Shown here: positions 1 to 49,957 of the stretch, piece by piece
Position numbering within the stretch: position 1 is the first letter of the stretch
Layout of the letters: each line of letters starts with the position of its first letter
Origin: Planctomycetota bacterium
Lineage (GTDB): Bacteria > Planctomycetota > UBA8742 > UBA2392
Direction: 5' to 3'
Assembly (NCBI GenBank): GCA_022071975.1
Contig: JAJVIO010000075.1
Location: forward strand, 1 to 49,957
DNA length: 49,957 nt
Notes under the pieces: generated by a model
Told to the model about the DNA's origin: nothing
Databases searched by the model: none
What the model saw: the letters and a program-made list of their open reading frames with translations, nothing else
Program-made: the position numbers and the translations under genes

Positions 1-76
1 CGTGAAAAGCCTGACCTCAAGGGCGCGCGAAACCCTACGCGAGAAGCTGAGCCGCTTCTTTGAGCAGGACCAGTAG
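1..76 (+). CDS. C-terminal end of an ECF-type RNA polymerase sigma factor (partial)
   Basis: Only the last 24 codons are present, in the frame beginning at base 2, ending at TAG 74-76. The residues SRARETLREKLSRFF match the end of the sigma-4 helix-turn-helix of ECF sigma factors, where a VKSRxxRARxxLRxxL pattern is typical. The gene starts outside the window. Its stop codon lies inside the palindromic repeat at 73-125, and it converges on nuoG. The family call rests on a short stretch, so other HTH regulators ending this way are possible. Confidence 0.45.
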   Translation, partial: VKSLTSRARETLREKLSRFFEQDQ

Positions 77-125
77 CATCGGCTGGAAGCCGATGAGAAC
101 GACATCGCCAGGATGGCGATGCTAC
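73..125. repeat. REP-like palindromic repeat (GTAGCATC family), copy 1
   Basis: Begins GTAGCATCGGC and ends GCGATGCTAC, with two internal hairpins (CATCGGCTGGAAGCCGATG and CATCGCCAGGATGGCGATG). The outer GTAGC/GCTAC ends provide the TAG stops of the two convergent flanking genes, at 74-76 (+) and 122-124 (-). A related longer copy lies at 10668-10766. It may serve as a bidirectional terminator; whether it is a mobile REP is inference. Confidence 0.7.
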
Positions 126-1924
126 AGCAGCTTGGCGCCGTGGGACTTGATCAGTGACAGGTGCGTGTGGCCGCCGAACTGGGGCACTTCTTCGGCGAGC
201 TGGTTGAACACGCTCGCCGGGCCGACGATCTGCTTCTTTGACTTCACCGCCACTTCGCCGCTGCCCGCGAACACCGGGATGGTTGCAGCACCCTCCCAGC
301 CGCGCTGGGTGCCCGGCACGAAGGGGTCTTCCGTGCTGACGCCCTGGGGCGTGCCCTTGCTGCTGGCCAGCTCTTCGGTTTCGCCCTCATCCAGCGCGTA
401 CAGCAGCTCCTGCAGAATCTCCGTGCCGATGCGCCCCTCAAGCGGGTAACGCAGCGCCGCGCGGAAGGCCTGCAGGTGCAGCTCATGGTTCACCCAGCTG
501 CCGGCCGTCTCCACGTACGTGGTGCCCGGCAGGGTCACGTTCGCCAGCTCGCTCAGCAGGCTGCGCTGGAAGTCCACGGCCACGATGTTCCTGATCTTCT
601 CGCCGCCCAGGGCCTTGGTGACGGCCTCGGGCGTGCCGTGGGGCAGGCCTGCCCACACGAACACGTTTTCGACGTTGCCGGCGCCGCAGGCTTCGGCAAA
701 CTTCCGGATGCTTGCCTCGCAGTCGCTGACACCCAGGATGATCGCCACACCGGCGCGGTTGGCGTTGCCGTCGGCGGGCGCCTTGAAGCCGGGGAAATCC
801 AGAGGCGCAACGTCCGGCTCGCTCATCACGGCGACATTGCCGATGCCCAGCTTCTGCACCAGCTTCTTGAACAGGAACAGCTCCTCGTTCGTCATGCTCG
901 CGTGCGCTACGGCCCAGCTTGCGCCCGGCGCCGCAGCAGCGGCCTTCAGGCCGGCGGCAGCCAGCTCGAAACCCTTCACCCACGAAACGCTGCCGTCCTT
1001 GGAGAGCGGCATGTCCATGCGCCTGGGGCTGTTGATCCACTTGTAGTCGAGACGGCCGCGGTCGCAGACCCAGTAGTCGTTGATGTTGGGGTTCTCGCGC
1101 GCCATCACGCGGGCGACCTTGCCCTTGAGCGCGTCCACGCGGATGCTGCAGCCCTTGGCGCACAGGCCGCACTGGCCCGGCAGCTCATCGAGGTTCCAGA
1201 CCCGGGCGGTGTAAAGGAAGTCGCGGTTCTTGAGGGCGCCCACCGGGCAGACTTCCACGGTGTTGAGTGCCAGCGCGTTGTCGATGGGCTTGCCGGGGAA
1301 GATGTCGATCACGGTGTGATCGCCGCGGTTGACGAAGCACAGCTCACTGGTGCCGCTGATTTCGTCCGCCACACGAATGCAGCGCGAGCACTGGATGCAG
1401 CGTGTGCCCCAGATGGTGATCTTGTCGCCCAGGGGCTTGATGTGCGCGGAGGTCTTCTCGAAGTCGAACTTGCTGGCGGCGTGGCCGTGGTCGAAGGCGT
1501 AGTCCTGCAGGCTGCATTCGCCGGCCTTGTCGCACTCGGGGCAGTCGAGGGGGTGGTTGATCAGCTCGAGGTCCATGATGCCGGCGCGCACCTTCTGGAC
1601 GTCGGGCGTCTTGGTGAAGACCTCAAGGCCCTCCTGCACGACGTTGGTGCAGGCGGTGGTCATCATTTCCATGGGCACGAGCTGGTCGCCGCGCTTGACC
1701 ATCTGGCGCGTCTTCACGAAGCACATGCGGCAGTTGCCGCTGACGGTCAGGCCCGGGTGGTAGCAGAAGTGGGGGACGTAATGTTCGCCCCCTTCGTTCT
1801 GGTCGGGGTAACTGCCGTCGGCGCCTTCGCCCAGCTTCAGGCAGGTCATCAGCAGGTTGGCGCCCTTCGGCGCCTGGTACTGCTTGCCGTCGATGGTGAT
1901 GTTGACCAGCGGTGCGTCAGTCAT
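122..1924 (-). CDS. nuoG: NADH-quinone oxidoreductase subunit G (NuoG-like)
   Basis: 600 residues. Carries the iron-sulfur relay of the complex I peripheral arm. The N-terminal [2Fe-2S] ferredoxin domain has C53, C65, C68 and C92. It is followed by the HxxxCxxCxxxxxC site at H124-C137, the CIQCSRC...CPVGAL double [4Fe-4S] site, and then a CGLCAKGC...C motif (the N7-type cluster found in some NuoG). The remaining molybdopterin-oxidoreductase-like domain is short compared with the longest NuoG proteins. It transfers electrons from the flavin subunit towards quinone at the cytoplasmic face. No other nuo gene is adjacent: the gene runs into a convergent sigma-factor tail and is divergent from an RND transporter, so it appears monocistronic. 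The stop codon falls in the repeat at 73-125. Confidence 0.93.
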   Translation of the reverse strand: MTDAPLVNITIDGKQYQAPKGANLLMTCLKLGEGADGSYPDQNEGGEHYVPHFCYHPGLTVSGNCRMCFVKTRQMVKRGDQLVPMEMMTTACTNVVQEGLEVFTKTPDVQKVRAGIMDLELINHPLDCPECDKAGECSLQDYAFDHGHAASKFDFEKTSAHIKPLGDKITIWGTRCIQCSRCIRVADEISGTSELCFVNRGDHTVIDIFPGKPIDNALALNTVEVCPVGALKNRDFLYTARVWNLDELPGQCGLCAKGCSIRVDALKGKVARVMARENPNINDYWVCDRGRLDYKWINSPRRMDMPLSKDGSVSWVKGFELAAAGLKAAAAAPGASWAVAHASMTNEELFLFKKLVQKLGIGNVAVMSEPDVAPLDFPGFKAPADGNANRAGVAIILGVSDCEASIRKFAEACGAGNVENVFVWAGLPHGTPEAVTKALGGEKIRNIVAVDFQRSLLSELANVTLPGTTYVETAGSWVNHELHLQAFRAALRYPLEGRIGTEILQELLYALDEGETEELASSKGTPQGVSTEDPFVPGTQRGWEGAATIPVFAGSGEVAVKSKKQIVGPASVFNQLAEEVPQFGGHTHLSLIKSHGAKLL

Positions 1925-2097
1925 GGCGGCCTATTTACCGAATGAGCATCAAATAGGGAAGTCCCGCTTCGGGGCGTGTTTAAGTCAAAACTGCTGCCCG
2001 GTACAGGTTCCGGTATTTGCCCCATGGATACGGTACGCCGAGCGCTTTCCTCTACTGAAACCGCCGGTTTACGCGTAAAACATCAGCGGAGACCAGC
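1925..2097. promoter_or_regulatory. Divergent intergenic region nuoG / RND transporter
   Basis: 173 bases between divergent starts must hold both promoters. For the rightward gene a GGAGA Shine-Dalgarno at 2088-2092 sits five bases before the TTG start at 2098. I cannot place -35/-10 boxes with confidence. Confidence 0.4.
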
Positions 2098-5000
2098 TTG
2101 CCCGACAGCCCTGCCAACCCCCGGCCCAGCCGGTTCTTTGAGATCGTCACCACGCGCCCCGTGGCGGTGCTGTGCGTGGTGGCCGCGTTCATTGTGTTCG
2201 GCGGCGTGGCGCTCACCAAGCTGCAGACCACCCTGATGCCGGACCTGGAGTACCCCCAGCTCACCATCCGCACCAACTATCCGGCCGCGGCGCCCAGCGA
2301 AGTTGAGGAAAAGGTCTCCCAGCGCATCGAGGAGCGCCTGGGCAACGTCGAGGGCCTGATCGACCGCAGCAGCATCAGCCGGGCGGAATCCAGCGACGTG
2401 CTGCTGAAGTTCGCCTGGGGCACCGACATGCTGGAAGCCACGGCCGACGTGCGCGACCGCCTTGACCGCATCGGCTTCGACGATGACGAGGTCGAACGCC
2501 CCCAGATCCTGCGCTACGACCCGGCGCAGGACCCCACCATGCGCATCGTGCTGTTCGCCACCAGCCGCGACGTTGACCTGCTGGAGCTGCGCGCCTTTGC
2601 CGACGACATCCTGAAGCCCGAGCTGTCCAAGATCGAGGGCGTGGCGGCCGTGCGCGTTTCCGGCGGCGAGGAACGCCAGATCCGCATCAGCCTGATCGAA
2701 GCCAAGCTGAACCAGTACGGCCTGACGGCCGAGCAGGTGAAGGGCCGCATCCGCGCGGCAAGGGTGGACGTATCGGCCGGCATCATAGAGCTGGCGGGGC
2801 GCGACGTGATCCTGCGTGTGGTCAGCACATATGAATCGATGCAGGTGCTGGAAGACCTGGAGATCATCTCCGGCTCAGAGCAGGGGCGCGTGACGCTGGC
2901 GCAGATCGCGAAGATCGAACAGGTGCCGAAAGAGCGCGAGACGGTCACACGCTTTGCCGGCCCCGAAACCGGCTTCCGCGCGCGCGAGGGCGTACTGCTG
3001 GAGGTGCTGAAGGAGGGCGACGCCAACATCGTCGAGGTCGCCAAGCGCGTCTGGACCGCCATGTACGGCGAAGACAAGTACGAAGAGATCCGCAAACGGC
3101 GCGGCGAAGTCAGCGCCGAGGAAGCCCGGGGCGGCGAAACCCAGGTCAAGCAGAACAGCGGCCGGGGCGGACGGATGGGCGGCCGCGGCATGCGCGGTGG
3201 TGGAGGCGGCGGTTTCACGCTCGGCAAGAAGTCGCTGGTGGACCAGCTGCCGGACGGCTTCGGCCTGAAGGTGGTGTCGGACCAGAGCTATTTCATTGAG
3301 GACGCCGTCAACGACGTTACCGCCAGCGCGGTGCTGGGCGCGTTCCTGGCCGTGCTGGTGCTGTTCTTCTTCCTGCGCAGCGTGAAGGCGACGGTGCTGA
3401 TCGCGGCGGCGATTCCGCTGTCGATCGTCACCACCTTCATCCCCATGCAGCTCACCAGCGTGACGCTGAACCTGATGTCCCTGGGCGGCCTGGCCCTGGG
3501 CGTCGGCATGCTGGTGGACAACAGCGTGGTGGTGATCGAGAGCATCGCCCGCTGCCGCGAGGAAGGCGACCCGCCGCTGGAGGCCGCCGTGCGCGGCATC
3601 AGCGAGGTGGGCGGCGCGATCTTAGCCAGCACCATGACCACCGTGGCGGTGTTCTTCCCCATCGTGTTCGTGGAGGGCGTGGCCGGACAGATCTTCCGCG
3701 ACCTCAGCCTCACCGTGGTATTCAGCCTGCTGGCCAGCCTGATCGTCGCCCAGTTTGTGGTGCCGGCCATGTTCGGCATCGGCGTGGGGGGCGCGGCGCA
3801 GCTCGGCAAGTATTCCGTGACGCGGGCGGTGATCGGCTACATGAAGCCGCCCAAGGGCGTCAGGCTGTGGCGGCACGTTGCATTCTGGTTCAACCGCCTG
3901 CTGCAACTGCCGGTCTGGGTGGTCGTGCTGATCCTGGTGGTCGTCATCGACTCCATGGCCTGGGTGGCGCGCTGGGCGTGGCGCGGCACGGCGTTCGTGT
4001 TCGCCCTTCTGTTCAAGCCGTTCGGCTGGGCCTTTGAGCTGGTGTGGAAGGCCATCGAGAACACCTACCCGCTGCTGCTGCGCATGGCGCTGGCCCAGCC
4101 CATGGTCGTGGTGGCGTCCACGGCCGGCACGGCGCTGATCGCGCTGCTGCTGGCGGGCAGCCTCTCCACCGAGCTGCTGCCGCGCTTCCAGCAGGACGAA
4201 TTCTACGTGGACATCGCCGCGCCCGAGGGCACGCAGATCCTGGACACGGACACAGAAGCCGCCGAGCTGGTACGCCAGGCCTTCGCCGACGAAGGCTTCC
4301 AGGCCGACGTCGCCCGCGTGACCTACGAGGTCGGCGGCGAAGAACAGGCCGGCGATTCCCGCGCCGTGGGCAGCCACCGCGCCCACCTGGTGGTCACGCT
4401 CAAGAAGAGCGCCGACGCGCGCAAGGCCGTGCCCGAAACCGAGCTGCACCTGCGCGAGACCACCGACGACAGCACGCTGTTCCAGGGCAGCGCCCAGTTC
4501 AGCGCGCCGGCGCTGGTGAAGGTGGAAAGCGGCCTGAGCATCGAGGTGCGCGGCGACAACTACGAGCGCCTGGGCCGCATCGCGGAGCGGCTGGTGAAGG
4601 CGCTCAACAGCCTCACGCGTGAAGACGGCGCGCCGCTGCTCAGCGACGTGCGCAGCAGCCTGCAGGCGGGGCGCCCGCAGGTGCAGCTCGAGTACGACCG
4701 CCAGCAGCTGCAGCGCTACGGCCTCAGCGCTGACCAGGTCACCAACGAGGTGCGCAACAAGATCGGCGGCTCGGTCAGCACCCAGTTCAGCAGCGGCGGC
4801 GAAGACCTGGAGGTGTTCGTTGAGCTGCTGCTGACCGACAAGTCGAGCCTCGAGAAAGTGCGCGAAATCGAGATCGCGAAGGGCGTGCGCCTGCGCGACG
4901 TGCTGGCCGGCGCCGGCGATGGGCTGCGGGTTACCGAGGGCCCCAGCGAAATCCGCCGCGTCGGCAACGAGCGCGCCGTGGTGATCACGGCCGAGCCCAA

Positions 5001-5805
5001 CGAGGTCGCCCTCAGCACCGCGCGCAACGCCATCGAGCAGATGCTGACCGCCGGCGCCGTCGACCTTGAGGACGCGCAGGTCGGCTTCAGCGGGCAGGTC
5101 GAGGAGATGGAGTCGAGCATTCTCAGCCTGGTGCTGGCGCTCAGCCTCGCCGTGTTCCTCGTGTACGTCGTGATGGCCGTGCAGTTCGAGAGCCTGGTGG
5201 ACCCGCTGATCATCATGTTCAGCGTGCCTTTCGCCGGCGTGGGCGTGGTGGTTGCCCTGTGGTTCTTCAACCTGCCGGTCAGCGTGATGGTGCTGCTGGG
5301 CAGCATCGTGCTGGCGGGCATTGTGGTGAACAACGCGATCGTATTGGTCGCCTACGCCAACCAGTTGCGCGCCCGCGGCCAGGGCGCCAACGAGGCGGCC
5401 CTGAACGCCAGCCGCATCCGCCTGCGCCCGATCGCCATCACCACCCTGACCACGCTGCTGGGCCTGCTGCCCATGACCGGCTGGCTGGACCCGTTCATCC
5501 CGGCCGTGCAGGCCGTGGCGGGCGGCATCGACAGCGTGCTGACGGGAATGGTGGAGGGCATGGGCCGCAGCATGACGGCGCCCGCGGGCTGGTCGCTGAT
5601 CGGCGGCTGGAAGTTCTCGCTTGAGCGCGGCATCGGCTTCCTGGTCGGCGGCGGCGAGGGCGCCGAGGTGCGCAAGCCGCTGGCCATCACGGTGATCGCC
5701 GGGCTCACGCTCAGCACCCTGCTGACCCTGGTGGTGATCCCCACCATGTGGGCCTGGGTCAACAACCTGCGCGGCCGGGCAAAGATGAAAAAGGCAGAAG
5801 CGTAG
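2098..5805 (+). CDS. RND-superfamily efflux transporter (AcrB/HAE-1 type)
   Basis: 1235 residues, longer than the usual roughly 1050 of AcrB/MdtB-type pumps. Inner-membrane proton-driven exporter working with periplasmic and outer-membrane partners (none encoded nearby). The N-terminus has the cytoplasmic FFEIVTTRPVAV segment leading into TM1, then porter domains. TM4 has the DNSVVVIESI motif where classic pumps have a DD pair. The second half repeats the fold, ending GAEVRKPLAITVIAGL and a final TM. Extra sequence appears in three places: an Arg/Gly-rich insert around residues 350-378, an additional hydrophobic stretch between the two halves (about 600-650), and about 50 residues after LLGLLPMTG near the C-terminus. 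The TTG start is chosen because GGAGA is correctly spaced and no upstream ATG exists. Substrate unknown. Confidence 0.9.
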   Translation: MPDSPANPRPSRFFEIVTTRPVAVLCVVAAFIVFGGVALTKLQTTLMPDLEYPQLTIRTNYPAAAPSEVEEKVSQRIEERLGNVEGLIDRSSISRAESSDVLLKFAWGTDMLEATADVRDRLDRIGFDDDEVERPQILRYDPAQDPTMRIVLFATSRDVDLLELRAFADDILKPELSKIEGVAAVRVSGGEERQIRISLIEAKLNQYGLTAEQVKGRIRAARVDVSAGIIELAGRDVILRVVSTYESMQVLEDLEIISGSEQGRVTLAQIAKIEQVPKERETVTRFAGPETGFRAREGVLLEVLKEGDANIVEVAKRVWTAMYGEDKYEEIRKRRGEVSAEEARGGETQVKQNSGRGGRMGGRGMRGGGGGGFTLGKKSLVDQLPDGFGLKVVSDQSYFIEDAVNDVTASAVLGAFLAVLVLFFFLRSVKATVLIAAAIPLSIVTTFIPMQLTSVTLNLMSLGGLALGVGMLVDNSVVVIESIARCREEGDPPLEAAVRGISEVGGAILASTMTTVAVFFPIVFVEGVAGQIFRDLSLTVVFSLLASLIVAQFVVPAMFGIGVGGAAQLGKYSVTRAVIGYMKPPKGVRLWRHVAFWFNRLLQLPVWVVVLILVVVIDSMAWVARWAWRGTAFVFALLFKPFGWAFELVWKAIENTYPLLLRMALAQPMVVVASTAGTALIALLLAGSLSTELLPRFQQDEFYVDIAAPEGTQILDTDTEAAELVRQAFADEGFQADVARVTYEVGGEEQAGDSRAVGSHRAHLVVTLKKSADARKAVPETELHLRETTDDSTLFQGSAQFSAPALVKVESGLSIEVRGDNYERLGRIAERLVKALNSLTREDGAPLLSDVRSSLQAGRPQVQLEYDRQQLQRYGLSADQVTNEVRNKIGGSVSTQFSSGGEDLEVFVELLLTDKSSLEKVREIEIAKGVRLRDVLAGAGDGLRVTEGPSEIRRVGNERAVVITAEPNEVALSTARNAIEQMLTAGAVDLEDAQVGFSGQVEEMESSILSLVLALSLAVFLVYVVMAVQFESLVDPLIIMFSVPFAGVGVVVALWFFNLPVSVMVLLGSIVLAGIVVNNAIVLVAYANQLRARGQGANEAALNASRIRLRPIAITTLTTLLGLLPMTGWLDPFIPAVQAVAGGIDSVLTGMVEGMGRSMTAPAGWSLIGGWKFSLERGIGFLVGGGEGAEVRKPLAITVIAGLTLSTLLTLVVIPTMWAWVNNLRGRAKMKKAEA

Positions 5806-5883
5806 CAGGCAGACCCGGGGGAAATTCTGACCTGCGGGTCCGGATTGACCGGCGGCGCGGGATCGTTAAGCATGGAAGCCACT

Positions 5884-6354
5884 ATGCCGGACACCGAACA
5901 ACTGGCCGAGCGTTACATCAGCTCCGTGGAAGCCTTCATCGACTGCGTGCGCGACGTCCGCAACGACCGGATGGACGTCCGCGAGGGCCCCGACGGCTGG
6001 TCACCCCGCGACATCGCGTTCCATGTGGCCGACGTGGACTCCATGCTGGGCCTGCGCCTGCGCCGCATCCTGTGCGAGGATTACCCGCAGCTTTCCGGCC
6101 TGGACACCCAGGCATCCGTGCAACTGTTTCGTCGCGGGCGCCTGCACGTTGAGCTTGCGCTGGATGCCCTGAGCGCCAGCTCAGCCCTCAACACGGCGCT
6201 GATCGAGAAACTTTCACCGGCCGACCTTGCCCGCAAGGGGCGCCACAGCGGGGGCCACGACGTAAGCGCAGCCGACCTGGCCGCCTTCATGGCCATGCAC
6301 ATCGAGGCGCACATCAAGCAAATGAAGCGGGTGTTGAAGGCGGCGGCCCGGTAA
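5884..6354 (+). CDS. DinB-like four-helix-bundle protein
   Basis: 156 residues from the ATG at 5884, chosen over an ATG at 5872 because GGAAG at 5874-5878 lies five bases upstream. The helical pattern, GWSPRDIAFHVADVD in the first third and HIEAHIKQM at the end, matches the DinB/YfiT-like fold, in which three histidines can bind a divalent metal. DinB proteins are often thiol-dependent transferases or uncharacterised; no substrate can be inferred. It stands alone, converging on atpC. Confidence 0.7.
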   Translation: MPDTEQLAERYISSVEAFIDCVRDVRNDRMDVREGPDGWSPRDIAFHVADVDSMLGLRLRRILCEDYPQLSGLDTQASVQLFRRGRLHVELALDALSASSALNTALIEKLSPADLARKGRHSGGHDVSAADLAAFMAMHIEAHIKQMKRVLKAAAR

Positions 6355-6405
6355 AAAAACGTAGGGACACGCTGCCGCGTGTCCCTACCGGTTCGTCTGA
6401 AGAAT

Positions 6406-6825
6406 TTACATCGCCTTCAGCAGGCGGTCGCAGGAGCGCAGCCACTCGAGGTCGGCCTGCAGCTCCGCGCGGCGCTGCGGGTCGGTTGCCTCGGTGATTG
6501 CTTTCTGCAGGCGCTCGATGTCGGCGGGGTTCACGCCCTTCAGCTGCGTGACGTCCTTGGCGTCCTCACTCAGCACAACCACCTTGTCGTGGCTCACCTC
6601 GAGGTAGCCCTGCTTGATGGCGTAGCGATGCACTTTTTTGTCCGCACCTTCGCCTACGGTTACGCGCACCTCGCCGATGCCCAGCTTGGCCACCATGGGC
6701 GCGTGCCCCGGCAGGATGCCGACTTCACCGTCCCAGGCCTGGGCGCTGATGGTCGAGGCCCGGCCGGAGTAAACCGGCTTTTCCGGGCTGATGATGTCCA
6801 CCTGCAGTGTCTTGTTGTCGCTCAT
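6406..6825 (-). CDS. atpC: ATP synthase F1 epsilon subunit
   Basis: 139 residues. The beta-sandwich part starts LQVDIISPEKPVYSGRA and contains the GEVGILPGHAPMVAKL motif typical of AtpC; a C-terminal helical hairpin follows (DIERLQKAITEATDPQRR). The subunit couples the gamma shaft to the c-ring and can inhibit ATP hydrolysis. It is the last gene of the leftward atpD - TM2 gene - atpC set, starting 13 bases after the TM2 gene ends. Genes for alpha, gamma, delta and Fo are not in the window, so the ATP synthase genes are split in this genome. Confidence 0.95.
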   Translation of the reverse strand: MSDNKTLQVDIISPEKPVYSGRASTISAQAWDGEVGILPGHAPMVAKLGIGEVRVTVGEGADKKVHRYAIKQGYLEVSHDKVVVLSEDAKDVTQLKGVNPADIERLQKAITEATDPQRRAELQADLEWLRSCDRLLKAM

Positions 6826-6837
6826 GTCGTCAGGTCT

Positions 6838-7236
6838 TTAGTTCGGGCGCAGCGGTCGGCCGTCAGCGTCCGTTACGTTGTCGCCGGTCAGGATCATGAT
6901 GCCGTCGATAAACGGCCACAGCGCGCCGATGCCGCATGTCAGCCAGGTCACCGCAAGCTGGGCGATCGCCAGGCCGATGTGCCCGGTGTAGAAGCGCCCG
7001 ACGGCAAAGCCGCCCAGCAGGAGCTGCAGCAGGCCCGCCACCATCTTCTGCTTGTCGGAGTACGGGATGCCGGTGCGCGGGTCAACGCCGTAGGGGGCGT
7101 TCGGGTCCTGGCCGCCGGCCGGCGGATAGCCGCCCGGCTGCTGGTATGCAGCCTGCTGCGGGTAGCCGCCCGGGGGCGGGTAGTTGCCTTGCGGCTGTTG
7201 CGGGTAGCCGTGCCCGGGAGGGGGACTTCCTGCCAT
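6838..7236 (-). CDS. TM2-domain membrane protein with Pro/Gly/Gln/Tyr-rich N-terminus
   Basis: 132 residues. Residues 1-50 are low complexity with repeated GGYPQQ/GGYPPAGG units, likely disordered and cytoplasmic. They are followed by a TM2 domain: SDKQKMVAGLLQLLLGGFAV, then GRFYTGHIGLAIAQL and a second hydrophobic segment ending DGIMIL. The two helices are joined by the family GRFY-type turn. Function of bacterial TM2 proteins is not established. It sits between atpD and atpC on the same strand with short gaps (54 and 12 bases), so it is probably cotranscribed with ATP synthase genes. Confidence 0.85.
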   Translation of the reverse strand: MAGSPPPGHGYPQQPQGNYPPPGGYPQQAAYQQPGGYPPAGGQDPNAPYGVDPRTGIPYSDKQKMVAGLLQLLLGGFAVGRFYTGHIGLAIAQLAVTWLTCGIGALWPFIDGIMILTGDNVTDADGRPLRPN

Positions 7237-7290
7237 GGCTTTTCTCCGTGTCTGTGGCGGCTTTCACCCCGCCCGTCACTGTGAGCGTCT

Positions 7291-8847
<1,557 letters not shown>

Positions 8848-8920
8848 CTAACCAGCGAAACCCCGGAGTAAAGCGCAGTTTAAGGCCCAAATTCGTGCGC
8901 AATGTCGCCTGTTCAGGTGG

Positions 8921-9530
<610 letters not shown>

Positions 9531-9573
9531 TCAAATGTTACACCTGAGGGGCCACAACTGAAAGGCTTAGCAA

Positions 9574-10659
9574 CTATCCCAGCAGCCAGGCTGCGAAGAA
9601 CACCAGGCCAAACGCCACGCTGATTACGCCGTTGACCGTGAAGAATGCCAGGTTCACGCGCGACAGGTCATTGGGCTTCACCAGCGTGTGCTGGTACAGC
9701 ATGCCGGCCAGCATCACGCAGGGAGCGGCCCACACCCATTCGGCCACGTGGGTGTACTGGCGGGTGTCCATGCCGCCCACGGGTGCCGGGTTCAACAGCA
9801 CCCACACGAACGCAAAGAACAGCGCCGCGCTGGCGGCGTGCAATGCTCGGCTGATCCACAGTGCGCCACGACGGCCGAAGCGGGCGGGGATGGATTTCAG
9901 CCGGTGCTCACGGTCGAACTCGTCGTCCTGCAACGCATAGATCACGTCAAAGCCGGCCACCCAAAGCAGCACCGCCCCGCCCAGCAGCCACGGCAGCGGC
10001 TCGGTGACGGCCGCCCAGCCAAGCCCGTTGTTGATGACTTCATTTCCGAACAGCTCCGCGCGCCAGCCGGGTGTCAGCCACTCGCCGCCCCGGTTGCTGA
10101 TGCCGGACTTCACCAGCGCCATGCCGCGCACCGCCACCCAGGCACCGACCGGCGCCAGGCCCAGCGACGCTCCCAGCACCAGGTGGCAGAACCACGTGAA
10201 GCGCTTGGTCAGCGGGTACAGCAGCATCAGTGCAATCGGAATCGGCGACAGCGCGAACACCACCGGGCTGAGCGCAAAGCATGCGCCGAAGTACAACACC
10301 GCCATTGCCAGCGCGAACACCCAGGCCTGCGTCAGTGTCATCGCGCCCGAGGGCAATTCGCGCACGGCTGTGCGCGGGTTGAGCGCGTCAATCTTGCGGT
10401 CAAGGATACGGTTGACGGCCATGGCGAAGCTGCGAGCGCCCACCATGCAAACCAGTATCAGCGCCACAACGAGCCAGTTGGGCTGAAGGTAGTGGGGGAT
10501 ACGGATGCCCTCCCATGCGCCACCCACGCCAGGTTCCAGCTCGTAGGGCACAGCATAGGCCGCCAGCATGCCCACCATCGCAAACGGCAGGGCGAACACC
10601 GTGTGCGCCAGCTTCACGAAGCTTGCGTAAGTCTTGATCAGCTTGATCGGGCTGTCCAT
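9574..10659 (-). CDS. UbiA-family prenyltransferase (4-hydroxybenzoate/MqnP-like)
   Basis: 361 residues from ATG 10659; the frame extends upstream through the palindromic repeat but that part has no protein character. Eight or nine hydrophobic helices are visible. The first aspartate-rich motif, NRILDRKIDALNPRT (residues 83-97), and the second, YALQDDEFDREHRLKS, bind the prenyl diphosphate through magnesium. These enzymes attach a polyprenyl tail to an aromatic ring in the membrane for ubiquinone or menaquinone synthesis; which acceptor is used here is not evident. Two hydrophilic loops (about 37-60 and after GMALVKSG) lengthen it relative to typical members of about 290 residues. It lies directly after the degenerate ketosynthase gene on the same strand, separated by the repeat at 10668-10766, so a role in the lipid cluster cannot be excluded. 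Confidence 0.85.
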   Translation of the reverse strand: MDSPIKLIKTYASFVKLAHTVFALPFAMVGMLAAYAVPYELEPGVGGAWEGIRIPHYLQPNWLVVALILVCMVGARSFAMAVNRILDRKIDALNPRTAVRELPSGAMTLTQAWVFALAMAVLYFGACFALSPVVFALSPIPIALMLLYPLTKRFTWFCHLVLGASLGLAPVGAWVAVRGMALVKSGISNRGGEWLTPGWRAELFGNEVINNGLGWAAVTEPLPWLLGGAVLLWVAGFDVIYALQDDEFDREHRLKSIPARFGRRGALWISRALHAASAALFFAFVWVLLNPAPVGGMDTRQYTHVAEWVWAAPCVMLAGMLYQHTLVKPNDLSRVNLAFFTVNGVISVAFGLVFFAAWLLG

Positions 10660-10667
10660 TGCGCACC

Positions 10668-10766
10668 GTAGCATCGCCGTCCCGGCGATGGAGTACTCAC
10701 GGGCCTCCGGCCCGCGGGATCGGCCGGAGGCCGATCCACACCACATCGGCGGGACGCCGATGCTAC
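10668..10766. repeat. REP-like palindromic repeat (GTAGCATC family), copy 2
   Basis: Begins GTAGCATCGCC and ends CGCCGATGCTAC; three hairpins in a row (CATCGCCGTCCCGGCGATG, GGGCCTCCGGCCC followed by GATCGGCCGGAGGCCGATC, and CATCGGCGGGACGCCGATG). The GCTAC end supplies the TAG stop (10763-10765) of the degenerate ketosynthase. The other end is eight bases from the ubiA-type start codon. Same ends and stem sequences as the repeat at 73-125. Confidence 0.75.
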
Positions 10767-11872
10767 TTTACCAGCACATAGGCCGCGTGGCTGCCGCTGA
10801 TACTGGGGGCGTTGTGCAGGATCGTCTTCGGCGCCTTGGCTTTCAACTCCACCGGCCTGCCGCCCGCCAGGGGCGTGTAAAACTCGCCGTTGCTCAGCAT
10901 CAGCACGTTGGCCGCGAACTGCACCGACCCCGCGGCCGGCCAGGTGCCGAAGTTGCCGCGGTGGCTGACGGCCGGCACGTGCAGCCCCAGCTCGGCCTGT
11001 TGCCGGTCGTTCAGGCGGGCGCAGCGGGCGCCGCCGTCTCGGTTGGTGGTCACCAGGTCAGGCTTGGCATCAGCCAGTTCCACGGCCAGATTGGGCCCGC
11101 CCTGGTCGTGACGGCCGACGCGGCTGGCGGCCACGCGCGCAAGCGCCCGACGCGGGCTGTCGTCGCGCTCCAGCACGAACACCGCGGCACCGTCGCCCGG
11201 CACCACGCCGCGCCGAGTACCCCAGGGGTCAAGGCCGGGCACGTCATCCAGCACCAGCTGGCCGGTGTGCGAGCCGAACTCGTGCAGCATGGGCGTGACC
11301 TCATCGGCGCCGCCCACCAGCAGCACGTCGGCGCGCCGCGCCTCGAGCAGGTTCACGGCCGTGTCCAATGCAGCCTCGAAACAGATGTCCCGCTGGGCGC
11401 AAGTCAGGTTCACGCCGGTGGCGTTGATGTCGAGCGCGATCTGGCTGGCCAGAATGCCGTGCACACTGTTCATGAACTGCAGGGGGCTTGCGGCCGCCTC
11501 GCCGTTGTCGATCCAGGAATCTACGAACTTCTGGGTGGGCTCCATGGCGCCGAAGCTGGTGCCGAAAACCACGCCGAGCCTTGACGAGTCAAGGGAAGCC
11601 GGGTCGAGCTCTGCGTGTTTCAGGGCCTGGCGCGCGGCCACGGCGCTCATGCGCGCGAGCCGGAACATGCGGCGCAGCTTGCGAGGCTCGATCAGCCCCT
11701 CGGGCTCGGCGGGCACAGCCATGTAGGCGGGAGCCTTGACCACGCTGCCATCGAAGCGCTCGAACTCGTGCAGCGCGCAGGCGTTTGAGCCATCCAGCAA
11801 CCCACGCCGGAACGCCGCGGCGTTAGGGCCGAGCGCGGAGACGACGCCGATGCCGGTGACGACGATGCTCAT
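10763..11872 (-). CDS. Beta-ketoacyl synthase-like protein with degenerate active site (chain-length-factor-like)
   Basis: 369 residues with the thiolase fold: MSIVVTGIGVVSALGPN at the N-terminus and a C-terminal HAAYVLV strand. Where active synthases have ACxSG, this protein reads NLTCAQRDICFEAALDTA. Aligned by the downstream helix, the nucleophile position is an aspartate (about 162), with C158 four residues early. The NAHGT histidine motif is missing, and GHT is replaced by SHRGNFGTWPAAGS. It is therefore probably a non-condensing partner that forms a heterodimer with an active ketosynthase and sets chain length, as in type II PKS and aryl-polyene systems. An AGGAGAGG Shine-Dalgarno-like tract precedes the start. 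It contains one TTGACGAGTCAA palindrome (11581-11592). Confidence 0.8.
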   Translation of the reverse strand: MSIVVTGIGVVSALGPNAAAFRRGLLDGSNACALHEFERFDGSVVKAPAYMAVPAEPEGLIEPRKLRRMFRLARMSAVAARQALKHAELDPASLDSSRLGVVFGTSFGAMEPTQKFVDSWIDNGEAAASPLQFMNSVHGILASQIALDINATGVNLTCAQRDICFEAALDTAVNLLEARRADVLLVGGADEVTPMLHEFGSHTGQLVLDDVPGLDPWGTRRGVVPGDGAAVFVLERDDSPRRALARVAASRVGRHDQGGPNLAVELADAKPDLVTTNRDGGARCARLNDRQQAELGLHVPAVSHRGNFGTWPAAGSVQFAANVLMLSNGEFYTPLAGGRPVELKAKAPKTILHNAPSISGSHAAYVLVK

Positions 11873-11883
11873 GCCTCTCCTCG

Positions 11884-11961
11884 AGGCGGCAGTCGGCAGG
11901 CGGGAGGCGGCAGTAAAAAGCGCCGCCCATGCCTCACGCCTCCAGCCTCACGCCTGCTGCT
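11884..11961. repeat. Heptad repeat array with inverted partner
   Basis: GGCAGTC-GGCAGGC-GGGAGGC type units are followed after a short spacer by GCCTCAC-GCCTCCA-GCCTCAC-GCCTGCT units, all with period seven. The two blocks are roughly complementary and could form a hairpin. The array lies just upstream (on the minus strand) of the start of the degenerate ketosynthase gene. Confidence 0.7.
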
Positions 11962-11984
11962 GGTTGCTTCGTTCATGCTCATCC

Positions 11985-12389
11985 TCATACGCGTGGCGCC
12001 GGGTTCATGATCCGGTGCGTTGCGCCCCTTACGCTGGGGACGCTGAAGTTGATCACAATTCCCAGCGGCAGGCCCGATACCCGCAGCAGCGTCTGCATCT
12101 CCTGGTCCTGGAACTGGGTCAGGTTCTCAATGCTGTGCACACGCAACGCAACCAGGCTGTCCACCACCAGGTCGATCACCGCGCCTTTGTCCACCCGGTG
12201 CTGGCCGTAAATGATGGGCACCGCGATGTCGCGCTGCACTTTGCGCCCGGCCTGCTCCAGCTCATAGGCCAGGCAGCTCAGGTAGGTTGCCGCCGGCAGG
12301 TTGCGCCCCAGCGCGTCGTGCACGCGCTGCGCGGCGATGAACACCTGCTCGAACAGCCAGTTCAACTGTTGCTGGCGCTGCGGATCCAT
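11985..12389 (-). CDS. GxxExxY-family protein
   Basis: 134 residues from ATG 12389; a GTG one codon earlier is also possible. It matches the family by VHDALGRNLPAATYLSCLAYELEQAG, in which the name-giving GxxExxY is degenerate (LPAATY), and by the later DLVVDSLVALRVHSIENL and LRVSGLPLGIVINF segments. The family is predicted to have a nuclease-like fold, but its biochemical role is unsettled. It overlaps the stop of the ketosynthase gene upstream on the same strand, so it is translationally coupled to it and is probably in the same transcript. Confidence 0.75.
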   Translation of the reverse strand: MDPQRQQQLNWLFEQVFIAAQRVHDALGRNLPAATYLSCLAYELEQAGRKVQRDIAVPIIYGQHRVDKGAVIDLVVDSLVALRVHSIENLTQFQDQEMQTLLRVSGLPLGIVINFSVPSVRGATHRIMNPAPRV

Positions 12390-13624
12390 CACTTCGCCTC
12401 CGTGAAAACCAGCGCAGCGTTGTTGCCGCCGAAGCCGAAACTGTTCGACAGCACGTGCTTCAAACCCGGCGCCGGGCGATTTTCAGACACCAGGTCCAGC
12501 TTCGCATCTTCAAGCGGCGCGCGCAGGCCCAGGTTCGCCGGCAGCAGCCTGTGCCGCAGCGCCCACACCGAAACCACGGCCTCGACGCCGCCGGCCGCCG
12601 CCAGCGTGTGCCCGAAGAACCGCTTGGTGCTGCTGACCGGCACGGCGCTTTCGCCGAACACGCTGCTGATCGCGCGCGCCTCAGTGCGGTCGTTGTCCAG
12701 CGTGGCGGTGCCGTGGGCGTTGATGTAGCCGATGTCGGCCGGCTGCAAACCCGCCATCTCAAGCGCCTCGCGCATGGCTGCGACCGCGCCTTTGCCCTCG
12801 GGATGCGACGCCGTCAGGTGGTGGGCGTCGCAGGAATGGCCGTAACCCGTCAGCAGCGCGAGAATCTTCGCGCCGCGCGCCTTCGCGTGCCGCAGGTCTT
12901 CCAGCACCAGCATGCCCGCGCCCTCGCCGACCATCATGCCCTGGCGCTCGCGGTCAAAGGGGCGGGGCCCGTCCGGGCTGACCACCTTCAGGCTGCAGAA
13001 GCCGTTGAAGGCGATGCGCGACAGGCTGTCCGCGCCGCCGGCCAGCATCGATTTGCAGCGCCCGGCGCGGATCGCGTCCGCCGCCAGGCCGATGGCGTTG
13101 GCCGCGCTGCTGCAGGCGGTCATGAAACTGAGCGTCGGCCCGCGCAGCCCCCAGGCTTCGGCCAGGCGATCCAGTGTGTTGGCGCCCTCGTGCACGAAGG
13201 CCCCGCGCAGGTCCACCTTTTCCGGGTTGCCGACCTTGGCGCGGCTGCGGGCTTCTATATAGAGGGCTTCGCTGGTGAGGGTGCCGCACACGCTCTGTCC
13301 CACGTACGCGCCGGCGGCTGCCAGGTCGCCCAGGCCTGCCTGCTCCACGGCTTCCGCCGCCGCCACCAGGGTCAAAGCGTCCGAGCGCGACAGGCGCTTG
13401 CGCAAGTGCGGCGTCAGGCCGGGCACGGAGTCCAGGTCGGAGTCCAGCTCGCCGCGGTACTGGCCTACCGGGAAATCGCCGACGCTCGACTGCCACAGGC
13501 TGAGCGCGCCCACGCCTTCGCGCCCCTCGCGCAGGGCCCGGTCCATGGCGGCGACGCCGCGGCCGCAGGCGCCGATGACGCCAAGGCCGGTAACTGCTAC
13601 AGGCTCAGGGGGCTGCTGGGGCAT
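12389..13624 (-). CDS. Beta-ketoacyl-ACP synthase (FabF-like), lipid cluster
   Basis: 411 residues with a full condensing-enzyme active site: C171 in TACSSA, H303 in NAHGTATLDND, K333 and H338 in STKRFFGHTLAAAGG. It elongates an ACP-bound acyl chain by decarboxylative condensation with malonyl-ACP. It follows the ACP gene (13727-14014) on the minus strand and is coupled to the GxxExxY gene and then the degenerate synthase. That makes an ACP - KS - accessory - chain-length-factor-like order. It is distinct in sequence from the third synthase at 14903. Confidence 0.92.
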   Translation of the reverse strand: MPQQPPEPVAVTGLGVIGACGRGVAAMDRALREGREGVGALSLWQSSVGDFPVGQYRGELDSDLDSVPGLTPHLRKRLSRSDALTLVAAAEAVEQAGLGDLAAAGAYVGQSVCGTLTSEALYIEARSRAKVGNPEKVDLRGAFVHEGANTLDRLAEAWGLRGPTLSFMTACSSAANAIGLAADAIRAGRCKSMLAGGADSLSRIAFNGFCSLKVVSPDGPRPFDRERQGMMVGEGAGMLVLEDLRHAKARGAKILALLTGYGHSCDAHHLTASHPEGKGAVAAMREALEMAGLQPADIGYINAHGTATLDNDRTEARAISSVFGESAVPVSSTKRFFGHTLAAAGGVEAVVSVWALRHRLLPANLGLRAPLEDAKLDLVSENRPAPGLKHVLSNSFGFGGNNAALVFTEAK

Positions 13625-13726
13625 AGACGACGTCGTGATCCTCCGGCCGCCAAGTTAGCTGCCGCGCAGTACAAACGCGAGAATGCGGGCGGCGCGTCCC
13701 GGCGCCGTCCGCCTGGTGTAAAACGG

Positions 13727-14014
13727 TTAGTTCTTGCGGTTTTCCTGCACGAAGCGGGCCAGGCTGCTGAGCGTGGCGAACGCCTTCTTGCCCACCTCGG
13801 ATGACTCGATGCGCGCGCCGTAGGTGGTTTCCATCAGCATCACCAGCTCCAGCGCGTCCACGCTGTCGAGGCCGAGCCCTTCACCGAACAGCGGGGCGTC
13901 AGGGTCGACCTTGCCGGGGTCGACATCCTCGAGGTTCAGGTGTTCGATGATCAGGGTCTTCAGTTCATCAACCAGGGCTTCCACGTTCCGCTTCCTTGCT
14001 TGCTGCCGCCCCAC
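13727..14014 (-). CDS. Acyl carrier protein, lipid cluster (ACP 1)
   Basis: Up to 95 residues; the first ten are basic and a GTG start at 13984 would give 85 residues beginning EALVDELK. The phosphopantetheine site is the serine of GLGLDSVDALEL, in the usual helix II context. The acidic helices fit a free-standing carrier that shuttles intermediates among the cluster enzymes. It is the first gene of the leftward arm and is divergent from the ketoreductase. Confidence 0.93.
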   Translation of the reverse strand: MGRQQARKRNVEALVDELKTLIIEHLNLEDVDPGKVDPDAPLFGEGLGLDSVDALELVMLMETTYGARIESSEVGKKAFATLSSLARFVQENRKN

Positions 14015-14102
14015 GCCGGAAGCGCCCTACTCGACGCCCGGCAAGCCAGCTAATATACGCACCTTCGGCGCGCAGTGTAAAGCGCCCGCACAGGAGGCAG
14101 GT
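14015..14102. promoter_or_regulatory. Divergent promoter region between ACP 1 and ketoreductase
   Basis: This 88-base gap separates the two arms of the lipid cluster and is the natural site for a shared control region. A TAATAT hexamer at 14051-14056 could be a rightward -10 box. AGGAGG at 14092-14097 is the ribosome binding site for the TTG start at 14103. Confidence 0.5.
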
Positions 14103-14828
14103 TTGGCAGGCATCGCGCTGGTTACAGGGGCTTCCCGGGGCATCGGGCGCGCCGTGGCGAAACGCCTGGCGGCCGACGGCTACCGGGTCTGGGTCAACTA
14201 CGGGCGCGGCAAGGCCGAGGCCGAGAGCCTGTGCGCGGAGATCGAGTCCGCGGGCGGCAGCGCCATCGCGGTGGGCTTCAACGTGGCCGACGGCGAGGCC
14301 GTGCGGGACGCGCTGGAGCCGCTGATCGAGGCCGAAGGCGCGCCCGACGTGGTGGTCAGCAACGCCGGCATCACCCGCGACGGGCTGTTCGCCATGACCA
14401 GCGAAGAGGAATGGTCCAGCGTGATCGACACCAACCTGGGCGGCTTCTACCACGTGACCAAGGCCTGCCTGCGCGGCATGCTGCGGCGCCGCAGCGGGCG
14501 GATCATTGCGATTTCAAGCGTTTCCGGCCAGGCGGGCAACGCGGGGCAGGTCAACTACTCGGCCAGCAAGGCGGGCCTGATCGGCGCCTGCAAGGCGCTG
14601 GCCAAGGAGATCGCCAGCCGCAAGATCACCGTCAATGTGGTCGCGCCCGGCTTCATTGAGACCGACATGGTGAAAGACCTGCCCAAGGAAGAGCTGGCCA
14701 AGGCCGTGCCGCTGGGGCGTTTCGGGACGGCGGACGAGATCGCCGCGGCCGTCAGCTTTCTCGCCAGCGAGCAGGCCGGCTACATCACGGGCCAGGTGCT
14801 GGGCGTCAACGGTGGGATGTACATCTAA
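14103..14828 (+). CDS. 3-oxoacyl-ACP reductase (FabG-like), lipid cluster
   Basis: 241 residues from TTG 14103, chosen because a perfect AGGAGG lies five bases upstream and the protein then begins at the conserved AGIALVTGASRGIG. It is a short-chain dehydrogenase: TGASRGIG cofactor loop, VVSNAGITRDGLF, the serine-tyrosine-lysine catalytic set (SSVSGQAGN...YSASKAG) and the C-terminal GQVLGVNGGMYI. It reduces beta-ketoacyl-ACP with NADPH. First gene of the rightward arm, followed after a heptad repeat array by a ketosynthase. Confidence 0.95.
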   Translation: MAGIALVTGASRGIGRAVAKRLAADGYRVWVNYGRGKAEAESLCAEIESAGGSAIAVGFNVADGEAVRDALEPLIEAEGAPDVVVSNAGITRDGLFAMTSEEEWSSVIDTNLGGFYHVTKACLRGMLRRRSGRIIAISSVSGQAGNAGQVNYSASKAGLIGACKALAKEIASRKITVNVVAPGFIETDMVKDLPKEELAKAVPLGRFGTADEIAAAVSFLASEQAGYITGQVLGVNGGMYI

Positions 14829-14833
14829 AGGAA

Positions 14834-14902
14834 GGGGTTAGGGGTTAGGGAATAGGGGCTAGGGATAAAGCCCCAAGCCCCAAGCCCCAAGCCCCAAGCC
14901 CT
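14834..14902. repeat. Heptad repeat array, inverted blocks, abutting a start codon
   Basis: GGGGTTA-GGGGTTA-GGGAATA-GGGGCTA-GGGATAA then AGCCCCA four times and AGCCCTA. The first block is roughly complementary to the second, giving a potential hairpin. The final unit runs directly into the ATG of the ketosynthase at 14903, leaving no purine-rich ribosome binding site. Confidence 0.8.
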
Positions 14903-16120
14903 ATGACGGAACGAGTGTTCATCACAGGCCTGGCCGCCGTTTCCTGCCTCGGCAACTCGCTGGGCGAGATCGAGGCCGCTCTGCGTGAAGGGCGCAGCGG
15001 CGTGGTGATTGACCCGCGGCGGCGCGAACTGGGTTTTCGCTCGGCGCTGACCGGCGCGGTCAGCGGCTTTGACCCCAAGTCGCGGCTGGACCGCAAGGCG
15101 CGCAAGAGCATGCACGAAAGCGCCCAGTGGTGCGCGTTCTCGGCCTTCGAGGCGATCGCGCACGCGGGCCTTGACCTGTCAAGCCTGCGCAGCCCGCGCG
15201 TGGGGCTGATCATCGGCAACGACAGCACCAGCCAGCCCAACGTCGAAGTCGCCGACGCCGTGCGGCGCGATGGCACCACCCAGCAGCTCGGCAGCGGCTA
15301 CATCTTCCAGTGCATGAACAGCACCGCCACCATGAACCTCAACGCGCTGCTCGGCACCCAGGGCGCGGCCTGGACGCTGGCGGCCGCCTGCGCCAGCGGC
15401 GCGCACGCGGTGGGGCAGGGCTTCACGCTGATCCGTGCAGGCCTGCAGGACGTGGTGATCACCGGCGGCATGCAGGAAATCAACTGGGAGAGCATGGCCA
15501 GCTTTGACGCGCTCGGCACCTTCAGCAAGCGCGAAGACGCCCCGCAAAAGGCCAGCCGGCCCTTTGACAGGTCAAGAGACGGCCTGGTGCCCAGCGGCGG
15601 CGCGGCGGCGCTGATTATCGAAAGCGAGAGCCACCTCAAGGCCCGCGGCGGCAGGCCCCTGGCCGAGCTGATCGGCTACGGCTTCAGCAGCGACGGCGAG
15701 CACCTGACCCTGCCCAGCGGCGACGGCGCGCGGCGCGCCATGCGCATGGCGCTCGGCAACGCGGAACTTGAGCCCGGCGCCGTTGACTACATCAATGCCC
15801 ACGCGACCAGCACGCCGATCGGCGACGCCAAGGAGGCCGAAGCCATCCGCGACGTGTTCGGCGAGCATACCCCCGTCAGCAGCACCAAGGGCATGACCGG
15901 CCACGAGTGCTGGATGAGCGGGGCCAGCGAAATCCTGTACAGCGCCCTGATGCTGCGAGGCGGCTTCATCGCGCCGAACCTGAACTTCGAGGCGCAGGAA
16001 GAGGGCGCCGCCAGGATCAACGTCGTCGGCCGAACGCTTGAGCGCCCGCTGCGGCATGTGCTGGTCAACAGTTTCGGCTTCGGCGGCACCAACGCCTCTG
16101 TGGTGCTGGCGCGCGTGTAG
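14903..16120 (+). CDS. Beta-ketoacyl-ACP synthase (FabF-like), second active KS of lipid cluster
   Basis: 405 residues. Catalytic set intact: C163 in AAACASGAHAV, H300 in NAHATSTPIGD, K329 and H334 in SSTKGMTGHE. The alanine in NAHAT and the GHECWMSGASE segment set it apart from the synthase at 12389, so it probably handles another step or chain length. A DSTSQPNVEVADAV segment and the LVNSFGFGGTNASVVL C-terminus are typical of this family. The start is preceded directly by a pyrimidine-rich repeat rather than a ribosome binding site. Two TTGACNNGTCAA palindromes lie inside (15171, 15564). Confidence 0.93.
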   Translation: MTERVFITGLAAVSCLGNSLGEIEAALREGRSGVVIDPRRRELGFRSALTGAVSGFDPKSRLDRKARKSMHESAQWCAFSAFEAIAHAGLDLSSLRSPRVGLIIGNDSTSQPNVEVADAVRRDGTTQQLGSGYIFQCMNSTATMNLNALLGTQGAAWTLAAACASGAHAVGQGFTLIRAGLQDVVITGGMQEINWESMASFDALGTFSKREDAPQKASRPFDRSRDGLVPSGGAAALIIESESHLKARGGRPLAELIGYGFSSDGEHLTLPSGDGARRAMRMALGNAELEPGAVDYINAHATSTPIGDAKEAEAIRDVFGEHTPVSSTKGMTGHECWMSGASEILYSALMLRGGFIAPNLNFEAQEEGAARINVVGRTLERPLRHVLVNSFGFGGTNASVVLARV

Positions 16121-16157
16121 CCTTGCGCTTGCGGCCGCGGCTCAATGTGATGAGCGC

Positions 16158-17579
16158 ATGCACGCCGAGATCCACTACCTGTTTCGCCACGCGGTGATGC
16201 GCGAAGTCGCGTACCAGCTGCATGTGCCCAGCTCCCGGGCGAGTCTGCACGCGCTGGTGCTGCAGATCATGGAGCAGGTGTTCAGCCCCGAAGATCTCAG
16301 GCCGCTGGCGCTGGAACTGGCCGATCATGCCCGCGAGGCATCAGAGGCCGAGCGCGAGGCTAACTGGCTGCAGGTGGCCGCGGATTACGCGCGCGAGGGC
16401 TTCCAGAATGCGCTGGCGATCAGCGTGCTGGAGCGGCTTGCTGCGCACCCAAGCGCGACAGACTCCGCCCGCATACGAGTCGAGGCCGCCAGGCTGGCGT
16501 TGCTGCTGGGCCGCCCCGAGGAGTGCGAACGCCTGCTGCCTGAACCGGGCGCCGACGTCCAGCTAAGGGTGGATTGCCTGCTGCTGCGCGTTGAGGCGCG
16601 CGTGCAGGCAGCAGATTATCGGCCGGCCGCCGACTACGCTCGGCAAGCCATGGAACTTGCCCGTGCCGAGCACCTGCGAGAGGCGGTCATTGAAGCGCGC
16701 GTCTCGGCCGCGAGTGTGGTGGCGCGCGAAGGGCGGGTTGGCGAAGTTCGTGCCCTGAGCGAGGCGCTGCTGCCCGAGGCCGAAGGCCTTCAGCGAACGC
16801 GCGTCAAGTCGCTGCTGGCGGGCGCGCTGATGCACCAGGACGAGCTTGAGCCAGCGCTCGAGCTGTATGCCCAGGCCGAGGCCGAGTATCGCGAGGCCGG
16901 CGACCTGCGCGGCGCCATGGGCACGCGCGGGAACATGGGCCACATCCTGCGTCGGCTGGGCCGCGTCGAAGAAGGGCTCGAGTGCTACCGCCACGTGGAC
17001 CGCGAGGCGCGGCGCACCGGCGACCAGCGCAGCCTGATGATCGGGCTGGGAAACCTGGGCAACGCGTTCCGTCAATTGAAGCGCTTCGATGAAGCCCTGG
17101 AACACATGCGCCAGGCGGAGGCCATGGCACGCGAACTGGGCGACCCCCACGCCGTGGCCATGAATGTCAGCGCGCGCGGCAATGTGCTCTATGAACTGGG
17201 CAGGCTGGAGGAAGCGCTGGATTGCTTCCGCCTGGCCGAGGCGGAACACCGCCGAGTGGGCTCCATGCACGGCTTGATGACCAACGCCGCGAACCGGGGC
17301 ACCACGGCCGCGGCCATCGGGCGTTACGAGGAAGCCGTGGCGGCCGTGCGCGAAGCCCTGGGTCTGATGCGCAGCGTGCAGATGCGTCATGCGTTGAATG
17401 AACTCTCGATGCGCGAGGTGCTGGTGCGTTCGCTGCAGGGGCTGGGGCGTCAGGCCGAAGCGCGGGAAGCCGCCCGGGAGGCCGAGGAGTGGCTGGCAGG
17501 AGTGAACGATGAGCGGCTGCGCCAGAACCCCGAAAGCCGGGAGTGGATCGAGATGATCGGCAGGGTGGCCCATGCGTGA
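16158..17579 (+). CDS. Tetratricopeptide-repeat protein, apparently a truncated ATPase-TPR regulator
   Basis: 473 residues from ATG 16158. The N-terminus (IHYLFRHAVMREVAYQLHVP, then SSRASLHALVLQIMEQVF) resembles the segment that joins the AAA/NACHT ATPase part to the TPR part in large regulators and kinases (FRHALLRDVAYxxL...R..LH). The ATPase itself is absent. From about residue 65 the chain is helical repeats; canonical TPR units are clear around MGTRGNMGHILRRLGRVEEG, IGLGNLGNAFRQLKRFDEA and VSARGNVLYELGRLEEALDC. It is probably a protein-interaction scaffold. It overlaps the next gene by eight bases (ATGCGTGA), so it is coupled to the flavoprotein gene. Confidence 0.75.
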   Translation: MHAEIHYLFRHAVMREVAYQLHVPSSRASLHALVLQIMEQVFSPEDLRPLALELADHAREASEAEREANWLQVAADYAREGFQNALAISVLERLAAHPSATDSARIRVEAARLALLLGRPEECERLLPEPGADVQLRVDCLLLRVEARVQAADYRPAADYARQAMELARAEHLREAVIEARVSAASVVAREGRVGEVRALSEALLPEAEGLQRTRVKSLLAGALMHQDELEPALELYAQAEAEYREAGDLRGAMGTRGNMGHILRRLGRVEEGLECYRHVDREARRTGDQRSLMIGLGNLGNAFRQLKRFDEALEHMRQAEAMARELGDPHAVAMNVSARGNVLYELGRLEEALDCFRLAEAEHRRVGSMHGLMTNAANRGTTAAAIGRYEEAVAAVREALGLMRSVQMRHALNELSMREVLVRSLQGLGRQAEAREAAREAEEWLAGVNDERLRQNPESREWIEMIGRVAHA

Positions 17580-19086
17580 GCTGATCGTCGTCGGTTCCGG
17601 CATCAGCGGCCTGAGCGCCGCCGTCGTGCTTGCCATGCACGGGCGCAGGCCGCTGGTGCTGGAGGCGCACAACGTGCCGGGCGGCTGCATGCAGATGTTC
17701 CAGCGCAAAGGGCCCTTCGGCGCCTGCCGCTTCGACACGGGGGTGCACTACGTGGGCTCGCTCTACCCGGGGCAGGTGATGTGGCGGCTGTTCCGCTATC
17801 TGGGTGTTGACGTGTCAACCCAGCCGCTCGATCCCGCCTGCTTCGACCGCATCAGCCTGCCTTCCGGAGAGTTCTGCGTGCCGGTCGGTTGGGACAAGCT
17901 GGCAAACGCGCTCAAGCAGGCCTGCCCGGGCGAAGAGACGGCGATCGACGCCTACGTCGCCCGCATGCGCGTCGTGGAGGCGGCGCTCAACTGGCACTCC
18001 CTGAACCCCGAAGCCGAGGGCGCCTACGACCGCGAGCTGTACGAGACCAGCCTGGAGCAGCTCTTACGGCGGCTCGGCGTCAGCCCGCGTTTGCGCTCGC
18101 TGCTGTGCGCGCAATCGTCGCTCTATGCCGTGCCCGCGGCCGACGTGCCCCTGGCCATCCACGCGGCCGTGGTGGGCAGCGCCGTGGAGGGCCCGCACTA
18201 CATCGTCGGCGGCGGCGACGCGATCACCCGGCCGCTGGTGAAGCGCCTGCGCGACCTTGGAGGCGAGCTGCGCCTGCGCGCCCCCGTCGCGCGCGTGCTG
18301 GTGGAGGGCGAGCAGGCGGCCGGCGTTGAGCTGGAAAGCGGCGAAGTGCTGCGCGCGGACGAAGTGATCCTGGCCGTGCACCCGCAGGCGGCCGTGAAGC
18401 TGCTGCCCGCGGACGCCTACCGCAAAGCCCTGCGCGAGCGTATGGCCGAAGCGCCCGAGTGCGTGGGTGCATTCGTGGTCTACGGCACGGTCGATCCGCA
18501 GGCCGACCTGAGCGGCATCAGCGACCGTAACCACTACCTGCTGCGGGAGGACGACCCGGACTGTTTCTATCGGCCGAGCATGGATGGCCCGGCCGACGCG
18601 ATCCTGAACTTGCCGCCGGCGGTCGGCGGCCAGCAGCTGTTCAGCGCCATGGGCAGCGCGCGCTGGGAGTGGTTCGAGCCCTGGCAGCACAGCCGCACGC
18701 TGAAACGCGATGCGGCATACAAGGCGCTGAAAGACCAGCTTACGGCGAACATGCTGGCGATGATCGAGCAGCGCCTGCCGCAACTGAAGGGCCGACTGCA
18801 CGTTGTTGACGCGTCAACACCTCTTACCCTGCGCGACTACGCGGGCTACCCGCGCGGTGGTATCTACGGCGTGCAGCCGAGCCTCAGCGCGCAAGGCCGT
18901 TTCGGCGTGCGCCGCCGCACGCGTTATCGCGGCCTGTACGTCACGGGCGCGGGCACCGGCACACCCGGCATCCTGGGCGCCTGCGTCACCGGCTTCGGCG
19001 TGGCGGGCTGCATCCTCGGCACCGAAGAGCTGATCCGCGAAGTCAAGGCCGCCACGGAGCCGCCTGTTAAAGAGGAAGGCGCATGA
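17572..19086 (+). CDS. FAD-dependent oxidoreductase of the phytoene desaturase / retinol saturase family
   Basis: 504 residues. The N-terminal Rossmann motif VVGSGISGLSAAVVLAMHG and LEAHNVPGGCMQ bind FAD. The body (FDTGVHYVGSL, GGGDAITRPLVKRLRDLGGEL) and C-terminal GLYVTGAGTGTPGILGACVTG follow the CrtI/RetSat pattern. Such enzymes desaturate, isomerise or saturate conjugated polyenes. In this cluster it plausibly alters double bonds of an ACP-made chain; this is inference. Coupled to the TPR gene upstream and to a small gene downstream (ATGA overlap at 19083). Contains two palindromes (17807, 18806). Confidence 0.88.
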   Translation: MRELIVVGSGISGLSAAVVLAMHGRRPLVLEAHNVPGGCMQMFQRKGPFGACRFDTGVHYVGSLYPGQVMWRLFRYLGVDVSTQPLDPACFDRISLPSGEFCVPVGWDKLANALKQACPGEETAIDAYVARMRVVEAALNWHSLNPEAEGAYDRELYETSLEQLLRRLGVSPRLRSLLCAQSSLYAVPAADVPLAIHAAVVGSAVEGPHYIVGGGDAITRPLVKRLRDLGGELRLRAPVARVLVEGEQAAGVELESGEVLRADEVILAVHPQAAVKLLPADAYRKALRERMAEAPECVGAFVVYGTVDPQADLSGISDRNHYLLREDDPDCFYRPSMDGPADAILNLPPAVGGQQLFSAMGSARWEWFEPWQHSRTLKRDAAYKALKDQLTANMLAMIEQRLPQLKGRLHVVDASTPLTLRDYAGYPRGGIYGVQPSLSAQGRFGVRRRTRYRGLYVTGAGTGTPGILGACVTGFGVAGCILGTEELIREVKAATEPPVKEEGA

Positions 19087-19442
19087 TCACCGTCAGCCGA
19101 CTGGTAACCTGTGAAAGGGTTGGGGCGAAGGGCCCACACACTTTGTGGCGCGTTCGTCGCGCATGGAGGTCTCCTCCAGAGCGACTGGGTGTGTATGTCG
19201 AATTCCACCGACCCAACGAAGCGCAGGATTTCGACTGGTTCCTTCGGATCTGGCGAGGTTCAAACCTCGTGGTTGAAACCGAGGTCGAACTGGAGATCGG
19301 TGTCGGCCGGTTCGTGGAAAGCACCTACAATTTCGGCCTATTGCAGGCAGAGGCCAAGACCTACCGTATTGAGGTTGTGCTCAACGGTGTTCCCATTGCG
19401 TCAACTGTGATAGACTTTGGAGACCCGGAGGCGTTGCCGTGA
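19083..19442 (+). CDS. Small beta-rich protein, DUF6941-like
   Basis: 119 residues. Alternating strands and a pattern of an early cysteine (VTCERV), a central FHRP...FLRIWRGSNLVVE segment, and a closing YRIEVVLNGVPIASTVIDFG. This resembles the DUF6941 family of small phage- and plasmid-linked beta proteins, though I rely on pattern only. Codon and base composition is less GC-rich than its neighbours (for example TTCAAACCTCGTGG), hinting at a separate origin. It is coupled by ATGA to the flavoprotein upstream and by GTGA to a 48-residue gene downstream. Confidence 0.55.
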   Translation: MITVSRLVTCERVGAKGPHTLWRVRRAWRSPPERLGVYVEFHRPNEAQDFDWFLRIWRGSNLVVETEVELEIGVGRFVESTYNFGLLQAEAKTYRIEVVLNGVPIASTVIDFGDPEALP

Positions 19443-19585
19443 AGATCAAGACAATCAAGGGTTCAGTCACCCGCTACCCTTCGAAGGGGAAGCCGGTAAC
19501 CCGTAACACGTCGCCGCAGTGGACGGAGTACGATCCGTCCACCGAAGCCGCCAAGCCCAGGCGCAAGCGGCGCAAGGCTTCCTGA
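19439..19585 (+). CDS. 48-residue basic peptide gene coupled to the preceding small gene
   Basis: Starts at GTG 19439, overlapping the previous stop by four bases (GTGA), ends TGA 19583-19585. Product begins MKIKTIKGSVTRYPSKG, continues through a WTEYDPSTEAAK region and ends in a very basic KPRRKRRKAS tail, so it may bind nucleic acid. No family recognised. Coupling and even codon use support a real gene, but it could be fortuitous. Confidence 0.45.
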   Translation: MKIKTIKGSVTRYPSKGKPVTRNTSPQWTEYDPSTEAAKPRRKRRKAS

Positions 19586-19646
19586 TTCAACCTTTCGCGC
19601 GTGATGGCTGGCGCAACCGGCGCGTTGCCTTCACAATCCACCCGTC

Positions 19647-22115
19647 ATGCGCGGACCCTTTGAGCAACTGTTCGACTTCCTGAACCGGCGGCCGCTGCTG
19701 CTGCCGGTCGTCGTAGTTCTGCTGCTGGTAGCGGCTGTGATCGGCGCGTTGCGCATCGACTTCGAAGAAGATGTCTTCGCCCTGCTGCCGCGCGACGAGC
19801 CGCTGGTGTCCGAGGCGCAGCTCGCGATCAAGCGCTACCGCGGGCTGGAACGCATCGTGGTCGCGCTCGAGTGCGACGAACCCGCGAAGCTGGCCGCGGC
19901 CGTGGACCAGGTCGACGCCGCGCTGCGCAAGCTGGAGGGCATCCGCGAGGTGGTCTCGCGCATCGACCAGGCCGCGCAGCAGGACATCGCCGAGCTGTAC
20001 ATGAGCAAGGCCGGCGACCCGGGCAAGACGCCGCTGCTCTTCGACGAGGCCATGCAGGCGCAGGTCGAGGCGCGGCTCAACGCCGACTGGTACAGGCAGG
20101 CTTTGCAGGCCTACGTGGACGGCCAGGCAGGCGCCGAGGGCATCAAGATCGTCAAGACCTTCCCCGCCGATCCGTTCGGCTTTGACGGGCTGACCCTGCG
20201 CCGCTTCGAGAAACTGAACAGCGGCTTCGCCGGCAAGTCCGACGCGCAAGGCCGCATCCTCAGCGCCGACGGCCGGCTGGCGATCCTGCTGGTGGAGGCC
20301 GACTTCCCCTCCAGCAACACCGGCAAGGGGCGCGCGTTCATGGTGACGCTCGAGGACGCGCTTGCGGAACTGCCGGAAGGCGTGACGCCGCACGTGATCG
20401 GCGCCCATCGCAGCAGCGTGGACAACGCCGAGGTGCTGCGCACGGACATGCACCTGACCATCGCCACCTCGGTGATCGCGATCCTGCTGCTGTTCCTGCT
20501 GGCGTTCAGGGCTTTGACGCCGATCCTGGTCACGCTGCTGAGCGTGGGCTTCGGCTTTGCCATGGCGCTCGGCTCACAGGGCCTGGTGCACGGCGAGCTG
20601 TCGGCGATCACGGCCGGCTTCGCGGCGGTGCTGCTGGGCATCGCGGTCGATTACGGCATCCACCTGGTCACCACCTACGGCAGCCTGGATGGCGAGCGCG
20701 AAGAACGCGCGCGACTGGCCATCCGCCACGTAGGGCGGCCGGGCTTCGTGGCGATGCTGACGACGGTCGCGGCCGTGGCGATGCTGCGGCTGTCCGAGTT
20801 CGACGGCCTGCACCAGCTGGCGGAGATGGCGGTGGCGGGCATTGCGGGCTCGCTGGCATTCGCGTTCACGGCCGGGCCGCAACTGCTGCGGCGCATGGGT
20901 CCGAAGCCGCGCGCGGCAATGGCGATCGCGGGCGTGGTGGGGGCGGTCCAGCGCGGGCGGCGCCGGTTGCGCTGGCTGCTGCTGGGCGTGATGGGCGCGA
21001 TCACGCTGGTGCTGGCGGCGTTCGTGCCTTCGGTGGGCTTTGACGGCGATGTGCTGAACCTGGACGGCAAGAGCGAGCAGACCCGCGCCTCGGAGACGCT
21101 GGTGGCGCAGACCTTCGGCCAGGAGACCCTGAGCCGCACGCTGGTGGTGGTGGGGGGCAATGAGCTTGAGCAGGCCCTGCGCCAGAACGACCTGGCGGCC
21201 CACGACCTGCACGCCATGGGGGCGAAGTACGAGAGCGCCGCCTGGGTGCTGCCGGCGCTGCAGACCCAGCGCGACAACGTGGCGCGCTGGCGCCGCTTCT
21301 GGAGCGAGCAGCGCATCGAGCAGGTGCGCAGGCTGGTTACCGAAACCGGCGTGCCGCACCCCAACCAGCCGGGCCAGCTGTTAAAGATGAAGGAAAGCCG
21401 GCTGCAGGGCTTCTTCGACAAACTGAAGCTGGTGAATGAGCCGCAGCCGCTGGACGCCGCGCAACTGAAGCAGCGCCCTGTGTGGCTGCTGCTGGGCAAC
21501 TTCATCAGCGAGCAGGACGGGCGCTGGTACATCGGCACCACCGCGCAACTTGACGCGTCAAGAATGGGCGAGCTGAAGGCGCGCCAGCCCGCGGCGGTGG
21601 TGCTGAACAAGGCGGCGTTTGTCGGCCGCATGGTCCAGTTCATCCAGCACGACCTGCTGTACGTGGGCGGCATCAGCCTGCTGCTGGTGCTGGTGGTCCT
21701 GTGGCAGACCTTCCGCAACCCGCGCGAAGTGGCGATCGCGCTGGTGCCGGTCGCGGGCGGCATGGCCTGGACGCTGGGTTTGATGAGTTTGATTGGCATC
21801 CCGTTCAACATCATCAACACGCTGGTGACGGTGTTCATTGCTGGGCTGGGCATTGATTACGGCATCTTCTTCGTGCAGACCTACCGGGGTTCGGACTCGC
21901 GCGAGCACGCCGACGAGCGGCTGAAACACGCGGGCGCGGGCGTGCTGGTCGCGGCCTTGACCACGCTGTTCGGTTTCGGCCCACTGGCGCTGGCGCAGCA
22001 CCCGGCGCTGTTCAGCGTGGGCGTCACCACGGCGCTGGGCGTGACCAGCGCGCTGGTGTTGACGCTGGCCGTGGTGCCGACGCTGCTGGAGATGCGAGGC
22101 AGGCATGAGAGTTAG
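19647..22115 (+). CDS. MMPL/RND-family lipid exporter
   Basis: 822 residues, a two-fold repeat with a single N-terminal helix, a large periplasmic loop and five further helices in each half. The TM4 motifs GIAVDYGIHL and GLGIDYGIFF carry the aspartate-tyrosine pair typical of MMPL transporters. These proteins export lipids or lipopeptides, and an MMPL exporter is a standard part of aryl-polyene-type clusters. Between the halves a basic RRGRRRLRW stretch suggests a cytoplasmic loop. The last bases overlap the lipoprotein gene (start 22105) by eleven, so the two are coupled; they likely form an export route to the outer membrane. One palindrome at 21550. Confidence 0.9.
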   Translation: MRGPFEQLFDFLNRRPLLLPVVVVLLLVAAVIGALRIDFEEDVFALLPRDEPLVSEAQLAIKRYRGLERIVVALECDEPAKLAAAVDQVDAALRKLEGIREVVSRIDQAAQQDIAELYMSKAGDPGKTPLLFDEAMQAQVEARLNADWYRQALQAYVDGQAGAEGIKIVKTFPADPFGFDGLTLRRFEKLNSGFAGKSDAQGRILSADGRLAILLVEADFPSSNTGKGRAFMVTLEDALAELPEGVTPHVIGAHRSSVDNAEVLRTDMHLTIATSVIAILLLFLLAFRALTPILVTLLSVGFGFAMALGSQGLVHGELSAITAGFAAVLLGIAVDYGIHLVTTYGSLDGEREERARLAIRHVGRPGFVAMLTTVAAVAMLRLSEFDGLHQLAEMAVAGIAGSLAFAFTAGPQLLRRMGPKPRAAMAIAGVVGAVQRGRRRLRWLLLGVMGAITLVLAAFVPSVGFDGDVLNLDGKSEQTRASETLVAQTFGQETLSRTLVVVGGNELEQALRQNDLAAHDLHAMGAKYESAAWVLPALQTQRDNVARWRRFWSEQRIEQVRRLVTETGVPHPNQPGQLLKMKESRLQGFFDKLKLVNEPQPLDAAQLKQRPVWLLLGNFISEQDGRWYIGTTAQLDASRMGELKARQPAAVVLNKAAFVGRMVQFIQHDLLYVGGISLLLVLVVLWQTFRNPREVAIALVPVAGGMAWTLGLMSLIGIPFNIINTLVTVFIAGLGIDYGIFFVQTYRGSDSREHADERLKHAGAGVLVAALTTLFGFGPLALAQHPALFSVGVTTALGVTSALVLTLAVVPTLLEMRGRHES

Positions 22116-22866
22116 CGCGATCATCATGTTGGCGTTGCTGCTGGCGGCCTGCGCCGAGACCGACCCCTACAAGCGGCTGGAGCCCGCGCCCACGCCGGCG
22201 CTGGACACGGCGGCTGTGGCGGACGCTTTCAATGCCCGCTGGCCGCGGCAGTTCAAGTGCGTGCAGACCGTGACGCTGGACTTCCGCGTCACCACCCGCA
22301 CGCTGATGGGCTACCTGATCGTGCAACGCCCCGGCCGATTCCGTTTGCAGGGCATGTCGGAGCAGGGGCTCAAGCTGTTCGACATCGCCTTCGACAACGG
22401 GGAACTGCGGCGCATCTTCGCGGCCGAGGAGTTCGACCAGGCCGTGCTCGAGAACATCGCGCGCGATATCGAGCGAGTGTTCCTGCTGGATGCTGAGTAT
22501 GCCGAAAGCCGCACCACGCTTGGCCCCGGCGGCCTTGCCTTCAACCAGGCCGAGGTGCGCGAGGACGAAAGCGGCACGCGCGCGAACATGCTGGGCAAGC
22601 ATGGCGAGCTGCAGCTGCGCCTGGCCGGCGATCCGCCGTGCGTCGACTGGTACGACTACCGGCAGAGCGAGCGCAGCCTGTACCGCGTGGACCAATACGA
22701 GTGGAAAGACTTCGACGGCGCGTACCTGCCTTCCGTGATCGTGCTGCGAGAGCGCGGCGTGCAGTCCAAGGGTCCGCCCTACAAGCTGACCATCGCGATC
22801 TCCGAGTTCACCGTGCGCGACCGCCCCTGGCCTGACAAGACCTTCCAGGCCAAGGAGGGCGGATGA
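22105..22866 (+). CDS. LolA/DUF3261-like lipoprotein
   Basis: 253 residues. Signal peptide with lipobox LLAAC (C16) after a short hydrophobic helix, so lipid-anchored in the envelope. The mature part is beta-rich: LDFRVTTRTLMGYLIVQRPGRFRLQGM, where an expected LolA-like strand pattern presents a hydrophobic surface, and DNGELRRIFAAEEFDQ. Lipoproteins of this type accompany MMPL exporters in polyene-lipid clusters and are thought to carry the product through the periplasm. It overlaps the exporter gene upstream and the hotdog gene downstream (ATGA). Confidence 0.72.
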   Translation: MRVSAIIMLALLLAACAETDPYKRLEPAPTPALDTAAVADAFNARWPRQFKCVQTVTLDFRVTTRTLMGYLIVQRPGRFRLQGMSEQGLKLFDIAFDNGELRRIFAAEEFDQAVLENIARDIERVFLLDAEYAESRTTLGPGGLAFNQAEVREDESGTRANMLGKHGELQLRLAGDPPCVDWYDYRQSERSLYRVDQYEWKDFDGAYLPSVIVLRERGVQSKGPPYKLTIAISEFTVRDRPWPDKTFQAKEGG

Positions 22867-23213
22867 ACCTGGCCGACGACCTCAACGCCGCCACGCTTTC
22901 GTTCGAGGCCGGCACCGCGCGCCTTTGCTTCTCCGGCGCCGAGGACTTCTTCAAGGGACATTTCCCAGACGGGCCGGTGTTGCCGGCCGTGGTGCAGGTG
23001 GCGGCCGCGGTGCACTTCGCGGGGCGATGGCTTGGGCGGCCGGTGCGGCTGGCCGAGGTTACGCGCGCCAAGTTCATGAACCCGACGGGTCCGGGGCGCG
23101 AGCTTGAGCTGAGCGTCAGCGTGGAACCGGCCGAGGAAGGGCGCAGCCGGGTGAAGGCGCTGCTGCGTGACGGCGACACTGAGGTGGCGGAGTTAACCCT
23201 GCGCGTGGTGTAG
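22863..23213 (+). CDS. Hotdog-fold dehydratase-like protein (FabZ/ApeI-like)
   Basis: 116 residues. GHFPDGPVLPAVVQV contains the FabZ-type histidine (H33). In FabZ the catalytic glutamate follows 14 residues later, and here that position is alanine (A47), as in the shorter hotdog proteins of aryl-polyene clusters. It could dehydrate 3-hydroxyacyl-ACP using another acid, or act as a thioesterase or binding protein. Last gene of the coupled run on the plus strand, followed by a convergent ACP gene. Confidence 0.78.
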   Translation: MNLADDLNAATLSFEAGTARLCFSGAEDFFKGHFPDGPVLPAVVQVAAAVHFAGRWLGRPVRLAEVTRAKFMNPTGPGRELELSVSVEPAEEGRSRVKALLRDGDTEVAELTLRVV

Positions 23214-23241
23214 GGGCCGCCCCATGTGGCGGCCCGAGCGG

Positions 23242-23484
23242 CTAGGCCACACGTTCCGCGACGAACTGGTAAAGCTGCTCCAGCTTGCGGATCTTGCGGG
23301 CGGCGCCTTCTTCTACTTTGAAGCCGAAGTTCTTCTCCAGCGCGACCACCAGGTCGATGGCGTCCAGGCTGTCCAGCCCGAGGTCGTCGTAGAGGTCGCT
23401 GTTCGGCGTGATGTCGGCCGGATCCAGCTCGAACTCGTCGGCCACGATCTGGTCCACCTGCTTGCGGATGCTGTCCGTCGTCAT
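23242..23484 (-). CDS. Acyl carrier protein, lipid cluster (ACP 2)
   Basis: 80 residues. Phosphopantetheine serine S39 in GLDSLDAIDL, acidic helix II, standard length. It is oriented against the hotdog gene and away from the PlsC-C45 gene. Two carriers in one cluster suggest either separate acyl pools or a dedicated carrier for the acyltransferase. More canonical than ACP 1 and might also serve primary fatty acid synthesis. Confidence 0.94.
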   Translation of the reverse strand: MTTDSIRKQVDQIVADEFELDPADITPNSDLYDDLGLDSLDAIDLVVALEKNFGFKVEEGAARKIRKLEQLYQFVAERVA

Positions 23485-23592
23485 GTTTAAACCGCCGCGC
23501 CTTGACGCGGAACTGGTGCTCGAGCGACCCCTTGAATATACCTATTCTGCGCCTGTGCACCGTTGCGGCGCAAGTGGGTAAAAGGGCCTGAA
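23485..23592. promoter_or_regulatory. Divergent intergenic region ACP 2 / PlsC-C45 gene
   Basis: 108 bases with a relatively AT-rich patch (TTGAATATACCTATTCT, starting 23532) that could hold promoter elements for the rightward gene. No clear operator is visible. Confidence 0.35.
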
Positions 23593-26133
23593 ATGGCGGA
23601 CTCAAGCGATCCGGAATACACATACCCGCCGCCTTCAAACGCGGTGATGAATGTCCTGCGTTCGGTGTGCGCCTACGGTTTGCTGGGCACGCAACTGGCG
23701 TTCTTCCTGTTCGTGCTCGAGTTGCCCTACTGGCTGGCCGATCGTTTCTTCGTGAAGCATCGTGGCGACGCCTTCTACGCCGGACAGCGCCGCATTGCCC
23801 GCTGGTTCTTCCGTCTCTACCCGTTCGGCCAGCAGCGCCGGATCAACGCGCGGCGGCAGGCGTTCCCGCAGCCATGCGTGATCGTGTGCAACCACCAGTC
23901 GATCCTCGACATCCTGATGGCGCTGATGCTGCCAGTGAACGCTCGTTGGATGATCAAAGGTTGGCCCTTCAAGTATCCGCTGATGGGCGAGCTCAACAAA
24001 CTGGCCCGCCACATCCAGGTCGATGACGACGGCGACGAGTCCGACTCCGACCGCCCGCGCGGCTTCGACACCGCGCTCAACTGGCTGAAAGACGGCGTCA
24101 GCATCCTGGTCTTCCCCGAGGGCAGCCGCAGCCCCGACGGCCGCCTGCGCCGCTTCAAGAACGGCGCCTTCGTGCTGGCCATGGACGCGCAGGTGCCGAT
24201 CGTACCCGTGGTGATTGACGGCACGGGTGCGTGCGTGCGCAAGGGCAGTCCCCTGGTGCACCACCCGGACACGGTCATCAAGGTGCTTGAGCCCATCCCC
24301 ACCAAGGGCCTGTCCGACCCGCGCGAAGCCTCCGAGCTCAAGCAGCGCGTCCACGCCCTGATGAAGACCGAGCTTGCCGCGCTGCGCAGCGGCAAGCGCC
24401 CGTCGTTCCCGCGCGTGCAGGGCTGGGTGACGCGGCTGGGCATGGCGGGCGTGGCGCTGTTCATCGCGCTGCTGGTGGGTGTCTCGGTCTACGTGCGCAA
24501 CTGGTGCATCGCCGAGCCGCCCGCCTATGACGGCGGCCGTGAACTGGCGAAGCTCGAGATCACCGAGCGCACAATGCAGAACCACCCGGTCAAGCTGCTG
24601 GGCGACAACTGGCGGCGAGAGCGCAACGGCCTGCATGAACTGGGCCTGAGCGGCGACCCGTGGCAACGCGGCTACGCCAACGCGCGCCTGTGCCAGGACC
24701 TGACGGCGAAGCAGGAGCAGCTGCTGCTCGAGACCGTGAATGAGTTCGTGCCCAACCGAGCGGCCTTCTGGGCAGTGAAGCAGCTGGTGGCGATCAACAA
24801 CCGCACGCTGCCGCAGCACGTGAGTGACGCCGAGCAACTCGAAATCCTGGGCCTCACCGAAGGCAGCATCGACCAGCACCCCGACGACGTACCGCTGTAT
24901 CACCGCATTCTCAATTATCACGCCGCTCACGACATCAGCCACATCTTCATCGACCACCCGCTCGTCACCACCAGCGACTTCGTGGGCTGCACGGCCTTTG
25001 CCGCCTGGGGTGAAGCCAGCGCTGACGGCAACCTGTACGTCGCCCGCAACTTCGACTTCGAGGCCGGCGAGGTGTTCGACGTGGACAAGGCCGTGGTCTA
25101 CGTATGGCCCGAGCAAGGCCACGCCTACGTGCACGTGGCCTGGGCCGGCATGGCGGGCGCCGTCACCGGCATGAACGACGCCGGCCTGAGTGTGCACGTG
25201 AACGCCGCGCGCACGGACGAGGTCGGCTTCGGGCGCATGGGCACACCGGTTTCGCTGCTGGTAAGGCGCGTACTTCAGGAGTGCGAAACCATCGAGCAGG
25301 CGTTTGCGCTGATCGAGAAGACGCCCGTGTTCGTCAGCGACACCTACATGATCGCCAGCCGCAAAGACGGCCGCGCGGTGGTGATTGAAAAATCGCCCGG
25401 CCACTGCGCCATGCGCGAGGCCGAGCAGCCGGGGCGCATCCTGCAGACCAACCACATGCTGACCAGCCCGTTGAAAGACGACCCGGTCAACCTGCAGCAG
25501 ATTGAGCGCGCCACCACCATCTACCGCCACGAGCGGTTGAGCGAGCTGGTTGAGCGCAAGCTGGGCGCGATCGATAAGCATGCCTGCCTCGAGATCCTGC
25601 GCGACAAGAAGGGCCGCGGCGACAAAGAGCTGGGGCTGGGCAACCGCAACGCCATCGACGCCGGCATCTGCTGCCACAGCGTGATCACCAACGTAACCAC
25701 CGGCGAAATGTGGGTCTCGTCAGCGCCCCACACCTACGGCGAATACGTGTACGTTCCCGTGCAGCGCATGCTGGACGGCGGGCCGGGCGCGGCCTTGCGC
25801 CTGCGCATGGAACGCAGCAGCAACCTGGCCCGCGACGCGCGCGCCCCGGAAGCGGAAGACCTGGCCGAGTTCCGCAAACAGGTGCGCTTTGCCCGCGCCG
25901 CGCTGGACGACGAAGACGCCGCAAAGGCCGAGCCGATCGTGCGCACGCTCGAGAACCTGAACCCGCGCAGCTTCGAGACTTCGTACTTCCAGGGCCGGCT
26001 GCTGTTCCTGCAGGAAAAGTACGCCGCCGCCGAAAAGAAGTTCGAGGAAGCGCTGGACCGCGACCCGCACTACGAGGCCGTCCGAGAGCACATCCGCCAG
26101 TGGCTGCAGCAGGCCAAGGACGAGCAGGGTTGA
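23593..26133 (+). CDS. Fusion protein: PlsC-type acyltransferase + C45/Ntn-hydrolase acyltransferase + C-terminal TPR
   Basis: 846 residues from ATG 23593; an in-frame TTG at 23563 is less likely. Residues 22-49 are a membrane segment. Residues 90-260 are a PlsC lysophospholipid-type acyltransferase with NHQSILD (100-106) and FPEGSRS (174-180). A second membrane helix lies at 283-301. Residues 340-740 match the peptidase C45 (acyl-CoA:6-aminopenicillanate acyltransferase) family of Ntn hydrolases: the likely nucleophile after self-cleavage is C466 in VGCTAFA, followed by ARNFDFE (484-490) and LQTNH (618-622). Residues 760-840 are TPR-like. The layout would place PlsC in the cytoplasm and C45 outside it. 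In the cluster it plausibly moves the finished acyl chain to a lipid or amine acceptor. The stop codon lies in a TTGACGCGTCAA palindrome. Confidence 0.88.
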   Translation: MADSSDPEYTYPPPSNAVMNVLRSVCAYGLLGTQLAFFLFVLELPYWLADRFFVKHRGDAFYAGQRRIARWFFRLYPFGQQRRINARRQAFPQPCVIVCNHQSILDILMALMLPVNARWMIKGWPFKYPLMGELNKLARHIQVDDDGDESDSDRPRGFDTALNWLKDGVSILVFPEGSRSPDGRLRRFKNGAFVLAMDAQVPIVPVVIDGTGACVRKGSPLVHHPDTVIKVLEPIPTKGLSDPREASELKQRVHALMKTELAALRSGKRPSFPRVQGWVTRLGMAGVALFIALLVGVSVYVRNWCIAEPPAYDGGRELAKLEITERTMQNHPVKLLGDNWRRERNGLHELGLSGDPWQRGYANARLCQDLTAKQEQLLLETVNEFVPNRAAFWAVKQLVAINNRTLPQHVSDAEQLEILGLTEGSIDQHPDDVPLYHRILNYHAAHDISHIFIDHPLVTTSDFVGCTAFAAWGEASADGNLYVARNFDFEAGEVFDVDKAVVYVWPEQGHAYVHVAWAGMAGAVTGMNDAGLSVHVNAARTDEVGFGRMGTPVSLLVRRVLQECETIEQAFALIEKTPVFVSDTYMIASRKDGRAVVIEKSPGHCAMREAEQPGRILQTNHMLTSPLKDDPVNLQQIERATTIYRHERLSELVERKLGAIDKHACLEILRDKKGRGDKELGLGNRNAIDAGICCHSVITNVTTGEMWVSSAPHTYGEYVYVPVQRMLDGGPGAALRLRMERSSNLARDARAPEAEDLAEFRKQVRFARAALDDEDAAKAEPIVRTLENLNPRSFETSYFQGRLLFLQEKYAAAEKKFEEALDRDPHYEAVREHIRQWLQQAKDEQG

Positions 26134-26137
26134 CGCG

Positions 26138-26623
26138 TCAAGCCGCAGCGGGAGGCGCCGTGGACTGCGGGGCCTGCTGCGCGGCAGGCCGGCCGTCGCG
26201 ATTGCCGGCGACATCGGCCTTCGGTTCGGGTGCGCTTGCGGGCTTTTCCGCTGTGGTTTCCCTTCGCCCGTTTTCCTCCATCCAGCGCAGGATCATCTGC
26301 TTGGCGGTCTGGAAACATTCGTCCAGCAGCTTGTTGCGTGTTTCGCGCAAACGCTCGAGCTGCACGGAGGCGCGGTTGAACGCGGACGGCGTCACCCGCC
26401 ACTGGAAGGGCTTTTCGCCGCTCCAGCTTTCTGAGCGCTCGAGATCGGCGGTGTAGACCTGCACCGTCTTGTGCGCGGCCTTGATGTTGTCGTCCAGCAG
26501 CTCGCCGCCTTGCTCGCGGTAGAGGGCGTGGGCGGTGTCCGTCACCGCCTGCTGCCTGCGTTGCTCTTCGCTGAGCTGGGGCTCCTGCTTGGGTTTGTGC
26601 CTGACATTCGGGTAGCGAGACAT
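26138..26623 (-). CDS. Hypothetical protein with charged central region and Ala/Pro-rich tail
   Basis: 161 residues from ATG 26623, which has AGGAGA five to ten bases upstream; longer in-frame starts exist. Residues 1-25 are basic with proline (SRYPNVRHKPKQEP). The middle is helical (AVTDTAHALYREQGGELLDD, then AFNRASVQLERLRETRNKLLD) and the last 40 residues are disordered. No family recognised. Convergent with the fusion acyltransferase gene, leaving four bases between stops. Confidence 0.6.
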   Translation of the reverse strand: MSRYPNVRHKPKQEPQLSEEQRRQQAVTDTAHALYREQGGELLDDNIKAAHKTVQVYTADLERSESWSGEKPFQWRVTPSAFNRASVQLERLRETRNKLLDECFQTAKQMILRWMEENGRRETTAEKPASAPEPKADVAGNRDGRPAAQQAPQSTAPPAAA

Positions 26624-26760
26624 GGGATTCTCCTGTGAAGTTGTCTGCCGGGAGTATCCCCACGCGCGCGACATTAAAGCCGGGTTTTCAGCCACGCCAT
26701 CGCCACAAGTGCCGTAAGTAGAAACAGATAAAAATATATTCAGGAAAAATTCACCGCACC

Positions 26761-26789
26761 ACCCCAGCCCGCCACGGAAGTGGCGGGAA
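26761..26789. repeat. REP-like hairpin, left copy flanking RAYT
   Basis: 29 bases forming the hairpin CCCGCCAC-GGAA-GTGGCGGG preceded by ACCCCAG. An exact reverse complement occurs at 27384-27412 on the other side of the transposase gene. The upstream 26712-26755 stretch is notably AT-rich for this window. Confidence 0.9.
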
Positions 26790-26851
26790 ACACAAGCTCC
26801 GACCGTCCATCAGGATTGAACCGTCATCAAGGACTCCATTAGTCTGCCTCC

Positions 26852-27337
26852 ATGCACGAACCAGTGATCGCCTATTTGTTAACCTGGACAACGCACGGAA
26901 CGTGGCTTCACGGCGACGCCAGGTCTTCCATGAACCGGAAGACTCATCGGCGACTGGCTGCGGATCCAGTTCTCGAAGCCCAGATGCGCTCACGAATGAA
27001 GTTCCCTGCAATGTACCTGAATGGAGCGATGCGAAAGATCGTTCGCGTAGCAATCGAAGAGCACTGCCAGTTTCGGGGATGGAACCTGAGTGCAGTTAAC
27101 GTCCGCACCAACCACGTGCATGTCGTTGTGGGCGCGGCCGCGGAACCGCAGAAGATGATCGGTTCCCTGAAAGCCCGTGCGACGCGACTCTTGCGCGACG
27201 CGCAGGTCGTCGATGGCGCAAGGCCGGTGTGGACGTCAGAAGGTGGCGACGTTCGAAGGTTGCGCTCAAGGGAACAAGTAACGGCTGCGTGCAGGTACGT
27301 CGCTGACGGACAGGGTGCAGATTTACCGGAGGCCTAG
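26852..27337 (+). CDS. REP-associated tyrosine transposase (RAYT, Y1/IS200-like)
   Basis: 161 residues. LLTWTTHGTWLHGD near the N-terminus and NHVHVVVGAA with the HxH metal-binding pair identify an HUH single-strand nuclease of the RAYT branch; a tyrosine in TAACRYVADGQG near the C-terminus is the likely nucleophile. RAYTs are usually single copy and are thought to move or maintain REP hairpins. Here the gene sits between two exact 29-base inverted hairpin repeats, as in a REPtron. Length is ordinary and no disruption is seen, so it may be active. Confidence 0.88.
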   Translation: MHEPVIAYLLTWTTHGTWLHGDARSSMNRKTHRRLAADPVLEAQMRSRMKFPAMYLNGAMRKIVRVAIEEHCQFRGWNLSAVNVRTNHVHVVVGAAAEPQKMIGSLKARATRLLRDAQVVDGARPVWTSEGGDVRRLRSREQVTAACRYVADGQGADLPEA

Positions 27338-27383
27338 CTGGCTTCGGTGTTGTGTTTCCGTTCGGGACCGTCGGCCGGCCTGA

Positions 27384-27412
27384 TTCCCGCCACTTCCGTG
27401 GCGGGCTGGGGT
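27384..27412. repeat. REP-like hairpin, right copy flanking RAYT
   Basis: Exact inverted copy of 26761-26789. Together the two copies bound a 652-base unit containing only the transposase gene. Confidence 0.9.
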
Positions 27413-27419
27413 AACGCGC

Positions 27420-27445
27420 AAGAGCCGGTCTTTCGACCGGCTCTT
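27420..27445. terminator. Bidirectional terminator-like hairpin
   Basis: Stem AAGAGCCGGTC / GACCGGCTCTT with loop TTTC, 11 perfect pairs, followed by TCCTC. Lies between the rightward RAYT gene and the leftward FecR gene. In this gene-free stretch (27338-27657) the rest is the right REP copy and an open extension of the FecR reading frame. Confidence 0.65.
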
Positions 27446-27657
27446 TCCTCAAGGGGCATGGGCTGCGGAGGGGCTACAGCCCGAGGCTCTGTCCGCTAGC
27501 TCGTCGGCTTCTGCTCGTCCTTGCCGTCCTGCTTGTCTTCGTCGCTGCCTTCTTCGGCGGGATCTCCACCGTTCGTGGGTACTTTCTTCACCACCTTCTT
27601 CGGCTGCTTTTCAACCTTCTCAAGTTTCTTGGCGCCACCGACGCCAGTACCGTTCGC

Positions 27658-29433
27658 TCACGGAGGCACCGGCTGCCCGGGCTGCGGCTGTACCGGCTGG
27701 CTGGGGTTCTTCGGCTCAACGGGCGGGCGCATCAGGCGGTAGAAGTATTCGCGCCACTGGTCGAAGCTTTCAGCGACCTGGGCCGCGCGATCCGCATGGC
27801 CGTTGATCACGTCCGGGGCAAGCTCGGAGACGTCGAAGTAGGCGATCTCCACTTCGCCGACCATCTTCACGATCGCAGCGCCTTCCAGCTTCTCGTTGCG
27901 GATCGCCGTGCGCAGCCAGGTCACCACGCAATCGGTGCAGGCCGGGTGCTCAAGCAGCTTCTCCAGCTTGCCGGGCAGCTTGTTCTGCACGTAGGAGCGC
28001 TCGGCGGCCAGGCTGAACTTGCGGGCCTGGATGTCCGGGTCGAGGGCCAGCATCACGGCCTGGCTGCGCGCCTCGCTGCTCCAGTCGGGCAGGCTGACGC
28101 GCTTCGCCTTGGGCGGGCTGAACTCTTTGCCGAAATCTATGTCGGACTCATAGCCGCTGCTTTCATCCAGCAGCAGCGAGCCGAAAGTTTCGTGGGTGAT
28201 GGTGCTGAAGCCGGACGCCTTGGCGACGCTCAGGCCGCGGCGCTTGCGCTCAATCACCGTGGTGCCGCTCATGACGTACAGCGAGTAATCTTCACAGGTC
28301 ACCGCGATTGAGCTGCCGGCGTGTCCATGGCCGCGGTCCAGTGAAAGCTGTCCCTTGTCGCTGCCGTCGTACTGCTCAAGCGTCAGGCTGCTGTCGGAAT
28401 CCAGCTTTACCTGGGTGTCCTTGCCCAGCGTAACGTCGCCGCCCGGCAGCTGCAGCAACACAACCGCGCCGTAGCGCGTACGGATGCGGTCACCATTGAA
28501 AATCTGCTGGTCTTTGTCCTGCAGGCGGGTGACGCTGCCATCCGCGTTCATCAGTTCGGCGCGGCCGGACATGATCAGCAGCTTGCCGACCGGGTCGCGC
28601 CGGGCCGGCTCGGCGACGGTCTTGCCGCCTTCCGGCTCTTCCGGCTTAGGCTGTTCGACCGTGTCTTTCGGCTGAATGGGCTGCTCCGGCTCGGTGCCGG
28701 GTTGTTCAACGATGTCCTCCGGCGCCGGTTCCGGCCGGATTTCTTCGGGCGCGGGTGGCGTCGGAATGTCTTTCACTTCACGCTTCGGGGGCTGCGGAAG
28801 CGGGGCGCTGTCGTTGCCATTGGTCTCAGGCCCGGTTACACTTGAGCCTTCAGGCTGGCGCGCGGAGCCATCCGGCTTCTGCGCGCCGTTTGAACCGAGC
28901 GGCTGAGGGGTGGGAGAGTCGGTGCGGTTGAACTCTCCCCTGTCGGGAACTCCCCGACGCCCCTCAGCCACTGTTTTTCCGTCATCAGTCAGTGTTTCCG
29001 CCGAGCCCTGTGTGCCGATGCCCGCGCGCGCGAACGCGCCGCTGAACACACCGACAGCAAGCATCACGGCCGCCGCCGCGCTGACCGCCGCAATAATCGC
29101 GTAAATGCGCACAGTGCGGCGCGCGGGACCGGCCGTTGCAAGCAGGCGGCCGTTGTGGGCGCGCTGCTCAGGCAGGCGGACATTTTCCAGGCTGGTATCG
29201 CTGGGGACTTCGACGCCCTGGACGCGGCGCATCACGCGGGCGCTGAAATCAACGGGTAGTGCAATCTGCCGGAACAGGCTTTCCGTGGAGGCGTGGGTGG
29301 CCTGCATGTCTTCGAATTCGGAACGCAGCAGCGGGTTCCCGCGCAGCATGCGGGCAAGCTGCTCACGCTCAGCGGCGGACGCAAGCCCGTCGATGGCGCG
29401 GTTCATCAGCAGTTCAGCCTGCTCTCGGTTCAT
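27658..29433 (-). CDS. FecR-domain membrane protein, putative anti-sigma partner
   Basis: 591 residues. N-terminal cytoplasmic part (1-100) is helical and could bind the sigma factor; one membrane helix lies at 109-132. A long Pro/Glu-rich linker (about 160-275) follows, then a FecR-like beta domain with GKLLIMSGRAELMNADGSV and RIRTRYGAVVLLQLPGGDV. A late CTDC pair (HPACTDCVVTW) and a proline-rich end complete it. The sigma gene lies 111 bases upstream on the same strand, the usual order for such pairs. The stop is TGA (27658-27660), but the frame stays open for 53 more codons of Lys/Glu/Asp-rich, coding-like sequence to TAG 27496-27498, so the true C-terminus is uncertain. Confidence 0.8.
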   Translation of the reverse strand: MNREQAELLMNRAIDGLASAAEREQLARMLRGNPLLRSEFEDMQATHASTESLFRQIALPVDFSARVMRRVQGVEVPSDTSLENVRLPEQRAHNGRLLATAGPARRTVRIYAIIAAVSAAAAVMLAVGVFSGAFARAGIGTQGSAETLTDDGKTVAEGRRGVPDRGEFNRTDSPTPQPLGSNGAQKPDGSARQPEGSSVTGPETNGNDSAPLPQPPKREVKDIPTPPAPEEIRPEPAPEDIVEQPGTEPEQPIQPKDTVEQPKPEEPEGGKTVAEPARRDPVGKLLIMSGRAELMNADGSVTRLQDKDQQIFNGDRIRTRYGAVVLLQLPGGDVTLGKDTQVKLDSDSSLTLEQYDGSDKGQLSLDRGHGHAGSSIAVTCEDYSLYVMSGTTVIERKRRGLSVAKASGFSTITHETFGSLLLDESSGYESDIDFGKEFSPPKAKRVSLPDWSSEARSQAVMLALDPDIQARKFSLAAERSYVQNKLPGKLEKLLEHPACTDCVVTWLRTAIRNEKLEGAAIVKMVGEVEIAYFDVSELAPDVINGHADRAAQVAESFDQWREYFYRLMRPPVEPKNPSQPVQPQPGQPVPP

Positions 29434-29544
29434 GCTAAAGGCCCGATTCCCCTGCGGTTACACTTCCTGTCTTGGGTGGCCCAGGGACGCTACCGCTTAC
29501 AGCCCCGGCCGGATTATTTTCACGCCACCACGGCATGAAAAGTG

Positions 29545-30096
29545 TCATGAGTCAATGTCCGGCATCAGCTCTTTCATCGCAGCGCCTAATGACTTGCGCG
29601 CGCGGTGCATGCAAACCTCGACGGCGCCTACAGATAGACCGAGATCTTCGGCGATCTGCGGGTACTCAAGACCCTCGAGATAGCGCTTCACCAGCACAGC
29701 GCGATAGCGCTCGGACAACCCGGCCAGCGCCTTGTACAGAACCTCGTGGCGTTCCTGCTGCTCGGCCGATTGCAGGGGGTCCAGGCCGGTCAGTTCGACG
29801 TCCATGCCGTCGGGCATGCCGGCCATCTTGCGGCGCTTGTAGTGGTCGCGAACGAGGTTGCCGGCGATGCCCATCAGCCATGATTTCAGGCGCTGGTGGT
29901 CTTTCAGGCGGGACAGGTTTTCGTAGCCGATCAGGAAGGTTTCCTGGGCCAGGTCCTGGGCGACGCCGACGTCGCTGATCTTGCGCAGCATGAAGCCGTA
30001 GACGAGCCGTTCAAAGCGCTTCACGACGTGCTCGTAGAACGAGCTGTCGCCGCGCAGGATGCGCTTGACCAGTTCTTCGTCGGAAAGTGCCGTCAT
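29545..30096 (-). CDS. ECF-type RNA polymerase sigma factor
   Basis: 183 residues. Region 2 reads LVYGFMLRKISDVGVAQDL followed by AQETFLIGYENL, and region 4 reads RYRAVLVKRYLEGLEYPQIA, then EDLGLSVGAVEVCMHRARKSL. It directs RNA polymerase to a small regulon. The downstream FecR protein is the probable membrane-bound regulator. The start ATG at 30096 is followed by TALSDEELVKRILRGD, a typical ECF N-terminus. Confidence 0.93.
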   Translation of the reverse strand: MTALSDEELVKRILRGDSSFYEHVVKRFERLVYGFMLRKISDVGVAQDLAQETFLIGYENLSRLKDHQRLKSWLMGIAGNLVRDHYKRRKMAGMPDGMDVELTGLDPLQSAEQQERHEVLYKALAGLSERYRAVLVKRYLEGLEYPQIAEDLGLSVGAVEVCMHRARKSLGAAMKELMPDIDS

Positions 30097-30253
30097 GCCA
30101 GTCTTTCCCCGGCCCCCAAAGCGCGAGGAAAGCCCACCAGTGTGTAGAGGGTATCACCTGATACGAACGGGCGGCGACCAAACGAAGTTCAATGCGCAAC
30201 AAGCTTTACGAAAACGGGAAGGGGGACGGGGCGTGTACGGTTTCGCGAGGGGC

Positions 30254-30330
30254 AACAAGAGCCGCAAGCGCAAGCGCGCGGGACTCTGCGTGCCGGCATC
30301 GGCCGCGCGCTGGCGCTTGCGGCTCTTGTT
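30254..30330. repeat. Long palindromic hairpin between sigma gene and rpsD
   Basis: Arms 30254-30271 (AACAAGAGCCGCAAGCGC) and 30313-30330 are perfect 18-base inverted repeats, with further GC-rich inner pairing. A partial relative (GCGCTTGCGGC) lies at 16124-16134. Probably a dispersed palindromic repeat or terminator. Confidence 0.65.
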
Positions 30331-30342
30331 CACATCAACAAC

Positions 30343-30370
30343 AAAGCCCTCCGCCGGGGCGAAGGGCTTT
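30343..30370 (-). terminator. Terminator of rpsD
   Basis: Read on the minus strand: AAAGCCCT, a TCGCCCCGGCGG inner part, then AGGGCTTT followed by TGTTGTTG. It lies 20 bases beyond the rpsD stop. Confidence 0.75.
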
Positions 30371-30390
30371 GCGAGTTTCGGAAATCAAAC

Positions 30391-30999
30391 CTAGCGGGAC
30401 AGCATTTCGACCACCAGGCGCTCGTTGGCGATCATCGGGATGTCCTTGCGGCTCGGGATCTGGATCAGCTCCCCCTCCAGCTTGTTGAAGTCAACCTTCA
30501 CGTAGCTGACTGAGGCGTTCTTCTGCGCGGCCGCTTCCTGCACCTGGATGTGGTTCTTGCTCTTGGTGCGGATGGCGACCTTGTCGCCGATGCTGACGGT
30601 GAAGCTTGCGCGGTCAACCTTCTTGCCGTTGACCTCAACGTGGCCGTGGGCCACCAGCTGGCGCGCGGCGCGGTTGGTGGGGGCCAGGCCCATGCGGTAC
30701 ACCATGTTGTCGAGGCGGCGCTCAAGCAACTGCATCATGTTTTCGCCGGTGTTGCCGGGCATGCGGTTGGCGACGTCGAACAGACGGCGGAAGCTGCGCT
30801 CACGCAGCTGGTAGTACAGCTTCAGCTTCTGCTTCTCGACCAGGCCGCGGTTGTAGGTGGACATCTTGCCGCGTCGGCCGTCGCGGCCGTGCTGGCCGGC
30901 CTTGTAGGGCTTGGATGCCAGGGGCGACTTGCGTGAGCCCCAGATGTTTTCCGCGAATCGGCGCGAGACGCGGTGCTTCGGTCCTGTGTAACGACCCAT
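30391..30999 (-). CDS. rpsD: 30S ribosomal protein S4
   Basis: 202 residues from ATG 30999; the frame is open further upstream but the protein family begins MGRYTGPKHR. The S4 RNA-binding domain contains ERRLDNMVYRMGLAPTNRAA and LVAHGHVEVNGKKVD. It binds 16S rRNA early in small-subunit assembly and can repress its own operon. No zinc-type cysteines are present (C-minus form). It stands alone here rather than with rpsM, rpsK and rpoA. The upstream 672 bases hold no gene. Confidence 0.97.
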   Translation of the reverse strand: MGRYTGPKHRVSRRFAENIWGSRKSPLASKPYKAGQHGRDGRRGKMSTYNRGLVEKQKLKLYYQLRERSFRRLFDVANRMPGNTGENMMQLLERRLDNMVYRMGLAPTNRAARQLVAHGHVEVNGKKVDRASFTVSIGDKVAIRTKSKNHIQVQEAAAQKNASVSYVKVDFNKLEGELIQIPSRKDIPMIANERLVVEMLSR

Positions 31000-31198
31000 G
31001 AAAAGAACCTCTGTTCCGGATCGGCCACCTGCGGGCACACACAGCCCGGGGTGTCGCGCGAGCTCCGGCGTCGCGCGAGCGGCCAAACGAAGGCCGGCTC
31101 TTTCGAGGCGAAGAAGATAGCGATCGCCGGTGGGTTGGCAAGCTGTCGCCTGTGGAAAAGTGGTCGCGAAGACAGGGACAGTCCCCGGGCAAATGAGG

Positions 31199-31229
31199 GC
31201 CCGGCGCCTGTGGTCAGCAGGCGCCGGGC
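31199..31229. terminator. GC-rich perfect hairpin
   Basis: GCCCGGCGCCTG pairs with CAGGCGCCGGGC around a seven-base loop. No T-run follows on either strand and no gene ends nearby, so the terminator role is doubtful; it may be a repeat remnant. Confidence 0.35.
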
Positions 31230-31490
31230 GTTGTGATTGGATTGTGTGGTGGGATGGTGTGATTGGCGCTGCTCTGGCGCCGCGGCAAACGCTCACGCGC
31301 TGGCCGATGAGGTGTACTTCAGGTGTAGTTGGGACTGACCTCCCGTTTCCGTCTTTGGTGGACCGCGACCGAGCAGCCCCGCGCCTTTGTCAGCTCTCCG
31401 GGGGATCGCGGTCCGAATTCCGCGGCGATCTTGTCGCCTGCTCTATGCGTCGGTTGATTGCGCCGTGTGGCTTGAATGTTTTCGAATTCA

Positions 31491-31622
31491 GGCGGCAGGC
31501 GGCAGGAGGCAGGAGGCTGGCGGCAGGCAGCAGGCGGCAGGCGGCAGGCAGCAGGAGGCAGGAGGCAGTCGGCAGGCCAACCTGCCGCTCACGCCTCGCG
31601 CCTCGCGCCTCACGCTTGCGGC
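31491..31622. repeat. Heptad repeat array with inverted partner
   Basis: About twelve GGCAGGC/GGCAGGA/AGCAGGC units (31491-31578) then CGCCTCG/CGCCTCA units (about 31586-31620) in the opposite sense. Period seven throughout. Ends about 50 bases before the start at 31672. Confidence 0.75.
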
Positions 31623-31671
31623 CTCTGTTCCTTCACTCCATACTCGACTCTGACCTGTCCGAGGACTTCCC

Positions 31672-32814
31672 ATGCACTTCGAAACGCGCGCGATCCATGC
31701 CGGCTACGACCCCTTCGACCACTTCGGCGCGGTGAACCCGCCCGTGTTCCTGAGCAGCACCTTCGCGCAGTCGGCCCCCGGCAAACACCAGGGTTTTGAG
31801 TACGCGCGCTCCGGCAATCCCACCCGCAAGGCCCTTGAGGGCGTACTGGCAAGCATCGAGGGCGGCGAGCATGCCTGCGCCTTCAGCAGCGGCCTGGGCG
31901 CCACCGACAGCATCATCAAGCTGCTCAGCGCCGGTGACCACTGCATCGTGGCCGACGACGTCTACGGCGGGACATTCCGGATTTTCGACAAGACCTTCAA
32001 GCGCTTCGGCATCGAGTTCAGTTTCGTCGATACCACCAGAATCGAGAACGTGCGCGCGGCCTTCAAGCCCAACACCAAGATGCTGTTCATTGAGACGCCC
32101 AGCAACCCGCTGCTCAAGGTCAGCGACATCGCGGCGTTGACGGCGCTTGCCCGCGAGAAGAAGGCCATCAGCGTGGTGGACAACACCTTCGCGACACCGT
32201 ACCTGCAACGGCCGCTGGAGCTTGGCGCCGACATCGTGATGCACAGCTGCACCAAGTACCTGGGCGGTCACAGCGACGTGGTGATGGGCGCCGCCATCAC
32301 GCGTGACGCGCAGCTGCATCAGCAGATCGCCTTCAACCAGAACGCCAGCGGCGCGGTGCCCGGCGGGCTTGACTGCTACCTGGTTCACCGCGGCATCAAG
32401 ACCCTGGGCGTGCGGGTCGAGAAATCGTGCGACAATGCAGAGCAGGTGGTCAGCTTCCTGCTTGAGCACAAGCGCGTCACGAAGATCTTCTATCCGGCGC
32501 TTGAGCAGCACGTGAACCACGACGTCGCGGCCAAACAGATGCGGCGCTTCGGGGCCATGATCAGCTTCGAGATCGACGGCAGCGTGGCCGACGGCGTGAA
32601 GGTGGTAAGCGACCGCAAGGTCTGGACGCTGGGCGAAAGCCTGGGCGGCGTGGAAAGCCTGCTGGAGCACCCGGCCAGCATGACCCACGCCAGCATCCCC
32701 AAGGAAATGCGCGCCAAGGCCGGCCTGAACGACGGGCTGATCCGCCTGAGCGTCGGCATCGAAGACCCGCGCGACTTGATTGAAGATCTGAAGACCGGGC
32801 TCGAAAGTTACTAG
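31672..32814 (+). CDS. Trans-sulfuration PLP enzyme: cystathionine gamma-synthase/lyase
   Basis: 380 residues, normal length for the Cys/Met metabolism PLP family. The start MHFETRAIHAGYDP is typical. Conserved parts include YARSGNPTRKALEGVLASIEG, FSSGLGATDSI, and the PLP lysine in HSCTKYLGGHSDVVMG; SLGGVESLLEHPASMTHAS and LIRLSVGIEDPRDL close the protein. It makes or splits cystathionine between cysteine and homocysteine. Synthase and lyase cannot be told apart from sequence by eye. Stand-alone gene, preceded by a heptad array and followed by another. Confidence 0.93.
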   Translation: MHFETRAIHAGYDPFDHFGAVNPPVFLSSTFAQSAPGKHQGFEYARSGNPTRKALEGVLASIEGGEHACAFSSGLGATDSIIKLLSAGDHCIVADDVYGGTFRIFDKTFKRFGIEFSFVDTTRIENVRAAFKPNTKMLFIETPSNPLLKVSDIAALTALAREKKAISVVDNTFATPYLQRPLELGADIVMHSCTKYLGGHSDVVMGAAITRDAQLHQQIAFNQNASGAVPGGLDCYLVHRGIKTLGVRVEKSCDNAEQVVSFLLEHKRVTKIFYPALEQHVNHDVAAKQMRRFGAMISFEIDGSVADGVKVVSDRKVWTLGESLGGVESLLEHPASMTHASIPKEMRAKAGLNDGLIRLSVGIEDPRDLIEDLKTGLESY

Positions 32815-32832
32815 GTGAGTCGCGTGGGTTTG

Positions 32833-33023
32833 GAACAGCGAATTACCAATAACCAATTACCAATTTCCAATTGGCAGGGCGGCGCGTTTGGTGGCGCGTC
32901 TTCCTCTGCGGACAACTGCAAAAGGCCTGTAACCACGAAGGACCACGAACGGCCACGAAGAAGCAAGCTTCGCGCCGCAGTTTCATTGGTAATTGGAAAC
33001 TGGTTATTGGTAATTCGCTGTTC
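32833..33023. repeat. Heptad array with 23-bp perfect inverted ends
   Basis: Left block 32833-32873 has CCAATAA-CCAATTA-CCAATTT-type units; right block 32984-33023 is its inverse. The outer 23 bases (32833-32855 and 33001-33023) are perfectly complementary, starting GAACAGCGAATTACC. Between them are three ten-base ACCACGAAGG-like repeats (about 32932-32960). The element fills the gap before hemC. Confidence 0.85.
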
Positions 33024-33055
33024 TAGCCGGCCGCGAATCCAGGAGGCCGCTTTCG

Positions 33056-34024
33056 ATGGCTGATACGCTGATCATCGGCTCCCGCGGCAGCATGCTGGCG
33101 CTTACCCAGTCGAACTGGGTGGCCGATGAGTTGCGGCGTTTTCATCCGGGGCTTGAGGTCGAGATCGTCCAGTTCAAGACCAGCGGCGACATCAACCTGG
33201 GGGCATCGCTGTCAGAGCTGGGCGGCAAGGGTGCCTTCACCAAGGAGCTTGAGGACGCCCTGCTGCTGAAGAAGTGCGACCTCGCCGTGCACAGCCTGAA
33301 AGACCTGCCCACAGTGCTGCCCGACGGCCTGCGCATAGGCTGCACGCCGACGCGCGAGACCACCGAGGACACCCTGGTGTTCGCGCGACGGCTGGGCACC
33401 ATCGACGACGACTCGGACCCGCTTGCCTTCCTGCCCCAGGGCGCCACGGTCGGCACCTCCAGCCTGCGGCGCAGAGCCATGCTGCTGGCGATGCGCCCCG
33501 ACCTGAAGGTGATCGAATTCCGGGGCAACGTGGATACCCGTCTCGACAAACTTGAAGACAAACAGGCCGACGCCATCATCCTTGCGTCCGCCGGGCTGAA
33601 CCGGCTGGGGCTGCTGGATGTATCCACGCGCCCCGACCGCGTGGCCTCAACGTTTGACGCGCTGGCGCTGCGCGCGCCCGGCTGGTTGCCGGCCGTGGGG
33701 CAGGGCGCCCTGGGCGTCGAAATCCGCGGTGATGACCAGCGGACCCTGCAGCTGCTGGCGCCCCTGCACGACGCTGCAACCTACGCGGCCGCTGCCGCGG
33801 AGCGTGCCTTCCTGAACCGGCTTGGCGCGGGCTGCCAGGCGCCTGTGGCCGCGCTGGCCAGCGCGCCGGAGGGCAGCAGCCTGAAGCTGAAGGGGCGTGT
33901 GCTGGCGCTTGATGGCTCGCAACTGGTGGAAACCCAGGACGAGGGCGAAATCGGCAATCCCGAAGAACTGGGGCGTCGCGTGGCGGACTGGTGCCTTGAG
34001 AACGGCGCCGCCGGCCTGGTGTAG
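33056..34024 (+). CDS. hemC: Porphobilinogen deaminase (hydroxymethylbilane synthase)
   Basis: 322 residues. It joins four porphobilinogens into hydroxymethylbilane for heme and related tetrapyrroles in the cytoplasm. GSRGSMLALTQSNWV, ELGGKGAFTKELEDALL, DLAVHSLKDLPT and VGTSSLRRRAMLL are the conserved substrate and cofactor sites; C260 in GAGCQAPVAA carries the dipyrromethane cofactor. An AGGAGG lies a few bases upstream of the ATG. No other hem gene is next to it. Confidence 0.96.
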   Translation: MADTLIIGSRGSMLALTQSNWVADELRRFHPGLEVEIVQFKTSGDINLGASLSELGGKGAFTKELEDALLLKKCDLAVHSLKDLPTVLPDGLRIGCTPTRETTEDTLVFARRLGTIDDDSDPLAFLPQGATVGTSSLRRRAMLLAMRPDLKVIEFRGNVDTRLDKLEDKQADAIILASAGLNRLGLLDVSTRPDRVASTFDALALRAPGWLPAVGQGALGVEIRGDDQRTLQLLAPLHDAATYAAAAAERAFLNRLGAGCQAPVAALASAPEGSSLKLKGRVLALDGSQLVETQDEGEIGNPEELGRRVADWCLENGAAGLV

Positions 34025-34170
34025 ACGCGTTATCCCGCCAGATTTTTGGCATGTAAGCGGCAGGGGGAGATCAGCGTCCTATTGGTGAGGGAACTGGAGA
34101 ATTCTAGACTGTCGGGACCCCGCTTGAACCCCTCACAAGGCACGGAGTCCACCCCACAGGGAGCTTACGC

Positions 34171-34605
34171 ATGGAAAAGAAGACGGTTTTACCGGCAGTC
34201 ACGATCGCGCTGCTTTCGTGCATTGCCCTGATGCTGACGGTGATCGGCGGCCTGTACGCCTACAACACGTTCGCGGGCAGCGCGCAGCCTGTCGCGGCCC
34301 AGAGCTCGGGCACGGACAAGGGCCCGGACTGGTCGGCGACCTCGGTCACGGTCGGCGGCGACCAGGAGTTCATCGTGGTGATCAAGGAAGTGGAAAACCC
34401 CTACGAGCAGGGGCAGAAGGCCACCCAGATGGCGGTCTACGAGGTGCGCCCGAACAGCACCGCCAAGGCTGAGCTGTTCTTCGTGGCCTCACGGCTGCTT
34501 GAGTACGACTTCAAGCTGCCGGACCACAGTGGCGAAGACAGCAAGGGCAAGGGCTGGTCGCCGCTGGGCGTGAAGAAGGCGGTTGAGGACAGCAAGAAGA
34601 AGTAG
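34171..34605 (+). CDS. Hypothetical single-span membrane protein
   Basis: 144 residues. A short basic start (MEKKT) precedes one hydrophobic helix (about 6-34), so the rest probably faces the periplasm. The soluble part has a beta-type stretch (QEFIVVIKEVENPY, QMAVYEVRPN) and a Lys-rich end. No family recognised. Followed by a terminator-like hairpin. Confidence 0.6.
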   Translation: MEKKTVLPAVTIALLSCIALMLTVIGGLYAYNTFAGSAQPVAAQSSGTDKGPDWSATSVTVGGDQEFIVVIKEVENPYEQGQKATQMAVYEVRPNSTAKAELFFVASRLLEYDFKLPDHSGEDSKGKGWSPLGVKKAVEDSKKK

Positions 34606-34646
34606 CGGTTCAGAAGGCGATCAATCCGCTGTCATATTCCTATCAC

Positions 34647-34680
34647 GGGGCGTTTTCGGTACTTGCGCCGGAAACGCCCC
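34647..34680. terminator. Terminator-like hairpin
   Basis: GGGGCGTTTTCGG (34647-34659) pairs with CCGGAAACGCCCC (34668-34680) with one G-U pair and an eight-base loop. It ends the transcript of the hypothetical membrane protein; only a weak T-run follows. Confidence 0.65.
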
Positions 34681-34789
34681 CTGCATTACTATGATGCTTT
34701 GAGTAACCGTGCCTGTGAGTCCGGCGGAGTGTACGCCGGGATGGGCGCGTGAAGTCCCCCAGAGCCGGATCTGTTCCGGAGCATGTGAT

Positions 34790-35857
34790 ATGCCGAACTA
34801 CAAGTCATTCGACGACGTGCTCAACGAGCTGGAGATGGACGAAGACGAGCTGAAGAGGCTCGTCTCCGAAGGTCAGATTCGCGCGTTCCGCGATGACGAC
34901 AAGATGAAGTTCCGCTCGGAAGACGTCCAATCCTTGAGCCGCGCCCGCAAGCCTTCGGGCGGCGGCGGCGGCGGCGAGATTGACCTGGGCGAGACGCAGC
35001 TCGGCGGCGAAAGTCTCGAGATCATCGAGGAAGAAACCGACGAGACGCTGCTCGACCTCGGCAATCTCAGCAGCGACCAGGACTTCGAGGACACGGGCGC
35101 TACCAGCGTCCCGACCGTCGAGCTGTCCGACATCGGCGAAGACCAGGATGCGACCCTCACCGAAGAGCTCGTATTCGACGAGACCGATGAGCTGGGCGGC
35201 CTTGACTTCGGCGAAGAAGACGCCGACGCCACCCAGAAGATCGAGGGCGGTCTCGACCTCAGTGACGACGAAGACGTCGGCCTGCAGACCGAGCCCGTGG
35301 AAACCGGCGGTCTCGATGAGCTTGACGAGCTCGACGATGTCGGCGAGCTGGATGACGTCGGCTCGGTCGATGAGACTCACGGCTACGCGGACACCCGCAT
35401 GGCTGGCCCGCCCATGGGCATGCCGGGCGCCGTCCAGATCCAGGAGCAGGTCAAGTACGTCGAGATCGTGCCCAACGAAGGCATCGCCTGGAAAGTGCTC
35501 ACCGGCCTGACATTCCTGCTGGTGATGGTGCTGATGGTGACGCCGCCGGCCCTGGGCATCAATTCGGGCAACGACAACGTTCCGCTCGGCAGCTTCTGGG
35601 GCAGCATCGCCTACTCGATGTACCTCAAGGGCCCGAACCAGCAGACCTCCATCGCGCAGAGCGCATACGAGGCCGAAGATCCCACCAAGCGCGACGAACC
35701 CGAGGCCTTCTCGGTCAGCACCGGCCCGGATGACATCGTGTGGCCGGGCATGAAAGTGATCCGCAACTTCTCCGGCTACGCGGTCGGCAGCTCGTCCGAC
35801 GTGGGTGGCGGCGGCGGCGGCGAAGAAGCACCGGCCGAAGAAGCTCCGGCCGAATAG
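34790..35857 (+). CDS. Excisionase/MerR-like HTH protein with acidic linker and membrane anchor
   Basis: 355 residues from ATG 34790; an in-frame start at 34709 is possible but upstream sequence lacks protein character. Residues 1-52 form a MerR/excisionase-like helix-turn-helix (SFDDVLNELEMDEDELKRLV, then SEGQIRAFRDDDKMKFRSED). Residues 62-200 are a very acidic, probably disordered linker. One membrane helix lies at 236-256, followed by a periplasmic or luminal part and a Gly/Glu/Ala tail. A DNA-binding-type domain tethered to the membrane is unusual; the HTH may instead mediate protein contacts. Followed by a good terminator. Confidence 0.72.
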   Translation: MPNYKSFDDVLNELEMDEDELKRLVSEGQIRAFRDDDKMKFRSEDVQSLSRARKPSGGGGGGEIDLGETQLGGESLEIIEEETDETLLDLGNLSSDQDFEDTGATSVPTVELSDIGEDQDATLTEELVFDETDELGGLDFGEEDADATQKIEGGLDLSDDEDVGLQTEPVETGGLDELDELDDVGELDDVGSVDETHGYADTRMAGPPMGMPGAVQIQEQVKYVEIVPNEGIAWKVLTGLTFLLVMVLMVTPPALGINSGNDNVPLGSFWGSIAYSMYLKGPNQQTSIAQSAYEAEDPTKRDEPEAFSVSTGPDDIVWPGMKVIRNFSGYAVGSSSDVGGGGGGEEAPAEEAPAE

Positions 35858-35875
35858 CACGCGGTAACACTCACG

Positions 35876-35899
35876 AGCACCCCGCCCCGGCGGGGTGCT
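35876..35899 (+). terminator. Rho-independent terminator
   Basis: AGCACCCCGCC and GGCGGGGTGCT form a compact stem followed by TCTATTT. It closes the HTH-membrane protein gene. Confidence 0.85.
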
Positions 35900-35982
35900 T
35901 CTATTTCCGGCCGGGGTTATTACGTTTAGATCAGGGGCATGCGCGATTCGGGTGCAAGCGCGCTTGCCCGGCGGGACATCGC

Positions 35983-36759
35983 ATGACACCGACCGTGCTG
36001 CTGATTGACGAGAACGACGCCGTGACGGAAATCGTCAAGGCGCTGCTGGTCCGCAACGGCTACAGCGTCGAGGTGCTGCGCCCCGGCGCCAACGTGCTTG
36101 AATACCTGGCGGAAAAGCCGGTTGACGTAATCGTCTCCGACGTCCAGGCCGGCAACGGCAACGCCTACCAGCTGGCGCGCAGCATCCGCTCCGACCCTGC
36201 CACGGCCGACATCCCGCTGGTGTACCTGACGGCGGGGGCCAGCCTGGAAGACGAGTTTGAGGCCTATCTCTCCGGCGCCGACGCCTTCATCACCAAGCCG
36301 TTCCGCGCGCGCGACCTGCTGGCGGCGATCGACAACGTACTGAACCGCAAGCCGCTCAGTACCAGCAGCGGGCGGCTGGCGGTGGTGCAGGAGGTTGCGC
36401 GGGTGCTGGCGTGCGTGGCCGACGAACGCCACCGGCTGGTGCGGCAGGCCATGAAGCAGGCGGGCTTCGAGCTGGACTTCGAGACGGCGCTGGACCGGGC
36501 GTTTTCGCGCATTGACCGCGAGCGCTTCCACCTGCTGATCTGCGATACAACCAAGGACCCCAATGCGATCGCCCAGGTGCGCGAGTTCGTGTCGCATTTC
36601 GCGCTGGCCATCCCGGTGGTGTTTCTGCACGGCAAAGACCAGGCGCCGCGTGTGCCGGCCAACGACCCGCAGTTCGTGACGCTGCGGCTGCCGGCGACCC
36701 CCGTGGAACTGGCCGAGAAAGTGCGAAAGGCGATACTCGAGTTCGGCGGGCTGCCGTAA
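35983..36759 (+). CDS. Response regulator with two receiver-like domains
   Basis: 258 residues from ATG 35983; the frame upstream passes through the terminator and is not coding. Residues 1-122 are a complete receiver: acidic pocket D9/E10/D12, phosphoacceptor D53, T83 and K105 (ITKPF). Residues 125-258 resemble a second, degenerate receiver (FHLLICDTTKDP, IPVVFLHGKDQ) without the full pocket. There is no DNA-binding output domain, so it likely signals by protein contact. No histidine kinase is adjacent. Confidence 0.85.
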   Translation: MTPTVLLIDENDAVTEIVKALLVRNGYSVEVLRPGANVLEYLAEKPVDVIVSDVQAGNGNAYQLARSIRSDPATADIPLVYLTAGASLEDEFEAYLSGADAFITKPFRARDLLAAIDNVLNRKPLSTSSGRLAVVQEVARVLACVADERHRLVRQAMKQAGFELDFETALDRAFSRIDRERFHLLICDTTKDPNAIAQVREFVSHFALAIPVVFLHGKDQAPRVPANDPQFVTLRLPATPVELAEKVRKAILEFGGLP

Positions 36760-36760
36760 A

Positions 36761-36968
36761 CAGAGGTCAGAGCTCGGAGGTCAGGGTGCTGCGGGGGACG
36801 ATTATGGTTGCTTTCGTTGTGTCACCTGTGAAGCCTTCGCGAACTCGAATTCCAAGCCCCAAGCCCTAACCCCTAAGCCCTAAGCCCCAAGCCCTAAGCC
36901 CTAAGCCCTAAACCCCAAGCCCTAACCCCCTGACCTCTAACCTCTAACCTCTAACCTCTGATCTCTGC
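36761..36968. repeat. Heptad repeat array with inverted partner, abutting a start codon
   Basis: Left part (36761-36786) has AGAGGTCAG/GGAGGTCAG units. After a spacer, 36853-36965 has CCAAGCC, CTAAGCC, CTAACCC and TCTAACC units, all period seven. The last units (CTCTGATCTCTG) end three bases before the ATG at 36970, leaving no ribosome binding site. Confidence 0.8.
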
Positions 36969-36969
36969 C

Positions 36970-37935
36970 ATGTTCATCTACCTCACTCGCGCCGTTCCTG
37001 AAGTTGCCATTGACCTGCTGGCCAATGCTCTGCCCGACGCGCGCATTGAGGTCAACCCGCACGACCGCAACCTGAACCGCGCCGAGCTGATCGAGGCCGC
37101 GGCGGGTTGCGACGCGCTGGTCTGCACCCTGGCCGATCCCATCGACGCCACGCTGATCGAGGACCTGGGGCCGCAGCTCAAGGTGATCGCCACCTACGCG
37201 GTGGGTTACAACAACATCGACCTGCAGGCCGCGAAGAACCGCGGCATCGCCGTGTGCAACACCCCCGGCGTGCTGACCGACGCCACGGCCGAGATCGCGG
37301 TCGGGCTGCTGCTTGCCTGCGCGCGCCGCATGACTGAAGGTGACAACTTGACACGTCAAGGACTGTTCACCGGCTGGGCGCCGCTGCTGCACCGCGGCCA
37401 TGGCGTGTACGGCAAGACGGTGGGCATCGTGGGCGCCGGGCGCATCGGCAAGCGGGTGGCGGCCACCATGAAACACGGCTTCGGTTGCCGCATCCTGTAC
37501 CACTCGCGCGAAGACCACGTGGACTGGGAGAACGAGCTGGAGGCCGAGAAAGTCGAGCTGGGCGAACTGCTGTCGCGCTCCGACTTCGTCAGCCTGCACT
37601 GCCCGCTGACGCCCGACACCCGCCATCTGCTGGACGCCGACATGCTGAAGCTGATGAAGCCCACGGCCGTGCTGGTCAACACCGCGCGCGGGCCCGTGGT
37701 GGATGAGCAGGCCCTGGTACAGGCCCTGCGCGAGAAGCGCATCGCGGCGGCGGGGCTGGACGTGTACGAGAACGAGCCCGCCCTGGCGCCCGGGCTGAGC
37801 GAGCTGGAGAATGCCGTGCTGCTGCCGCACATCGGCAGCGCGACGATGGAGACCCGCGACGAAATGGGCCGCATGTGCGCCCGCGCGGTGATCGCTGTGT
37901 TGACAGGTCAAGAGCCCGCGCACAGGGTGGTGTAA
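36970..37935 (+). CDS. D-isomer-specific 2-hydroxyacid dehydrogenase (glyoxylate/hydroxypyruvate reductase-like)
   Basis: 321 residues. NAD(P) site GIVGAGRIGKRVA; catalytic arginine in VNTARGPVVDE, glutamate in DVYENEP and histidine in LLPHIGSAT. It reduces 2-oxoacids such as glyoxylate or hydroxypyruvate; exact substrate unknown. The start is set by family alignment (MFIYLTRAVPEVA) since no Shine-Dalgarno is visible. Two TTGACNNGTCAA palindromes lie inside it. Confidence 0.93.
   Translation: MFIYLTRAVPEVAIDLLANALPDARIEVNPHDRNLNRAELIEAAAGCDALVCTLADPIDATLIEDLGPQLKVIATYAVGYNNIDLQAAKNRGIAVCNTPGVLTDATAEIAVGLLLACARRMTEGDNLTRQGLFTGWAPLLHRGHGVYGKTVGIVGAGRIGKRVAATMKHGFGCRILYHSREDHVDWENELEAEKVELGELLSRSDFVSLHCPLTPDTRHLLDADMLKLMKPTAVLVNTARGPVVDEQALVQALREKRIAAAGLDVYENEPALAPGLSELENAVLLPHIGSATMETRDEMGRMCARAVIAVLTGQEPAHRVV
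37348..37911. repeat. Iterated palindrome TTGACNNGTCAA (two copies)
   Basis: Copies at 37348-37359 (central AC) and 37900-37911 (central AG), both inside the 2-hydroxyacid dehydrogenase gene. Here they are read as LTRQ and LTGQ, a different frame from copies in the lipid cluster that read LD(x)S. Confidence 0.85.
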
Positions 37936-37950
37936 ACCCGCGCCGTGCCG

Positions 37951-38412
37951 CTATTCGTCCTGCCCGCCCTTGGGCAGGTCCAGCTTGAGCTGCAGGTCCT
38001 TGAAGCGGATCACGAATTCGCCGTCCGGGCTCAGCAGGATGCGATGCTCCCACTGCTCGCCGCCGGGCGCGACGTCGATCTCGTCGGTCAGCAGGTAGTC
38101 CACGCCCTCGAAGGCATGTTCGTCCACGGCGTCCGGGTCGATCCCCTCATAGCGGATCTCCAGGTAGCCGTCGCCCTCGATGGTGCGGACGCTGATCACC
38201 AGGTGAAAGACCTTCGCCGCGCGGTCGAGCCGCGTGGCGGCAACCTGCGAGCCGGCCAGGTTGTGGCCCTGGCTGACAGCGCCCAGCACCCGCAGGTTCT
38301 GCGGCGCGTCCGGGGCAATGTCCTCAAGGTGACGCAGGTAGACGCCCAGGTACAGGTGCGTCGTGTAGTCGTCGTAGCCGCCCTCAGCCCACTTGCGGTT
38401 CAGGAATCGCAT
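37951..38412 (-). CDS. Hypothetical protein
   Basis: 153 residues, no signal peptide or membrane helix. Composition suggests a mixed fold: DYTTHLYLGVYLRHLEDI, LDRAAKVFHLVISVRTIEGD and a final FVIRFKDLQLKLDLPKGG. It is not a family I recognise. The start abuts the stop of the EVE-domain gene, so it belongs to a three-gene leftward set (BFD-like, EVE, this). Confidence 0.65.
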   Translation of the reverse strand: MRFLNRKWAEGGYDDYTTHLYLGVYLRHLEDIAPDAPQNLRVLGAVSQGHNLAGSQVAATRLDRAAKVFHLVISVRTIEGDGYLEIRYEGIDPDAVDEHAFEGVDYLLTDEIDVAPGGEQWEHRILLSPDGEFVIRFKDLQLKLDLPKGGQDE

Positions 38413-38952
38413 TCAGCTCTTCTTGCGCGCCGGCTTGCGCGCCGCCGCCTTGGCGCGCTTGGCCTTCGCCCTGGCCGCGGGTGGCTTGCCGCCGCGCCCG
38501 AGCGCCAGCACGATCTCGAATTCTGCGGGCGTCACGGGCTGCACCGACAGCCGCATGCCGCGCTTTGTGACCATCATGTTCTCGAGCCCCGGTGTGGCCT
38601 TAAGCGTATCCAGTGAAACGACCGCCGGGAACTTCTCGATGAAGCGGATGTCCACCATGTACCAGGTCGGGTTGGCGGGGTCGCTCTTGGGGTCGTAGTA
38701 GTCGTGGGTCTTGTCCCAGGCGAAATGGTCCGGGTAGCCCCCGCGGCTGACCTCGGCCACGCCCGCCACGCCCGTTGGCTCGGCGTTGCTGGCATAGAAC
38801 AGCACGCGGTCGCCGGGCTGCAGGTCGTCGCGCAGCATGTTGCGCGCCTGGTAGTTGCGCACACCCTCCCAGCAGGTCTGCCCGTCGCGCTCGAGTTGCT
38901 CGATCGTGTAGGACTCGGGCTCGACCTTCATCAGCCAGCAGCGCGCGCTCAT
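38413..38952 (-). CDS. EVE-domain protein
   Basis: 179 residues from ATG 38952. WLMKVEPESYTIEQLERDG, GVRNYQARNMLRDDLQPGDR, LFYASNAEPTGVAGVAEV and the MRLSVQPV strand define an EVE domain, a PUA-like fold that binds modified nucleobases in DNA or RNA. The last 30 residues are a Lys/Ala/Arg-rich tail that could bind nucleic acid. The ATG overlaps the BFD-like stop by four bases (ATGA). Confidence 0.9.
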   Translation of the reverse strand: MSARCWLMKVEPESYTIEQLERDGQTCWEGVRNYQARNMLRDDLQPGDRVLFYASNAEPTGVAGVAEVSRGGYPDHFAWDKTHDYYDPKSDPANPTWYMVDIRFIEKFPAVVSLDTLKATPGLENMMVTKRGMRLSVQPVTPAEFEIVLALGRGGKPPAARAKAKRAKAAARKPARKKS

Positions 38953-39206
38953 TTCTTCTTCGCCCCGAACCATTCTGTGCCGGCCTTGGCGGCTTCGTCC
39001 TTGGGCCACTTGCCGCGCTGGTAGTCGCGCAGCAGCGTGCGGAAGTAGGGGATGCACATGGCGCAGTTGTTGCCGCAGCCGTGCTTTTCCTTCAGTTGCT
39101 CGACGCTTGGCTGCTCAGACTCGCGCCACAGTTTCAGGGCGTCGTCGTTGCTTACGTCGTAGCAGACACAGATGCGCGTACCCGGTTGGCGGAAGTCCCA
39201 GCTCAT
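38949..39206 (-). CDS. BFD-like [2Fe-2S]-binding protein
   Basis: 85 residues from ATG 39206. CVC at residues 13-15 and GCGNNCAMC with C44, C48 and C51 match bacterioferritin-associated ferredoxin-like domains, with helical packing around the cluster (PYFRTLLRDYQRGKW). Such proteins release iron from bacterioferritin or supply electrons. First gene of a coupled set with the EVE protein. Which four of the five cysteines bind the cluster cannot be decided by eye. Confidence 0.82.
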   Translation of the reverse strand: MSWDFRQPGTRICVCYDVSNDDALKLWRESEQPSVEQLKEKHGCGNNCAMCIPYFRTLLRDYQRGKWPKDEAAKAGTEWFGAKKK

Positions 39207-39250
39207 GCCCGCATTTTGCCAAGCACGCCCGGAAACGACAGACGCGGCGA

Positions 39251-39418
39251 TTAGAGCTTTTTTGGATTGAATGGACCGCGCTGATGCGCAGCGCCGGACG
39301 AGCAGGTCAAGGAGCGCGGACGCAGGCGTGGCTGGAGGCCACGCCGAGGGAGCGCGACGAAGACATGCGAAGTCCGCCGCGCGCAGCAGCGGGTACAGGC
39401 GATCCAAAAATGCTCTAA
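39251..39418. mobile_element. 168-base element with terminal inverted repeats (MITE-like or structured repeat)
   Basis: Ends 39251-39269 and 39400-39418 are inverted repeats matching at 17 of 19 bases, beginning TTAGAGC. The interior folds strongly (GGCGTGGC / GCCACGCC at 39325-39344; GCGCTG / CAGCGC near 39278-39293). It contains no gene and occupies most of the 303-base gap 39207-39509. The compact bounded form suggests a dispersed element, which needs other genome copies to confirm. Confidence 0.6.
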
Positions 39419-39426
39419 AACCGAGC

Positions 39427-39452
39427 GGCCCCGACCTTGCTCGGTCGGGGCC
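39427..39452. terminator. Terminator-like hairpin
   Basis: GGCCCCGACC and GGTCGGGGCC, ten perfect pairs, six-base loop. On the minus strand it lies 58 bases beyond the stop of the GHY-repeat protein gene at 39510, the leftward gene on its right; no clear T-run follows. Confidence 0.6.
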
Positions 39453-39509
39453 GTGTCTGCCGGCGGGACACCCGGGGGAGGTAGGCGTCATCGGCCGCCG
39501 GGTTCGGTG

Positions 39510-40025
39510 TTAGTGCTTGCCGCGACCCTTGCCGTGACCTTTGCCCTTCCCATGGTCATGACCGACGCTTCCGTTGTCGTGATCGCAGCCGCAGTCGTCT
39601 TCAACCCACACGCGCTCTTCGCGGATCTCGTAACGGCCGGGCACGTAGGTCTGCACTTCGCGGCACTCGTAGTGGCCGGGGTGGAACTTCTTGACCGTGA
39701 CGTAGTAGACGTTGCCGCAGTGATCCACCCGCTTTTCCTTCACCAGGTCGTAGTGGCCGGGAACCCAGACATCCTTGTGCTCAGTGATGTAGTGGCCGGG
39801 CACCCACACCTTCTTCTGCACGGTGACGTAGTGGCCGCTGGGCTGGTTCTCCACGCGCTCCGGTTTGCGGAAGGCTTCCGGGCTGCGGGTTGAACGGCCG
39901 GTGTTCACCTCGACCGACTTGTTGTCTTTCTTGATGCTGATGCGGACGCCCTGGGCATCCACCTGGGTTGCGCCGATTGCGCCGATCAGGGCGAATCCGG
40001 CGAGTGCTGCGAACAGAGTTTTCAT
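39510..40025 (-). CDS. Secreted VPGHY-repeat protein with His/Gly/Lys tail
   Basis: 171 residues. Signal peptide (MKTLFAALAGFALIGAIGAT, cleaved near residue 24). Residues 60-135 hold about five 15-20-residue repeats ending in W-V-P-G-H-Y or H-P-G-H-Y. The tail has two DHD/DHG segments and GKGKGHGKGRGKH, a likely metal- or anion-binding end. Similar GHY/W repeats occur in secreted proteins of Planctomycetota, but no function is established. A single gene with its own promoter. Confidence 0.72.
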   Translation of the reverse strand: MKTLFAALAGFALIGAIGATQVDAQGVRISIKKDNKSVEVNTGRSTRSPEAFRKPERVENQPSGHYVTVQKKVWVPGHYITEHKDVWVPGHYDLVKEKRVDHCGNVYYVTVKKFHPGHYECREVQTYVPGRYEIREERVWVEDDCGCDHDNGSVGHDHGKGKGHGKGRGKH

Positions 40026-40207
40026 GACTTTCTCCCGTGTTTGTTCTTCAGGCCCTTCTGACTATTAGACCCCATCCCGGGTCCACGGGTTCCATGTAAA
40101 CCATTATTTTTTCAGGACTTACATGCAAAAGATCCGGCAGGCGGGTGCCGGAAAACTGGCGGACTTGCCAGTGGAAACTGGCCGCTCAACACCTGTTACG
40201 GAAGGTA

Positions 40208-40735
40208 TCAGGCCTGGTGGTTCACGGTGCCGATGTACGGCAGCGTGCGGCCTTTGTTTTCGTCGTCCATGCCGTAACCGACCAGGAAGGTGTCGGCCTT
40301 GACGTCAAAGGCGACGTATTCGCACTCGAAGGGAATTTTGCGGCGGGCTTTCTTGTCCACCACGATCGCATAGCGCAGCGAGTTGGGCCCCTGCGCCAGC
40401 AGCGCCTCGTGCAGGTTCGACAGCGTGAGCCCGGTATCCACCAGGTCCTCGATCACCAGCACGTCGTAGCCCGAAACGCGCGGCAGCGGGCCGCTAACCA
40501 GCAGGCGACCGGAGGTTTCACGCCCGGTGTAGCTGGCGAGTTTCACGAACTCGAGCTCGACCTCAACGCCCTTCAGTTGACGGACCAGGTCGGCCCCGAA
40601 GAAGAAGCCGCCGCGCAGCACCACCAGGCACAGCAGGCGTTTGCCGGCATAGTCGGCGGAGATCTGCGCCGCCAGTTCCGCCACGCGCTTCTGCACGGCT
40701 TCGGCGGAAAACAGCACTGGGTATGAATCGGGCAT
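40208..40735 (-). CDS. hpt: Hypoxanthine phosphoribosyltransferase
   Basis: 175 residues from ATG 40735; a TTG at 40753 would add six residues. LVVLRGGFFFGADLVRQL, the PRPP loop VLVIEDLVDTGLTL, and YAIVVDKKARRKI followed by YVAFDVKADTFLVGYGMD are standard. It salvages hypoxanthine and guanine to nucleotides with PRPP. Stand-alone, reading in the same direction as the mutase gene upstream (56 bases apart). Confidence 0.93.
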   Translation of the reverse strand: MPDSYPVLFSAEAVQKRVAELAAQISADYAGKRLLCLVVLRGGFFFGADLVRQLKGVEVELEFVKLASYTGRETSGRLLVSGPLPRVSGYDVLVIEDLVDTGLTLSNLHEALLAQGPNSLRYAIVVDKKARRKIPFECEYVAFDVKADTFLVGYGMDDENKGRTLPYIGTVNHQA

Positions 40736-40791
40736 GGTGAGTTTGGAACTCAAGTTCTGGTTCGATGCATCCCGGTCAGGCCGGAATCATC

Positions 40792-42042
40792 CTAGAGTCC
40801 GTTGATGATGTAGTCGATCAGCCGCGTGCCGTCATCAATCTTGATGCCGGTTTCCTCGGCGTTGCTTTCCGTCAGGGTCAGCTGCCAGCGGCTTTCCACC
40901 CCTTCGCCCCACATCATGAAGGGCACCGGTCGTTCGTCATGCTGGCGCGTTTCACAGCGCGACATCAGCGTGGGCACCACGGTCAGGCGGATGTCTTTCA
41001 CCGTCTCCAGCTGCTTGGCCAGCGGCTTGAAGAAGTGCTTATCCAGCAGCTCGATCGCCCGCACCTTGCCCTTCGGGTCGCCCTGGTGGCTGTGCTCGTC
41101 GGGCGAGCTGAAGTGCGCGATCACCAGCTGGTGGCCCGCAATGGCCTGCTCGGCGCTCTCCCGGATGCGCGTGATTTCTTCTGTCTCGGTCGCCTTGGTC
41201 GCGGCTTCGTCGGGGTTCACGGCCGCCATGCGCCCGCTGGGGTCGCGCACGAAGGGCGACTCGCCCGGGTTCACCACCCGCAGGCCCGTCGCAACCGCCA
41301 CGCCCCGGAACAGGTCGCTGTAACTGACCATCGCGGCCTCGATGCCGAAGGTTTTCTGGAAGCCCGGCACGTCCACAGCAGCGCCCCCGCCCCAGATCCA
41401 GATCGCGTTGGCCGGGTTCTGCTTCAGGTCAACGCGCACGCGGTTGACCTCGTGCTTCTTGAGTACGGCCGGCGCTTCGTTCATCACCTTCAGCAGCAGC
41501 TCCTGGCCCGGGCCTTCCGGCAGGTGCTCGGCCTTGGGCAGGTCCAGGATGTTGAAGGGGCTGACGGTGGTCAGCCCATTGAAGTCAGTGCCGTCGATAA
41601 TCAGCAGGTGGTTGTGGCCGCGCCCCTGCACGAAGCGCATGCGGGTCTGCTTGAAGTGGCCTTCCAGGGCGCGCAGCAGCTCGCGTCCTTCCTCTTCGCT
41701 CAGGCCGCCGGCGCGAGGGTCCACCACCTTGCCATCGACTTCCGTCACGAATTGCAGGCGGAAGCACCACTCTTCCTCGCCCAGCATCAGCCCGGCCGAG
41801 AGAGCCTCATAGTAGCCGCGGCCGGTAAGATAGGGCCCGGGCGGATAGCCAAGCAGGGTGAACAGGGCGGCCAGTGTTTCCGGGGCCTCGCCCCGGGGCA
41901 CGGTGCGGATGGTGCCCAGGCGCCCATGGCTGGCCAGTTTGTCGAGGGCAGGGGCGTTGGCGGCTTCCAGCGGCGTTTTGCCGCCCAGCTCCTGCAGGGG
42001 GGTATCGGCGAGACCGTCGATCAGTACCAGCAGGTAGCGCAT
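40792..42042 (-). CDS. 2,3-bisphosphoglycerate-independent phosphoglycerate mutase-like protein (ApgM type)
   Basis: 416 residues, alkaline-phosphatase superfamily. N-terminal LVLIDGLADTPLQELGGKTP and YLTGRGYYEALSAG match archaeal-type mutases, as do DEHSHQGDP and the final RLIDYIINGL. Two key places deviate. The GSDTAN nucleophile motif reads PETLAA, so a threonine would have to replace serine. The DHSTP metal motif reads LMSRC, while the later histidine in QHDERPVPF remains. It may be a divergent enzyme or have another substrate. Residue mapping was done by eye. Confidence 0.82.
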   Translation of the reverse strand: MRYLLVLIDGLADTPLQELGGKTPLEAANAPALDKLASHGRLGTIRTVPRGEAPETLAALFTLLGYPPGPYLTGRGYYEALSAGLMLGEEEWCFRLQFVTEVDGKVVDPRAGGLSEEEGRELLRALEGHFKQTRMRFVQGRGHNHLLIIDGTDFNGLTTVSPFNILDLPKAEHLPEGPGQELLLKVMNEAPAVLKKHEVNRVRVDLKQNPANAIWIWGGGAAVDVPGFQKTFGIEAAMVSYSDLFRGVAVATGLRVVNPGESPFVRDPSGRMAAVNPDEAATKATETEEITRIRESAEQAIAGHQLVIAHFSSPDEHSHQGDPKGKVRAIELLDKHFFKPLAKQLETVKDIRLTVVPTLMSRCETRQHDERPVPFMMWGEGVESRWQLTLTESNAEETGIKIDDGTRLIDYIINGL

Positions 42043-42222
42043 CAGTGTCCGCTAAGGTGCGAATAAGGCCGCCGTGGCGGCTGTTGTCGGTAAGGACGAT
42101 AGTTTAGCCGCCCGTCAGTGCAAACGGGCGGCGAGAAAATCATGCCCAAATCGGCCCGCCGTCTCGTAGCATAGGTAACACGTCCTGTAGTGCGGCGGGA
42201 CGTATGCTAAGGAAGGACCTTC
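42043..42222 (+). promoter_or_regulatory. Intergenic region upstream of the DsbD selenoprotein gene
   Basis: 180 bases between divergent genes. GGAAGGA at 42211-42217 is a strong Shine-Dalgarno five bases before ATG 42223. A TATGCT at 42203-42208 could be a -10 box but is very close to the start, so the call is weak. Confidence 0.4.
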
Positions 42223-45200
42223 ATGCGAATTGCCGCGTGCCTGCTGCTGCTTGCAGCCTTATCCCCGGCGCTGGTCGCCCAGGAAGGGCTGACCGTTTCG
42301 GTTGAGCCGGTCGTCGAAGGCCAGGCTGAGCCCGGCAAAGAGTACACCCTCAAGCTGCGCTTCACAGTGCCTGAGGGGTATCACGCCTACCACAAGGACA
42401 ACCCGGGCTACAGCAAGCCGGTCACCGTGACCTGGACGGAACTCGCCGGCCTGAAGCTGGTGAAGGAAACCTGGCCCGAGCCGCACAAGCACGTCGACGA
42501 GTTCAGCGAAGAGTGGGAGCTCGACGGCACCTTCGACATCGCCTACACCTTCGCGGTCCCAGCCGACGCCACCGGCAGCCTGGCACTCACCGGCAAACAC
42601 GACACACAGTTCTGCGACGCCGACGGCTGCCTGCAGGCTGAAGGCGAGTTCACGGCCGTCATCACGGTTGCCGCCCCGAGCGCCGAGCCCGCCCCGGCCG
42701 AGGAGCTGAAGTTCACGGCCACCCTGAGCGCCGAGCCCGCCAAGGCCGGCGGCCTGGCCACGGTGAAGCTGAAGCTGGAGTACAGCAAGGGCTTTCACAC
42801 CTACCACAAGGACAACCCGGGCTTCGGCCTCGCGCCGAAGGTCGAGTGGACCGAGACCTCAGGCCTGAAGCTGAAAGACACCAGCTGGCCCGAGCCGGTA
42901 ACGCACACCGTCGATGAAGACTGGATCGAGTGGGAGTACCCGGACGGCGTCACGCTGACCTACAGCTTCGAGGTGCCGGCCGACGCAAAGGGCGAGCTGA
43001 GCCTGAAGGGCAAGTACGAGATCCAGGTCTGTGACGAGAACGGCTGTTTCGACAAGAAGGGCGAAATCAGCACCACCATCAAGCTCGAGACTGTCGCGGC
43101 CCCCGAAGAGAACAGTACCAAAGACGCCCACGGCTTCTACGTGGACTTCGATTACGCCCTGGCCCAGGCCAAGGCCGAGAACAAGCCCCTGCTTGTGGAT
43201 TTCAACGGCCGCTACTGAGGGCCCTGCCGGAAAATGGAGCGTGAGGTCTTCACGCTCCGCGAAGTGGAAGAGCTGTTCAGAAATTTCGTGATCGTCAGCG
43301 TCGTGACCGACGTGGGCGACGAAAAGGCGAACGCCATTTGGGCGAAGTACCGGCCCGAAGACGGCGGCGGCATCCCGCACTACGCGGTGCTTGACCACGA
43401 CGGCAAAGTGCAGCGCCGCAGCGGCGCCACGCTCCCAGCCAAGGAAAAGGCCAACCAGTTCGTAGCCTTCCTGAAGGGCGAGCCCGTGGCCGTGCAGCCG
43501 GTAAGCGCCACGGAGCCCACCAAGGCCGCGCTGCCCCAGGCGGCCGACGCCTGGCCGGAGGGGCTGTACGGCCCGCCGACGGAGCCGGTGAAGAAGGGCT
43601 TTGACTTCGAAGCGAAGTTCAGCACGAACAAAATCAAAGCGGGCGGCGAAGTGACGCTTGAGCTGCACTTCAAGCTCAAGAACAACGCAACGGGCGAGCC
43701 CTTCCACCTCCACCACCCGAAGACACCCAGCAAGTTCGCGGTGCCGCTGGCGCTGACGCTCAAGGGCCACGACGGCCTGGTCGCCATGGGCGACTGGGAG
43801 TTCCCGGCCTGGACCGAGCACTACGACGAAATCCTGGAAGAGACTAACTACTACCTGATGGGTGAAGTCGTGGTCGTGCATCGCTTCAAGGTGCCCGAAG
43901 ACGCCAAGCCCGGCATGCTGCGCGCGTTCGGGCTGGTCAGCGGACAGTACTGCGATGACATGGGCTGCACGCAGTTCAACCGTGACAACCCGGACATGCT
44001 TGACCGCAAGTTTGGCTGGGTAGCGAGTATCGAAGTGTCGCCGGAAGGCGCTGCCAGCGCCACCACCGAGGCCACGGCCAGCGTTTCACAAGGCAAAGCA
44101 ACCAAGGATGAGTCGCCCGCCGACAAGGGCTTCTTCTGGCTGCTGCTGGCGGCTTTCGGCGCCGGCATCATCACGCTGCTGACGCCCTGCGTGCTGCCGG
44201 TGCTGCCGCTGACCATCGGCTTCTTTGTCAGCCAGCACGATAAAGGCAAGTCGCCGCTGCTGACCGCGTTCATCTACTGCACCTGCATCGTGGCGACCTT
44301 TACGCTCTTCGGCCTGATCACATCGATTGCACTGGGCGCCACCGGCGCGCAGAACATCGCGACGAACGGTTATGTGAACATGCTGCTCGGCATCATGTTC
44401 CTGGTGTTCGCGCTCAGCTTCCTGGGCCTGTTCGAGCTGCGCGTCCCCACCTTCATGACCCAGTGGTTCACCAAGAAGCAGATGGCGGCGCAGAAAGAAG
44501 GCCACGGCTATGCCAAAGCTTTCTTCAGCGGCGCGGCCTTCTCGCTGATCAGCTTCTCCTGCACCGGCCCCATCGCAGGCACATTCCTGGCACAGGCCGC
44601 AACGGGCAGCTACTGGGTGCCGACGGCCGCGATGATGGCGTTCAGCACCGGCATGGCGCTGCCCATCTTTATCATGGGCCAGTTCCCCAGCTTGATGAAG
44701 AAGATGCCCAAGTCCGGCGGCTGGATGAACGCCATGAAGGTGGTGTTCGGCTTCATCGAGGTCGGCCTCGCCATTATGTACTTCAGCGCCGCGGAACAGG
44801 CTTTCCGGGGCATCGTGGCCGCGGAGTGGATCAGCCGCTACGTGGTGATCGCGGTGTGGGCCGCGGCCAGCGTGGCAACGGCGCTGTACCTGTTCGGCTT
44901 CTTCCGCATGCCGCACGATCACGAGGAAACCAAACAGATCGGCGTGATCCGCGGCGTTCTGGCGGTGATCTTCCTGAGCTTCGGCCTGTACATGATTCCC
45001 GGCCTGTTCGGCGCCAAGTACGGCAACGTGCTGGAAGGCATTTTGCCGCCGCCGCCGAAGGACGGGGGAATCCAGCTGGCAGTGGGGGGAGGCGCGAAGG
45101 CTTACGACCACCACGACCTGCCATGGCACAAGGATTTCGACGAGGGCATGGCGGAGGCCAAGGCGAAAAACAAGCCGGTGTTCATCGACTTCACGGGCTT

Positions 45201-45504
45201 CAACTGAAAGAACTGCCGGACCGTGGAACGGTCCATCATGCCGGAACCGGCGATCTTCGAGTCGATGCGCGATGACTTCGTGCTTATCGCCCAGTACACC
45301 GACGACCAGCAGGACGAGAAGCCCGCCAAGGTGTTCGAGCGCTTCTTCCCGGGCGGCGGCTCGATCCCCGTCTACATGGTGCTGGACACGGACGGGAACG
45401 TGCTGGCCAAGCTGGAGTGGCCGGCCGATCGGCCGAACATGACCAAGGAAGAGTTCCTGGCGTTCATGAAGGAAGGGCTGGCGAAGTTTGCGGCCCTGAA
45501 GTGA
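42223..45504 (+). CDS. DsbD-family thiol:disulfide interchange protein with two predicted selenocysteines
   Basis: One frame of 1093 residues if TGA at 43216-43218 (residue 332) and 45205-45207 (residue 995) are read as selenocysteine. Order: signal peptide (1-19); two DsbD N-terminal-type beta domains with C131/C136 and C270/C275; thioredoxin domain 1 with UGPC (332-335) after LLVDFNGRY; a third beta domain (C577/C582); an eight-helix DsbD beta domain (about 636-927) with C656 in LLTPCVLP and C780 in SFSCTGPIAG; thioredoxin domain 2 with UKNC (995-998) after FIDFTGFN. In ordinary DsbD the U positions are cysteine. Electrons would pass from cytoplasmic thioredoxin through the membrane to periplasmic thiols. 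Sequence after each TGA continues the domain exactly and each TGA is followed by a SECIS-like hairpin. Without Sec insertion only fragments would be made. SelABCD are not in the window. Confidence 0.9.
43216..43258 (+). promoter_or_regulatory. UGA codon and SECIS-like element 1
   Basis: TGA at 43216-43218, then a perfect nine-base stem GGAGCGTGA (43236-43244) / TCACGCTCC (43250-43258) around the loop GGTCT. A GGUCU loop is the same core as in the E. coli fdhF SECIS. The loop begins 26 bases after the TGA, within the range allowed for bacterial SECIS elements. Confidence 0.8.
45205..45234 (+). promoter_or_regulatory. UGA codon and SECIS-like element 2
   Basis: TGA at 45205-45207, then stem GGACCG (45218-45223) / CGGTCC (45229-45234) with loop TGGAA, starting 16 bases after the TGA. 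A guanine is the second loop base, as bacterial consensus needs. Confidence 0.72.
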
Positions 45505-45572
45505 GCCGGTTCGGCCACCCTGTTTGGTTCCGCGGCCGATGTGGATAAGATGCAGCCTGCCGGCTGGAACCC

Positions 45573-47333
45573 ATGAGCGACGACGACGAGACATCCATTC
45601 GCCCACGCCAGACGGCGCTTCAGCGTTTGCTGGAGCGCCGCACTCGTACCGTTGACATGGGTGGCCCGCCTCCCAAGCGCATCTTCGACCAGGTCTCGAT
45701 CGTCACCATCGTGCTGGACACCGGCTTGCGCGTGGTACGCTACAACCGCGCCGCCGAGCGCCTGTTCCGCAAGCCGTATTCCGAAGTGCTGGGCCGACCC
45801 TGCGACGAAGTGCTGCCGGTGATCAATGAGGTCAACAGCGGCCACATCTTCCAGCGCACTATCGCCCTGGGCGTACCGGGCGAAGTCAAGGAAATGAAGA
45901 TCACCGACTCCGAGACCGGCCAGGATTACTACTTCGATTTCGTGGTGGACCCGATCCTCGACGACGACGCCCACATGGCCGGCGTCAGCCTGATCGGCCT
46001 GGACGTCACCGAGCGCGCGCTGTTGAAGCAGCGGCTGGCCCACCAGAACGAAGACCTGCTTGCCCTGCAACAGGTCAGCAACGCGCTGCGCAAGACCATG
46101 GACCTCGAGAAGGCCCTGTTCATCATCGCCACCGCGCTCACCAGCGACGAAGGCGGCGGCTACGACCTCGCCATGATCTTCACCGTGGACCAGGATCGCG
46201 AAAACCTGGTAGGCCAGGTCTGCGTCGACAGCCTCGGCCTGCGCGACGCCTGGGGCATCTGGCGCGGGCTCACCAGCCACGACGCGCCGCTGCAGAAATC
46301 GCTTGAGGCCACGCAGCCCGTGCTGGCCAAGCGCTGGGGCGAGCTGTCCGGCGTGGTCCGCAGCGTGAAAGTGCCGCTGACCGACGAGTTCAGCGTGCTG
46401 GCCCATGCCGTGCGCACCGGCGAAACCGTCACCCAGGAAACCCTGAAAGAAGACCCGCGCCTGCGCGTGCACCCGGAGATCGCGAAACACTTCCCGCTCA
46501 AGCGCTTCGCTGCCGCGCCCCTGCTGGCCGACCGCGAGGCCATCGGCGTGATCGTGGTGGATGCCTCCAGCCGCAAGCGCGACTTCAGCCCCGAGCGCCT
46601 GATGATGCTCGAGATGTTCGCGAACCAGGCCGCGCTGGCCATCAACAACGGGCTGATCTTCCAGAACGTGCTGGATCGCGCCCAGCGCGACAGCCTCACG
46701 CGCCTGTACAACCACGGCCACTTCCAGGAAGTCCTGCGCGCCGAGCTCGAGCGCGCGGTGCGCTACGGCAACCCGCTCAGCCTGATCATGCTGGATATCG
46801 ACCACTTCAAGGGCTTCAACGACACCTACGGCCACCAGACCGGCGACATGGTGCTGAAGCAGACCGCACTGCTGCTTTCGGCGCTGGTGCGCGTTACCGA
46901 CCTGCCTGCTCGCTACGGAGGCGAAGAGTTCGCCCTGCTGCTGCCGCACACAGAGTACGAGCACGCCCTGGAGCTGGCCGAGCGCCTTCGCATCGGCGTC
47001 GAGCGCAAGGTGGTGGTGACCGGCCCCCAGGGCCAGAAGATCGGGGTAACCGCGAGCTTCGGCGTCAGCAGCTTCCCGCGCCACGCCGCCGAGCCCCATG
47101 AGCTGGTGATGTGCGCCGACGCGTCGCTCTACCTTGCCAAGGACCGCGGCCGCAACCGCGTGGTCGGCGCCGATGATGTGGAAGACGTCGAGGAAACCAC
47201 CGCGCGCAAGAAGGCCACCAAACGGCCGACCATGAAGCGCCCCACTATGAAGCAGTCGAGCGAATCCGGCAGCTTCCGCGTGAAGACCCCCGGCGCCAAG
47301 AAGAAGTCGCGCAAGAGCGGCAAGGTCAAATGA
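45573..47333 (+). CDS. Diguanylate cyclase with PAS and GAF domains
   Basis: 586 residues, soluble. PAS-like 40-150, GAF-like 160-360 (VSNALRKTMDLEKALFIIAT, ERLMMLEMFANQAALAINNG), GGDEF domain 370-535 with RDSLTRLYNHGHFQEVL and the active-site GGEEF at 449-453. An inhibitory RxxD site (R440-D443) lies five residues before it. It makes cyclic di-GMP from GTP in response to whatever the sensory domains bind. The end is very rich in Lys/Arg/Pro. Stop and next start overlap (ATGA). Confidence 0.93.
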   Translation: MSDDDETSIRPRQTALQRLLERRTRTVDMGGPPPKRIFDQVSIVTIVLDTGLRVVRYNRAAERLFRKPYSEVLGRPCDEVLPVINEVNSGHIFQRTIALGVPGEVKEMKITDSETGQDYYFDFVVDPILDDDAHMAGVSLIGLDVTERALLKQRLAHQNEDLLALQQVSNALRKTMDLEKALFIIATALTSDEGGGYDLAMIFTVDQDRENLVGQVCVDSLGLRDAWGIWRGLTSHDAPLQKSLEATQPVLAKRWGELSGVVRSVKVPLTDEFSVLAHAVRTGETVTQETLKEDPRLRVHPEIAKHFPLKRFAAAPLLADREAIGVIVVDASSRKRDFSPERLMMLEMFANQAALAINNGLIFQNVLDRAQRDSLTRLYNHGHFQEVLRAELERAVRYGNPLSLIMLDIDHFKGFNDTYGHQTGDMVLKQTALLLSALVRVTDLPARYGGEEFALLLPHTEYEHALELAERLRIGVERKVVVTGPQGQKIGVTASFGVSSFPRHAAEPHELVMCADASLYLAKDRGRNRVVGADDVEDVEETTARKKATKRPTMKRPTMKQSSESGSFRVKTPGAKKKSRKSGKVK

Positions 47334-48694
47334 CCCGCGCATTCCTGCTGTTCTTTCTTGTCACCTTCGCCGCCGCGCTGCCCGCCCAGGAGGCCGAGCA
47401 GAAGTTCAGCGAGCGCGCGCAGAAAACCGCCGACGCGGTGGCCGACGCCCACGTAAGCCTCGCGCGCTGGTGCTTCAAGAACGCCATGAACGTCGCCGGC
47501 CGCGACCAGTGTGAACGCGCGCGCCGCCTGGTGCCGGGCCACGAGAAGGCCATGAAAGAGCTTGGCTACAGCCAGAAGAAGGTGGACGGCGAGAAGACCT
47601 GGGTGCTCGACGCGCGCAAATCCCCGCCGGAAACCGACGGCGACGTCACACCCGAGGCCCGCGAAGCCTTCGCGGCCGAGCGCGACAAGATGTACCGCGA
47701 AGCGGCCGTGGAGTACGTCAAGCTCGCGCGCTACGCCGAGAAGCTTGAGCTGGCGACCCACGCGCGCGCGGCGTTCGAGCAGGCCGTGAGCTACGACCCG
47801 CTGAACGAGGAAGCGCTGAATGGCGCGGGCTGGGTCAAGGACGAAGTGGGGGACTGGATCAACCCGCGCGAAGCCGCCGAGCGCGAGGAGACCGCCAAGG
47901 CGCTGGAGTCCACGCCCGAGGCAGAGGCGCTGGAAGCCCTGCCGGAATGGACTTCCAGCGTGTTCAAGAAACCCGAGCCGCTGGGCGTGGCGTTCGGGCC
48001 CGTCACCGTGATCGCCAGCGGCAACCGCCATGCCGAGGCCGGCAAATTCGCGCACGCAGCCGCCAGCCTCAGCGCCGGGCTGCTGGGCGGCAAGGTGGAA
48101 AGCCTGCGCGTGGTGCTGGCGGCCAGCGAGACAGAGCACAAGGCCTACTGCGAAACACGGCACCCCGGCATGCCCGGGCTGGCCGAAGACCGCTGGGTGG
48201 TGGGGGAGAAAGAGGTCGAAGTGCTGCTGGACGGCGAGGATGACCGGCTCAGCATGGAGCGCGTGGTGTATGCCGTTGCGACCTTTGAAGTGCGACGCCG
48301 CTGCGGCGAAACCACACACCCGTGGTTCGAGGTTGGTTTCGCAAGCAACCTCACACGCCGCCTGCTGGGACGCGTCACCACGGCCGAGTTTTCGGGCGAG
48401 GCGGGCGGCCCCTCCGAAAGCGGCCGCTGGAAGCGCACCCTGCGCATGCTGCGCGGTGAGGGGCGCGCGCCGGAACTGGGCAAGCTGGTGGTCGCCCGTG
48501 ACCCGGACGAATCCCAGGTGATCCTGGCCCACTTCTTCACCCGCTACCTGTGCGAGCAAAGGGCCAAGGCCCTGCCCGATTTCTGCGCCGCCCTGAAGTC
48601 AGCCGCCGGCGATGAGCAGGCCTTCAAGACGGCCTTCGGCGAAGAGACCGCTGAGTTGGAGCAGCTGTTCGGCAACTGGTTCGACGCCGGCTAG
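47330..48694 (+). CDS. Secreted TPR-like protein, function unknown
   Basis: 454 residues. Signal peptide (MTRAFLLFFLVTFAAALPAQ). Residues 25-180 are helical repeats (WCFKNAMNVAGRDQCERARR, AFEQAVSYDPLNEEALNGAG). The second half has ESLRVVLAASETEHKAYCET and a helical end that recalls the DUF1570-type peptidase-like fold, but no HExxH is seen. Coupled to the diguanylate cyclase by a four-base overlap, so possibly cotranscribed. Function not inferable. Confidence 0.65.
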   Translation: MTRAFLLFFLVTFAAALPAQEAEQKFSERAQKTADAVADAHVSLARWCFKNAMNVAGRDQCERARRLVPGHEKAMKELGYSQKKVDGEKTWVLDARKSPPETDGDVTPEAREAFAAERDKMYREAAVEYVKLARYAEKLELATHARAAFEQAVSYDPLNEEALNGAGWVKDEVGDWINPREAAEREETAKALESTPEAEALEALPEWTSSVFKKPEPLGVAFGPVTVIASGNRHAEAGKFAHAAASLSAGLLGGKVESLRVVLAASETEHKAYCETRHPGMPGLAEDRWVVGEKEVEVLLDGEDDRLSMERVVYAVATFEVRRRCGETTHPWFEVGFASNLTRRLLGRVTTAEFSGEAGGPSESGRWKRTLRMLRGEGRAPELGKLVVARDPDESQVILAHFFTRYLCEQRAKALPDFCAALKSAAGDEQAFKTAFGEETAELEQLFGNWFDAG

Positions 48695-48718
48695 CCAGGC
48701 AACTCGAGCCCGCACCAA

Positions 48719-48838
48719 CCTCCCGCCTCCCGCCTCCCGCCTCCCGCCGCCTGCTTCCTGCCGCCTGCCTCCAGCCTCCTGCTTCCTGCTTCCTGCTTCC
48801 TGCTTCCTGCTTCCTGCCTCCAGCCTCCTGCCGCCTGA
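48719..48838. repeat. Heptad repeat array (single orientation)
   Basis: CCTCCCG units, then mixed CCGCCTG/CTTCCTG, then five GCTTCCT units and CCTCCAG/CCTCCTG. Period seven. No inverted partner block is visible, unlike the other arrays. It lies 70 bases before purH. Confidence 0.8.
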
Positions 48839-48907
48839 CTTTTCCACACCTGTCTGATTTCCCGCCGTGTGCTAGAAACCGCGCAGCTTACGCACTTGGA
48901 GTTGACC

Positions 48908-49957
48908 ATGGACCTGATGCCGATTCGCCGCGTGCTGGTTTCCGTTTCCGACAAGGCCGGTGTTGTCGAGTTCTGCAAGGCGCTCTCGCAGTGGGGGGCC
49001 GAGCTGATCTCCACCGGCGGCACCGCCAAGGCCCTGCGCGAAGCGGGCCTGAGCGTCAAGGACATCAGCGAGCACACCGGCTTTCCCGAGATGCTCGACG
49101 GCCGCGTCAAAACCCTGCATCCGAAGGTGCACGGCGGCCTGCTGGCGCGCCGCGACCTGCCCGAGCACATGAAAACCGCCGAGCAGCACGGCATCACGCC
49201 GATCGACATGGTGATCGTCAACCTGTACCCGTTCGAGGCCACCGTGGCCAAGCCCGGTGTGAGCCGCGAAGACGCGATCGAGAACATCGACATCGGCGGC
49301 CCCAGCATGGTGCGCAGCGCCGCGAAGAACCAGGACGCCGTGGCGGTCGTCACCGACCCCGCCGACTACGAAAGCCTGCGCGCCGAGCTGGACGCCAACG
49401 ACGGCAAGCTCGGCCTCAAAACCCGCCGCGCGCTGGCCCGCAAGGCGTTCCGCATGACGGCCTGGTACGACCACGCCATTGCGGAGTACCTTGAGCACCT
49501 CGAGGAAGGCGCGAGCGAGTTCGTGCCGCAGAAACTGCTGGCGCTCAAGAACGGCGTCAGCCTGCGCTACGGCGAAAACCCGCACCAGGAGGCGATGTTC
49601 TACGCCACCGGGCGTCACCCCGCCGGGCTCGGCGGCCTGCTGCAGCTCAGCGGCAAAGAGCTCAGCTACAACAACCTGCTCGACCTCGACGCCGCCATGC
49701 GCACGGCCAACGAGATCAGCGACGAGCCCTACGCCATCGTGATCAAGCACACCAACCCCTGCGGCGCGGCGACCGGCGGCAGCATCGCCGAGGCCTTTGC
49801 GCGCGCCTATGACTGCGACCCGCTGTCGGCGTTTGGCGGCATCGTGGGCCTGAACCGGCCGTTCGACCTGGCCACGGCCGAGCAGCTGATCGCGGGCGAG
49901 AAGTTCCTGGAAGCGGTGGTGGCGCCGGACTACGACGAAGACGCCGTGGAGGCGCTG
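48908..49957 (+). CDS. purH: Bifunctional AICAR transformylase/IMP cyclohydrolase (partial, 3' end outside window)
   Basis: The first 350 residues from ATG 48908. The cyclohydrolase part is at the N-terminus (RRVLVSVSDKAGVVEFCKAL, LISTGGTAKALREAG, TLHPKVHGGLLARRD, NIDIGGPSMVRSAAKN), and the transformylase part begins at about residue 210 (LRYGENPHQEAMFY, YNNLLDLDAA, IVIKHTNPCGAA, AFGGIVGLN). The last two steps to IMP. The protein is cut by the window edge, not by a mutation. A heptad array lies just upstream. Confidence 0.97.
   Translation, partial: MDLMPIRRVLVSVSDKAGVVEFCKALSQWGAELISTGGTAKALREAGLSVKDISEHTGFPEMLDGRVKTLHPKVHGGLLARRDLPEHMKTAEQHGITPIDMVIVNLYPFEATVAKPGVSREDAIENIDIGGPSMVRSAAKNQDAVAVVTDPADYESLRAELDANDGKLGLKTRRALARKAFRMTAWYDHAIAEYLEHLEEGASEFVPQKLLALKNGVSLRYGENPHQEAMFYATGRHPAGLGGLLQLSGKELSYNNLLDLDAAMRTANEISDEPYAIVIKHTNPCGAATGGSIAEAFARAYDCDPLSAFGGIVGLNRPFDLATAEQLIAGEKFLEAVVAPDYDEDAVEAL

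Follow-up and report, generated by a model that had tools for sequence, protein, structure and literature searches.

A planctomycete DsbD-like membrane reductase with predicted selenocysteine at both of its thioredoxin domains

We found a gene whose single reading frame encodes a DsbD-like membrane thiol reductase interrupted by two internal TGAs, each at the first position of a thioredoxin CxxC motif, and comparison of sequences makes it likely that 42223-45504 is one protein with selenocysteine (Sec) at both thioredoxins, decoded by SelB with the help of a hairpin after each TGA and working as a DsbD-like relay. The gene lies in the window, by which we mean the whole 49,957-nt stretch of DNA that was analysed; the window is the entire contig C31 of a planctomycete genome of 4.24 Mb that is 88.7% complete (G000). 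An initial annotation had proposed two selenocysteines in one DsbD-like chain, and that prediction is strengthened here by the Sec genes of the host, by homologs with cysteine (Cys) at the same sites and by SECIS-like hairpins.

Gene architecture and selenocysteine genes of the host

With TGA read as U, the frame starts at an ATG and contains neither TAA nor TAG, only three TGAs. The first two fall exactly where the initial annotation had placed them, at the first position of each CxxC, so that residue 332 is U (RY-U-GPC, nt 43216-43218) and residue 995 is U (FN-U-KNC, nt 45205-45207). The features of the gene are as follows.

42223..45504, + strand: entire gene for the DsbD-like membrane reductase; 1093 residues when both internal TGAs are read
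42223..42279, + strand: likely signal peptide, residues 1-19, hydrophobic, with the end LVA-QE (hydropathy; cleavage placed by eye)
42307..42657, + strand: alpha1 domain, DsbD_N, residues 29-145, with Cys131/Cys136 (Pfam PF11412)
42709..43092, + strand: alpha2 domain, about residues 163-290, with Cys270/Cys275 (second PF11412 stretch, strands in the model; limits approximate)
43144..43395, + strand: Trx1, thioredoxin domain with UGPC (PF13899 match containing one TGA)
43216..43218, + strand: TGA 1, codon 332, predicted selenocysteine (TGA or TGC in 13 of 13 family genomes having the domain)
43235..43259, + strand: predicted SECIS hairpin after TGA 1 (10 bp, loop GGUCU, 26 nt from the TGA)
43234..45207, + strand: apparent 657-aa open reading frame between both TGAs, the form of the gene in protein databases
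43600..44061, + strand: alpha3 domain, about residues 460-613, with Cys577/Cys582 (model and similarity to relatives)
44134..44781, + strand: membrane domain DsbD_TM with Cys656 and Cys780 (PF02683), with more membrane helices in the model up to about residue 928
45124..45387, + strand: Trx2, C-terminal gamma-type thioredoxin with UKNC (PF13899 with one TGA; DsbD gamma, 3f9u)
45205..45207, + strand: TGA 2, codon 995, predicted selenocysteine (alternates with a Cys codon in relatives)
45218..45234, + strand: predicted SECIS hairpin after TGA 2 (7 bp, loop GGA, 17 nt from the TGA; compensatory changes in relatives)
45502..45504, + strand: terminal TGA, taken as a real stop (best fitting hairpin -5.8 kcal/mol)

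From the N-terminus, the order is signal peptide, alpha1, alpha2, Trx1 (UGPC), alpha3, membrane domain and Trx2 (UKNC). Pfam recognised DsbD_N, Thioredoxin_7 (in two stretches) and DsbD_TM on the full chain; both DsbD_N stretches, which mark an exported alpha region ahead of the membrane part (PF11412, 71.3 bits vs. a cut-off of 25; alpha1 and alpha2), lie within residues 1-331, and each Thioredoxin_7 domain runs uninterrupted through its own TGA, in line with the earlier claim that the domains continue in frame. The membrane domain with its Cys pair scored well above threshold (PF02683, 106.5 bits vs. a cut-off of 27.1), and in profile searches against solved structures the membrane part matched CcdA and the C-terminal domain matched DsbD gamma structures; a gamma thioredoxin of the DsbD type is thus present by PF13899, by the DsbD gamma profile and by the match to structure 3f9u. 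When searched alone, alpha3 had no match in Pfam; it is all-strand in the model, aligns with the N-terminal alpha region of relatives and carries a C-x4-C pair as in the other alphas. The cysteines of the chain comprise Cys6 in the signal peptide, the three alpha pairs, Cys335 and Cys998 in the thioredoxin motifs, and residues 656, 686, 688 and 780 of the membrane domain. The whole-chain model (pTM 0.39) is too weak between domains to support contacts there; most Foldseek/VIA-align rows reflected generic similarity to Ig-like folds and were not used. Elsewhere in the window, 45573-47333 appears by eye to encode a GGDEF-domain sensor and 48869-49957 the start of purH, neither with an evident redox link.

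A search for Sec genes, which the initial annotation had called for, recovered all four. Profile searches of the genome placed selA at C28:57500-58858 (548 bits), selB at C56:283-2145 (334 bits, with SelB beta-barrel and winged-helix domains by Pfam) and selD at C12:10590-11510 (391 bits), each above its cut-off. An in-frame TGA lies at the active-site position of selD (GAGUGCK), which makes SelD a predicted selenoprotein in its own right. The tRNA-Sec gene selC, with anticodon TCA (ARAGORN, RF01852), lies ~0.76 kb after selA. RF01852 gave four matches above cut-off; two are selC on overlapping contig ends, and since the second copy lies in 127 identical bases common to the two ends, we count one gene. 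The remaining two scored 50.1 and 47.1 bits and are possibly long-arm tRNAs of another kind. The assembly itself breaks at selC, with the end of C28 and the start of C48 sharing the 127 bases that hold the tRNA.

DsbD_TM occurs once in this genome and is the only membrane domain of DsbD/CcdA type found in it, and TGA is contained in five of its seven Thioredoxin_7 matches, two of them in the DsbD-like protein; exported thiol reduction therefore likely leans on selenium in this host, as far as an 88.7%-complete genome allows. Three other genes of the genome drew our attention. L004:1150-1836 (contig C8, ~6297-6983) encodes a small protein that combines a heavy-metal-associated domain (GITULDUPN) with a thioredoxin domain (GPGULPC); its three in-frame TGAs make it a possible three-Sec metal-binding protein. 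A Thioredoxin_7 protein with more domains in frame after it (L003, C50:8031-8201, - strand) has two TGAs three codons apart (FRUVPUVDC), and an exported-looking thioredoxin with TGA in UGPC (L002, C45:1466-1789, - strand) is a possible partner of the reductase.

Hairpins downstream of the two TGAs

The published bacterial SECIS model has a loop of 3-9 nt with G in the first two positions, a stem of 4-16 bp, a distance of 16-37 nt from the UGA and a folding energy of -7.5 kcal/mol or lower (PMC13188914). Applying published bSECISearch constraints, a check named in the initial annotation, we found a fitting hairpin after both TGAs (10 bp, loop GGUCU, 26 nt and -16.0 kcal/mol at site 1; 7 bp, loop GGA, 17 nt and -9.9 kcal/mol at site 2) and none after the terminal TGA, where the best candidate reached -5.8 kcal/mol. 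By itself this is a weak criterion: the loose model also fits after 125 of the 1093 codons of the same gene, and hairpins as stable follow 10.6% (site 1) and 40% (site 2) of its codons, so that the energies are not extreme. Judged by uninterrupted stem length instead, 0.7% of the codons are followed by a stem as long as that of site 1 and 8% by one as long as that of site 2. In three Cys copies the sequence following site 1 folds into a different hairpin of similar stability (-18.0, -16.8 and -14.1 kcal/mol in G003, G005 and G004), and two of these, G003 and G005, have long uninterrupted stems of their own there (10 and 9 bp), different from the hairpin of the Sec copies. We therefore rejected stability as proof of a SECIS, the energies being ordinary for a GC-rich gene and matched in Cys copies, and the case rests instead on a hairpin that is kept in Sec and not in Cys copies (site 1) and on compensatory change. 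An Rfam search over 42200-45600 at a loose threshold returned no SECIS family, only six matches at the level expected by chance.

At site 1, 96.3% of the cells of the hairpin alignment pair in the six Sec copies vs. 36.5% in the seven Cys copies; with pairs this nearly invariant, the site offers no covariation. At site 2, 80.5% of cells pair across 12 Sec copies (11 distinct), and 14 cells have both sides changed with pairing kept (shuffled mean 5.9, none of 500 shuffles as high). The covariation score of this hairpin is 0.431 vs. at most 0.205 when the alignment is slid, compensatory changes occur in 8 of the 12 copies, and the hairpin is retained under differing protein versions (RTVERS, RTVERF and RLVERD). 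The common hairpin is not formed in four of the 12 (G007, G010, G013 and G015), where other hairpins would be needed. Hairpin energies at site 2 also differ between Sec and Cys loci (51 vs. 36 among the matches listed, p=0.0016, relatedness ignored).

Exchange of predicted selenocysteine and cysteine among relatives

We compared 16 family genomes (G000-G015), 13 of which have both thioredoxin motifs; the first is absent from G007, G008 and G012. Site 1 was counted in those 13 only, since phylum-wide readings of it are artefactual where Trx1 is absent or outside the aligned stretch (Trx2 is then aligned twice, and the wrong stretch is taken for G012). TGA stands at site 1 in six genomes (G000, G001, G002, G010, G013 and G015) and TGC in seven (G003, G004, G005, G006, G009, G011 and G014), and site 2 is TGA in 12 of 16 and TGC in four (G001, G003, G005 and G009). 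The alignment with Cys homologs suggested in the initial annotation thus turned up TGA or a Cys codon and, across the 16 genomes, nothing else at either site. The combinations among the 13 are Sec-Sec in five, Sec-Cys in one (G001), Cys-Sec in four (G004, G006, G011 and G014) and Cys-Cys in three (G003, G005 and G009), and all four are found inside one genus (six genomes, G000-G005). Because selA scores above cut-off in all 16 genomes, a lost Sec system does not explain the Cys forms.

Phylum-wide, site 2 could be read in 85 of 149 genomes among the matches listed, the remaining genomes being without a listed match that reaches the site; these hold 87 loci, 51 with TGA and 36 with TGC or TGT. 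Counted by genome among the same matches, TGA accompanies selA in 50 and occurs without it in one, and Cys accompanies selA in 24 and occurs without it in 10 (Fisher p=3.3e-4 for the link of TGA with selA; 85 genomes, relatedness ignored). The one genome with TGA and no selA above cut-off (G078, locus L065; best selA match 50 bits) is either incomplete or a real exception. A tree of 86 rows, from which one locus was left out as too short (L100 of G028), needs at least seven Sec/Cys changes at site 2 (five if only starred branches are counted), so the site has switched repeatedly. The initial annotation had called two selenocysteines in a single chain rare in bacteria; predicted Sec at the C-terminal site by itself is a common state across Planctomycetota (51 of 87 loci among the matches listed), and the pair is the rarer one (five of 16 family genomes).

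Public protein records, in which 7994 candidates were scored and 58 matched, contain the gene in pieces, six of them 650-657 aa long. Five of these six (P0005, P0008, P0011, P0028 and P0029) begin just past site 1 and stop just short of site 2, and two others (P0003 and P0004) have Cys at site 1 and likewise terminate just short of site 2; P0028 and P0029 hint, from their boundaries, at further two-Sec species. A middle piece is annotated as a sulfite exporter TauE/SafE family protein, and a gene that is split and partly misnamed in this way belongs to a class that is easy to miss.

These observations bear on whether the TGAs are what they seem. Automatic gene calling does split the gene, and the pieces in public records are what one would expect if the TGAs were true stops in a decaying gene, sequencing mistakes, or boundaries of two to three separate genes; however, both TGAs are found again at equivalent positions of independent genomes, where TGC is the only codon that replaces them, which is more than chance, and a genome 87% identical (G002) carries both, which together with public pieces bounded by both sites makes sequencing error unlikely. 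Termination at either TGA would also break off a thioredoxin fold within the CxxC motif, in a frame otherwise open, the Sec system is present in the genome, and no homolog in the 16 family genomes ends at either TGA with a separate gene downstream, so that we regard true stops or errors as very improbable. A general reassignment of TGA to Cys or Trp has the open frame as its sole point in favour and seems scarcely credible: the gene ends at a TGA beyond which homology to relatives stops, the genome encodes a tRNA-Sec whose anticodon is TCA, and each in-frame intragenic TGA that was looked at lies in a redox or SelD motif.

The Sec thioredoxin at the N-terminal site has a history of its own in G001. 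Its membrane domain is 79% identical to that of G005 and 62% to that of G000, grouping with the Cys clade, and its Trx2 follows suit (69% to G005, 41% to G000), whereas in Trx1 the relation is reversed (77% to G000, 54% to G005), with the jump in identity confined to about residues 300-415. Approximately unbiased (AU) tests rejected placing G001 with the Cys clade for Trx1 (p-AU 6e-5) and with G000 and G002 for residues 447-1088 (p-AU 2e-82), p values that are optimistic because the trees were already known when the groups were defined. These comparisons suggest that a Sec-thioredoxin segment, hairpin included, was likely exchanged between lineages, the alternative being convergence. Separately, the G002 copy (L025) and the window protein share ~90-97% identity from the Trx1 domain onward but 67% over alpha1-alpha2 (about residues 120-299), a second mosaic junction.

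Proposed relay and comparison with known systems

In DsbD, electrons pass from cytosolic thioredoxin to the membrane pair, to gamma, to alpha and on to targets, so that gamma is a middle station. By analogy, and with SelB reading each TGA aided by the hairpin directly after it, cytosolic thioredoxin would reduce the membrane domain (Cys656/Cys780), which would pass electrons to the C-terminal Sec995-Cys998 thioredoxin, where Sec995 would be the attacking residue of gamma. Trx2 would in turn serve the exported alpha domains (577/582, 270/275 and 131/136) and the added Sec332-Cys335 thioredoxin, and these would reduce exported thiol proteins, the order of stations and the final targets following the DsbD model. 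Sec in the attacking position of both domains would give faster exchange or resistance to over-oxidation. The initial annotation placed selenium at both redox ends of the relay; the two predicted Sec stand, but "ends" goes further than the sequence shows, since the C-terminal domain matches DsbD gamma and the N-terminal thioredoxin is an added domain.

Trx1 with Sec332 may be either a further relay station among the three alphas or a tethered terminal reductase. That it is such a terminal reductase outside the relay, with substrates of its own while only Trx2 takes electrons from the membrane domain, we think rather unlikely: its absence from G007, G008 and G012, the span of most phylum-wide matches listed (only the alpha3-membrane-gamma part) and its separate history in G001 would all suit such a role, but 13 of 16 family genomes keep it in the chain before the membrane domain, and in the window protein it sits between alpha domains whose Cys pairs are kept. 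Bacterial Sec read-through competes with termination, and residues 1-331 form a complete unit of signal peptide and two alphas; TGA 1 might accordingly stop some ribosomes and release a soluble exported 331-residue alpha1-alpha2 protein, with the products varying with selenium supply. We judge such a selenium-dependent switch improbable, as the codon at site 1 is TGC, not a stop, in seven family genomes, and the stop falls within the Trx1 fold and not at a domain edge.

Returning to a single chain with both TGAs read as Sec, we offer a broader proposal tentatively, as a possibility we would not yet bet on: the sole membrane gateway for reducing power may be selenium-run at both thioredoxins without a sulfur backup, and the N-terminal Sec thioredoxin may be a mobile cassette with its own SECIS that recombines between dsbD genes and so yields all four Sec/Cys combinations. 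If the gateway is indeed selenium-only, thiol export would be tied to selenium supply.

The window protein shares with DsbD, in the same order, an alpha domain (alpha3), a DsbD_TM domain with two Cys and a C-terminal gamma-type thioredoxin, and differs from it in having two more alphas and a second, N-terminal thioredoxin, with predicted Sec at both motifs. Since its NCBIfam DsbD score (NF001419, 186 bits) lies below the cut-off of 330, we call it DsbD-like and do not place it in the strict subfamily. ScsB, a copper-sensitivity suppressor related to DsbD, is not known to have a Sec or a thioredoxin ahead of the membrane part, and the open-licence literature searched held nothing relevant on ScsB combined with selenocysteine. 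Domain model cd02953 is that of the DsbD gamma domain. A "thiol:disulfide interchange protein" with one Sec is described in three papers as Trx-like 2, cd02953 and PF13098 with a UxxC motif (PMC2398784, PMC13188914, PMC1794560); the window protein resembles it in having UxxC in an interchange-type thioredoxin domain and adds a second predicted Sec in a second thioredoxin domain. TsoB (NF045694) is listed in PMC13188914 as a rhodanese/DsbD fusion-like selenoprotein with UxxxxU and two Sec. The two proteins share, on that listing, a DsbD-type membrane domain (best stretch 614-922) and two Sec per chain, predicted ones in the window protein, and differ in that TsoB has the UxxxxU motif and a rhodanese part where the window protein has two UxxC thioredoxins; the window protein scored 183.1 bits against the TsoB cut-off of 805.

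No family in the 119-family table of 2026 (PMC13188914) has Sec in a pair of thioredoxin domains of a DsbD chain, and none turned up in searches of open-licence literature. Within those sources, what appears novel is the second Sec thioredoxin domain in a DsbD chain, a single Sec in such a protein being already known. One genus holds a natural set, predicted from codons, of Sec-Sec, Sec-Cys, Cys-Sec and Cys-Cys forms of one chain, so that the benefit of Sec over Cys, a long-standing question, becomes directly testable at each step of a thiol relay.
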